Shown here piece after piece: positions 1 to 41,074 of a DNA stretch of 41,074 nucleotides. The position numbers were made by a program, and so were the translations under genes. Position 1 is the first letter of the stretch. Each line of letters starts with the position of its first letter. The stretch lies in IMG/VR virus record IMGVR_UViG_3300027659_000075, positions 1 through 41,074 of that record; one strand, written 5' to 3'. Below the pieces are notes generated by a model, which was given only the letters and a program-made list of their open reading frames with translations, did no database searches and was not told the DNA's origin. The DNA is from a virus.

Positions 1-44
1 TTGCTCAAGGCGCACCTTTGCCAAATACTCAAGGAGCTATGTAA
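1..44 (+). CDS. Portal protein, 3' end (redundant fragment)
   Basis: This is the last 14 codons of the portal gene seen complete at 39148-40986, ending in TAA at 42-44. It appears here only because the window wraps around a circular genome. It is not a separate gene. Confidence 0.93.
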   Translation, partial: AQGAPLPNTQGAM

Positions 45-126
45 CGGTTTTGCGTTAGGTATAGAGCAAACCGTTGGAGGACTCTATGAGTAATGACAAC
101 ACCGTTGATAGTGCAATTGAAGCCCC
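1..126. repeat. Terminal direct repeat, copy 1 (circular overlap)
   Basis: These 126 bases are repeated without a mismatch at 40943-41068. They span the last codons of the portal gene, the short spacer and the first codons of the scaffold gene, so both copies lie inside ordinary coding sequence. This is what a circular assembly, or a circularly permuted genome read past its start, looks like. A physical terminal repeat of a packaged linear molecule is less likely because the repeat has no special features. Confidence 0.95.
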
Positions 127-865
127 AGACTTTGGACAAGCAGAAGTTAGCACGGAAATAGGTGAAGCCCCTGAAGTAAGCACCGATTATTTTGCTTGGG
201 ACGAATACGCTGACAAACCCGTCAAACTAAACGTCGCTGGTGAAGAAATTGATGTACCACTAAAGGAGGCGCTTGCTGGATACCAGCGTCAAGCGGACTA
301 TACCCGCAAGACACAGGAACTAAGTGAGCAACGAAAGCAAGTGCAATTTGGCGTTGCTTTGCAAGAAGCCTTGCAAAACGACCCAAAAAACACTTTGGAA
401 TTGTTAAAACAGCATTATGGGCTGGAAGAACAACAAGCATTTGACGAAGATGAATTGTACGCAGACCCAGTGGAAAAACAATACCGACAATTGGAATCCC
501 GAATTAAAGCATTTGAGCAAGAAAAAGCTGTGCGAGATTTGGAGAAATCAGTTGAGCTTTTGTCAAAGAAGTATGGCGACGCATTTGATGCAGATGAGGT
601 AATTGCTAAAGCTTTGGCTACAGGCAATCCAAATCTAGAAGCCGTCTATAAACAGACAGCGTTTGACCGTATCTTTGAACAAAGTTTGACCGCATCTCAG
701 TTAAAAACTAAGAAAGCGGAAGAAGAAAAAGCTATTGTTCAAGCGAAACGGGAAGCGACTGTTGTGTCGAAAGGCGCTTCAGCTAAAAGCGCCGACGTGT
801 CTTCTAAACCCGTAACCACACTTCGCGATGCTTTTGAATTGGCTAAACGCCAAATTAACGGCTAG
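86..865 (+). CDS. Capsid scaffolding protein
   Basis: This 259-residue protein sits between the portal and the major capsid genes, the classic position of a scaffold. It is highly charged and mostly helical, with a Glu/Lys/Gln-rich coiled-coil centre (about residues 55-150), an acidic N-terminus and a basic C-terminal tail ending in DAFELAKRQI, as expected for a scaffold that binds capsid protein through its C-terminus. No enzyme motif is visible. The ATG at 86 is preferred over the in-frame TTG at 74 because a GGAGG at 76-80 sits five bases upstream of the ATG. The role rests on position and composition. A second, truncated copy of the 5' end lies at 41028. Confidence 0.8.
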   Translation: MSNDNTVDSAIEAPDFGQAEVSTEIGEAPEVSTDYFAWDEYADKPVKLNVAGEEIDVPLKEALAGYQRQADYTRKTQELSEQRKQVQFGVALQEALQNDPKNTLELLKQHYGLEEQQAFDEDELYADPVEKQYRQLESRIKAFEQEKAVRDLEKSVELLSKKYGDAFDADEVIAKALATGNPNLEAVYKQTAFDRIFEQSLTASQLKTKKAEEEKAIVQAKREATVVSKGASAKSADVSSKPVTTLRDAFELAKRQING

Positions 866-888
866 CACTAACAACAGGAGATATTACT

Positions 889-1827
889 ATGGTCGCTGCC
901 AACAGCAACTTTGACAATCTATTAACAACAACGCTCGCCAACTATCGTGCGACGTTGACCGACAACGTATTCACCGCACGTCCTTTGACTTACAAGTTGA
1001 TGGAGGGTGGCCGCATTCGCATGCTTAACGGTGGTACAAAAATCGTTGAGCCACTTATCTACGGACAGAACAGCACAGTTGGTTCGTACAGCGGATACGA
1101 GACACTCTCGCTCACACCGCAAGAAGGCATCTCGGCAGCTGAGTTTGAGTGGAAGCAATATGCAGCTTCCATCGCAATCAGCGGCATTGAAGAAGCCAAG
1201 AACAACGGTGAGCAAGAAATCATCAACCTTCTTGAAGCCAAAATCATGCAGGCTGAGGAGTCAATGCGCGAGTCGTTTAACCAAATGTTCTTCGCAGACG
1301 GCACCGGCAACAGCGGAAAAGACTGGAACGGCTTGGGCAACCTTGTTGAATCAGGCAACACCGTTGGTGGCATCAACTCGAGCACCTACTCGTGGTGGCA
1401 ATCAAAGGAAGACAACGACGCAGTTGCTTTGTCGCTTGCTGACATGTCATCGCTTTACAACAACGTTTCAGTAGGTAACGACCACCCAGACTTGCTTCTT
1501 ACAACTCAAACTCTGTTTGAGAAGTACGAAGCCTTGTTGCAACCACAGTTGCGCTACACAGACACCAAGACAGCAGATGCTGGTTTCCAGAACCTTCTGT
1601 TCAAGGCTGCTCCTGTAATGTACGATGTGCATTGCACAGCTGGTGTGTTCTACATGCTCAACACTAAGTACCTCACACTTGTAGGTCACTCAGGCAAGTG
1701 GTTCTCACAGACAGCATTCGTGTCTCCAGAAGACGTAGATGCTCGTTACGCACTTATCATGTGCTACGGTAACTTGACAGTCCGTAACCGTGCTAAGCAG
1801 GGTAAACTGACAGCCAAGACAGCCTAA
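889..1827 (+). CDS. Major capsid protein (HK97-fold type)
   Basis: This 312-residue protein forms the icosahedral shell. It resembles a widespread phage major-capsid group: an N-terminal segment with TLANYRATLTDNVF (about 15-28) is followed by GGTKIVEPLIYG, TPQEGISAAEFEWKQ and a long amphipathic helix with QAEESMRESFNQMFF, which corresponds to the spine helix and E-loop region of HK97-like folds. The start has a strong AGGAG ten bases upstream. It follows the scaffold by 23 bp and precedes a probable decoration gene. No separate protease gene is seen, so maturation may not need cleavage. Confidence 0.88.
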   Translation: MVAANSNFDNLLTTTLANYRATLTDNVFTARPLTYKLMEGGRIRMLNGGTKIVEPLIYGQNSTVGSYSGYETLSLTPQEGISAAEFEWKQYAASIAISGIEEAKNNGEQEIINLLEAKIMQAEESMRESFNQMFFADGTGNSGKDWNGLGNLVESGNTVGGINSSTYSWWQSKEDNDAVALSLADMSSLYNNVSVGNDHPDLLLTTQTLFEKYEALLQPQLRYTDTKTADAGFQNLLFKAAPVMYDVHCTAGVFYMLNTKYLTLVGHSGKWFSQTAFVSPEDVDARYALIMCYGNLTVRNRAKQGKLTAKTA

Positions 1828-1855
1828 TAACTTCAACAATTAAGGAGAAACTACA

Positions 1856-2269
1856 ATGCCATTAATCGCAAATGACACAGACGGTGCAGTAACACGCAAG
1901 CGTCTTGAAACTTGGGCAGCCAAGGAAGAAAAAGTAACCGTTGTTGCAGCAACTGATGCAGGAACCACACAATCAGCAGCAACACTTGCTGGAGCAGCAG
2001 AGGTCGTCTACACAATGACCCCAACCACAGGTCGTGCTCTCACGACACCAACAGGTGCTGAATTGGGTGCAGCTTTCACAGACGAAGCAGTTGGAAGTTC
2101 TTTCCGATTCTCGGTTGTGAACCTTGCAGCATCAACACACGCAATTACCCTCACGGCTGGCGCTTCTGGCGTGACGCTTGTAGGTAGTGCAACAATCGCA
2201 GCTGCTAGTTCAGCTACGTTTGTTGGTGTTTTCACCGCAGCAAATACAGTTAGCATCTACCGCAAGTAG
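1856..2269 (+). CDS. Probable capsid decoration/head protein
   Basis: A 137-residue Ala/Thr/Val-rich protein directly downstream of the major capsid gene with a good AAGGAG. After a short charged N-terminus (MPLIANDTDGAVTRKRLE) the rest alternates small and beta-branched residues, typical of a beta-sandwich shell-decoration or head-fibre protein (for example TTPTGAELGAAF and HAITLTAGASGVTLVGS). Position next to the capsid gene and composition are the only evidence; it could instead be a minor structural protein. A strong hairpin follows at 2279-2307. Confidence 0.55.
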   Translation: MPLIANDTDGAVTRKRLETWAAKEEKVTVVAATDAGTTQSAATLAGAAEVVYTMTPTTGRALTTPTGAELGAAFTDEAVGSSFRFSVVNLAASTHAITLTAGASGVTLVGSATIAAASSATFVGVFTAANTVSIYRK

Positions 2270-2278
2270 ATATAATGT

Positions 2279-2307
2279 TTGGGTGGGGGATAAAAGCCCC
2301 CACCCAA
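2279..2307 (+). terminator. Strong hairpin after the capsid/decoration genes
   Basis: An 11-bp perfect GC-rich stem (left arm TTGGGTGGGGG, right arm CCCCCACCCAA) closes a seven-base loop between two late genes. No U-tract follows, so it is not a textbook intrinsic terminator. It may partially attenuate transcription or protect the 3' end of the capsid mRNA. Confidence 0.5.
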
Positions 2308-2329
2308 CAACTATTAAAAGGAGAAAACT

Positions 2330-2569
2330 ATGGCCAAAGCTATGAAAAAATACGGTCCATCACCTGTTGAAAAAAAAGCCAAATATGGCGCAAAAATGAA
2401 GCGAGAAGCAACCGCGGTCGATAACCTCAACACCCAAAAAGGCTATAAGGGCCCATCTGGCATGAGTGCAAGAATCTCTAGTCCTGCTGTCAAAAATCAA
2501 AAAATGAAAGAAGCAGCAAGTCGCCGTAAAACAGCTGCAAAGAAAAACGTTAAAAAAAGAACCTATTAA
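2330..2569 (+). CDS. Small very basic protein in head operon
   Basis: A 79-residue protein with roughly a third Lys/Arg and no hydrophobic core (MAKAMKKYGPSPVEKK at the start, RRKTAAKKNVKKRTY at the end). It has a clear AAAGGAGAA ribosome site. Its place in the structural operon and its charge suggest a virion-associated, nucleic-acid-binding or condensing protein, or a minor capsid cement. I do not recognise the family. It is bracketed by two hairpins (2279-2307 and 2582-2618), so it may be expressed at a level different from its neighbours. Confidence 0.6.
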   Translation: MAKAMKKYGPSPVEKKAKYGAKMKREATAVDNLNTQKGYKGPSGMSARISSPAVKNQKMKEAASRRKTAAKKNVKKRTY

Positions 2570-2581
2570 TTAATTCGTAAT

Positions 2582-2618
2582 TTGGGGTGTGCCCCCCACC
2601 TTCCAGGGCATACCCCAA
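2582..2618 (+). terminator. Second hairpin in head operon
   Basis: A 13-bp stem (left arm TTGGGGTGTGCCC, right arm GGGCATACCCCAA, one G-U pair in RNA) with an 11-base loop lies in the gap after the basic protein. As with the hairpin at 2279 there is no following U-run, so partial attenuation or mRNA processing is more likely than full termination. Confidence 0.5.
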
Positions 2619-2640
2619 GTAACGAAAAGGACAAGTAGTG

Positions 2641-2856
2641 ATGAAGAACGCACAATTGTCCGGTGAATATTACGGCGTACCAATACAAGGTATCCGTCCT
2701 TCCGCAGAAGTTCCAGGCTCACGCCAAGCACCACCAAGCGGTCCATATCTTGGACGCGGTAATTTTTGTGCTGCAAACGATGATACATGTACGGGTCGAA
2801 AAGCCAAAGGCACTGATTACTGCATGGGGCATCTACGAAGCAGAGGTGAATCATAA
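2641..2856 (+). CDS. Small putative zinc-binding protein
   Basis: A 71-residue protein whose C-terminal half carries a compact Cys/His cluster: C at about 43, 49 and 61 followed by H64 (…CAANDD-TC…, …DYCMGHLRS…). This is the spacing of a small treble-clef or zinc-knuckle-like site. The N-terminus has proline/glycine stretches. A GTG at 2638 is an alternative start; both follow an AAGGA at 2627-2631. The stop overlaps the start of the next gene (TAATG). Short Cys-rich proteins next to connector genes are common in actinobacterial phages; the function is unknown. Confidence 0.6.
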   Translation: MKNAQLSGEYYGVPIQGIRPSAEVPGSRQAPPSGPYLGRGNFCAANDDTCTGRKAKGTDYCMGHLRSRGES

Positions 2857-3551
2857 TGACAATGAGCCTTGCCGATGTTCGCACTATGGTGCGAAACATC
2901 TCCGACCTTGATTCGGTAGATTTGCCAAACACCATTATTGACAATGCTGTAAAAGAAGCATTTCAGCGCATTATTGCCCTTGAACGCCGATGGCCAAAAT
3001 ACCAAGAAACCTACACATTCAATACGGTTGCAAGTCAGCGCCCATACACAATATCTACAATTGGCGATATTCGAGAAGTCATATCTCTTGTAGACACATC
3101 TAGCGCAGGTAGTCGTTTAACGATGATTCCCTACGACAACGCAGAAGACATTTGGTTGGGTAATACTGACGTTCCTTCCCGTCCATACTTCTATGCAATA
3201 TGGGACGCACAGCTGCACTTGTATCCAAAGCCTGATGCCGTCTATGCGATAACGCTTCGCGCTTATCGCAACCCTGTTTACACTTGGTTGACGAACACAT
3301 CTGAGGCAATTGACCTTGATGAGTGGTTTCATATTCTGCTTGCCTACTTTGTGTTGGCTCGCGTCTACCAACGCCAAGAAGACCCAGAGCTTTCAGCAAT
3401 GTATCTCAGGTCGTTTGAGGAAGGCGTAGCCATGGCTCGCCGTGACTTGATGAAGACTCCTAGCGCAAGACCTTTGTTGATGTCGGGTGGTAGGCAGTAT
3501 CCAACTATGCGTCGTTGGTTGCAGACTCTTGGCGCAACGCTAGGTACATAA
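2856..3551 (+). CDS. Head-tail adaptor (connector) protein
   Basis: This 231-residue protein probably forms the ring below the portal. It begins with a helical segment typical of adaptors (DLPNTIIDNAVKEAFQRIIAL, about 23-43), followed by a beta-rich middle (QRPYTISTIGDIREVISL) containing WDAQLHLYPKP, and ends in a long helical hairpin. That helix-beta-helix layout matches the gp4/gp11-type adaptor of short-tailed phages. It starts one base into the preceding stop and its own stop overlaps the next start, so translation is coupled to the nozzle gene. Assignment is from layout and context rather than a signature motif. Confidence 0.65.
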   Translation: MTMSLADVRTMVRNISDLDSVDLPNTIIDNAVKEAFQRIIALERRWPKYQETYTFNTVASQRPYTISTIGDIREVISLVDTSSAGSRLTMIPYDNAEDIWLGNTDVPSRPYFYAIWDAQLHLYPKPDAVYAITLRAYRNPVYTWLTNTSEAIDLDEWFHILLAYFVLARVYQRQEDPELSAMYLRSFEEGVAMARRDLMKTPSARPLLMSGGRQYPTMRRWLQTLGATLGT

Positions 3552-5158
3552 TGGCTCAGATTCTTCTTGAGCGCTATGATGATTTTACTGGCGGCCTGAA
3601 TCTTCGAGCCGACCAGTTCTTGCTTGCCAAGAACGAATCGCCAGACATGCTTAATGTTGAGATTGACCCTCGTGGTGGCGTGTTTAGTCGTGGTGCAATG
3701 CAACGCTTAAATACAACTGCTGTTGCAGGTACTTGGGCACCTGACAAGCTTCATGCTTTTTATGGTGCTACGCCAACAATTATGTTGGCGAATAGCACAA
3801 AGGTTTATCGTTCTACTGGTGGAAACTTTTCAACTCTGGCTTATTCATTAGGTAATGACATTGCTACAACGAACGCGCATGGCGCGTCGTTTGCTAATTG
3901 GGGTTCAACGTTATATATCAGTACAGGGGCAACAGCAACGGCTGGATACAAATGGAACACAACAGACACATACGCAACAGCCTTAACCGCATCTGGTCCT
4001 ACATGGCAAGCTTATGTAAGTCCCGTGGGTGGATACATGCCAAAAGCGGAACACAACATTGTGCATGCCAACAAAATGTTCGTAGCCAATACAAGGGAAA
4101 ATGGCGTAAATTATCCTGACCGAGTGCGTTGGTCGCATGAAGGTTTGCCTGAGGATTGGATGGAAGACGACTACATCGACCTCAAAGGTGGCGGTAGTGG
4201 AATTAATGGCATGGCCGTCGTCCAAGGTCAGTTGGTTATTTTTAAGACAAACGCAATCTATTTGTTGGTTGGTACGGAATCGGACAACTTTAATGTTGTT
4301 GAGTTAACCACCACGCTTGGTTGTTCTAGCCGCAACAGTATTGCTGTTGCGGAACAGGGTGTGTTCTTCTATTCGACTCCAGAAGGTTTGTTCTACTACA
4401 ACGGTTCTATGGTTGAAGATGTCTTTGACGCCCTGCGCCCAATTGTGGACGACAAAGAACTTAGCGCATTGAGCACGGAACCTTACAGTGTTTCCTATGT
4501 CGGTCGTCGTGTTTGGTTGGCTTTGCCGTACGATGATACATCGTCGGCAACAGCCCCGACTGTTAATTTTGTTTTTGACCCATCACTTGGTCGTGGTGGT
4601 GCATATATGCAGTTTGCTACGGCAGACAGCAAGGGTGTTATTGGCGGGATTAACTGGACTGATTCAAACAATGACAACTTGCGATTAATGATTCACCCAA
4701 CACAGTCGTATGTGTTGAAAGTTGATTTGTATGACGAGGAACAGGACAATATCGCAGGAACGGCTGCTGGATTTACTTCCTATTACAGAACCGGTTGGAT
4801 TGATGGCAGAACCTATGCTCAAAAGAAAATGTTTCGTCGCCCTGATATTGCCTTCAAGCAAGTTGATACCGAAAGAATTGTAAACGTAAAAGTGTTTCAC
4901 GATTACGAAGAATCATCTGGTTCTGAACGTAAACAATTCAATGCGACGCTTGGTGCAGCTGGCGAAGGAATGATTTGGGGTTTGGAAAATTGGGGAACTG
5001 GTTTGTGGGGCAAACAATCAGAGGGTGTTCAAATTATTAATGGTTCAAACCTTGGTTTTTGTCGTTCGGTAAGTTTATTGTTTACAGGACCCTTATCAAA
5101 GGATTGGGGTTTTGACTCTATCGCAATTAAGTACAACAATCGAAAGATGACGGGATAA
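3551..5158 (+). CDS. Tail nozzle / tail tubular B-like protein
   Basis: A 535-residue beta-rich protein that opens with a diagnostic N-terminus for tail-nozzle or stabilisation proteins of short-tailed phages: an FTGGLNLRADQFLL segment, then SPDMLNVEIDPRGGVFSR. Repeated blade-like segments with Trp/Gly/Asp follow (for example RVRWSHEGLPEDW, KTNAIYLLVG, GVFFYSTPEGLFYYNG), consistent with a beta-propeller-like body. The ATG at 3551 overlaps the stop of the adaptor gene; an upstream in-frame start at 3515 lies inside that gene and is rejected. It would close the tail tube and bind the fibres. Confidence 0.7.
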   Translation: MAQILLERYDDFTGGLNLRADQFLLAKNESPDMLNVEIDPRGGVFSRGAMQRLNTTAVAGTWAPDKLHAFYGATPTIMLANSTKVYRSTGGNFSTLAYSLGNDIATTNAHGASFANWGSTLYISTGATATAGYKWNTTDTYATALTASGPTWQAYVSPVGGYMPKAEHNIVHANKMFVANTRENGVNYPDRVRWSHEGLPEDWMEDDYIDLKGGGSGINGMAVVQGQLVIFKTNAIYLLVGTESDNFNVVELTTTLGCSSRNSIAVAEQGVFFYSTPEGLFYYNGSMVEDVFDALRPIVDDKELSALSTEPYSVSYVGRRVWLALPYDDTSSATAPTVNFVFDPSLGRGGAYMQFATADSKGVIGGINWTDSNNDNLRLMIHPTQSYVLKVDLYDEEQDNIAGTAAGFTSYYRTGWIDGRTYAQKKMFRRPDIAFKQVDTERIVNVKVFHDYEESSGSERKQFNATLGAAGEGMIWGLENWGTGLWGKQSEGVQIINGSNLGFCRSVSLLFTGPLSKDWGFDSIAIKYNNRKMTG

Positions 5159-5481
5159 TGCCACTCTCAATACCTTATTCATTTACTAACGGAACAGTTG
5201 CCGAAGCTGGTGAAGTTAATAGTAACTTCACCGCTGTCAAAACATTTGTTGACGGTTTAGCAACGGGTGCAAATATCGATAGCGCCGCAATTATTACTGC
5301 CAAGATTGCCAACGACGCTGTTACCGCAGACAAGCTTGCCGATACCGCAGTTACCCCTGGTTCATACACAACAGCGGACATTACGGTTGATGCGCAGGGT
5401 CGGATTACAGCCGCTGCTAGCGGCAGTAGCGTAACTGGCGATAGCGACCAGGTTGTGTTGGGTTCGCAGGTGTTTGGATAA
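5158..5481 (+). CDS. Short tail/fibre-type structural protein
   Basis: A 107-residue protein with the composition of phage fibre shafts: a short N-terminal anchor (PYSFTNGTVAEAGEVNSNF), then repeats of IDSAAIITAKIANDAVTADK and ending in a DITVDAQGRITAAASG segment. Segments like the last are common in trimeric fibre proteins. It starts directly on the stop of the nozzle gene (TAATG) and its stop overlaps the next start. It likely attaches to the nozzle, but is too short to be a full receptor-binding protein by itself. Confidence 0.6.
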   Translation: MPLSIPYSFTNGTVAEAGEVNSNFTAVKTFVDGLATGANIDSAAIITAKIANDAVTADKLADTAVTPGSYTTADITVDAQGRITAAASGSSVTGDSDQVVLGSQVFG

Positions 5482-5654
5482 TGAGAACATGGAACAGTCC
5501 AATCGTCAACGCATTAAAGACGGACGACGCTATTGCGTTGCAACAAATCTTTTCTTCGTTGTCGCAGGAGATTGGTCGCATTAATGAAAAGATTGAACAA
5601 ATGCAAATCGAGATGGCTAAGCCAGCTCGTAAGGATTATCAAAGGATTAAGTAA
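5481..5654 (+). CDS. Small coiled-coil protein
   Basis: A 57-residue gene fitted exactly between its neighbours: its ATG overlaps the preceding TAA and its own TAA overlaps the next ATG. The protein starts MRTWNSPIVNALKTDDAI and continues into an amphipathic helix (FSSLSQEIGRINEKIEQMQI, about 25-44) ending in a basic tail. It is probably a small structural or chaperone component of the tail/internal-protein block. The perfect stop/start overlaps at both ends are the strongest argument that it is real. Confidence 0.75.
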   Translation: MRTWNSPIVNALKTDDAIALQQIFSSLSQEIGRINEKIEQMQIEMAKPARKDYQRIK

Positions 5655-6088
5655 TGGCATATAATCCAGCCGACTACGAAGCTCGCAGGCGCGGGTATGT
5701 GTCGCAATATGGCACAACTGGCGCAATGAATGCTTACGCTAATTTTCTTTCACAACAGCGTGGAAATCGAGAACGTCAAAATATGGTCCGTCAATACGAC
5801 GAAGCACAACCCAAAGTTGTTTCTGGTTTTTCTCGTCGTGGTATGGTTGGCCCAAATGTTCGGTCTGGTTTGTTTGCGCGTGGTTTGCAAGATTTTGCAA
5901 AACAACGCGCTCGTACATTTTCTGAATTTGACCAAGGACAACAAGAACAACAAAGAATGTATGACCTTACGGAAGCACAACGTCTTGAATCTTTCAAAAA
6001 TCAACTTGCTGATATGGAGTTAGAAAAAGCACAAACTATTGCTGACGCCGCACGTCAGCTTTACGCAAGAAGAATGGGAGTCGTATAA
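5654..6088 (+). CDS. Internal virion protein-like, helical
   Basis: A 144-residue, almost wholly helical protein rich in Arg, Gln and Glu (for example FLSQQRGNRERQNMVRQYDE and EFDQGQQEQQRMYDL), with a Gly-rich hinge near residues 58-70 (GFSRRGMVGPNVRSG). It lies in a stop/start-coupled chain between tail genes and the giant protein, the place where short-tailed phages keep internal core/ejection proteins. No enzymatic motif is seen. Function is inferred from context. Confidence 0.55.
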   Translation: MAYNPADYEARRRGYVSQYGTTGAMNAYANFLSQQRGNRERQNMVRQYDEAQPKVVSGFSRRGMVGPNVRSGLFARGLQDFAKQRARTFSEFDQGQQEQQRMYDLTEAQRLESFKNQLADMELEKAQTIADAARQLYARRMGVV

Positions 6089-7218
6089 TGTCGCACGTAC
6101 CTGGACACAACGTTGAAAACAATGGTGCAATCTCAACTTGGACTTGGAAACCTGGCGCAACTCCTGAAACTAGGGTTACATCGCAATTTCCAAGTTTGGG
6201 TCCAGACCCAAAACTTCGTGGACGAACAGAAGCTGCGGCAGGTGGGTTGAGTGGGGTCACGCTACCTGAAGAAAGCGGTTTTTCCCTAAATGACATAATG
6301 AAACTTTTTGGTTCGCGTTCTGGTTCCAGTTCTGATGCGTCAGACAAACTTGCTCGAGATAAATTCAATTATGAAAAACAACAAAACCTTTTAAAGACGT
6401 CAGGGTTGTCGGACTACTATACGGGGGGTTCATATAACACCGGTTATGATGCTTTGTTAAAAATGATTGCAGACCAAGGCAAAGTTTCTGAACAAAACGT
6501 AGCTGGTGCATACAATCGAGCATTAGGAAATATAAACGAAGGTTATCAAGCAGCACAAACTTTGGGCGATGAAGGCTATTCGGCCTTAAACGCATATTTA
6601 ACAGCAAATCAAAACAATCCATATGCTGGAATGACAGCGCAAGTTGGCTCCTCACCAGACGCTTTAACGAACTATCTAAGTGCCTACGGTGTGTCTGACC
6701 AACCCGTGCAGGGGCAGATTCAAGCAGACCAATTACAAGCTCAACAGGGTGCGGCTAATTATCAAAATCTTCTCAACACGTTAAGTGCTGTTGCTCAACA
6801 AGGTGCGGGTTCACGTGGAACAGAATCTCAACTAGCCCAATTATTGTTTAATACGGGATTGGGTCAAGAAAGAGCCGGGTATAGAAGTCAAGCAGAAAAT
6901 GCGCAAGCGCAGGCGCTTGCCGCATTGCAGCAATCCATGTTTGAATCAAGGTTTGGCGTAGAACAAAATCGCAACACTCTAGCCCAACAATTAGCACAAA
7001 CGGTCGCAGAACTAACCGGCACAGCTCCAACCAACAATAGTGGTAGCGGTAGTGGTAGTGGTGATGGCAAAAAGCCAACATCTGGACAACTGCCACAAAC
7101 AGCAACCCAACAGGAAATTGTTGCCAACCAATTAGCCAACCTTTTGGCTCCAGCACAGGCGCAAAATAGCACAGCAGAACAATTGCTTGCCGAGCTTAAC
7201 GCTCGGCGTGGCAGGTAA
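6088..7218 (+). CDS. Gln/Ala-rich internal virion protein-like
   Basis: A 376-residue protein dominated by Gln, Ala, Asn and Gly. After a low-complexity N-terminus it has long helical stretches (about 95-310, for example SALNAYLTANQNN, RAGYRSQAENAQAQALAALQ), then a Gly/Ser linker (GSGSGSGDGKK, about 320-331) and a Gln-rich C-terminus. Such proteins are typical ejection/core components that refold through a narrow tail. Its ATG overlaps the stop of the preceding gene. It could alternatively be a minor tail protein; no homologous domain is recognised. Confidence 0.55.
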   Translation: MSHVPGHNVENNGAISTWTWKPGATPETRVTSQFPSLGPDPKLRGRTEAAAGGLSGVTLPEESGFSLNDIMKLFGSRSGSSSDASDKLARDKFNYEKQQNLLKTSGLSDYYTGGSYNTGYDALLKMIADQGKVSEQNVAGAYNRALGNINEGYQAAQTLGDEGYSALNAYLTANQNNPYAGMTAQVGSSPDALTNYLSAYGVSDQPVQGQIQADQLQAQQGAANYQNLLNTLSAVAQQGAGSRGTESQLAQLLFNTGLGQERAGYRSQAENAQAQALAALQQSMFESRFGVEQNRNTLAQQLAQTVAELTGTAPTNNSGSGSGSGDGKKPTSGQLPQTATQQEIVANQLANLLAPAQAQNSTAEQLLAELNARRGR

Positions 7219-7237
7219 CGAAAAGGACTATAGGCGT

Positions 7238-8353
7238 ATGGACCCGCAGTTAATAGCGTTAATATTGGCTGGTTTGAATGCAAAAGGCCAATTGGATTCC
7301 AGCGACTATAACCGTTTATTTGACCCAATAATCGGAATATTGAGCGGTACGTATAATCAAGACCCAACGCAACAAATTGCGTTTTTGGAACAAAAACACA
7401 AACCAACCTGGGCTCAAATAGACCAATTTTTTGCACCCGACTCAGATGAGGCATCCATTGCTCAATCCATCAAAGCTGGTACGCCAGCAATGATTGTAAA
7501 ACAGGAAATCTTAGAACAATTAGCACTTGACCCAAATCGTTCACAAAAAGATTCCCAAGAATTAATTTCTTTAGCAGAAAAATTAGAATCAGAACAACGA
7601 GCTTTTCAACTAGCGGCAACAACTGCTCAGATGGACAACCCCTTAACCAAAGCTGGATTTTCGGACCCAAACGCTCGTTATGGTGCAGAAGAACTTTACC
7701 AACCGCAAATGGCTCAATTGTTTGCAAAAATGGAAAAACAAACGCAAGCAAATCCATATAAAGCTAAAAGAATTTATGCACCAGGTCAAATGCCAAGCAG
7801 CACACAAAGTCCTTCAACCTATTCTCCAAAAATAACAAAAGCAAACGCCCCTGAAAATTATGTAAAAATTGCTGAAAAAAATGTTGGAGAAAAAGGCAAT
7901 GAATTAATAAACGCCGAAAAAGCATTGCAGGAATTTATTGTTAAAAATCCTGATACATATGATTTGCAATATCAAACTCTTTTGGAAGCTAGGGACAACG
8001 CTAGACAACGTTATAGTGAAAATGTTGTTGATGCTGTTGGATTGACGGGAGCTCCAAATACTAAAAATTTTAAAACATCAGACATGCTTGAATCATTGGC
8101 AAATAGTGAAGTAAAACAAAAAACTACAAAAAAGAATGCTCCTAAATATGGAAAAGGAAGCACGATTCCAATGTCTAGGACTCCATTTGATGAACGAAAA
8201 GCAAGACTTGCTGGCAATACGCCAGAAAGTCTTGAATTAAGAAAACAGGGCGCCGCTGAATTTTTTCAAGAAAAAGCAAACGAATCAGGAAGAACTCCAT
8301 TTTTAGATGAATTAATTCAAAGAGCTCTTATCTTAAGACTGTCGGGTGGATAA
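7238..8353 (+). CDS. Internal virion protein-like, upstream of giant protein
   Basis: A 371-residue, Lys/Gln/Glu-rich helical protein. The start is taken at ATG 7238, which has AAAAGGA about ten bases upstream; an earlier in-frame start at 7187 lies inside the previous gene. The N-terminus (MDPQLIALILAGLNAKGQL) is amphipathic, with a long coiled-coil-like centre and a Lys-rich C-terminus (TTKKNAPKYGKGS). It ends directly before the giant gene (TAAATG), suggesting co-translation and joint assembly. No catalytic motif is visible; the role is inferred from position. Confidence 0.55.
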   Translation: MDPQLIALILAGLNAKGQLDSSDYNRLFDPIIGILSGTYNQDPTQQIAFLEQKHKPTWAQIDQFFAPDSDEASIAQSIKAGTPAMIVKQEILEQLALDPNRSQKDSQELISLAEKLESEQRAFQLAATTAQMDNPLTKAGFSDPNARYGAEELYQPQMAQLFAKMEKQTQANPYKAKRIYAPGQMPSSTQSPSTYSPKITKANAPENYVKIAEKNVGEKGNELINAEKALQEFIVKNPDTYDLQYQTLLEARDNARQRYSENVVDAVGLTGAPNTKNFKTSDMLESLANSEVKQKTTKKNAPKYGKGSTIPMSRTPFDERKARLAGNTPESLELRKQGAAEFFQEKANESGRTPFLDELIQRALILRLSGG

Positions 8354-11300
8354 ATGGTTGAACAAAATGCTGACGTTTCCCAATTGTTGGAAGCGTTAAG
8401 AAAGGTAAAACCTTTTCCACAATCTGCACCACCCCGCAGGACAAACTTGCAAGATTCAATTATTGCAAATAGGGATTACGCAATTGGGGCTATTGCGCAA
8501 GCCCCTACGTTGCGAGACAAAATTGACTCAATTAAGTCTTCGGGTGGTATCCCCAAAAACGGAACACCAAAATCTTTGTTGTTCAATAACCCAATTACAA
8601 AAACAATTTTTGGTGGTTTAAAAGTAATTGACACCCCACACAGAATGGTTGTGTCGGGTTTGCGAGAAGTGGTTGATGCTTTCGACAACGACCCCAACAC
8701 AAGAGCGTCTTTTGATGACTGGATTGGGCAAGTTGGAAAAGATGATTATGGTTTTGGTACCGCTTTTCCTGTTGCTGGTTGGGGTGGGCGAGTGCTTGGT
8801 TTGGTGGGAGATGTTATTACTGACCCCCTGTTTTGGGTTAGGCCGTACGGCGCTGGTGCAGGCAAGTTAGCAACAATTGGTGATGGCACTCCATTAAAAA
8901 CAGCATTGGGCAAAACTGCCATTGCAGGTGCGCCTGGGCGCAACGCATTGGCGGATTACGCAATAAGAATGGGTCGCTCGCCAGAAGAAGTTGCCGCAAT
9001 TGGTTACAAGGGCAGGTTGGGTGCAACTCCAGAATTTGCAAAAATGGCTGGTTTAGATAAAGCTGGTTTGTACATTGCTGGAACAAAAATTAAATTACCT
9101 TTTACTGGGCCAATAGCTGACGCATTGTCCTTTGGTGCTTTTGGTGTACGTTCTACTTTTGTTAATTCCAAGGTTGGTGGAGCCCTACATCGTTTAGTTA
9201 CAACTGGTGATGATTACATAAAAAATTTAAAAATTGGCGTGTCAACGGGAAGATTGGATGCCCCAAAAGCACAAGAAGCAATTCAATTGCTGAATATGGA
9301 AACACGCAAACGTGCGGTGTCTGGTGTTGCAAGAAATACATTTATTTCTGGAATTAAAAATGTTGTTGAAGGTCCAGAATATAATGAATACGGTAAAAGT
9401 GTTTATCAAATTATGGACCCAAAAGAGGGTTTTGCTCGAGCACCAAAAAGCGCTCAAGAAAAAGCTTATGCCGTAAAAATACAAAATATTCTTAGGTCAG
9501 CAATAGGCGATGTTAAAACACGTTTAAAAGATGTTGACCCAGAAGCAAAAGTTGGAGAATTTGTGGAATATTGGCCACACATGACTTCTGAAGCCGGAAT
9601 TAATTACATGGCTGTGCCATCCAATCCATACGCCGAAGCAACATTTAAATTTTTAAAAGAAGATTTGTTTGACAAAGATGGTTCATTCAAAACAAGAAAA
9701 TTAAAACCTTCTTCTGACGGAAAAGCTAATTGGTTTGGACACGCTCTTACGCAGGATGACATAGACAAGGGAATTGACAGGCTCAATCAACTTGCAAGAG
9801 ATGGTGGGTTTGTTGGAGATTTTTTTGAAACAGATGTTGCTGCTGTTCTTTCAAGATATGGAAAATTCTATGGAGAACAAGTTGGAAAAATTGATTACGC
9901 GGATTCTTTGCTTAAATCAAACATTGGAAGATTAAGAACAACTCATTCGGTTATTGATAATGAATATTTTGACGAATTTGCAAATCAAACCGCTGAGGTG
10001 AGCGGTTCTGTTGCCAGAGCCACCACAGAACTTATTGACGGAATAAACTCGGCCACAAAAGAAATAGAGCGAATAGTCGGCACCGAAACTAAGTCAATTG
10101 GGGCCAAGGCTGGCACCGAAACCATTGAAAGATTAACCAAACAACAAAAACAAGTTGCTGGTTCAGTTCAGGGAATATTAAAACAACTTGATTCCTTAAA
10201 AACAAACGTAAATCAAAGAGTTGAAAAATTTGAATCCTTGTTTGATTTTGATGACCCTAGCGACCCAACAAAATTAATGAAGGCCGTATTTGAAGATTAT
10301 AAAAAATCTTCAAATACAATAGATAAATTTATTGAACGTTCTGTAAAAGAATTTGAAGGCATTAATGAAGCGGCATTAGGCGACATTTTATTTCCAAGTC
10401 AAGAAAGCAATATTCTAGCAGACACATTAAAGGGCAAAAAAACAATAAGCGACGAAGATGCTTTGAAAGTTGCTCAAAAATACGCAAAACCGGTAACGGA
10501 TTTATTGTTGCCTTTAAAAAAATTTCAAGACGACCTAAACAGAATCAACGCTGATTATGAATTGCTTGAACGTCGTTTTAAATTAACGCAAATGGTGGGC
10601 AACGAATTTGCCGAAGTTGTTAACAACATTCTTAATCGTTCAATTTTTGAAACAGGAACATTGATTGAAAGAGATGGCAAGTTGGTTGCAAACAATTTGC
10701 CAATGGAGCTAGAAGAAGTAGCAAAATTGTTAATGCCTTCATCTAATGAAGGTCGGATTCTTTTAGGTTTTCAAACAGACGACAAAATGGGCGATTTTGC
10801 AATTAAGTATTTTGAAACAGCAGAAGGAAAAAATTTAAAATCAATTATTGACCCAGAAGATTTATTTAGAAAAGCAGATTTAAGAAAAAAGGGTTCCGAA
10901 ACCGTTGTTGATTTCGATGAGTTTAGGTCTGTGTTGGCAACGTCAAATCCATCTGTGTCGGATGTATTAACCCTTCGTCGCGTAATTTCTAATTACGCGA
11001 TGAGAGACATTAAAAAGTATGGTTCGGTTGCCAATTTTCCGCCATCGCTGAGAACTAAATTTGATGTAACATTAGCAAAACTAACTCAATTAAATGAGTT
11101 TCAAGACAAGGTTGAAAAAGTAGTTAGAACAGCTAACGGCAATCCTGATTTTATTAAAAATTTTGACAAACTTGACGAAGCATTGGAAGAAATTGGTCAA
11201 AGAATTGTTCAAACAACAGCAAAAATAACTGCTTTAACGGAAACAAGCACCTATGCAAGGTTTGCAGACGAATTTACTTCTCTTGCAAATTCAAGAAGTG

Positions 11301-14300
11301 GTTCTATTGCCCCAAGAGACTTGGATGAATTGCGCTCTCTTTCAAACAATATTACCAAAGGCAAACAGTTGTATGATGACTTTATTGAAGATTTTGTTAA
11401 AATTTATGACGACCAACAAGAAATTGGACTTACGCTTTCTTGGGAACAACTTAGAAATGCTTTTAATAGTCAATTTTTAGCAGAAGGCATTTCTCTTAAC
11501 GCAAGAGAAGCAGATGCTGGGGAATTTTTTATCAACCTAAGCAAAGAACTTGAAGATGATATTTCTAACTCTGAAATGTTTACTCGATTCCAACAAGTTA
11601 TTCAAGACGCAAAAGAATTAATTGCCCCAAGAAAACCAATTGTAAAAAAGGGTCAAGTTCCAATTTTACCAGACCAAAGTTTTGTGCAAAGCCAATATGC
11701 TTTGCAACAAAACATTTCTTTGACGCAACAGGAGTTAACAGAACTTAAATCGTTTGTTGGAAAATTAGACAAAGATTTAGCCAAACAAAAAGATTTAGTA
11801 AAACAACGTAAAACGTTGTTTTCCAAGGCTGGGGTAAAACAAGCTGATTTTGACCACATTATTGATTCCACTTCAAGTTGGGAGTTTGGCACTAAAACCA
11901 GCACAAGAGGGCAGAGAGCAAGTGTTGGACAGGTTATTTTAGAAACCCAAGATGCGGCTATTTCGTATTACATTCATTCTGAAACTACAAAATTTATGGA
12001 AGCCGTAACTGAAAAATTTGCCCCATTGGGTTATGTTCCAAATGAAAGATTTTCGCTTTATGCGGTAAATCAACTGGGCAAACAATTGGGTCAAGAAGCT
12101 AATTATGCAGTTACAAAAATGAATATTGCTAAAACAAAAATGGAACAAATACAAAATGCTGTTCGAAATGCTGCTCCCGACAATCAAGTAAGAGTTTTTA
12201 ATACCGAAATGGAAAAAGCATTTTTAAACGACGACGAAGATGGTTCGTTTGATTTTCTTTTTGGACAGTTAAAACAATTGTTGCCATCATCAAAACAAGA
12301 ACCGCAACGCGCAGCCAACACCGAAGCAGGTCGGGTTCTTAGGGCGGATATTGTTAGGGATATTGTTGAGGAATTTAGAAATAGTCGTCAACCCGTTCGT
12401 GATGCACAAACGGGCAAATTAATATCTGGGCCAACTGGTTATGTTCCAAAAGGAAAACCTGGAGATTTCACCGGTCAACAAACATCATTGAGTGATGTTT
12501 ATGACCAAGACAAATCTTTGATGGATTGGGTTGGTTCAATAACCGACGAAACAACAAGGAATCCAAATACCCGCATTGATTATCTGTCAAGGTCAAAAAT
12601 TACAGACAAAGATGTTTTGGCTGCCGCTGACGTACCAACACAAATGAGCCCTGGGGTAAGACCAGAATTCGAAACATTGGAAGATGCTTTAGCTGCTGGA
12701 GTTTCCGAAAATGAATTTAACGCAATGTATCGAACCCCGGAAGCAACGAGGGTTGCTACGGAAGAAGAATTAATAAACGCTTTACGAAACAGGCTTGAGC
12801 GAACTTCAATATCTAAATTGTTAGCAGACAATAAAAATTTAGCAAGCAAATATCAAGCACGTTGGGATAAAATTGTTGAAGATTTTAAACCTACTATCAG
12901 TAAGACAAAACGCATATCTGCAAAAAGAGCTGCTGCTATTAAATTTGGGCCAAATGTAAAATTAACAATTCCTAAATATTTTAGAAATGCTTTTAACCCC
13001 AATGCCACCCCACGCGATGTTCAAACATTTTTTGTTAATGTTTTTGGTGGTGTTGAAAACATACCAGGTGGCGATTTTTCAGTAACCAAAATTCGTGGTG
13101 GGAAAATTGTTAAAGCACCAGCTGGACAGGTTTACAAAAAAGAATTATCAGAAAATGCCTCTTATGTAAATGCAAGAATTGCGGCTGCGCAAAAACGCAG
13201 CACGCAGTTTTCTTTAATGCAAGATTCTTTGTCCGACCCCAAATCTGTGTTGGAAAATCCTCTTAATATTGCATTGGGGCCTACTGGTCACGCAATGATG
13301 CTTCGAGAAATGGCTTCTTCAATTAAGAAACAAATTGAATTATCTACCCAAACAAGAGAAATCCAAAAAGGTTTATTAGCCAAAAAACAAAAAAGAATGG
13401 GTCTTTACTATTCTAGAAAATATGGCGAAGAACTTTGGTCAACATTGCTCAAAAATTCTTACAACCCCAACACAAAACTATTGGATATTATCCAGGATAT
13501 AAAAGCTGGAAAAATTTCCGTAACTCTTAAAAAACAAGTTGAACAATTAGAGGAAACTCTTGCTGGTTTGGGGGACCAAGAGGTTACTGGCGCGTTGGCT
13601 AAACAAAAACAATTAATTACCGAATTAAAGTCCTTTGAAACAGCGCAAAGAAAATTGACAACACTAAAAACCCAAATTGACAATTTAACAATGGAGCCAA
13701 TTGAAGTTGTTGCTAAACAAGAACAAAATTTTAATTCTTGGTTAAATGAAGTTGCTCGAATTAATGGCAACGAAGTTCTAAACGAATTTGGACAACCAAT
13801 TTGGTCTTATGAGTCCGGCACCTACATGTTTGATAAGTCTTTGGAAAAACAAATTAACCAGAGATTCAACAACGCTAATGTTCAATTGTACGACACAGAG
13901 ATTTTAGATTCAAACGCAATCATGCAATCGGGCGCATTAAGAATGCGCCGAACTGGCTATAAGTCAAACAAATCTTCTGCAAGATTTGTTCAAAGCGACT
14001 TAATGAAAAGAATACAACAAGGCGAAATTAAAGCCGTCAACGTTGATGGCGCCGAATATGGAACCACATTTTCTGTTTCTTTTGGTACTGACAGTATTGA
14101 GATTGTTCTACCGCCATCAAGCCCACTACTTGACATAAACGATGCAGCACGAGAAACTGTGACGGCTTACGGTCGTCAAGAACTTGCCAAAGTTCTTGGC
14201 GACAGAATTTACGGAAGCAACAGAGCTCTGGGCGCACCTGGATTAGATTTTGCAAACGAAATACAAATTTCTGTAGTTCCAAATAAAGATTACATATCTT

Positions 14301-17300
14301 CTCTCGAAAAGGGAATGCGTGAAGGAAATGTTTCTTTTATTAAAATTAAAAAAAGAATTAATTATGGGGAATATTTGTCCCCAACCAACATGCACGCAGT
14401 TGTGCCAGATGGTGCATTTAGTTCAACTGTTCGTTCTTTTAACGCTCGTGATTATGCCGTAACATCTCCACTAAGAACGGCCATTGATGCAAACGGTTTG
14501 CCAGTAAACGACATTACTTTTACTCCTTCTGAGTGGCGTGCTCTATTCCCGACACAGGAGGCAAGAAATCCTTTGGTTGTGAGAAATTTGCGAGCTTCGG
14601 ATATGGCTGCAGCAAAACGATTGGAAAAAAGATTGGGACAAATTCCTGCGGAATTGTCGCAATTGGAACAAAGGTTTAAAAGAAGGTTGGTTTCGCCTAC
14701 CGCACATGCTAAACAAAGAAAAAAATTAAATCTTGAATTAATTCAATCTGAATCTTTGTTAAACGATTTAGAGCAGAGCATACGCATGTATGATGACGAA
14801 CTGCGCGCACCACAAACGCGCATAACGGCGATGAATAAATTGCGCAGTTTTTATGAAGGATTTCCTAATTTGGATAAAGCAAAAGATTGGGTAAACGGAC
14901 AAATTAGAAACGGTCAAAAATTAAATATTGCAAATATTGAGCCAAGACCAGACGACGCTTTGTTGCGTCGAGAAATTATTAATTCAAATTGGGATAATTC
15001 TGATTATGGAAAACACATACGTCAAAAAGAGCAATTAGAAAAACTACTGACTGAAGAATTTGACAAAACCTATCCATTGGTTGCCCAGGAAAGAGATGTG
15101 TTAAGTTACCACGACTCTTTGGTGGATGAGGCAATACAGTTGGAAAAACGATTTGCTGCTGTTGACGTGCCTGCAATGATGGAAAAAAGAACAAGATTCC
15201 AAGAACAGCTGCGGGAGTCTGGTTTTAATTTTGATGCCTTTGCTGCTCCTGGCGATGCAAAAAGAACAATCTATGAAAAAATACGAACTGAAGCAGAACA
15301 ATTGTTTGCCGGGATTCCAGCACAAACTCAAATTGACAATTTTGGAAAAACTGCTGATTTTTATATAACAAACCAAATTCTTGATACTTTTGGCGGTGAA
15401 GCACAAATTGATAATTATGTGCTTGAAAAACTTACTGAAATGTTTGGTAGAGAAGGCGCTGCAAAAATGATGTTGCAAACAGAGTTTGACACAGCAAGCA
15501 CAGTTGCTTTTGCTGACTACGCAGACAATATAGCAAAGAGAGCCGAAGCCAATGTTGCCGAACAAATGCGACAATTACAGCCAATTGATTTTCAATTTAA
15601 AACGGCAATTGCTGGAAATAATGTTGAAATTATAGACCCAGTTACTAAAGAAATTTTTCAAATTCGGCAAGGCGAAGAACTGGATGCGTTAAGGGTTATT
15701 CGGGCCACTAAAACAGCAGACCTAAATGACATGATTAATGCAATGGGCAATTTGCAAACGCAGGTTGCTTTTGACCTTTCTAAGATAATTAAAAGATTAA
15801 GACCGGGGTATATAGAGCAACTGGACAAATATAGAAAAACATTAAGAACATTAAGCGAATATGCCGATAATGAGGAAGGTTTAATTTTTGTGCCAAGAAA
15901 CTTGGGCATGCTTGATGAGCCAATTTCACTGAGGGGTCCCGCAACAGGCACTCCTGGTGTTCGTGAAGGTTTGTCTGACGCTACATATGCTCGTTTGTTT
16001 GGCGACGTAAAACAACCCAAAGATGTTCGTGATGCTTTGGTTCGCAAAATAGAAATGCAAACCGAAACAGAACAAATTGAAAATTTGTTCAAAGACATAA
16101 ATAGCCTTGAAGCAAAATACGCAACAAAGCTTGGCGCAAAAACTAAAATTGACGAACAGTTGAGTACTCTTAACCTTACAATAAAAAAACTGGAAGCATC
16201 CAAGAATAGAATTAATAATTTGCCCAAATTAGCAAACAATGCTACGCAACAAGAAATTGATGAAGCTACTGAAATTATTGATGAATCTGTTGCTTTAATT
16301 GCTCAAATTCGTTCTGAGGCAAATATGGGAGCAGAATCTACTGGGTTTATCCCACGAGAATTGCGCAAGGTGATGTTGGACCTTTCCAATAAACGAGCAA
16401 ATTATTCTAAGGCTTTGCTTGATTCAGAAAACTTAGATTTTGCAGCAGAGGGAATTGTTGCGGATTTTGGAACAAACAACCTGCCAACAAAACAAATATT
16501 GGAAGAATTTGATAACGGTTGGGCTCAATTAAGTTCTGCTTTCCCATCCATTTATGTGCCAGAAAGCGTTGCAGAAATATTTAACAATGTGCACAGATTG
16601 CAAGACCCAGCAATTGTTATTGCAATGCAACGAGGGCTTGGAACTTACAATAAATTTTTCAAAACATATGCAACTCTTAGCCCTGGTTTTCACGTAAGAA
16701 ACTCTTACAACAATATATTTGTACATTTGGCTGGCGGGGAAGGTTTTAAATGGATTCCAGAAGCATTGGGTGTTATTAAGAAATGGGAAATTGCTCAAAG
16801 CAATAAAACCACATGGGAAGAATTTATTGCCGGGTTGTCGCCAGAGCAATCACGCCGAGCGTTGATTGCTCGAGATTCTGTTGTCGCTTCTGGTGACGGT
16901 TTGTATGACTCTGTAAACGCCGACCTTGCTTTTGGAAGTAAATTAACAAACTGGAAACTTCCGCAGTTGAGCAAAAGGGCTGGGCATTGGTCGGATTATG
17001 TATCTAGATTTACTTATGCTTATAGCGCTGCGGCAAATGGTGGAGAATTTTTGGATGTAACCGCAAGGCTTCAAAAGTATTTTATTGACTACTCAACAAA
17101 ATCAAACCTAGACAAAGTAATGACCCAGATTGTTCCTTTTTGGATGTTCGCCTCAAGAAACTTTCCATTGCATTTGCAAAATGTTTACCATAACCCAAGG
17201 GTTTATCAGGGCTATAGGGCAATTAGGCAGAACCTGTCTGAAAAAGACAACGAACAAAACAATGACGTTGTGCCGGCTTGGTTGCGTGAATCGGGAGCTT

Positions 17301-17824
17301 GGAAGCTCCCCATGGTTGGCAATTGGTACATGACACCAGACTTGGGGTTCATGCGAATTCAAACAGAAGTAAATAGATTACAAGACCCAAAACGGTTCTT
17401 GGCTGACGTAACACCAGCCTTAAGACTTCCGGTAGAGCTTGCTGGAGATAGAAGATTTTTTGCAAACAAAAAATTTAGCAAAGTTCCAATTGAGGCCAAA
17501 GAGGGAACAGCTCTCAATGTTTTGCAACCCTTGTTGCAGGCGTTAGGTTATGGCCAAACTGGACCAGATGGTAGACAATTCGTTAGCGACAAAGCTAGTT
17601 ACGGACTCATGAATGCTTTGCCGTTCTTGGGTCAAGCAGAACGTTTGTCGGCCACCACATCGCCTAACACGGGGGACGCTAGTCCAAATAGTTTGTTGGG
17701 TTATTTAGGTTTGCCTGTACGACAAAACACTCCACAAATGCAAATGGGAGAATTGAATGCTCAGAAACTTGCAATGCAGGAAGCCCTTGCGGCCTATAAC
17801 GCCGTGAACAGACCACAGGGATGA
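8354..17824 (+). CDS. Giant (3,156-residue) virion/ejection protein, large polyvalent type
   Basis: This one gene takes up about 23% of the genome. The N-terminal 150 residues contain the GWGGRVLGLVGDVITDPLFW segment (about 136-155), seen in large internal/polyvalent phage proteins, and EYWPHMTSEAGINYM follows near residue 400. About 2,000 residues of Lys/Gln/Glu-rich helical and coiled-coil sequence come next, interrupted by short beta-rich islands (about 1530-1600 and 2000-2090). The C-terminal 400 residues resemble the LPD38-like terminal region of phage large polyvalent proteins: LSPGFHVRNSYNNIF (about 2776), a segment with RAGHWSDYVSRFTYAY, then QIVPFWMFASRNFPLHLQN. I found no transglycosylase, protease or ADP-ribosyltransferase motif. 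It probably forms the internal core or ejected conduit. It follows the previous gene directly and overlaps the endolysin by four bases. Confidence 0.7.
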   Translation: MVEQNADVSQLLEALRKVKPFPQSAPPRRTNLQDSIIANRDYAIGAIAQAPTLRDKIDSIKSSGGIPKNGTPKSLLFNNPITKTIFGGLKVIDTPHRMVVSGLREVVDAFDNDPNTRASFDDWIGQVGKDDYGFGTAFPVAGWGGRVLGLVGDVITDPLFWVRPYGAGAGKLATIGDGTPLKTALGKTAIAGAPGRNALADYAIRMGRSPEEVAAIGYKGRLGATPEFAKMAGLDKAGLYIAGTKIKLPFTGPIADALSFGAFGVRSTFVNSKVGGALHRLVTTGDDYIKNLKIGVSTGRLDAPKAQEAIQLLNMETRKRAVSGVARNTFISGIKNVVEGPEYNEYGKSVYQIMDPKEGFARAPKSAQEKAYAVKIQNILRSAIGDVKTRLKDVDPEAKVGEFVEYWPHMTSEAGINYMAVPSNPYAEATFKFLKEDLFDKDGSFKTRKLKPSSDGKANWFGHALTQDDIDKGIDRLNQLARDGGFVGDFFETDVAAVLSRYGKFYGEQVGKIDYADSLLKSNIGRLRTTHSVIDNEYFDEFANQTAEVSGSVARATTELIDGINSATKEIERIVGTETKSIGAKAGTETIERLTKQQKQVAGSVQGILKQLDSLKTNVNQRVEKFESLFDFDDPSDPTKLMKAVFEDYKKSSNTIDKFIERSVKEFEGINEAALGDILFPSQESNILADTLKGKKTISDEDALKVAQKYAKPVTDLLLPLKKFQDDLNRINADYELLERRFKLTQMVGNEFAEVVNNILNRSIFETGTLIERDGKLVANNLPMELEEVAKLLMPSSNEGRILLGFQTDDKMGDFAIKYFETAEGKNLKSIIDPEDLFRKADLRKKGSETVVDFDEFRSVLATSNPSVSDVLTLRRVISNYAMRDIKKYGSVANFPPSLRTKFDVTLAKLTQLNEFQDKVEKVVRTANGNPDFIKNFDKLDEALEEIGQRIVQTTAKITALTETSTYARFADEFTSLANSRSGSIAPRDLDELRSLSNNITKGKQLYDDFIEDFVKIYDDQQEIGLTLSWEQLRNAFNSQFLAEGISLNAREADAGEFFINLSKELEDDISNSEMFTRFQQVIQDAKELIAPRKPIVKKGQVPILPDQSFVQSQYALQQNISLTQQELTELKSFVGKLDKDLAKQKDLVKQRKTLFSKAGVKQADFDHIIDSTSSWEFGTKTSTRGQRASVGQVILETQDAAISYYIHSETTKFMEAVTEKFAPLGYVPNERFSLYAVNQLGKQLGQEANYAVTKMNIAKTKMEQIQNAVRNAAPDNQVRVFNTEMEKAFLNDDEDGSFDFLFGQLKQLLPSSKQEPQRAANTEAGRVLRADIVRDIVEEFRNSRQPVRDAQTGKLISGPTGYVPKGKPGDFTGQQTSLSDVYDQDKSLMDWVGSITDETTRNPNTRIDYLSRSKITDKDVLAAADVPTQMSPGVRPEFETLEDALAAGVSENEFNAMYRTPEATRVATEEELINALRNRLERTSISKLLADNKNLASKYQARWDKIVEDFKPTISKTKRISAKRAAAIKFGPNVKLTIPKYFRNAFNPNATPRDVQTFFVNVFGGVENIPGGDFSVTKIRGGKIVKAPAGQVYKKELSENASYVNARIAAAQKRSTQFSLMQDSLSDPKSVLENPLNIALGPTGHAMMLREMASSIKKQIELSTQTREIQKGLLAKKQKRMGLYYSRKYGEELWSTLLKNSYNPNTKLLDIIQDIKAGKISVTLKKQVEQLEETLAGLGDQEVTGALAKQKQLITELKSFETAQRKLTTLKTQIDNLTMEPIEVVAKQEQNFNSWLNEVARINGNEVLNEFGQPIWSYESGTYMFDKSLEKQINQRFNNANVQLYDTEILDSNAIMQSGALRMRRTGYKSNKSSARFVQSDLMKRIQQGEIKAVNVDGAEYGTTFSVSFGTDSIEIVLPPSSPLLDINDAARETVTAYGRQELAKVLGDRIYGSNRALGAPGLDFANEIQISVVPNKDYISSLEKGMREGNVSFIKIKKRINYGEYLSPTNMHAVVPDGAFSSTVRSFNARDYAVTSPLRTAIDANGLPVNDITFTPSEWRALFPTQEARNPLVVRNLRASDMAAAKRLEKRLGQIPAELSQLEQRFKRRLVSPTAHAKQRKKLNLELIQSESLLNDLEQSIRMYDDELRAPQTRITAMNKLRSFYEGFPNLDKAKDWVNGQIRNGQKLNIANIEPRPDDALLRREIINSNWDNSDYGKHIRQKEQLEKLLTEEFDKTYPLVAQERDVLSYHDSLVDEAIQLEKRFAAVDVPAMMEKRTRFQEQLRESGFNFDAFAAPGDAKRTIYEKIRTEAEQLFAGIPAQTQIDNFGKTADFYITNQILDTFGGEAQIDNYVLEKLTEMFGREGAAKMMLQTEFDTASTVAFADYADNIAKRAEANVAEQMRQLQPIDFQFKTAIAGNNVEIIDPVTKEIFQIRQGEELDALRVIRATKTADLNDMINAMGNLQTQVAFDLSKIIKRLRPGYIEQLDKYRKTLRTLSEYADNEEGLIFVPRNLGMLDEPISLRGPATGTPGVREGLSDATYARLFGDVKQPKDVRDALVRKIEMQTETEQIENLFKDINSLEAKYATKLGAKTKIDEQLSTLNLTIKKLEASKNRINNLPKLANNATQQEIDEATEIIDESVALIAQIRSEANMGAESTGFIPRELRKVMLDLSNKRANYSKALLDSENLDFAAEGIVADFGTNNLPTKQILEEFDNGWAQLSSAFPSIYVPESVAEIFNNVHRLQDPAIVIAMQRGLGTYNKFFKTYATLSPGFHVRNSYNNIFVHLAGGEGFKWIPEALGVIKKWEIAQSNKTTWEEFIAGLSPEQSRRALIARDSVVASGDGLYDSVNADLAFGSKLTNWKLPQLSKRAGHWSDYVSRFTYAYSAAANGGEFLDVTARLQKYFIDYSTKSNLDKVMTQIVPFWMFASRNFPLHLQNVYHNPRVYQGYRAIRQNLSEKDNEQNNDVVPAWLRESGAWKLPMVGNWYMTPDLGFMRIQTEVNRLQDPKRFLADVTPALRLPVELAGDRRFFANKKFSKVPIEAKEGTALNVLQPLLQALGYGQTGPDGRQFVSDKASYGLMNALPFLGQAERLSATTSPNTGDASPNSLLGYLGLPVRQNTPQMQMGELNAQKLAMQEALAAYNAVNRPQG

Positions 17825-18321
17825 TTATGAGAGCAAAAAGAACCTACACAGGAAACAAAGACGGCGATGTAGGCCACGAGCGACCAGGATTAACCGAGTT
17901 GGTTAAGCACCTGGTTTACTTAAGCGGCGGTGCGTTGTGGAACAACGGCACCTACGTTAATAGACCTAAGCGTGGGTCAGAAAGCCTCTCTGTACACGCT
18001 ACGGGACGTGCTGTAGACCTCAGTTATCGCAAAACCCCAACAAAGGGTCTGCGCAATGGTCGTGCAATAGCCGAACACATGGCTGACTTTTTGGTTCGTC
18101 ATGCAGACGAACTTGGCATTGAATTAGTTTTGGATTATTTCCCAGAGCCACACGGTCGTGGCTACAATTGGACCCGTGGTACTTGGCAAAAATACACCAA
18201 GCCGACAATACATGGTGCGCCAAAAGGTGATTGGTTGCATGTTGAGTTGAGTCCGCAATGGGCTGATTCTAAACAGAAGGTTCGGGATTCGTTTCTGAAG
18301 ATATTTCCGCAGGCTCAGTAA
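17821..18321 (+). CDS. Endolysin, M15-type peptidase
   Basis: A 166-residue zinc peptidase of the VanY/DD-carboxypeptidase (M15) type that would cleave peptidoglycan stem peptides or cross-links at lysis. The metal site is visible: SVHATGRAVDLS (H59, D66) and GDWLHVEL (H140), the SxHxxGxAxD and WxH pattern of the family. It has no signal peptide or wall-binding domain, so it would need a holin; candidates lie at 36701, 36865 and 38948, far upstream in the same unit. The ATG at 17821 overlaps the giant gene's TGA; ATG 17827, six bases after an AGGG, is equally plausible. Its 3' end overlaps a convergent gene. Confidence 0.85.
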   Translation: MIMRAKRTYTGNKDGDVGHERPGLTELVKHLVYLSGGALWNNGTYVNRPKRGSESLSVHATGRAVDLSYRKTPTKGLRNGRAIAEHMADFLVRHADELGIELVLDYFPEPHGRGYNWTRGTWQKYTKPTIHGAPKGDWLHVELSPQWADSKQKVRDSFLKIFPQAQ

Positions 18322-18640
18322 ACTCATAAACCTCGGCTCGTTGAGCGAACTTGCCTTGCAAGTATCGCTCAAATTCTTCTTTATCACCGTACATTTTGGC
18401 TTCACTCAAAATCTGTAGTGGTGCTACGTACACAATCATGTCGTAGGGGATTGCCATAATCCCGCAGCAATTACCCCCGTCTTGGTCAATTGTGGAGGCA
18501 ATATGAACATAATCATTGTTGTAAGCAACAATGTAGCCAATAGAGATGTTGGGAGTTTCGGGTTTTGGGTTGTAGTGCTCAACACTCATCCACTCATCCT
18601 CTGAGTAGGCGTCATCCCAAAGCACGATTACTGGCCTCAT
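18269..18640 (-). CDS. Hypothetical phage protein (small beta-rich)
   Basis: A 123-residue protein at the far end of the minus-strand unit. It has the pattern of a widespread short phage family: an N-terminal strand (VIVLWDDA), a W-containing turn, IGYIVAYNNDYVHIAST, then D-GGNCCGIMAIPYDMIVYV (about residues 54-73), followed by an acidic tail. The function of this family is unknown to me. ATG 18640 is chosen because it overlaps the stop of the upstream 47-residue gene (ATGA). An upstream ATG at 18658 lies inside that gene. Its last 53 bases overlap the end of the endolysin gene on the opposite strand. Confidence 0.7.
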   Translation of the reverse strand: MRPVIVLWDDAYSEDEWMSVEHYNPKPETPNISIGYIVAYNNDYVHIASTIDQDGGNCCGIMAIPYDMIVYVAPLQILSEAKMYGDKEEFERYLQGKFAQRAEVYEFTEPAEISSETNPEPSV

Positions 18641-18780
18641 TGTGGTTCTCGTTTCCATAACTCTTGCTGCGCAACGCGGAGTTCCGCTCGCATAGCTTCC
18701 AATATTACTTCAAGTTCTTCAACCCTGTCACGAAGATAGCGTTCTGTTTCCGCTTGTGTTTCCGATGTTTCATTTTGCAT
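18637..18780 (-). CDS. 47-residue coiled-coil protein
   Basis: A short gene filling the space between two minus-strand genes, starting MQNETSETQAETERYLRD and continuing as one strongly charged amphipathic helix (RVEELEVILEAMRAELRVAQ, about 19-38) with leucine/valine heptads, so a small dimeric coiled coil is likely. Its TGA overlaps the downstream ATG (ATGA), and its 5' end overlaps the end of the upstream gene by 11 bases. Coupling on both sides supports it; function unknown. Confidence 0.65.
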   Translation of the reverse strand: MQNETSETQAETERYLRDRVEELEVILEAMRAELRVAQQELWKREPQ

Positions 18781-19054
18781 ACGGGTCTATCCCTTCTTCT
18801 TCTAGGTGTTGTTCAATTGTACCAATAAGCGCATCTAGAAATCCCATTATGTGTAACCATGCCTGCATATTGCCCTGTGTGCTGTCGTAATACGCTTTAC
18901 ACAGCCTAATAGCGCTGTCGTTGGTCGCTGACAAAACAACATTAAGCCCGTTGTCTAGGTTGTGTTGAAGACTCTTTGCTTTTGATTCTATTTCTTCAAC
19001 TTGTTTGGCAGGGATAATATCGTATATCCAATCTTCAGGTCCTCTATTTGACAT
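18770..19054 (-). CDS. Hypothetical helical protein
   Basis: A 94-residue acidic helical protein starting MSNRGPEDWIYDIIPAKQVE. The start at 19054 is preferred because it overlaps the last codons of the 57-residue gene upstream and begins a well-balanced sequence; the reading frame stays open further upstream (to 19195), but that part reads over another gene. Helices around 18-90 include CKAYYDSTQGNMQAWLHIMG and an acidic end (EQHLEEEGIDPYAK). No family recognised. Part of the stop/start-coupled minus-strand chain downstream of the replication genes. Confidence 0.6.
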   Translation of the reverse strand: MSNRGPEDWIYDIIPAKQVEEIESKAKSLQHNLDNGLNVVLSATNDSAIRLCKAYYDSTQGNMQAWLHIMGFLDALIGTIEQHLEEEGIDPYAK

Positions 19055-19217
19055 GTTTTTTTTTCTTGTTGTGAACGTACAAACAATTTGTTTGTAAACC
19101 GTTTTCAAGAACTCCCTGACCAACATCAATCGGTCCATAATGTTTCTCCAATATTGCTGCAATTTCGGTTGGCGTAACGGGCATTTCAAATCCAATCACT
19201 AGCTGACTCGTTCGCAT
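19044..19217 (-). CDS. 57-residue hypothetical protein
   Basis: A short gene with a strong AGGAGAG five to ten bases before its ATG. The product reads MRTSQLVIGFEMPVTPTEI… and ends in a Lys-rich tail coded by an A-rich stretch (HNKKKKHVK). It overlaps the end of the HTH-DUF1599 gene by 32 bases and the start of the next gene by 11. The good ribosome site and neat packing make it convincing. Function unknown; the first half looks like a compact alpha/beta unit. Confidence 0.65.
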   Translation of the reverse strand: MRTSQLVIGFEMPVTPTEIAAILEKHYGPIDVGQGVLENGLQTNCLYVHNKKKKHVK

Positions 19218-20037
19218 AATTCTCTCCTAATTCCAAATGAAATGTTTCGTCGTTGAGCATTAAAGCTATTACGCAATAACCGACTATGTCCCGTAGCGTA
19301 TCAAGCAACGATTCGTTTTGTGCTTTAAATTTTTTGGATTTAAGATTGATGAGTCGTTCAACCTTGTCAGACAAACGCACAAGTACGCCTTTGAGCCCAA
19401 AGGCCGTTATGTTGCCGTGTCCGTAGTCGTGCTGTTTGGATGCCAACAAGGTGCACATCTTGCCGGAATCCCAAGCGTTGTGCATACGCAATTCTTGAAT
19501 TGCTTCAATGCCCATTTCTGTCCATAATAAAGAAACAGGAATGTCGTCTTGGTCAAAAAGACAAACTCGAGCAGACTGAATTAATTTTTGTAGTTTTTCT
19601 GGAAGAATTTCTTGTTCCTCTGTTGCGAATGACGCAATGTGCATAACCCATTGGCTTGCAGATTGTTCCCATGTGTTAACCACTCTGACCTTCTTTCTGA
19701 TTAGCGGGTGCATTGTTAATAGTTGTTGTAGTTTAGCATAAGCATTGTTCTTGAGTCGCCAAGCGTGTGGCTTGGAAACGCCAAGGCGTTTACCAAGCTG
19801 TTCATAAGAAAGAAACTCGCTGTTGACTGCATTTACAATAAATTGGTCCTGTTCATCGAGTTGCTCAATACACATTGCTACGGCTTCGCGCAAAGGTTGT
19901 AGTTCTTCCACCGACTCCTCAATCACGTCGGATACGGATAACATCAACGCCTCCATAGGCGTTTGTGGGCGTTGTCTACTTAGGTAGGTTGATGAAAAGA
20001 CGTAATTGTCTTGGGGGATGTCATTCTTGGACATCAT
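19186..20037 (-). CDS. HTH (sigma region 4-like) protein fused to DUF1599 domain
   Basis: This 283-residue protein joins two recognisable parts. Residues about 45-110 contain a helix-turn-helix resembling sigma-70 region 4 (LDEQDQFIVNAV…, then LSYEQLGKRLGVSKPHAWRL). The C-terminal about 110 residues match the nucleotide-modification-associated domain 1 (DUF1599) pattern: HDYGHGNITAFGLKGVLVRL, SDKVERLINL, NESLLDTLRDIVGYCVIALM. DUF1599 proteins occur in phages and have been linked to modified-base metabolism; its reaction is not established. The fusion could couple DNA or transcription control to nucleotide chemistry. ATG 20037 (or 20034) overlaps the end of the upstream nuclease gene; neither has a clear ribosome site. 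Confidence 0.72.
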   Translation of the reverse strand: MMSKNDIPQDNYVFSSTYLSRQRPQTPMEALMLSVSDVIEESVEELQPLREAVAMCIEQLDEQDQFIVNAVNSEFLSYEQLGKRLGVSKPHAWRLKNNAYAKLQQLLTMHPLIRKKVRVVNTWEQSASQWVMHIASFATEEQEILPEKLQKLIQSARVCLFDQDDIPVSLLWTEMGIEAIQELRMHNAWDSGKMCTLLASKQHDYGHGNITAFGLKGVLVRLSDKVERLINLKSKKFKAQNESLLDTLRDIVGYCVIALMLNDETFHLELGENYANESASDWI

Positions 20038-20449
20038 CGTATGCGGGGTCATAGAGGAGTTGCGACACTTCCTCTGGCAACAACAAATAACCCTTCGCTG
20101 GATTATTTGTGCCTTCCGCAAACAATCTAATTCTTGATTTCGGTAACATTTCTATATAGCGCTTTAATCTTTCCGTGGATACAACCACCATTGCCTGATT
20201 CATAGTGTACACATAAACCCACCACTCTGCTTCGGTTATCATAATGCCTGATGGTTTCCACCCGTGTTTTCTAGGGTTTTGAGCTGTTTCAACAACCATT
20301 TTGCCATTGCGATACCGGTCAGACTTAACTTCAAACGAACCATTAACAATACCTTGAAGAAAACTCTTAACTTGGTCTTCGCCCTGTTTGCCAAACTCCA
20401 AATCTTTTTTGAAGTTTGGTTTAGGAATGTCCCATCTAGATTCTTTCAT
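20021..20449 (-). CDS. PD-(D/E)XK-type nuclease
   Basis: A 142-residue protein with the core of a restriction-endonuclease-like fold: a helix with GKQGEDQVKSFL (E24), then a strand with FEVKSDRYRNGKMVVE (E40, K42, D44), the ExK signature, and further core strands (ITEAEWWVYVYTM). It lies between RusA and the HTH-DUF1599 gene in the replication/recombination block and probably acts on branched or host DNA. It is too small to carry extra specificity domains. The start has no ideal ribosome site and overlaps the RusA stop by four bases (ATGA). Confidence 0.7.
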   Translation of the reverse strand: MKESRWDIPKPNFKKDLEFGKQGEDQVKSFLQGIVNGSFEVKSDRYRNGKMVVETAQNPRKHGWKPSGIMITEAEWWVYVYTMNQAMVVVSTERLKRYIEMLPKSRIRLFAEGTNNPAKGYLLLPEEVSQLLYDPAYDDVQE

Positions 20450-20799
20450 GTTTTTTCCAATTCCAAAATAATTACTTGTTTGTCGTCTTTAAAAGCCACA
20501 CCGTTTAACGCATCCAAAACAGACTTTGCGTAATTGTCAATGTCTCCTCTTAGTTTGCTTTTTGTAAACAAATCTTTTATTGGTTCTATTACCACAACCG
20601 TTCTGTCAATGTTGAATACAAGTTTTATTCGAAGTGGTTCTTCGGCAAAGTATGGTCCTTTGTATTCTGCGGCAAAAGCTTTTTCATATTCCCGTGTGGC
20701 TTTAGCTGTGTAGGTATGTCCAGTCTTTGTCATACGAGGTCGGTCTTTTGATTTGGGACGCATGTGTATGATTTGGCTGTAGAACTTTGTTTTTTTCAT
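20446..20799 (-). CDS. rusA: RusA-family Holliday junction resolvase
   Basis: A 117-residue protein with the RusA signature: KDRPRMTKTGHTYT near the N-terminus and the catalytic stretch LRGDIDNYAKSVLDALNGVA (D86, D88), followed by KDDKQV (D105, D106). RusA dimers cut four-way junctions; in phages they resolve recombination and replication intermediates before packaging. Length matches the family. It sits directly after the primase gene (four-base overlap) and before a second nuclease. Confidence 0.88.
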   Translation of the reverse strand: MKKTKFYSQIIHMRPKSKDRPRMTKTGHTYTAKATREYEKAFAAEYKGPYFAEEPLRIKLVFNIDRTVVVIEPIKDLFTKSKLRGDIDNYAKSVLDALNGVAFKDDKQVIILELEKT

Positions 20800-21677
20800 T
20801 CGCCGTATACATCTGCAATGATTTTTGCCAAGTGCATCTCCCCATCTTCTCTTGCATGGAACTTACCCCACTGCATATCAGCTGTGCGAATCAAACCGTA
20901 AGCCAATTCAATTGGAATACCATCAGACCTAAGCCGATATGCAAGTTTAACCAAGCAAGTAGAACGGTCTGTATCGTCCATTGGACCCTCAAGAAACATC
21001 TTCAAAGTCCACGGATGTAATATTGTTTTAGCAACATCAACGGGGATTGGCGTACCCTTTGCAACGAACTGTGCTGGAGTCTTGGGAACGTAAGCGTCAG
21101 CAAGTGGTTGTAAATCTTTTTGCGTAACTGCGTAAGTCATTGCTTCGTTAACGAAAGTTTCTAGAGACAAAGGTCTATCGGAACTATCCATAATGTAGCG
21201 AACCGAGCACGGCTCAAACAAAGCGCCAGGATAGGGCAAACGAACATAATTGCCATAACCAGAAGCCTGTTCTTGCTTTGGATTGATTTCTTTAGCGGGA
21301 ACCTTAACTGCGGCGTGTGCGGCGAGCAAAGCTCGGCGCATCACGCGAGCCTCAACGGGCTCTTTGGCAAATACCCACACATGAAAACCTTTAACAGTTT
21401 TTTCAACCCAAGCCTCAATCAATTTTAATTTGAGTGCAAGTTGGATATTGCGAGCTTGGTCAATGTCATTTACGTCAATATCAGAGCAACCCCACCAAAC
21501 GGTGCTGTCGTCAAGCATTGGATAAATGCCAATGTATTCCTGTCCCCACAGATGTTTCGTAAACGAACCTTGGGTTACTGGCTGTTTGATACAGCCACCT
21601 TCCCACGAGCCGTAGGCGTCTGTGCGACCAGCAAACAATGTTGCAAAGTTTTTAGCCAACTCAGAATTGTCGGTCAT
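20796..21677 (-). CDS. Archaeo-eukaryotic-type DNA primase (AEP/prim-pol)
   Basis: A 293-residue primase. AEP motifs appear in order: motif I with DID in WWGCSDIDVND (D66, D68), motif II with a GFHVWVF strand (H99), then INPKQ (131-135) and YGNYVRLPYPG (141-151), a pattern shared with the TOTE-type and phage AEP primases. The C-terminal region (about 220-293) is helical and resembles PriCT-like extensions. It would make primers, and perhaps longer products, at the fork with the adjacent DnaB-like helicase, whose gene it overlaps by 17 bases. No separate DNA polymerase gene is visible. Confidence 0.82.
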   Translation of the reverse strand: MTDNSELAKNFATLFAGRTDAYGSWEGGCIKQPVTQGSFTKHLWGQEYIGIYPMLDDSTVWWGCSDIDVNDIDQARNIQLALKLKLIEAWVEKTVKGFHVWVFAKEPVEARVMRRALLAAHAAVKVPAKEINPKQEQASGYGNYVRLPYPGALFEPCSVRYIMDSSDRPLSLETFVNEAMTYAVTQKDLQPLADAYVPKTPAQFVAKGTPIPVDVAKTILHPWTLKMFLEGPMDDTDRSTCLVKLAYRLRSDGIPIELAYGLIRTADMQWGKFHAREDGEMHLAKIIADVYGE

Positions 21678-22716
21678 GAAAACTCCTTAAGTATTGTTTT
21701 GGTAAATCGCCGTTAAGTAACGGAGTTAATCTACCCGTAGCCAAATCTAACTCAAAGTCAACATCATCCACAAGTTGACCAGCCGGTCGTTTGTTCTTCA
21801 ACAAACTAACCGTAACTGTGTATTCGTGAATTTTTGCTTCATATCGCAAAGAGTCCAAACGTTCCATTGCTCGTTCTGAATGGGTCTTATCAAGCTTGTT
21901 GATAATTTCATTCATCTCGGCCATGATTGAATACTTTTTACGACGAACGCCGATTACAGATGTTGCTTGTTGCTCGCCACCAAAAGCACCAGACGACATA
22001 GTTAGCTTCATGCCATCAGCACCCGAAGAACGAGAAGTTTGATGCAACACGAGCATTGGTATGTCGTGTCTGCGACCAAACGACTTAACAAACGTCGCTT
22101 TGTCGGGGACTGTCTCGCCTGCCTCCACAAGGTCTAGGTAGTCAACAACCACCAAATCTGGTATCTGCCCCCACACATCGCACACCTCATTGTAGGCGCG
22201 TTCCATGTCCAGGGCTGTTAGTGGTTGGTCAAATACTGCAAGGTTGGGAAAGTTTTCTTCTGCTGTTTGCCTAAGCAAATCAATGGTGTCTTTGTCATCT
22301 ATCGCAACCAAACGCTCTAATTCTCGAGCGTCAATGCCGTGATACATGCAAGTAAGTTTGGTCAGAATTAACTGACGTGGTTCGTCTGGAATAAACATCG
22401 CAATGTGTTTGTCACGATTCTCAAGTAGTGAATGCAGTAGTAGCAATGTCTTGCCACCGTGCGCATACCCAATCATCATTGACATTTCACCTGCGGCAAT
22501 GCCACGCATTTCTGCGTCAATCTGTGGCAACCCTAAATGAATTCTTTCGTGCGGACTCTGTGCCCACCTAACAAAAGTATGAGCCGCCTCTGAAAGCGGC
22601 TCATACATTCTGTATTCAGTTGGTGGACTAACAGGTTGAGAGTCAGGCGGGAGTGACTTCGCCTGACCCTCTACTGTTTCCCAGCCCGCAGAAACTTGCT
22701 CTGCGGTTAGTTTCAT
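21661..22716 (-). CDS. DnaB-like replicative helicase (RecA fold)
   Basis: A 351-residue hexameric-helicase type ATPase. Walker A is GYAHGGKT (83-90), Walker B is PDLVVVDYLDLV (about 186-197) and the DnaB/SF4 motif with the sensing Gln is VLHQTSR (223-229). Upstream GLPQIDAEMRGIAAGEM matches the segment preceding Walker A in DnaB C-terminal domains. It lacks the DnaB N-terminal domain, as many phage helicases do. ATG follows directly on the previous stop (TAAATG). Confidence 0.87.
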   Translation of the reverse strand: MKLTAEQVSAGWETVEGQAKSLPPDSQPVSPPTEYRMYEPLSEAAHTFVRWAQSPHERIHLGLPQIDAEMRGIAAGEMSMMIGYAHGGKTLLLLHSLLENRDKHIAMFIPDEPRQLILTKLTCMYHGIDARELERLVAIDDKDTIDLLRQTAEENFPNLAVFDQPLTALDMERAYNEVCDVWGQIPDLVVVDYLDLVEAGETVPDKATFVKSFGRRHDIPMLVLHQTSRSSGADGMKLTMSSGAFGGEQQATSVIGVRRKKYSIMAEMNEIINKLDKTHSERAMERLDSLRYEAKIHEYTVTVSLLKNKRPAGQLVDDVDFELDLATGRLTPLLNGDLPKQYLRSFHDRQF

Positions 22717-23130
22717 TTAAGCCTGCCGTGTTCGTGGTGGCCAGTAAGCCTTGTCGGCGTCAACTGCTTTGAACCAAGGGCGCTTTGCGTTGTCCTTGAG
22801 TCCATCACGGTTGTCGTACACCTTGGTGATGCCATCACGCTTGCATGCTTTGATTAGCCAGTCAGGAATGTCGCCGTGTTGCTTGCCAGCGATTTGCACA
22901 GACTCGCCCGATGAGTTTTCTACGGGTGTTGCATTGAATGTCTTCTTTGCCATCTCGTAGATTTCCGCGCTTGGTGCGCCACCGTCAATTGCTTCAAAAA
23001 TGATGTCCTTAACACTCGTGAACAAAGTTGCGAACTCGCCCAACTTTGCATCTGTGTCTGCTTCCGTATTCACGAGGTCGGCTGCGATTTTTGCAGCGAC
23101 TTGTGTAATGATTGCTCTGTCCTTATCCAT
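22717..23130 (-). CDS. Conserved replication-block protein of unknown function
   Basis: A 137-residue protein placed between the exonuclease and the helicase. The start at 23130 follows a GGAGG eight bases upstream; a longer version would read into the upstream gene. The N-terminal half is helical (ITQVAAKIAADL…); the C-terminal part reads IPDWLIKACKRDGITKVYDN, then RPWFKAVDADKAYWPP, a compact conserved-looking module with aromatic residues. I recall similar proteins in actinobacterial phages beside recombination nucleases, where single-stranded DNA binding has been suspected, but nothing here proves that. Confidence 0.6.
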   Translation of the reverse strand: MDKDRAIITQVAAKIAADLVNTEADTDAKLGEFATLFTSVKDIIFEAIDGGAPSAEIYEMAKKTFNATPVENSSGESVQIAGKQHGDIPDWLIKACKRDGITKVYDNRDGLKDNAKRPWFKAVDADKAYWPPRTRQA

Positions 23131-23968
23131 GTTGTGCCTCCTCGGCGTTGTTGTCGGGCTCACTTATGTGAGCACCCTTGCATACTGACCACCACGGGCA
23201 CCAGCGCTGTGAGCACAGGTAGTGTTGGTCATTTATTAACCAACGCTCATCCGTTGGTAAATCATTATCTTTCATCATAGCACACGCTGTTGCGACAGCA
23301 GACATAGCCTGCTTAACAACAAAATCTCCGTGAGCCTTACTTCTATGAACTGAAACAATTTGGCCATAGGCGTTGTTGACGCGAATCATTACGCCGAAAT
23401 TGAAAACTGATTTCTCTTGCGTAATACCAAGCTTGTGTCCTGCGTAAGAATAGATTGACGATTGAATGTCCTGAGATTGTTTTTCCAGCGCAGAATATTT
23501 TCGTGCTGCGGTTTTCCAATCCCAAATACCTAATTCGTGCAGGTAGTCCATCGTTCCTTCAAACCATAGTTCCATTCCATTCACGAAAGCGCCTGTCGGC
23601 ACCGAGAACGGAACTTCACAACTTCCACCCATTGGAACTTTGGGAAGAATATCTTTTACCCACGCTTCCGTTAGACCCAACACATGGTCATGCCAAGAGT
23701 CGGGGTTCACATTCGTGTGGTTAATTCCTGCGCTCTCAAGTTCTTTGAACTTGATGAGCGAAATGTCGGGGGCGTCTTTGACCGACGCATTCCCAGCCAA
23801 CACAGCTTCAATGCCGGCATGAACGGCAGTGCCGATTGCGGCGCTGTCGTTCTGCGTTTTGAATTCAGGTTGCACGACTGCAAGTCGTGCTCTTTCTGGA
23901 CACAAAAGCATGTCCTTCAACCATGACTGTCTCACAAAGACCCTGTTGGTCTCTTTGTCAATTCTCAT
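23123..23968 (-). CDS. Cas4/RecB-like PD-(D/E)XK exonuclease with Fe-S cysteines
   Basis: A 281-residue nuclease of the Cas4/RecB family. Visible elements in order are LLCPERARLA (C23), GTAVHAGIEAVL (H50), EGTMDYLHEL (D141), WDWKTAARKY (D150, K152) and QDIQSSIYSYAG, all parts of the RecB-type active site. Near the C-terminus LCSQRWCPWWSVCKG supplies three more cysteines which, with C23, would hold a [4Fe-4S] cluster. It would resect DNA ends for recombination. The start at 23968 is set by AGGAAGG six bases upstream. It is the first gene after a 174-bp gap with a promoter-like element. Confidence 0.85.
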   Translation of the reverse strand: MRIDKETNRVFVRQSWLKDMLLCPERARLAVVQPEFKTQNDSAAIGTAVHAGIEAVLAGNASVKDAPDISLIKFKELESAGINHTNVNPDSWHDHVLGLTEAWVKDILPKVPMGGSCEVPFSVPTGAFVNGMELWFEGTMDYLHELGIWDWKTAARKYSALEKQSQDIQSSIYSYAGHKLGITQEKSVFNFGVMIRVNNAYGQIVSVHRSKAHGDFVVKQAMSAVATACAMMKDNDLPTDERWLINDQHYLCSQRWCPWWSVCKGAHISEPDNNAEEAQHG

Positions 23969-24142
23969 TAGAACCTTCCTTTGTTTGTCTTGGAACCTTA
24001 CCACGCCGACGCTTTGCTTGGCGTGGTTCTTGTTGCTTGCCCCCCGCTATCGGGTCTCCGCTACCCCCCTGGAGGGGGATTATAGTAAAGCACATCTGTG
24101 TACGGTCTGTCAAGCATTTAGGCTCAACCCCGATTCCCCATA
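23969..24142 (-). promoter_or_regulatory. Promoter and leader of the replication genes
   Basis: This 174-bp gap is one of the few long spacers in the minus-strand unit. On the minus strand it holds a perfect TATAAT (24079-24084) followed at once by a C-rich start region, and a perfect TTGACA (24108-24113), but 23 bp apart, too far for ordinary sigma-70 use. Downstream are a small G/C hairpin (24064-24078) and a 7-bp stem CCACGCC/GGCGTGG (24001-24026). The TATAATCCCCC segment closely matches the likely late promoter at 32502, so an extended -10 or phage-specific promoter is plausible. Confidence 0.5.
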
Positions 24143-24655
24143 CTACGCCTGCCACGGTAGCCACCCATCTCCATGCTCTCTATCGGCATAGAGCCATATC
24201 AGCCTTGCTGATAGCAGGTTGGTTCGTGGGTGAAGCAGGTCGCCACACTGCTCCAGCACCCCGAAAGCCTGCAAGTACCCCTGCGGATACCATTGTGAGG
24301 GCTCACACCAATAGCCATTGACCTGTGCCAGCCCATACGAGCCCCCGTTGGGGTCTTGGTTTGAGTAGGACATCGTGAAGCACCTAGATTCGCGATGAAT
24401 GACATAGTCAAGCATCTCTAAATCTTCTTCACGCCAACCCACGCTTACTGCTATCTGAGCCCATTGTGGGCACAGCATGTTATGGGGCAGTGTTATTGCC
24501 TCGTCGTGCTTGATTGGTGTTATCCCAACCCGTTCTTCTGTTGATTCGTTTGGAGGTAGAGGAACAGGGTTGTTGTAGTTTGGTGGCCGTGGTGGGGTAA
24601 GCAACCAGCCCACTACCACCACGATAACTGTAACTAACGCTAATCGTTTGACCAT
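24143..24655 (-). CDS. Membrane-anchored lytic transglycosylase (lysozyme-like)
   Basis: A 170-residue protein with an N-terminal hydrophobic anchor (LALVTVIVVVVGWLL, about 5-19), a Pro-rich linker (20-45) and a lysozyme-like domain. The catalytic Glu is in VIHRESRCF (E89) and the family GLxQ motif is GSYGLAQVNGYW (105-116). Cysteines at about 62, 92, 117 and 137 suggest disulfides, so the domain works outside the membrane. It would cut peptidoglycan glycan strands, but it lies in the minus-strand unit, away from the late endolysin. It might help DNA entry, wall remodelling or lysis. It overlaps the upstream gene by 16 bases. Confidence 0.82.
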   Translation of the reverse strand: MVKRLALVTVIVVVVGWLLTPPRPPNYNNPVPLPPNESTEERVGITPIKHDEAITLPHNMLCPQWAQIAVSVGWREEDLEMLDYVIHRESRCFTMSYSNQDPNGGSYGLAQVNGYWCEPSQWYPQGYLQAFGVLEQCGDLLHPRTNLLSARLIWLYADREHGDGWLPWQA

Positions 24656-24894
24656 GATAAATCATCTCCCGCCAAGCCTGCGTTTAAAACAGACTCGAGT
24701 TCTTGTTTGGCTTCCAACAGCGCTTGGAACTCTGTGTAGGCGAGGTCTGCCCTGCTGTTGTCACCATGTCGTTGAATCTTTTTGGCTAACTGGTCTGTGC
24801 CTATTGACAAAGACTTTACGACGCAACGCAGTTGCGTCAATGTTAATTGCACCTCTAGTGTCGGCTCTGACCGACGATGCGATATCTTTTTCAT
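24640..24894 (-). CDS. Small hypothetical helical protein
   Basis: An 84-residue protein, basic at the N-terminus (MKKISHRRSE), then two amphipathic helices (LTQLRCVVKSLSIGTDQL and TEFQALLEAKQELESVL) and an acidic end. Its ATG overlaps the WhiB stop (ATGA), with GGAGA upstream, so it is translated with WhiB. No family recognised. Confidence 0.62.
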   Translation of the reverse strand: MKKISHRRSEPTLEVQLTLTQLRCVVKSLSIGTDQLAKKIQRHGDNSRADLAYTEFQALLEAKQELESVLNAGLAGDDLSWSND

Positions 24895-25202
24895 TTTATG
24901 TCTCCGTATTTGTTTAGTTTTGATATGCCGGCAAAGGTGAACAATCTACCACCCCATATACCAACACAATCGTGGTCTCTGGCGAAGTTGAAACATTCTG
25001 TTTTGACTTTACACGCATTACAGGTTGCAAACGCGCAATGTAGGTTAGAGCCTGGATAAATTGGCATCTTGCCCCGAACATTTTCAGGAAAGAACCATTC
25101 ACTAGGACAATTTGTACAATTTGCGTTTGCGTAAATTGTTTCTAGGTCTTTAGTCATTTGCTCATTGAGCAATTTTTTTTCTTCATTTGTTTTTGTTTTC
25201 AT
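24891..25202 (-). CDS. whiB: WhiB-family iron-sulfur transcription regulator
   Basis: A 103-residue WhiB-like protein. The diagnostic parts are CNACKVKTECFNFARDHD (C61-x2-C64-x5-C70) with an upstream cysteine (C29 or C32) completing the four-Cys [4Fe-4S] site, and the GIWGG turn at 81-85 followed by a basic C-terminus. WhiB proteins bind the principal sigma factor and are specific to Actinobacteria and their phages; phage copies can alter host transcription. This is the best host indicator in the window. The ATG lies just after the upstream gene, whose last codons provide a GGAGG. Confidence 0.88.
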   Translation of the reverse strand: MKTKTNEEKKLLNEQMTKDLETIYANANCTNCPSEWFFPENVRGKMPIYPGSNLHCAFATCNACKVKTECFNFARDHDCVGIWGGRLFTFAGISKLNKYGDIK

Positions 25203-25205
25203 GTT

Positions 25206-25418
25206 TTACCATCCTCCCATTTCTATAAATGATTTACCACCGATATCCCAACCTGCGTCGCGAAGTAGTTGCGACATTATCTCGCAACCGGCTTCACGCA
25301 CATAAGAACGAAACAGTTCTTCTATGTCTTCTAACGCAATTGCTTGCATCACACCTTTGAGGTGTGGCATACATTGTTCTGCGTCACTTAATTCAAACCC
25401 AACGCTTATTGCTGTCAT
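25206..25418 (-). CDS. Small acidic hypothetical protein
   Basis: A 70-residue protein with a strong AAAGGAGA ribosome site. It is helical and acidic (MQAIALEDIEELFRSYVREA, about 24-43), with Cys at 16 and 45. No motif recognised. It sits between a micropeptide and WhiB in a tightly packed early-type cluster, and its final codons carry the WhiB ribosome-binding sequence. Confidence 0.6.
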   Translation of the reverse strand: MTAISVGFELSDAEQCMPHLKGVMQAIALEDIEELFRSYVREAGCEIMSQLLRDAGWDIGGKSFIEMGGW

Positions 25419-25428
25419 AATGTCTCCT

Positions 25429-25503
25429 TTAGTGTTTTGTGATTTGGTTAATCATGAATATTGTTGAAACAATAAACACAATAACTACGATTGTAAATGT
25501 CAT
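25429..25503 (-). CDS. 24-residue single-span membrane micropeptide
   Basis: A very short reading frame, MTFTIVVIVFIVSTIFMINQ plus four residues, whose ATG overlaps the upstream TGA (ATGA). It is almost entirely one hydrophobic helix with a small basic tail. A strong ribosome site for the next gene follows its stop. It could be a small membrane modulator. A chance ORF cannot be excluded because of its length, but the overlap, the hydrophobic pattern and the otherwise empty gap favour a real gene. Confidence 0.45.
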   Translation of the reverse strand: MTFTIVVIVFIVSTIFMINQITKH

Positions 25504-25679
25504 GGCATTTCTTTTATTTTTTCGTTTAACCAACGACAACATCTTTGAACCCATTCATTGATGTTGATTATTTCGTCGTCGTCGTAGGGACGACCACCTG
25601 GATTATTGATGTAATCACCGAGTCCATCTTGCATGTAGTCAATGATTCCAAAAATATCTCCTTTGGTTATCTCGCTCAT
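25500..25679 (-). CDS. 59-residue hypothetical protein
   Basis: A short gene packed exactly between neighbours: it begins at the stop of the upstream gene and its TGA overlaps the micropeptide ATG. The product starts MSEITKGDIFGIIDYMQDGL and has an Asp-rich centre (RPYDDDEIINI) and a Trp/Cys-containing helix at the end (NEWVQRCCRWLNEKIKEMP). Function unknown. Confidence 0.62.
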   Translation of the reverse strand: MSEITKGDIFGIIDYMQDGLGDYINNPGGRPYDDDEIININEWVQRCCRWLNEKIKEMP

Positions 25680-25930
25680 TATTTTGCAACCTTTCTACAA
25701 ATAATTGAGTAATTGTTTTCGCCATGATTGATTGCCCACTCAATTTCTGGATACTGTTTACGGTATCCACCTACCTTTGATTGAAATTGTTTTAGTGCTC
25801 TTTCTGATTTTGTTGTTGATGACACGAGTATCGCCCACTTGTCAAATTCGCCCGTATTTATAAGGGTTTTTACAAATGCTTTTACCCTGTGAGTTCTTAT
25901 GACTGGATTTTCAATGTAATCAATTTTCAT
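25679..25930 (-). CDS. Small hypothetical protein
   Basis: An 83-residue basic alpha/beta protein (KAFVKTLINTGEFDKWAILV, then FQSKVGGYRKQYPEIEWAIN and SIICRKVAK). It has an AAGGAGAAAC ribosome site, overlaps the upstream gene by four bases and ends on the start of the next. No family recognised. Confidence 0.6.
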   Translation of the reverse strand: MKIDYIENPVIRTHRVKAFVKTLINTGEFDKWAILVSSTTKSERALKQFQSKVGGYRKQYPEIEWAINHGENNYSIICRKVAK

Positions 25931-26109
25931 TTTGTTTCTCCTTTGTCTATGTGTTCAACCAAGTTTTTAAACTTGGTTGCGTAACGATTGAATATGATTT
26001 CTATTTCTTCATCCGTAAACACAACACCTTGTTGTGCAAATACAGAAATGAATTCATTAATTACATCAACTCGCTTGACCGAGTTTTCATATTTTTGCAT
26101 TTCGTTCAT
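25927..26109 (-). CDS. Small hypothetical protein
   Basis: A 60-residue helical, mixed-charge protein (MNEMQKYENSVKRVDVINEF…, FTDEEIEIIFNRYATKF) with a GAAGGAGA site upstream and four-base overlaps with both neighbours. Function unknown. Confidence 0.6.
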   Translation of the reverse strand: MNEMQKYENSVKRVDVINEFISVFAQQGVVFTDEEIEIIFNRYATKFKNLVEHIDKGETK

Positions 26110-26591
26110 TGTGTGTCTCCTTCTCCAAACACCATTTCTTCTATTGCTTCCACTACTTGTTTTCTTGCATACAAATTGACAACAGCATCGGCCAAACTGC
26201 CTTTGGCTTCGTTCTCATCAATAATGATTTCTTCTGGATTATCTTTGAAACGCAATACAGATATTGCGCCATCTTCGGTTGCTGATACGAACAATCGCAC
26301 ACGGCGTCGTCCTTTTGCTTTTGATGGCGGTGTGTCTTCATCGCAATCTTTTATTTCTGCTGCCCAACCCGTAGTCAGAATAGCAAAAAATTCTTCTCCT
26401 TTGACTGCTTTGAGTGTTTCAGGGTCTTCTAACAATTCATACACATCTTTGTTAAGTTTACGACAGGTCATTTCACCTGACTTATTCAAAACCCACACCG
26501 ACGCCATCGCTAAATCAAATGGGTTCTTGTGGTCTTTGTGTATGTTGTGCACTTGGTTCTCTGCGAGAACAACTAATTTTGTATCTTTCAT
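26106..26591 (-). CDS. Hypothetical protein, conserved-looking beta-rich fold
   Basis: A 161-residue protein with LVVLAENQVHNIHKDHKNPF at the start, ILTTGWAAEIK in the centre, and a basic strand-turn-strand segment (GRRRVRLFVSATEDGAISVL, about 103-122) ending in an acidic helix. The FAILTTGWAA plus RRRVRL combination occurs in uncharacterised actinobacterial and phage proteins as I recall them; no function is known to me. The ribosome site (AGAAAGAAA) is weaker than its neighbours'. Confidence 0.6.
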   Translation of the reverse strand: MKDTKLVVLAENQVHNIHKDHKNPFDLAMASVWVLNKSGEMTCRKLNKDVYELLEDPETLKAVKGEEFFAILTTGWAAEIKDCDEDTPPSKAKGRRRVRLFVSATEDGAISVLRFKDNPEEIIIDENEAKGSLADAVVNLYARKQVVEAIEEMVFGEGDTQ

Positions 26592-26609
26592 TTTTGTTTC
26601 TTTCTGCGA

Positions 26610-26990
26610 TTACAAATCGCTGTTGTTGTTTGATTTGGATTCAATTATTGCTGTTACTCGCTCAACTGTTTCATTGGTGACACCAACGGTGGCATCGCCA
26701 ACAAGACGCATTAAACGACTGCTGAAGCGTTCATCATTGAGCAGGTTGCTAATGACTCCACTTCTTGCATAATCAACCACCCGTGAGTAGTCGAGATTTG
26801 TTGCCACATATTGGGCAATGTGGTTGTAGTCAACCGTCTCCAATATTTGACTTCTTACCTGTGAAACCAATTCTGATGCTATTTGGCTCGTCAATAGTTG
26901 TGTAACCAATTCACGAACTTCCACCATCATTTTGGAATAGGAATCGGGGTCTAATTCAAATGTGGTTGCGCCCCTGGTTGTCAATCTCAT
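26610..26990 (-). CDS. Hypothetical helical protein
   Basis: A 126-residue protein built mainly of helices with regular spacing (MMVEVRELVTQLLTSQIASE, about 21-40; VSQVRSQILETVDYNHIAQY, about 43-62; VGVTNETVERVTAIIESK at the end). The repeating V-DY-x-IA/V-Y pattern (ETVDYNHIAQYVA and TNLDYSRVVDYA) looks like a short internal repeat. Its ATG overlaps the stop of the upstream 43-residue gene and uses a GGAGGT inside that gene. Confidence 0.6.
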   Translation of the reverse strand: MRLTTRGATTFELDPDSYSKMMVEVRELVTQLLTSQIASELVSQVRSQILETVDYNHIAQYVATNLDYSRVVDYARSGVISNLLNDERFSSRLMRLVGDATVGVTNETVERVTAIIESKSNNNSDL

Positions 26991-27118
26991 TTCTTACCAC
27001 CTCCTGCCAGTTTGATTTCGTATGCAGTTAATTCGGCTAGTGTTTTTTCCCAGCCGATATCCCTGCGTTTAACTTTGCGTCGCATCTTTTTGCGACGCTT
27101 GTGATTCAACTTGCTCAT
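26987..27118 (-). CDS. 43-residue Arg/Lys-rich protein
   Basis: A short gene with four-base overlaps on both sides. The N-terminal half is extremely basic (NHKRRKKMRRKVKRRD, about 5-20), followed by an amphipathic helix (TLAELTAYEIKLAGG). This suggests a nucleic-acid-binding or ribosome-associated peptide. Its 3' end contains the GGAGG used by the next gene. Confidence 0.6.
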   Translation of the reverse strand: MSKLNHKRRKKMRRKVKRRDIGWEKTLAELTAYEIKLAGGGKK

Positions 27119-28116
27119 TTAGTTACCTCCTCGAATGTTGGTGTGAATGATTGATGGTATTCGTAGCCATCCCAACACTTGCATAAGCCAGTTTCGGTGC
27201 ACACGAGACACGCTCTGCAATGACCACAATGCGTGTGGCTTGGTTCTAGTGGGTCAACTGGTGTGATTGCACCACAGTTGATGCACTCAACAGATGCGTA
27301 GTCCCAACCGTTGAGAGTTGTGAACTTGAGAACCTGCGCAGTCCATTCGGGATGCGCATACAGTTCGTCAAGAAGATAGGACTCAACTTCGGCTGTGTCT
27401 GAATAACGAGCGTTCTCGTCGTCGTCATAACCGTAGTCGTAATCATCCCACCCCCATGCACCTGCGCTGGATTTAGATGTGGATTCCGTCTTGGTGGTCC
27501 AACCACCAGAGTCATACATACTGCCATGCGCATAACTGGAATAACTCGCATAGACAATTGGTTTGTATGAACTATTGGAATACCAAACTCCATCTTGACC
27601 CCAATGACCATCTTTCTCATTGACGATGTAGTAGTCATACTTGGTGGCAGGATTGACGGTCATGATGACCAACTTGCTACCAGTAGACCACGCTTCTAGT
27701 TCTTTGAAGAACTCATCGTCGTCAAGACGCTCAACGCCACCACAATGCGGAAGCACAATCTCTGCGAACAAGCGAGTATCGGAACGATTCTCGCCAACAG
27801 GCACAGCGACTGGCAACATACCGTTGTGACCAAGAACGGACTGCGTGTCTTCACCGATATAGAACGGATGGCAGTTGTCAGTATTGACTGTGCCGTGCGT
27901 TGCTATGCGAAAGTGAAACATCGCAGCACCGTGTTGAACTTTGCGAGCCTCTAAGAAACGAGTCCATAGATGTTCGAAGTTCATATCGTGGTCAGTCAGG
28001 ATTGTGTCGCCTGCGTGAATAGCGAAACCGAAACCATCGGGATTGCTGATTGCTGCACGACGAGCATGCTCATAACTGATTGTTAAGCCCTTAGGCATGA
28101 ATGTTAATAAACACAT
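27115..28116 (-). CDS. Class II glutamine amidotransferase with C-terminal zinc cluster
   Basis: A 333-residue Ntn-hydrolase-type protein. The catalytic nucleophile is Cys2 right after the initiator Met (MCLLTFMPKG); NPDGFGFAIHAG (25-36), FHFRIATHGTVNTDNCHPF (67-85) and GHNG (96-99) are the glutamine-binding and oxyanion elements of GATase class II. The core is followed by a Tyr/Ser/Gly-rich linker (about 180-240) and a Cys/His-rich tail (CINCG, THCGHCRACLVC, GLCKCW) that probably binds zinc. It would release ammonia from glutamine, or act as an aminoacyl transferase, for the amidoligase encoded just upstream (TAAATG junction). Confidence 0.8.
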   Translation of the reverse strand: MCLLTFMPKGLTISYEHARRAAISNPDGFGFAIHAGDTILTDHDMNFEHLWTRFLEARKVQHGAAMFHFRIATHGTVNTDNCHPFYIGEDTQSVLGHNGMLPVAVPVGENRSDTRLFAEIVLPHCGGVERLDDDEFFKELEAWSTGSKLVIMTVNPATKYDYYIVNEKDGHWGQDGVWYSNSSYKPIVYASYSSYAHGSMYDSGGWTTKTESTSKSSAGAWGWDDYDYGYDDDENARYSDTAEVESYLLDELYAHPEWTAQVLKFTTLNGWDYASVECINCGAITPVDPLEPSHTHCGHCRACLVCTETGLCKCWDGYEYHQSFTPTFEEVTK

Positions 28117-29238
28117 TTATTCTTCTCCATCTACCGAAGTTTCGGTTGGTGTGTGTGGGTCAACGAATACGCCACGGCTTACTGCACGAGCAATAAACTG
28201 TGAATACTTGTCTCGGTCTGTAGTTGCGAACTCACCGAGCGACTGAAAGGATGCGAGCGCATTCTCTTTGACAACTTGGTTGTATGTAACTTGGTCTGTG
28301 TAGTCAAACAGACATTGCACGAACTCAATAGACGCTTGAACTGTCTCTGGTCGCAATGACGGTCTGAAGAAACGCAACTCAAGTGTGTGCCGATTGTTGC
28401 GATTGAGTGCGAGATAGCGCTCATTCGCATACGGCGCAATTGGATTGCCTTTCTTGGTGCGACCTTTTGCAATTTCTGCAAGCGTGGGTGTTACATACAC
28501 GCTATTGCCGTTGTCGTCATCGCCGTCATAGGCAGTTCCGAGGAATGAATCACGGTCAAACTTTGACCAATGTGAATCACGACCTGCGAAGTGCTTGATG
28601 GTGGCAATGTGCAGTTCTTGCGCATTGCGTCGTATCTCAGACGCACGAGACACATCGCTGCCGTAGATGAACCACATGAACTTGTGCAGGTGTGCTTCAT
28701 TCAAGAACGCATTACGCGAAATATGAATGTGCAAACCACAAGTGCTGGTAGTCCAAGCACGGAAGCCCTTGCGACGCAAGCGTGAGAGACCATCCCACAA
28801 AGGTTCTGCGTGGTTCTTGACATAACCGAAACTCATCGGATGCGTAACAATCTCGAAGCCGTTGTTGAGTGAACCGTCATGCTTACAATAGACCAAGCCA
28901 TTGCACATATCGGTAATTAACTCAGCGCCCTCGTTTGGATGCGCACTGATTGCTTCTGTCTCTATCTCAATGCCGAAGTAAATCTTTGGCATTGAACCAA
29001 TGAGAACCTGCTGTGAAGACTTGCGACCATTGTCGTTGAAGAACAACGGCGATGGGCGATAGTCATGGTCTGAAATATATTCAGAGTCTGACTCTCGTTC
29101 TTCTTCTTCCCTGCGATACTCGTAACAACCATCACAAAGATTTTCGCTGTTGTAACAGTTCTCGTATCCCTCCTCAATGTCAGTGCCACAGGCGTCGCAC
29201 TCTAGATAGGAAAGTTCTTCTTCTGATTCGGTGGGCAT
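28117..29238 (-). CDS. Amidoligase (carboxylate-amine ligase) with N-terminal zinc ribbon
   Basis: A 373-residue protein. The N-terminus has a zinc ribbon (CDAC at 14-17, CDGC at 35-38) followed by a Glu-rich stretch (43-55). The amidoligase core shows YFGIEIETEA (87-96), a CKHDGSL turn (118-124), GFEIVTHPMS, the metal/ATP segment CGLHIHISR (167-175) and RYLALN…NRHTLELRFFR (274-292), as in the glutamine-synthetase-like amidoligase family. Such enzymes make amide or peptide-type bonds using ATP. Coupled expression with a GATase II is a known association of this family, with cell-wall or peptide modification proposed. Its leader is unusually structured (29239-29348). Confidence 0.82.
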   Translation of the reverse strand: MPTESEEELSYLECDACGTDIEEGYENCYNSENLCDGCYEYRREEEERESDSEYISDHDYRPSPLFFNDNGRKSSQQVLIGSMPKIYFGIEIETEAISAHPNEGAELITDMCNGLVYCKHDGSLNNGFEIVTHPMSFGYVKNHAEPLWDGLSRLRRKGFRAWTTSTCGLHIHISRNAFLNEAHLHKFMWFIYGSDVSRASEIRRNAQELHIATIKHFAGRDSHWSKFDRDSFLGTAYDGDDDNGNSVYVTPTLAEIAKGRTKKGNPIAPYANERYLALNRNNRHTLELRFFRPSLRPETVQASIEFVQCLFDYTDQVTYNQVVKENALASFQSLGEFATTDRDKYSQFIARAVSRGVFVDPHTPTETSVDGEE

Positions 29239-29348
29239 AAAGCCAACCCCTTTCTGTTTGTGTTTGTGAACTGAGAGATGTCTCTCAGTTTCTACTCTTA
29301 TGAGTATATCGCATCACACGAGTGTTTCCACCCGTGGAATGCAGATAC
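29239..29348 (-). promoter_or_regulatory. Structured leader of the amidoligase gene
   Basis: This spacer holds two structures. At 29269-29290 is a perfect palindrome with 10-bp arms (AACTGAGAGA / TCTCTCAGTT) around a TG centre. At 29302-29350 a long interrupted hairpin pairs GAGTAT with ATACTC, GCAT with ATGC and CACG with CGTG. On the minus strand the order is long hairpin, palindrome, an unstructured CACAAACACAAACA stretch, an AAAGGGG ribosome site and the ATG. The palindrome shares its 14-bp core with two others near 31187 and 31296. Confidence 0.6.
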
Positions 29349-29540
29349 TCACGAGATTCTGTTTCTGTTATTCCATTCGTCTGCTGTTTCTCCTGCTTGC
29401 GTCCACCATCTTTTGAAACTTTCTTGGTGATACGCTTTAAGTTCTGCGATTTCTTTTTGCAGAGAATCATTTATTGTTCTCTGTTCGTTATACCTGAGCG
29501 CCAAAGCAAGGTATTCGTCGTTTGTTATTTGCCTAGTCAT
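29349..29540 (-). CDS. Small coiled-coil protein
   Basis: A 63-residue protein (start MTRQITNDEYLALALRYNEQ) that is one long charged helix with heptad-like spacing (INDSLQKEIAELKAYHQESF) and a Trp-rich end (KRWWTQAG…DEWNNRN). The ATG at 29540 overlaps the stop of the upstream gene (TAATG), which decides the start. Function unknown. Confidence 0.62.
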   Translation of the reverse strand: MTRQITNDEYLALALRYNEQRTINDSLQKEIAELKAYHQESFKRWWTQAGETADEWNNRNRIS

Positions 29541-29737
29541 TACGACCACACCTGTTCTGTGTCGCTGAAAGTGCGAACCAAACTCTGAGTTGCTTCGCAT
29601 TTCATTCTCCAACCACACCACTCATTCACACGAGCCGTGTCTCGCCACATTGGCAAACGGCGACGCTTGCGTCGTCGTTGTGCTTCTTCTCGTCGCAAAG
29701 AAGTTGGTGTTGGTTCTGTGTTTCTATGTTCTTTCAT
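29540..29737 (-). CDS. Small Arg-rich protein
   Basis: A 65-residue protein with a run of basic residues (RREEAQRRRKRRRLP, about 15-29) and a Trp/Cys-containing second half (WRDTARVNEWCGWRMKCEA). A strong AAGGAGAT precedes the ATG. It looks like a nucleic-acid-binding or host-takeover peptide; no family recognised. Confidence 0.6.
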   Translation of the reverse strand: MKEHRNTEPTPTSLRREEAQRRRKRRRLPMWRDTARVNEWCGWRMKCEATQSLVRTFSDTEQVWS

Positions 29738-29836
29738 TATATCTCCTTGTTTGTGTTGGTATATCTACCCAAACGGGTAATTGAGCCCACAAGTTTCTAC
29801 ATAGAAACTTGTGAACTCTCAACGCGTTTGAATTAA
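29738..29836 (-). promoter_or_regulatory. Hairpin leader (two stems plus CAAACA spacer)
   Basis: The gap carries a 5-bp stem with AAAC loop (TACCC/GGGTA, 29766-29779) and a very strong 26-bp palindrome with 12-bp arms (CACAAGTTTCTA / TAGAAACTTGTG, 29788-29813). On the minus strand these are followed by AACACAAACAAGGAG and the ATG at 29737. A further stem (ATTAACT/AGTTAAT, 29832-29848) overlaps the stop of the upstream gene. No U-tract follows any stem. Confidence 0.55.
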
Positions 29837-30010
29837 CTACAAGTTAATCGCGCATTCCATATTGCCGAACTGTGCAGAGAACTGCATTTGTTTAGCAATA
29901 AGTTCATCATCAAACACAGATGACAACATCTCTAATTGAGCGTCATCTGTGATGAGTGTTTCCAATCGTGCGTAGAACGCTTGGTTGTATAGTGTTGGTC
30001 TTTCCAACAT
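29837..30010 (-). CDS. 57-residue hypothetical protein
   Basis: A short gene with the strong AAGGAGAAAAC site typical of this block. The product starts MLERPTLYNQAFYARLETLI and continues as an acidic helical peptide (DDAQLEMLSSVFDDELIAKQ) ending MECAINL. Flanked on both sides by hairpin-rich spacers. Function unknown. Confidence 0.65.
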   Translation of the reverse strand: MLERPTLYNQAFYARLETLITDDAQLEMLSSVFDDELIAKQMQFSAQFGNMECAINL

Positions 30011-30118
30011 TGTTTTCTCCTTGTTGTTTGTTTATATTTAGCATTATCAGGTTGATAATACTCTTTGACTCACGAACGGGGAAAGCGTTCGTGAATCGCA
30101 GACTGTTATCAAACAGTA
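30011..30118 (-). promoter_or_regulatory. Hairpin leader (three stems)
   Basis: Three stems occupy this gap: ATTATCA/TGATAAT with GGT between (30043-30059), TCACGAACG/CGTTCGTGA with a seven-base loop (30070-30094) and ACTGTT/AACAGT with an ATCA loop (30102-30117). On the minus strand an unstructured AAACAAACAACAAGGAG follows them before the ATG at 30010. This repeats the plan of the neighbouring leaders with unrelated stem sequences. Confidence 0.55.
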
Positions 30119-30289
30119 TTAAGCAAGCAATTTACGAAGCGCATTGGCTTGACTTGGCGACAAGCAAGTCTGGGTCAATGGCGTTGCTGAATTGCGCTTA
30201 CGGTTTTGAGTTTTGTTAAGGTCTTCGTCTACCTTTTCGTAAACAGATTCCATAATTGTCTCAATAACCATTGCTTGTAGTGCGTTCAT
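30119..30289 (-). CDS. 56-residue hypothetical protein
   Basis: Start at 30289 (MNALQAMVIETIMESVYEKV) has AAAGGAC nine bases upstream; a longer frame to 30331 would read into the hairpin leader. The product has an acidic helix, a basic Asn/Lys stretch (DLNKTQNRKRNSA) and a C-terminal LSPSQANALRKLLA helix. Function unknown. Confidence 0.6.
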   Translation of the reverse strand: MNALQAMVIETIMESVYEKVDEDLNKTQNRKRNSATPLTQTCLSPSQANALRKLLA

Positions 30290-30398
30290 TGCTTTGTCCT
30301 TTGTTTGTATGTTTCTGATAAGAAGACTCATCAGACCTGTTTAATCAGGTGACACTCGCCTAAGCGAGTGTTTCTGTCTTCTGCTGAATGTTCTGTCA
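30290..30398 (-). promoter_or_regulatory. Hairpin leader (three stems)
   Basis: Three consecutive stems: TCTGAT/ATCAGA with a ten-base loop (30314-30335), ACCTG/CAGGT with a TTTAAT loop (30335-30350) and ACACTCGC/GCGAGTGT with a CTAA tetraloop (30352-30371). On the minus strand they are followed by AAACATACAAACAAAGGAC and the ATG at 30289. The stems are contiguous, so one folded element is likely. Confidence 0.55.
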
Positions 30399-30671
30399 TT
30401 ACGACAATGTGTAACCAACAAACACTCTTTCCAAACCATTGCTAGTTTCCCCAAACCACTCACCATTAATCCCAACTTCAAGAACTTCCCAGTCTCCGTT
30501 AGGTAGTTTGTGGGCACGAACACGAACAATGTCGCCATCAAGGTCAAACTTGAAATAGCGCAACGACGAATGACCAAGTGGAAATCCGTCGTAGTTGTTT
30601 TCTTCCCACAACACTTCGTCGGGCTTGTAACCCAACATTGTGTTGATGAAGAACTGTTCTATCTTTCCCAT
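30399..30671 (-). CDS. Hypothetical beta-rich protein
   Basis: A 90-residue protein (MGKIEQFFINTMLGYKPDEV) with alternating strands (RYFKFDLDGDIVRVRAHKLP and GDWEVLEVGINGEWFG) that suggest a small beta barrel or OB/SH3-like fold. A good AAAGGAGAT lies upstream. No family recognised. Confidence 0.62.
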   Translation of the reverse strand: MGKIEQFFINTMLGYKPDEVLWEENNYDGFPLGHSSLRYFKFDLDGDIVRVRAHKLPNGDWEVLEVGINGEWFGETSNGLERVFVGYTLS

Positions 30672-30768
30672 TTATCTATCTCCTTTGTGTTCTGACAACT
30701 CGTCAGCACGCTTCGCGTGGACATCAGAGCGCAACGGCACTCTGATGTTTCGTTGTCAAACGAAGTTA
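30672..30768 (-). promoter_or_regulatory. Hairpin leader (four stems)
   Basis: Four stems fill a 97-bp gap: CTGAC/GTCAG (30692-30706), CACGC/GCGTG (30707-30719), ACATCAGAG/CTCTGATGT with a ten-base loop (30721-30748) and TTCGTT/AACGAA with a GTCA loop (30749-30764). They are practically end to end. On the minus strand AACACAAAGGAGAT and the ATG follow. No U-tract is present, so ordinary termination is not supported. Confidence 0.6.
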
Positions 30769-31170
30769 TTAGGCGTAGTAACTCTCAACTACATAGAGGA
30801 ACTCTGCTTCAGACAAATCAAGAACAGCAACGAGCGCTTTCTTTGCGCGCTGTGTCTTGCGTGGCTTTGGCTTTGTTGCCTTTGCTTTTGGTTTTGCGAC
30901 TGTGCCTTTGATTGCTTTCTCAACCGTCTTGTAACGGAAAAAGAACAACTTGGCTTCACTCAAGAACTTCTCTTGAGTGCGTGCTTGTGCTCGCGTTGAT
31001 GTGGTTTCCTTAGCGATTTCTGCTATGGTCATCATTGCTGGCTTGGTCTTAGTAGCAACGGTGAGACGCGCCACTTCTTTACCCAAGAGCCAACGGCTCT
31101 TGCGTGCTTCTATGTTCGTCTTGCGTGCCACTTGTGCCAAAGCAACAAGTCGCTTGAGTTTGTGTTTCAT
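30769..31170 (-). CDS. Basic hypothetical protein with Lys/Pro/Ala tail
   Basis: A 133-residue, strongly basic protein. The N-terminus (KLKRLVALAQVARKTNIEAR, about 4-23) and centre (TIAEIAKETTSTRAQARTQE, about 48-67) contain helix-turn-helix-like spacing; then comes a Lys/Ala/Pro histone-like segment (TVAKPKAKATKPKPRKTQRA, about 89-108) and a hydrophobic end. It resembles histone-like or nucleoid-binding proteins in composition. The ribosome site is weak (AGAAAG), and the leader includes the GAGAGA palindrome at 31187. Confidence 0.6.
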   Translation of the reverse strand: MKHKLKRLVALAQVARKTNIEARKSRWLLGKEVARLTVATKTKPAMMTIAEIAKETTSTRAQARTQEKFLSEAKLFFFRYKTVEKAIKGTVAKPKAKATKPKPRKTQRAKKALVAVLDLSEAEFLYVVESYYA

Positions 31171-31186
31171 TTGTTATCTGCTTTCT

Positions 31187-31202
31187 TGAGAGATGTCTCT
31201 CA
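31187..31202. repeat. GAGAGA palindrome, copy 2
   Basis: A perfect palindrome with 7-bp arms (TGAGAGA / TCTCTCA) around TG, just upstream of the basic 133-residue gene. The 18-base sequence from 31185 is identical to that at 31295, exactly 110 bp away, and the 14-bp core also occurs at 29273. It could be an operator for a phage repressor or an RNA hairpin. Confidence 0.7.
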
Positions 31203-31295
31203 TTTGTTTGTTTGTGTTTGCCGAGTTCGGCTCGGCGCCGACGAATCATTAACGAGGTGCGCTACAAGCACACGACTGGCTAGCGATTATCTCGC

Positions 31296-31313
31296 TTGAG
31301 AGATGTCTCTCAA
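31296..31313. repeat. GAGAGA palindrome, copy 3
   Basis: The same 14-bp core as copies 1 and 2 with 8-bp arms (TTGAGAGA / TCTCTCAA). It lies in the middle of the noncoding region, with no gene start immediately downstream on either strand, which favours a DNA-binding site over a leader hairpin for this copy. Confidence 0.7.
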
Positions 31314-31550
31314 CCAACCGTATAGGTCTGTAGCGTGGCAACGCTGAACCGTTGCTCGTTGCCAGCGCTGATGATTCATATTAGGAAACTGGCTCTGCGC
31401 CGACATTGCGCCAAATGCCAATATCTGCGCCATTTCGCCAACACAGCACCCCCCCGGGGCACGCCCCCCCTGCCGACCCGTTTCAATGTAGATGGTTTCG
31501 TCGCGTAGCCGTACAGGCCATTTTTTAAAACCCTGTTTGATACCCCTACA

Positions 31551-31579
31551 AGGGCACCTATTGCACTAAAAGGGTACCT
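31551..31579. repeat. Paired nine-base boxes, possible operator
   Basis: AGGGCACCT (31551-31559) and AGGGTACCT (31571-31579) are direct repeats differing at one base, with starts 20 bp apart, about two helical turns. They lie just beyond the stop of the zinc-finger gene. This spacing fits cooperative binding of a regulator on one DNA face. Only two copies were found, so chance cannot be ruled out. Confidence 0.4.
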
Positions 31580-31590
31580 TACTTAAAAAA

Positions 31591-31824
31591 TTATACGGTT
31601 TCGGTTTTTAATTCTTGGCGTTTAATTTTTGCCACACAAGCTTTTGCACAATACAGTACGCCTTTGTATTCACGAATTATAGCGCGCTTTGTTTTCTTGC
31701 CACATTCTGGACACACATGATTTGTGTCTGGGGTCAAGCCAACATAAAGTGTTGGCTTGCCGTAGTCCTCTTTAAGTGCTACGGGTGTGCTGGTGCTACG
31801 CTTGGCTGGTTTTTTGCCGGCCAT
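31591..31824 (-). CDS. Small zinc-finger protein
   Basis: A 77-residue protein with a basic N-terminus and a zinc ribbon or treble clef: VCPECGKK (C38, C41) and VLYCAKACVAK (C59, C63), separated by an RAIIREYKG strand. This CxxC…CxxxC pattern recurs in small phage proteins next to terminase genes. It is the last gene of a four-gene chain transcribed away from the late promoter. The ATG overlaps the upstream stop (TAATG). Confidence 0.68.
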   Translation of the reverse strand: MAGKKPAKRSTSTPVALKEDYGKPTLYVGLTPDTNHVCPECGKKTKRAIIREYKGVLYCAKACVAKIKRQELKTETV

Positions 31825-31985
31825 TATTTATTGGCTGCCCACATGTTGTCTACAAGGTTTGGGTAACGGCGTCCAGCTTTGGCGGCGCGAGCTTTAGCAG
31901 CCGACGCTTGTGCTGGCGTAAGTTTTTTAGATTTACCCAACGACTTTGGTCGTTGTTTTTTCCATACAGGTTTTTTAGCTGCCAC
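31824..31985 (-). CDS. 53-residue basic protein
   Basis: Uses GTG at 31985, which overlaps the stop of the upstream gene by one base; its own stop overlaps the next ATG. The product starts MAAKKPVWKKQRPKSLGKSK and contains an Ala/Lys-rich helix (LTPAQASAAKARAAKAGRRY, about 22-41), then a segment with NLVDNMWAANK. I recall similar short proteins next to DUF6321-type genes in phages. Function unknown, probably nucleic-acid associated. Confidence 0.68.
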   Translation of the reverse strand: MAAKKPVWKKQRPKSLGKSKKLTPAQASAAKARAAKAGRRYPNLVDNMWAANK

Positions 31986-32257
31986 TAACAGTTCCACTTT
32001 TTAAGCGCCAACGCTTTACGGGTTGGTTTGCCGTTTGGTTTTTTCATTGGGCCTGGCATGCCACCCATTCGTGCGCAAAACGATTTGCGCCGCTTGGCAG
32101 CTTTTGAGCCTGGCTTTAATTTGCTTGGTTTTGTTGTGACTGCCATTGACAACTTTGAACCAGGGTTCTGGGCACGATAAGAAGCTATACCTTTGCGGTT
32201 TAGCCCACCCTTTGGGTCCTTGCCTTCTTTGCGTTGCCATGCGGCAGTCTTTGGCAT
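31985..32257 (-). CDS. DUF6321-like basic phage protein
   Basis: A 90-residue protein with a recognisable phage pattern: TAAWQRKEGKDPKGGLNRKG at the start, a Lys/Pro-rich centre, and RRKSFCARMGGMPGPMKKPN followed by PTRKALALKKWNC at the end. This matches small conserved phage proteins annotated DUF6321, as I recall them. It is very basic; a DNA-associated or virion role is possible, but no function is established. One-base overlaps with both neighbours. Confidence 0.72.
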   Translation of the reverse strand: MPKTAAWQRKEGKDPKGGLNRKGIASYRAQNPGSKLSMAVTTKPSKLKPGSKAAKRRKSFCARMGGMPGPMKKPNGKPTRKALALKKWNC

Positions 32258-32400
32258 TACTTATACTTCTTAACCATTGCCTTCGGGTTCTTAACCTTAG
32301 TGCTGCTAACTTTTGCTTTCGGTGGGTAAGTTGATGTGCTTGTTCCCGACTTCGGCGTTGCCGAAGCGTGGCTATCAAGTTGACGGTAGTTGTATGGCAT
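32257..32400 (-). CDS. 47-residue basic protein, first minus-strand gene
   Basis: Start at ATG 32400, six to nine bases after AAGGAG; longer frames would cross the divergent control region. The product starts MPYNYRQLDSHASATPKSGT and ends in a Lys-rich tail (SSTKVKNPKAMVKKYK). It is the first gene of the minus-strand unit. Low-complexity and basic, so probably nucleic-acid binding; function unknown. Confidence 0.65.
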   Translation of the reverse strand: MPYNYRQLDSHASATPKSGTSTSTYPPKAKVSSTKVKNPKAMVKKYK

Positions 32401-32549
32401 AGTGCTCCTTAAACCTTGACTTGTGTTGGCCTTAATCACAACGCTAATGGCGTTGTGATTAACAGCTAGTTGGGGAAACCGGGTTTTTCCGTTTCCCCCC
32501 CTATAGTCCCCCCCAAGCGTTACATGCGTAACGAAGTGCGTACACATTG
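32401..32549. promoter_or_regulatory. Divergent control region between the two transcription units
   Basis: The only point where transcription diverges. It contains a perfect 13-bp stem with a TAATG loop (32432-32462, arms TTAATCACAACGC / GCGTTGTGATTAA), a second interrupted stem (GGGGAAA/TTTCCCC, 32472-32498) and C7-TATAGT-C7 (32495-32514). Both first genes lie within 50-130 bp. No good -35 box accompanies the TATAGT at 17 bp, so a phage-modified or WhiB-assisted host polymerase is possible. Confidence 0.6.
32502..32507 (+). promoter_or_regulatory. Candidate late promoter -10 element
   Basis: TATAGT framed by seven C on each side. Its downstream part (CTATAGTCCCCCCC) agrees at 12 of 14 positions with the minus-strand sequence at the promoter candidate at 24079-24084. 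The late terminase gene starts 43 bp further on. No consensus -35 is present. Confidence 0.4.
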
Positions 32550-32981
32550 ATGGCAAACTCCGAAGAAATGACCTTGACGGTCGCACAACAAAACTATTTG
32601 GATTGGTTGTGCACCGCTCCGTCGGAGCGAGTGCCAGCCTCCAAAGCCAAGTACGCCATTGAACATGGCATAGATGAAACAACGCTACGGCGTTGGCAGA
32701 AAAAGGAAGTTTTCCTCAACGAGTGGAAAAAGCGTGTGGACGACATCCAGGGTTCACCAGAACGTACACAAAAGCTTCTGGACACACTTTACAACAAAGC
32801 CCTAGAGGGTGACACCAAGTCAGCCCAACTTTACCTACAGGCCACCAACCGTATGTTGCCACCTACGGTAACGGTTCAATCTAATAAGAAAGCAACGGAG
32901 TTGTCCGACTCTGAGCTCGATGAACTTATTGGGCAGATTGCTGCCCATGAGAAGTCGCGACGTAACTTCAAGGTGGTGTAA
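32550..32981 (+). CDS. Small terminase-like HTH protein
   Basis: First gene of the late unit, 143 residues. Residues about 29-55 form a helix-turn-helix (ASKAKYAIEHGIDETTLRRW), followed by a helical oligomerisation region with ERTQKLLDTLYNKALEGD and SAQLYLQATNRMLPP, the pattern of phBC6A51/TerS-like proteins. It would recognise phage DNA for packaging with the large terminase at 37110, separated from it by about 4 kb of structural genes. ATG 32550 is preferred over TTG 32547; neither has a strong ribosome site, consistent with a nearly leaderless first gene. Confidence 0.7.
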   Translation: MANSEEMTLTVAQQNYLDWLCTAPSERVPASKAKYAIEHGIDETTLRRWQKKEVFLNEWKKRVDDIQGSPERTQKLLDTLYNKALEGDTKSAQLYLQATNRMLPPTVTVQSNKKATELSDSELDELIGQIAAHEKSRRNFKVV

Positions 32982-33274
32982 TGACTACAACCAATGATGC
33001 GATGTATGTTGCGCTAAAAGCGCAATACCCAACGCTGTCTACGTTGGGTGACATGATGTACGCCTTTGCTCAAGATAACGGCTACAACTTTCGTGACACA
33101 CTCGGCTACGAGTTTTATGCCGCTACTGGTGCCGTTGGCACCACTCGCGGCGACCTGGCTAACTCTTACTGGAACGACCCGGACTTTGCTGTGTCGAACC
33201 TTGAAATGGAAGATGGTAACGATTTACTCTTAGAGAATGAAGGATTCATTTTGATGGAGATTGGCAATGGCTGA
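32981..33274 (+). CDS. Hypothetical late structural protein
   Basis: A 97-residue protein whose ATG overlaps the stop of the terminase gene. It has a helical start (DAMYVALKAQYPTLSTLGDM), then NSYWNDPDFAVSNLEMEDGN and a C-terminal acidic/hydrophobic ending (LLLENEGFILMEIGNG). No family recognised; its position before fibre-type genes suggests a virion or assembly protein. Confidence 0.55.
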   Translation: MTTTNDAMYVALKAQYPTLSTLGDMMYAFAQDNGYNFRDTLGYEFYAATGAVGTTRGDLANSYWNDPDFAVSNLEMEDGNDLLLENEGFILMEIGNG

Positions 33275-33686
33275 TAAAAAGATAACGGCTCTAACGGCGT
33301 TAGTTGGCGCCGATGTTGCTGACACAGATGTTTTTGCTGTCGTTGATGTTTCGGCTACCGAAACAAAAAAGATTACTGCCGAGGAGTTGGCTGTTGCTAT
33401 CGCTGAACAAGGTTTAGACGCTGGTGGTGCTAGCCGTGTTCACATTTATGGCATCTTTTTGCCTGCTACCCATGACATTGAGTTTGAGGGTACTACGAAT
33501 AATGGTTTTGAAACCGTTTTGACGGTTGTGGACCCGACTGCTGACCGTACTCTTAGTTTGCCTGACGAGACTGGTACTGTGGCTACTCAGGCTTATGCTG
33601 ATGCGGCTGCTAGTGCTGCTGTCGCTGCTTCAACAGTTGATTTTGCTGATGCCGATAATGTTTTATGTAACGCAGTATTTAACTAG
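33267..33686 (+). CDS. Fibre-type structural protein
   Basis: A 139-residue protein beginning MADKKITALTALVGADVADT followed by DVFAVVDVSATETKKITAEE, a familiar N-terminal module of phage fibre/structural proteins, and later ADRTLSLPDETGTVATQAYA, another typical fibre segment. The ATG at 33267 is set by GGAGA (33256-33260) and overlaps the previous gene by eight bases. It is probably a virion adaptor to which longer fibres attach. Confidence 0.65.
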   Translation: MADKKITALTALVGADVADTDVFAVVDVSATETKKITAEELAVAIAEQGLDAGGASRVHIYGIFLPATHDIEFEGTTNNGFETVLTVVDPTADRTLSLPDETGTVATQAYADAAASAAVAASTVDFADADNVLCNAVFN

Positions 33687-33719
33687 GGAACGATTTAACC
33701 ACTTATTAGGAGATAACAA

Positions 33720-34085
33720 ATGGCAACATTCAGTAAACAAATTCTTAGCGGTTCAACAAACGGGCGTGGTATTGCCGTTGCAGCAACAGCAACGCTCGGC
33801 ACAACAATTCACGCTACAGGAACATCAGCATCCATCTATGACGAGATTTGGTTGTATGCAAACAACATACATTCGGCTGCTGTTACTTTGACGATTGAGT
33901 TTGGTGGCGCAACAACTACTAGCGACCTGATTCAGCAATCTATTGCTGCCACTCCTAGCGGTTTGGTGCTTGTTTGTGCTGGTTTGATTTTGCGTGGCAC
34001 GGGTTCTGCTGCGACTACTGTTACTGCGTTTGCTGGTACGGCAAACAAGATTGAACTGTTCGGTTTCGTAAATAGAATCGCTTAG
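33720..34085 (+). CDS. Beta-rich structural protein
   Basis: A 121-residue Ala/Thr/Ile-rich protein (FSKQILSGSTNGRGIAVA…, AAVTLTIEFGGATTTSDLIQ, FAGTANKIELFGFVNRIA) with a strong TTAGGAGAT site. The alternating strands and lack of charge suggest a beta-sandwich decoration or fibre component. It lies between two fibre-type genes. Confidence 0.58.
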   Translation: MATFSKQILSGSTNGRGIAVAATATLGTTIHATGTSASIYDEIWLYANNIHSAAVTLTIEFGGATTTSDLIQQSIAATPSGLVLVCAGLILRGTGSAATTVTAFAGTANKIELFGFVNRIA

Positions 34086-34087
34086 TC

Positions 34088-35029
34088 GTGACTAGATACG
34101 GTCAGCGCACACGAGTAGGAACAGCGGTATCAGTTTTTGGTACGGCTGGTGCAACAGCAAAAGCAGGTTTAATTGATTTTCTTGTAGTTGCTGGCGGTGG
34201 CGGTGGCGGTGCTGGTTACTACGGAGGTGGTGGTGGTGCAGGCGGATTGATTTCATCTTTAAGTGCAACAGGTGGTGGCGGTACACCACCTACTGCATCA
34301 TTGTTAGTAAACAATGTTCTTACAACAACAATTGTTGTTGGTGCTGGTGGTGCAGGCGGCACAAGTGGTGTTAATTCGTCAATAACCCAAATTTTTGCAG
34401 ATACAACCTCATTTCGTACCGTTAGTGCTACGGGTGGCGGTAGAGGCGCACCTGGCGGTGGCTCAGGCACTGCGGGCGCATCAGGTGGCTCAGGTGGTGG
34501 TGGTGCATATAATACGAGTGCTGGTGCTGGCACAACAAATCAAGGTTTTGCAGGTATCAGTGGTAATAATACTCACGGTGGTGGCGGTGGCGGTGCAGGT
34601 GCAACAGGTGGTGCCATAACAAATACTGGCGGTACATATAACGGCGGCGCTGCTGGTGCAGGTGGTGCAGGTGCAGCAAACAGCATTACTGGTAGTTCTG
34701 TAACATACGCAGGTGGCGGTGGCGGTGGCGCAAATCAAAATCCACCTGAAGGTAATCAAGGGCTTGGTGGTTCAGGTGGTGGTGGTAATGGTTCTGGTCG
34801 GGTTCTCGGCAGTGGCGCCTCAAATGGCGGCAGTGCTGGCACTGCAAATACAGGTGGTGGCGGTGGTGAAGGTGGTAATGCGGGTGGTTCAGGTGTGGTT
34901 ATTCTTCGCTATGCAGATACTTTAACAATTTCTTTTGGCTCTGGTCTTACTGGTACAGAATCAGCAGCATCAGGCGGATACAAGCGTGCAACAATTACTG
35001 CTGGTTCAGGGACTGTGAGTTGGGCATAA
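34088..35029 (+). CDS. Glycine-rich tail fibre / putative receptor-binding protein
   Basis: A 313-residue protein with GTG start. After a 28-residue N-terminus comes IDFLVVAGGGGGGAGYYGGG, the hallmark of glycine-rich domain proteins, then many poly-Gly runs separated by short variable Asn/Thr/Ser segments through about residue 270, closing with SGVVILRYADT and a C-terminal module (ASGGYKRATITAGSGTVSWA). Glycine-rich phage adhesins can form polyglycine-II sandwiches whose loops bind receptors. This is the best candidate for host recognition. It ends on the start of the next gene. Confidence 0.72.
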   Translation: MTRYGQRTRVGTAVSVFGTAGATAKAGLIDFLVVAGGGGGGAGYYGGGGGAGGLISSLSATGGGGTPPTASLLVNNVLTTTIVVGAGGAGGTSGVNSSITQIFADTTSFRTVSATGGGRGAPGGGSGTAGASGGSGGGGAYNTSAGAGTTNQGFAGISGNNTHGGGGGGAGATGGAITNTGGTYNGGAAGAGGAGAANSITGSSVTYAGGGGGGANQNPPEGNQGLGGSGGGGNGSGRVLGSGASNGGSAGTANTGGGGGEGGNAGGSGVVILRYADTLTISFGSGLTGTESAASGGYKRATITAGSGTVSWA

Positions 35030-35385
35030 TGGCACATTACGCATTTATAGATTCAAATAATATTGTTGTCAAAGTAATTGTTGGTGTTGATGAAACAGTT
35101 ACACAAAATGGTGATGGCGGTTCTAGCGAAGCGTGGGAACAGTTTTATCAAAACCAATCTTGGCATCAAGGTCTAACTTGTAAACGCACTTCGTATAACA
35201 ATCAAATTCGTAAACAATACGCAGGTGTTGGTTTTACTTATGACGCTGACGCTGATGTATTTGTTAGACCGCAACCATTCCCTTCGTGGACTTTGGATGC
35301 TAACCACGATTGGCAACCGCCAACACCAAAACCTGAAGGCGACTATTCTTGGAACGAAGCAGAACTTGAGTGGGTCGCAATCTAA
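35029..35385 (+). CDS. Conserved phage structural protein (fibre-associated)
   Basis: A 118-residue protein starting MAHYAFIDSNNIVVKVIVGV, with KRTSYNNQIRKQYAGVGFTY and VRPQPFPSWTLDANHDWQPP near the C-terminus. That combination (an FIDSNNIV start, AGVGFTYD, PQPFPSWTLD) occurs in tail-fibre regions of many environmental phages as I recall them. ATG 35029 overlaps the preceding stop (TAATG) and an earlier in-frame start at 35020 is rejected. Likely a fibre tip or fibre-assembly protein. Confidence 0.65.
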   Translation: MAHYAFIDSNNIVVKVIVGVDETVTQNGDGGSSEAWEQFYQNQSWHQGLTCKRTSYNNQIRKQYAGVGFTYDADADVFVRPQPFPSWTLDANHDWQPPTPKPEGDYSWNEAELEWVAI

Positions 35386-36704
35386 CAAGGTGGCTTATAC
35401 CGCTACCAGCAATCCTGTTCTCGTTCTTCGCACAAACAGCGAACGCTGAAGCAACTTATACAACTTGGACTTGCACTACGGGTAGTAGTTCTTGGCAAAT
35501 GCAACAACCCGAAGCCGATTATTTGGCTGGGCTATATCCGACTTGGGCTGACTGCATTAACTGGCAAAATGGTACACCACAGCAACCGTATGCTTGGTCA
35601 TATGGTGCTTCGGTAACTACCACAACTTCAACGACTACTACATCTAGTACTACTACAACTACTACATCTAGTAGTACAACCACTACAGTTGTATCAACGA
35701 CTACTACATCTAGTAGCACTACGGTTCAAGAAACCACCACAACTGAATCTTCCACGACCACGAGTTCATCTACGACAACCCTTCCCACATCAACAACCAC
35801 AACCACAGAGCCAGTTCAGACATCAACAACCACATCCACGACAAGTACAACAGTAGCCCCGACCACAACAACTGAGCCACCTTATACGCCACCTCAAACA
35901 TCAACTACGGTTCCTGAACCTGAACCTGAATCTAGTCCCACCAACGAGACTCAACCTGAAGAAACCACAAACGAACCCGCCACCACAATTGACGAAACCG
36001 AAACAACAGAACCTGAAACATTTACAACCGTTCCTGACGGTCCTGTTGAAGAACCTGTTGTGCCTGTTGAGACAACCATTCTTGAGACATTTTTTCCCGA
36101 CTACGAAGTCGGGCCTGTTCTTGACGAAATAGAACAGCCAGAAGACACAGTAGAGCTACCGGAATATATAACAGAAACAACACTATTAGAAGAAACGGAT
36201 TCATCACCTATTACTCTACCCGAACTTGTAGCAGACGAACAAGTAACAGAAGTATTGGAAGAAGTCATCAAAGATGAACCCGTCACTGACGAACAAGTAG
36301 AACAAATCTTAGAAACCCTTACCGAAGCCGCACCTGAACAGATTGTGGAGGCTATTACCCAAGTCTTAGCCGCGGATATCACCTCGGACCAAGCAACGGA
36401 AATAGCATCAAGCCCTGAAGTTTTGGCTGCTATTACCGAAACTCAAGCTGAAGAACTTTTTGAACAAATCGTTGTGGACGAACTGTCTGAGGAACAGTTG
36501 GAGGCGTTTACTGAAGCCATTCAGGAAGCGCCAACAGAAATCAAGCAAGCTTTTGAGAAAACTATTGATATTTTTAGTTCTAAGTTTGATGACTATGTGC
36601 CAACCGGCTCTAACGTGCCGGTTCGCACCCGTAGAACCCTTGTAGTTATTGGGTCCTTGTTAACGATGTTACCAAGTGTCCATATTAAGACAGGTAAATT
36701 ATGA
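35370..36704 (+). CDS. Secreted Thr/Ser-rich surface-type protein
   Basis: A 444-residue protein with a signal peptide (basic GRNLTRW, hydrophobic LIPLPAILFSFFA, cleavage after ANA at 26), a short Cys/Trp domain (30-75), a mucin-like Thr/Ser tract (about 80-170), an acidic Pro/Glu region (175-290) and a helical acidic domain (about 285-400, for example SEEQLEAFTEAIQEAPTEIK). It ends with RTRRTLVVIGSLLTMLPS, a possible membrane end. Thr/Ser stalks suit O-glycosylation or wall spanning. It looks host-surface-like, and may work in lysis, envelope modification or superinfection exclusion. The GTG start overlaps the previous gene by 16 bases and has a weak ribosome site. Confidence 0.6.
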   Translation: MGRNLTRWLIPLPAILFSFFAQTANAEATYTTWTCTTGSSSWQMQQPEADYLAGLYPTWADCINWQNGTPQQPYAWSYGASVTTTTSTTTTSSTTTTTTSSSTTTTVVSTTTTSSSTTVQETTTTESSTTTSSSTTTLPTSTTTTTEPVQTSTTTSTTSTTVAPTTTTEPPYTPPQTSTTVPEPEPESSPTNETQPEETTNEPATTIDETETTEPETFTTVPDGPVEEPVVPVETTILETFFPDYEVGPVLDEIEQPEDTVELPEYITETTLLEETDSSPITLPELVADEQVTEVLEEVIKDEPVTDEQVEQILETLTEAAPEQIVEAITQVLAADITSDQATEIASSPEVLAAITETQAEELFEQIVVDELSEEQLEAFTEAIQEAPTEIKQAFEKTIDIFSSKFDDYVPTGSNVPVRTRRTLVVIGSLLTMLPSVHIKTGKL

Positions 36705-36868
36705 AGAAACTACTTAACTATCTAGCTGAGAACACTTGGACTTGGGCGGGCACGGGCATGGTATTGATTACCTTGTCTGGACCTACTTTTCGTCAGGCTG
36801 TGTTTTTGACAGGTACTGCCGTGGTTCTTCATTCCGTAATAACCCTAAGTCAGAAAGATGAAAAATGA
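36701..36868 (+). CDS. Small membrane protein (holin-like)
   Basis: A 55-residue protein starting MKKLLNYLAENTWTWAGTGM, with two hydrophobic stretches (about 13-27 and 33-49) separated by a short loop with Pro/Arg and ending in a charged SQKDEK tail, a class II holin-like plan. Its ATG overlaps the upstream TGA and its TGA the next ATG. Together with the next gene it may form the holin pair. Confidence 0.6.
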   Translation: MKKLLNYLAENTWTWAGTGMVLITLSGPTFRQAVFLTGTAVVLHSVITLSQKDEK

Positions 36869-37110
36869 ACTCAGCAATTGCAAAAGCCCTAGACCTTGGA
36901 CAACGACTTGTATCGTTGTTTATTGCCAGCGCATTACCAATCATCACAGGTGGAGCAATCCTCGGTGTTGATGTGATTAAGTCGGCTGGTGTTGCAGGAC
37001 TTACAGCCTTGTTTGGTGTTGTACAGAAACTTGCCGCAGCGTCAGTTGATGGCGAGCTTACATCAGCAGAAATTAGCGCAGCGTTTGGAACTAAGACCAA
37101 GAAGAAGTAA
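36865..37110 (+). CDS. Membrane protein, probable holin
   Basis: An 81-residue protein with an amphipathic start (MNSAIAKALDLGQRLV), hydrophobic stretches (SLFIASALPIITGGAILGVD, about 17-36, and AGVAGLTALFGVV, about 41-53) and a basic tail (TKTKKK). Similar small proteins in actinobacterial phages are taken as holins. It directly precedes the large terminase, a distance from the endolysin. It overlaps both neighbours by one to four bases. Confidence 0.6.
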   Translation: MNSAIAKALDLGQRLVSLFIASALPIITGGAILGVDVIKSAGVAGLTALFGVVQKLAAASVDGELTSAEISAAFGTKTKKK

Positions 37111-38705
37111 TGGAATTATCCGACCTTCTCAACGAGAAGGAATGGAGAAAATGTAAAGGTCCTGAGGACGCAACCTTAGAACAACAGGTTGAAGCATTTG
37201 AATATTTCTGTTCCAACTATTGGATGATACGCCACCCTGAGCGGGGTCGTATCAAGTTTGAGTTGCGTGATGCGCAACGAGAAACAATCGCTACATGGTT
37301 ATCTACCCGATACTCGATAGTGCTTAAAGCACGACAGATTGGGTTCTCTACCCTTGCGTCTGCATATTCATTTTGGTTGGCTTTCTTTTGGCCTGACAGA
37401 TTTATCGTCATGCTTTCGCGCACAGAGCGCGAAGCGGCCAAGTTGCTGCAAAAATCAAAGTACGGCTACAAGATGTTGCCGGTATGGATGCGCAAACATG
37501 GTCCAGAGTTGTTGTCTGATAACCAACTTAAGATTGTGTTTGCTAACGAGTCTGCGGTTGAGTCGCTGCCATCAGGTAACGACCCAGCCCGAGGTGAATC
37601 TGTTTACCTAGTAATCATTGACGAGATGGCGTTCTTGCCAAACCCAAGCGAAGCTTGGGCATCTATTGAACCAGTTGCCGACGTTGGTGGTCGCGTTATC
37701 TGTTTGTCTACAGCTAACGGTGAAGGCAACATATTCCACGAACTATGGGTTGGTTCTCAAACCAACACAAATAGATTTACGGGAATCTTCTTTCCTTGGT
37801 CTGCTGGCGACCGTGACGAAGAATGGTACGAAGCCAAGAAGCGTGACTTGCCTGATTGGCAAATGGCACAAGAATATCCATCCGACCCAGATGAAGCCTT
37901 TATCCGTTCTGGTCGTCCTGTGTTTGATTTGGAAGCCTTGCGCGCGTATGAGCCCGAAGAACCAAGTCGTGGCTACTTACACAAAGGAATGGGCAAGGGT
38001 GTTTACGAGTTCAGAGAAGATGGTGGTGAACTCGCTGTGTGGGAATTTCCCGAGCGTGGTCAGGTTTATGTTATTGGTGCTGACGTTGCCGAAGGTCTTG
38101 GTCATGGCGACTTTAGTTCTGCGCACGTAATTAATGTTGAAACAGGTTTGGTTGTAGCACATTGGCACGGTCATGTGGACGCAGACATATTTGGTGAAGA
38201 AGTGTTGTTTGCTTTGGGTTGGTGGTACAACCATTGTCTAATTGGTGTTGAGTCAAACAACCACGGGTTGACAACCCTGAAAGGGTTGCAACGCGTGGGA
38301 TACAAGAATCTGTTTCGTCAAAGACGACTTGGTCAGCGCAATCCAACAGTTAGCGAGACTTTGGGTTGGCGTACAACATCTGTTTCTAAACCTTTAGCCA
38401 TTGACGAACTAAACGGGAACATGCGAGATGGTGCTTTGTATATTTCATGTAAAGCAACGGTTGCCGAACTACGTACTTTTATTCGTGAACAAAACGGCAA
38501 GATGCACGGTTCGCCGCATGACGACAGAGTTATGTCTTTGGCTATCTGCAATCAAATGCTTAAATATGTTTGGCTACCTGAATATCGAATTACCGTTGCC
38601 CCCAAAAAGAATACTTTTGATTGGTGGAGCCAACACATTCTGAAGGCCCCAAAACCAGGAAGACAACCAATCGGGGCAGAAAATGTCAGAAAAGTAACGA
38701 TTTAG
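37110..38705 (+). CDS. terL: Terminase large subunit
   Basis: A 531-residue DNA-packaging motor. The ATPase half shows KARQIGFST (73-81, Walker A variant) and YLVIIDEMAF (166-175, Walker B with catalytic Glu); the coupling motif is in CLSTANGEGN (198-207). The RNase H-like nuclease half has GADVAEGLGHGDFS (D325), GVESNNHG (E381) and HDDRVMSLAI (D471/D472), the three metal-binding acids. Length and layout are normal for TerL. It begins on the stop of the holin-like gene. Confidence 0.93.
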   Translation: MELSDLLNEKEWRKCKGPEDATLEQQVEAFEYFCSNYWMIRHPERGRIKFELRDAQRETIATWLSTRYSIVLKARQIGFSTLASAYSFWLAFFWPDRFIVMLSRTEREAAKLLQKSKYGYKMLPVWMRKHGPELLSDNQLKIVFANESAVESLPSGNDPARGESVYLVIIDEMAFLPNPSEAWASIEPVADVGGRVICLSTANGEGNIFHELWVGSQTNTNRFTGIFFPWSAGDRDEEWYEAKKRDLPDWQMAQEYPSDPDEAFIRSGRPVFDLEALRAYEPEEPSRGYLHKGMGKGVYEFREDGGELAVWEFPERGQVYVIGADVAEGLGHGDFSSAHVINVETGLVVAHWHGHVDADIFGEEVLFALGWWYNHCLIGVESNNHGLTTLKGLQRVGYKNLFRQRRLGQRNPTVSETLGWRTTSVSKPLAIDELNGNMRDGALYISCKATVAELRTFIREQNGKMHGSPHDDRVMSLAICNQMLKYVWLPEYRITVAPKKNTFDWWSQHILKAPKPGRQPIGAENVRKVTI

Positions 38706-38715
38706 GATTGTATTG

Positions 38716-38943
38716 ATGCTTTCCATAACCTGCGACAACTGTTCTACAGAGTTTTATGCACCAGAATTGCCAAGGCGGGGTGCTATTTGCTTTAAATGCC
38801 ACATAGGCACGGTAAATCTAGGGTTTACCTACGGCAAAGAAGACTTCCATGGACCAACCATTAAGGAACGTCAGGAAAAGCAGGTTGCGGATGCCAAAAT
38901 AAATGGCATTAACGCCGAGCCCGTTGGCAGTCGTTGGATTTAA
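38716..38943 (+). CDS. Small zinc-ribbon protein
   Basis: A 75-residue protein with CDNC (7-10) and CFKC (26-29), a clear zinc ribbon, and a charged helical C-terminus (KERQEKQVADAKINGINAEP). The ATG at 38716 follows AGGA by eight bases. Such ribbon proteins often sit between terminase and portal genes in phages; a packaging or assembly role is possible, not shown. Confidence 0.65.
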   Translation: MLSITCDNCSTEFYAPELPRRGAICFKCHIGTVNLGFTYGKEDFHGPTIKERQEKQVADAKINGINAEPVGSRWI

Positions 38944-38947
38944 TGCC

Positions 38948-39148
38948 ATGCCTGAAATTTGGGTCCCAATTGTCGTTGCTGTTATTACGGGCCCAGCAGT
39001 AGTAGTCCTGAGCAAGCTACGCAAAGAAAACTCAGAACAACATGCAGAAGGTAGAGAGTTGTTGCAAGCAATAGGCACAAAGGTGGATAAGGTCGGTAGT
39101 AAGTTAGATGAACATATTGGTTGGCACAAGGGTAAAGAGGATAAATAA
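38948..39148 (+). CDS. Single-span membrane protein with coiled coil (DUF2746-like)
   Basis: A 66-residue protein starting MPEIWVPIVVAVITGPAVVV (membrane span about 4-20), then a charged coiled-coil tail (LLQAIGTKVDKVGSKLDEHI) and GWHKGKEDK. This anchor-plus-coil plan with a conserved-looking HIGWH end resembles DUF2746 proteins of actinobacterial phages, suspected to act with holins. It starts five bases after the previous stop and ends on the portal ATG. Confidence 0.58.
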   Translation: MPEIWVPIVVAVITGPAVVVLSKLRKENSEQHAEGRELLQAIGTKVDKVGSKLDEHIGWHKGKEDK

Positions 39149-40986
39149 TGGCACGAATGACTAACACGGAAATCCTAAAGAAGTACCGAGAGAAGCTGGA
39201 ACAGTCACGCCGTTGGCGACAAGAAGAACGCTACGACGACCTTTGGAGTCGTCTAATTGATTTGTACCGTGGTAAGCACCATCGCACCGACATCAAAGAA
39301 GACCAACTTTTAATCAACATTGCGTTTGCAACCATCAACGTTATTTCACCCGCCGTATCTATTAATCACCCAAAAATTGCAGTTAATGCTAAGCGACCGG
39401 AAGATGCTGACAAAGCAATTGTTACAGAAGCAATTATTAACTATTGGTGGCAACATTATGGTTGCCAAGAACAATTCCGTCGTGCCGTAAAAGATTTTCT
39501 TATTTGTGGACATGGTTGGGTCAAAACTGGTTATCGCTATGTTGAAGAAGAAAAAGCAAAAGACGAAACACCAAACTTTGATTCATATGACGAATTAACA
39601 ACTCCTGGCCCAGAAGGGGCTGTTGAGTCAGAATTAATTATTAAAGAAGATAGAGCATTTATCGAACGTGTTTCTTTGTTTGATATGTACGTTGACCCAG
39701 ATGCAACATCAATGGACGACATTCGTTGGATTGCCCAACGCATTCGTCGCCCCCTAGAAGACGTAAAAAAAGATAAACGATACAATGCTTCTGCGCGCGC
39801 GGACGCAGCGCCTTCGCATTACTCAAAATGGGGACAAGACCAGTTCCGCCCACGAATGTCAACAGACAAAGACAACTCATATGTTGAAGTTTGGGAATGG
39901 TATGACATTGACAAAAATACAATGTCCGTGTTCTGTGATGGTTCAGACAAATTCCTTGTTTCACCAACAAAGATGCCTTTCTTGTTTGGACATCCGTACA
40001 CAATGATTCGCAACTACGATGTGCCAGACTATTTTTACCCAATGGGTGAATTGGAAGCAATTGAGCCATTACAGCATGAATTGAATCTGACTCGTACACA
40101 GATGATGAACCACCGTAAACGGTTCTCTCGTAAGTGGCTATACAAGGAAACAGCATTTGACACAGATGGTCGTAACGCCCTTGAGTCAGACGAAGACAAC
40201 GTAATGGTGCCAGTTGTTTCCGATGAGGGAATCAACAATGTGATTACGCCGATGCCGGCAGTAATTAACCCACCAGAGTTCTACAACCAATCGCAATTGA
40301 TTTCTGACGATATTCGTTCAGTCTCTGGACTTAACGAATATCAAGGCGGTGGAATCCCAGAAATTCGCCGCACAGCAACAGAAGCGGCAATTATTCAGGA
40401 CGCTGCCAATGCTCGCGTTTCGGACAAGTTGGCAATCGTTGAAAAGAGCATTGGGGAATGCGGTCGTCGTTTAATTATGCTTGCACAACAGTTCATGACT
40501 GGCGAACAAGCAATTCGTATTGTTGGTTCAGAAGCAGAACCGGTATGGCTGACATTTGACCGAGATTATATTCAAGGTGAATTTGATTTTATGGTTGAGG
40601 GTGGTTCAACCCAACCAGTCAACGAGTCGTTCCGTCGTCAAATGGCCATGCAGGTTGTGGATGCTATGGCGCCGTTTGCTGGTGCTGGCATTTTGGACAT
40701 GCCAAAACTCGCAACTTACGTTTTGCAATACGGTTTTGGTATTCGGGGTGCTGCGTCGTTTGTGACCCAACAACCAATGATGCCAGTTCCGCCACAAGGG
40801 GTTGGCCCAGAGGGACAACCACCAGAAACGCCAGGTGGAATGCCTATGCCATCGCAACCTTTGGCTGAACCGCAAGAAATGCCACCGACGGGTGGCATGG
40901 CTATGCCGTCAAATATTCCACCAGAAATCCTTGCTCAACTTATTGCTCAAGGCGCACCTTTGCCAAATACTCAAGGAGCTATGTAA
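39148..40986 (+). CDS. Portal protein
   Basis: A 612-residue portal that forms the dodecameric DNA channel. It opens with helices (TNTEILKKYREKLEQSRRWR), then the clip/stem region around DFLICGHGWVKTGYRYVEEE and ERVSLFDMYVDPDATSMDDI (about 165-210). YTMIRNYDVPDYFYPMGELE precedes a long wing-helix segment with LQHELNLTRTQMMNH. The C-terminus is Pro/Met/Gln-rich and disordered (about 530-612). Length and motifs fit large portals of short-tailed phages. It lies just upstream of the scaffold, and its 3' end is duplicated at window positions 1-44. Confidence 0.87.
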   Translation: MARMTNTEILKKYREKLEQSRRWRQEERYDDLWSRLIDLYRGKHHRTDIKEDQLLINIAFATINVISPAVSINHPKIAVNAKRPEDADKAIVTEAIINYWWQHYGCQEQFRRAVKDFLICGHGWVKTGYRYVEEEKAKDETPNFDSYDELTTPGPEGAVESELIIKEDRAFIERVSLFDMYVDPDATSMDDIRWIAQRIRRPLEDVKKDKRYNASARADAAPSHYSKWGQDQFRPRMSTDKDNSYVEVWEWYDIDKNTMSVFCDGSDKFLVSPTKMPFLFGHPYTMIRNYDVPDYFYPMGELEAIEPLQHELNLTRTQMMNHRKRFSRKWLYKETAFDTDGRNALESDEDNVMVPVVSDEGINNVITPMPAVINPPEFYNQSQLISDDIRSVSGLNEYQGGGIPEIRRTATEAAIIQDAANARVSDKLAIVEKSIGECGRRLIMLAQQFMTGEQAIRIVGSEAEPVWLTFDRDYIQGEFDFMVEGGSTQPVNESFRRQMAMQVVDAMAPFAGAGILDMPKLATYVLQYGFGIRGAASFVTQQPMMPVPPQGVGPEGQPPETPGGMPMPSQPLAEPQEMPPTGGMAMPSNIPPEILAQLIAQGAPLPNTQGAM

Positions 40987-41068
40987 CGGTTTTGCGTTAG
41001 GTATAGAGCAAACCGTTGGAGGACTCTATGAGTAATGACAACACCGTTGATAGTGCAATTGAAGCCCC
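40943..41068. repeat. Terminal direct repeat, copy 2 (circular overlap)
   Basis: Exact copy of positions 1-126. The last six bases of the window (41069-41074, gatagc) no longer match the corresponding bases 127-132 (agactt), which suggests strain variation or an assembly tip artefact. Confidence 0.95.
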
Positions 41069-41074
41069 GATAGC
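41028..41074 (+). CDS. Scaffolding protein, 5' end (redundant fragment)
   Basis: Second appearance of the scaffold gene start (ATG 41028, GGAGG upstream at 41018-41022), cut by the end of the window after about 15 codons. The final codons differ from the complete copy at 86-865 (Ile instead of Asp after the shared IEAP). Confidence 0.9.
   Translation, partial: MSNDNTVDSAIEAPI

Follow-up and report, generated by a model that had tools for sequence, protein, structure and literature searches.

The window, by which is meant the whole stretch of DNA that was analysed (41,074 bases), is the IMG/VR virus contig IMGVR_UViG_3300027659_000075. Its plus strand carries genes for a terminase and a P22-like portal, as well as one ORF of 3156 aa (8354-17824) within the 41 kb of the contig. 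The minus strand encodes DnaB, an AEP primase, a PD-(D/E)XK nuclease and WhiB, the last of which indicates that the host is probably an actinobacterium; on this strand a 311-aa ORF (19186-20121) joins a sigma-70 region 4-like domain to a DUF1599 domain (nucleotide modification associated). The locus considered here comprises the following features:

28117-29238, minus strand: amidoligase, an Amidoligase_2 protein of 373 aa, assigned by Pfam, PHROG, predicted fold and catalytic residues
29125-29199, minus strand: putative N-terminal zinc ribbon of the amidoligase, C14-x2-C17-x17-C35-x2-C38, at least 90% conserved in the amidoligase alignment
29065-29124, minus strand: acidic linker of the amidoligase, about residues 39-58, RREEEERESDSEYISD, read from the sequence and lying in a low-confidence stretch of the model
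28291-28992, minus strand: catalytic domain of the amidoligase, about residues 83-316, with ExE, D, E, HxH, N and ExR motifs
27115-28116, minus strand: class II glutamine amidotransferase (GATase) of 333 aa with nucleophile Cys2, assigned by GATase_4, phrog_25883 and a GlmS-like fold
27547-28116, minus strand: Ntn-hydrolase glutaminase domain of the GATase, residues 1-190, the high-confidence region of its model
27175-27285, minus strand: C-terminal eight-Cys module of the GATase (C278 to C314), from the GATase alignment
26987-27118, minus strand: strongly basic 43-aa peptide, MSKLNHKRRKKMRRKVKRRDIGWEKTLAELTAYEIKLAGGGKK, whose start overlaps the GATase stop (ATGA)
26610-26990, minus strand: 126-aa protein of the same operon, whose start overlaps the stop of the 43-aa peptide (ATGA)

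The first-pass annotation had described the amidoligase and GATase genes as adjoining and coupled, and the coordinates and strand agree with this: the TAA stop of the amidoligase abuts the ATG of the GATase with no gap (...GAAGAATAAATGTGT...), and GGAGAA stands just 5' of that ATG. Measured against close relatives, the dN/dS of the two genes is 0.17-0.22, so that both are under purifying selection. The 43-aa peptide, for which a Pfam search gave no match, is conserved in the related loci L002, L004 and L005 (dN/dS 0.09 against L004); it is a possible lineage-specific partner of the pair and possibly binds nucleic acid. The 126-aa protein, which a Pfam search places in no family, is found after the GATase in the same three loci. 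Just upstream of the amidoligase gene lies an inverted repeat, ACTGAGAGA-CA-TCTCTCAGT (29270-29289), a possible regulatory site.

The amidoligase is a predicted ATP-dependent carboxylate-amine ligase with a glutamine-synthetase-like fold. It matches Amidoligase_2 (PF12224) with 26.9 bits (E 5e-6), above the curated cut-off of 22 bits, and PHROG families of unknown function match both proteins of the pair far better than Pfam does (phrog_16683 for the amidoligase, E 5e-31, the match beginning at residue 13; phrog_25883 for the GATase, E 5e-37). A search of PDB sequences gave no significant match. Its predicted model (pTM 0.70) adopts the glutamine-synthetase-like fold, with Z of 8-10 to YbdK, glutamine synthetases, Dop and PafA; YbdK ranks first, yet many other structures fall within 1 Z of it, and GmaS (gamma-glutamylmethylamide synthetase) and PafA are among the highest-ranking Foldseek matches. 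Residues E91, E93, D121, E129, H170, H172, R274, N279, E287 and R289 are invariant in 28 aligned amidoligases, and the proposed placement in Amidoligase_2 is upheld by the profile score, the fold and these active-site positions.

The GATase matches GATase_4 with 32.5 bits (E 5.5e-8; cut-off 23 bits), and its modelled domain resembles GlmS, EgtC and PurF (Z 13-14.5; GlmS 14.5, EgtC 13.7). C2 (after M1), R70, N98, G99 and D113 are invariant in 23 aligned sequences. R70, N98-G99 and D113 match the glutamine-binding residues of class II GATases, which means that the substrate of the enzyme has a free gamma-glutamyl group. The complete pocket, the Ntn fold and the profile score bear out the earlier assignment to class II with a Cys2 nucleophile, and the catalytic residues, whose loss would have spoken against the assignments, are retained throughout the 28 amidoligases and 23 GATases aligned.

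Both proteins carry cysteine patterns that suggest zinc binding, and these modules are conserved in distant relatives; the corresponding parts of both models are of low confidence. The tail of the GATase reads C278-x2-C281-x15-C297-x2-C300-x2-C303-x2-C306-x5-C312-x-C314, four of its cysteines being invariant and four conserved at 90% or more in the GATase alignment, and it probably forms two putative zinc sites. The modules do sit at opposite ends of the two partners, as first annotated, with an N-terminal ribbon on one and a C-terminal cluster on the other; the cluster had been called Cys/His-rich, and its conserved positions are Cys, not His. Nor are the modules a peculiarity of this phage, for a large subfamily typically has them, and the amidoligase of the window is an unusually short version within it. 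Among viral relatives, 66 of 71 scored amidoligases have 6-9 CxxC motifs before the catalytic domain (2-3 in the other 5), with as many as four tandem ribbons (e.g., L013) against one in the window, and 59 viral sequences have five CxxC/CxC motifs in the GATase tail. Phage Marvin has both modules; phage ctgrD200 has the amidoligase zinc module only.

In bacterial loci at least five CxxC motifs are present in 68 of 73 scored amidoligases, and the GATase tail has at most one CxxC/CxC motif in 51 of 58 scored proteins; in Clostridia the amidoligases keep their ribbons and most GATases have no Cys-rich tail. The modules are therefore separable, which argues against obligatory mutual docking, and the suggestion that they dock the partners on each other is not supported, since clostridial ribbons persist where the GATase tail is missing.

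The association of the two genes themselves is strict. The GATase lies directly downstream of the amidoligase in 75 of 80 viral loci, the other five stopping at a contig edge, and the two proteins diverge in step (r 0.94 in 41 non-redundant loci, with none of 2000 permutations as high), a correlation to which shared phage ancestry contributes. In a less biased test, seeded with the terminase of related phages and covering 24 loci with right-side sequence, two phages had both genes, 22 had neither and none had one alone, with the proviso that contigs may be incomplete; the same proviso applies to a whole-contig search of 10 of the 22 pair-negative phages, which recovered neither gene. This co-occurrence across viral loci supports the functional coupling that had been supposed. 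The bacteria with the pair are Clostridia, Actinobacteria, Ignavibacteria and a Phycisphaerales MAG, most of their loci having the GATase near the amidoligase, and of the 54 bacterial loci with enough sequence behind the GATase, 24 encode a serine recombinase there, no more than 1.5 kb away and in the same orientation, an arrangement that looks like a small mobile cassette. Taken together, the zinc-type amidoligase and GATase are a mobile two-gene unit that is gained and lost as a whole.

Further small genes accompany the pair in some relatives. In one locus the pair is preceded, at a distance of about 0.6 kb, by a second amidoligase-like ORF (238 aa; L005:4508-5221). Proteins of about 57-83 aa that end in N(A/R)G overlap the GATase stop (L008:9787-9999 and relatives); they occur in 23 relatives, their C-terminal Gly is nearly invariant, and searches of Pfam and PHROG gave no match. 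The idea that they are a ubiquitin-like general substrate was rejected, given that a member in L208 occurs without the pair, that one ends in NRGER and that the window has none.

Since an intact glutamine pocket adjoins an ATP-dependent ligase, the simplest reading of the pair is a two-subunit amide synthase. The amidoligase and GATase would form one glutamine-dependent amide-forming enzyme, in which Cys2 of the GATase would hydrolyse glutamine and hand the ammonia to the amidoligase, and the latter would use ATP to activate a carboxylate (as an acyl phosphate, the chemistry of glutamine synthetase) and then amidate it. The zinc ribbon or ribbons of the amidoligase, together with the eight-Cys GATase tail of the actinophage branch, would grip a macromolecular target and not each other. 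The likeliest target would be a host peptide carboxylate, either C-terminal or on a side chain; the D-Glu or meso-DAP of the peptidoglycan stem peptide leads the candidates, and the phage might benefit from a wall altered during infection, for example by the exclusion of other phages. The joint enzyme is supported by the predicted folds, the sets of catalytic residues, the strict co-occurrence and the zinc-type Cys patterns, from which we infer the subunit contact, the ammonia transfer, the target and the benefit alike. The chemistry, a GATase serving an ATP-dependent carboxylate-amine ligase, is judged somewhat probable; the fuller reading, in which the ribbons hold a host carboxylate and peptidoglycan leads the candidates, is an even call; and peptidoglycan as the target, taken alone, is doubtful.

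The proposal of peptidoglycan as the substrate originates with Iyer et al. (2009), as relayed by later papers (PMC5498523; PMC10580990). A wall target sits uneasily with the presence of the pair in bacteria with very different walls. Zinc ribbons are, moreover, unusual in wall-precursor enzymes. The first-pass annotation had also drawn support for the wall from a membrane-anchored transglycosylase in the same minus-strand unit (24143-24655), a protein with a weak SLT_3 match below the cut-off, encoded 2.5 kb from the pair with several genes between. That argument was rejected, because an SLT homologue is found in 14 of the 22 pair-negative phages from the terminase search (WhiB in 10), so that the link is not specific. 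All 48 loci found in a search seeded with SLT did have the pair, but they form a biased set made up of the closest relatives only; the SLT gene is part of the phage backbone and lies outside the amidoligase-GATase system.

The main chemical rival to the amide synthase, raised by the fold that EgtC shares with the GATase, is a gamma-glutamyl ligase coupled with a hydrolase. EgtC is a gamma-glutamyl amide hydrolase and donates no ammonia, and the match of the predicted GATase fold to it (Z 13.7) counts against an ammonia donor. The amidoligase would here join glutamate or another amino acid to a host amine, and the GATase-fold hydrolase would edit or remove it. The position of EgtC among the top fold matches of the GATase, that of GmaS near the top of the amidoligase matches, and the GATase of phage C75C1, which continues into a GGCT-like domain within one protein, are all consistent with such a cycle; however, no GGCT was found in the zinc-type phages searched, and strict pairing on one transcript is easier to square with a joint reaction than with two that oppose each other, for which reasons the cycle is considered unlikely.

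As arrays of ribbons usually bind macromolecules, the main rival target is a protein or RNA of the host. The ribbons would bind a host protein, a tRNA or the ribosome, and the pair would amidate or conjugate it and so block host functions or defence. Tandem arrays of up to four ribbons before the catalytic domain are typical of macromolecule binding, the fold matches PafA and Dop modify proteins, and the pair is mobile, coming and going as a unit like conflict genes. No target gene, however, is co-inherited across the distribution, and membership of a known defence family was rejected, the families searched giving no match; modification of protein or RNA has perhaps one chance in several. A similarly low probability attaches to a more general form, a ribbon-guided mobile system of phages and bacterial elements that amidates or conjugates a carboxylate on host protein or RNA, with the number of ribbons setting the target.

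Two further explanations fare far worse. That a modified phage base receives an amino acid or amide from the pair, a reading to which the DUF1599 domain encoded at 19186-20121 might lend some colour, is highly improbable, given that ThyX is absent from the window and 13 relatives (for which reason a ThyX-linked modification was rejected), that TET/JBP or a base transferase is absent among the proteins scanned, and that the pair on bacterial chromosomes has no conserved DNA-modification gene alongside. Equally remote is a small-metabolite enzyme that tunes host glutamine and glutamate pools. Discussions of auxiliary metabolic genes have included phages with genes like these (PMC10580990; PMC10945688), but an enzyme for a free small substrate would not be expected to have zinc-type modules conserved on both of its proteins.

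The pairing as such is already known, and the zinc-bearing two-gene form is a widespread variant of it, of which no description was found among titles on amidoligases and zinc ribbons, a survey outside which Iyer et al. (2009) and the Marvin paper lie. Pairs have been known since 2009, and in the literature surveyed no demonstrated substrate was found for those of phages. Here the pair comprises just two genes, brings its own binding module, is gained and lost as a unit, and occurs both in bacterial genomes and in culturable phages of M. smegmatis (the Marvin cluster); the question of the substrate is therefore testable.

As for known systems, GatD is a class I-type GATase. In MurT-GatD, whose GatD structure has been reported (PMC5871853), a ligase-GATase pair is established to amidate peptidoglycan carboxylates (PMC3267633), and the pair of the window would work likewise, amidating a carboxylate with glutamine and ATP; the two systems are nevertheless not homologous, MurT being a relative of Mur ligases (PMC3267633). 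The pairing of amidoligase and GATase in phages dates, according to later papers, to Iyer et al. (2009) (PMC5498523; PMC10580990; PMC11318856). The cassettes of phiEco32, LUZ24, tf, RIO-1 and PSA-HP1 encode an amidoligase and a class II GATase together, as the window does, and those of the phiEco32/LUZ24 type add GGCT, an ATP-grasp enzyme and a second ligase (PMC5498523; ATP-grasp also PMC3890496). The window differs from them in its zinc modules and in having no GGCT (cyclotransferase), neither PF06094 nor PF13772 giving a match in the window and six relatives; no ATP-grasp protein was found among the minus-strand proteins scanned, a scan that omitted some small ORFs. Phage C75C1 (L089:4001-4897) has neither zinc module, its class II GATase domain being followed by the GGCT-like domain. 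In the OM43 phages MEP401 and MEP402 (PMC10580990) the amidoligase likewise adjoins the GATase, but the Cys motif of MEP402 is internal only and its GATase has no Cys tail. Clostridial and actinobacterial loci resemble the window in having zinc ribbons before the amidoligase domain and an adjoining GATase; clostridial GATases, unlike that of the window, have no Cys tail, and a serine recombinase often lies behind the pair. The Marvin-cluster mycobacteriophages (Marvin, Gattaca and MosMoris) share with the window neighbouring amidoligase and GATase genes (gp105/gp106), the N-terminal zinc ribbon and the C-terminal Cys cluster, at identities of 27% (amidoligase) and 41% (GATase). Their genes, whose annotation goes no further than glutamine amidotransferase or hypothetical, are separated by 79 nt where those of the window abut, and their amidoligase bears an additional C-terminal region.
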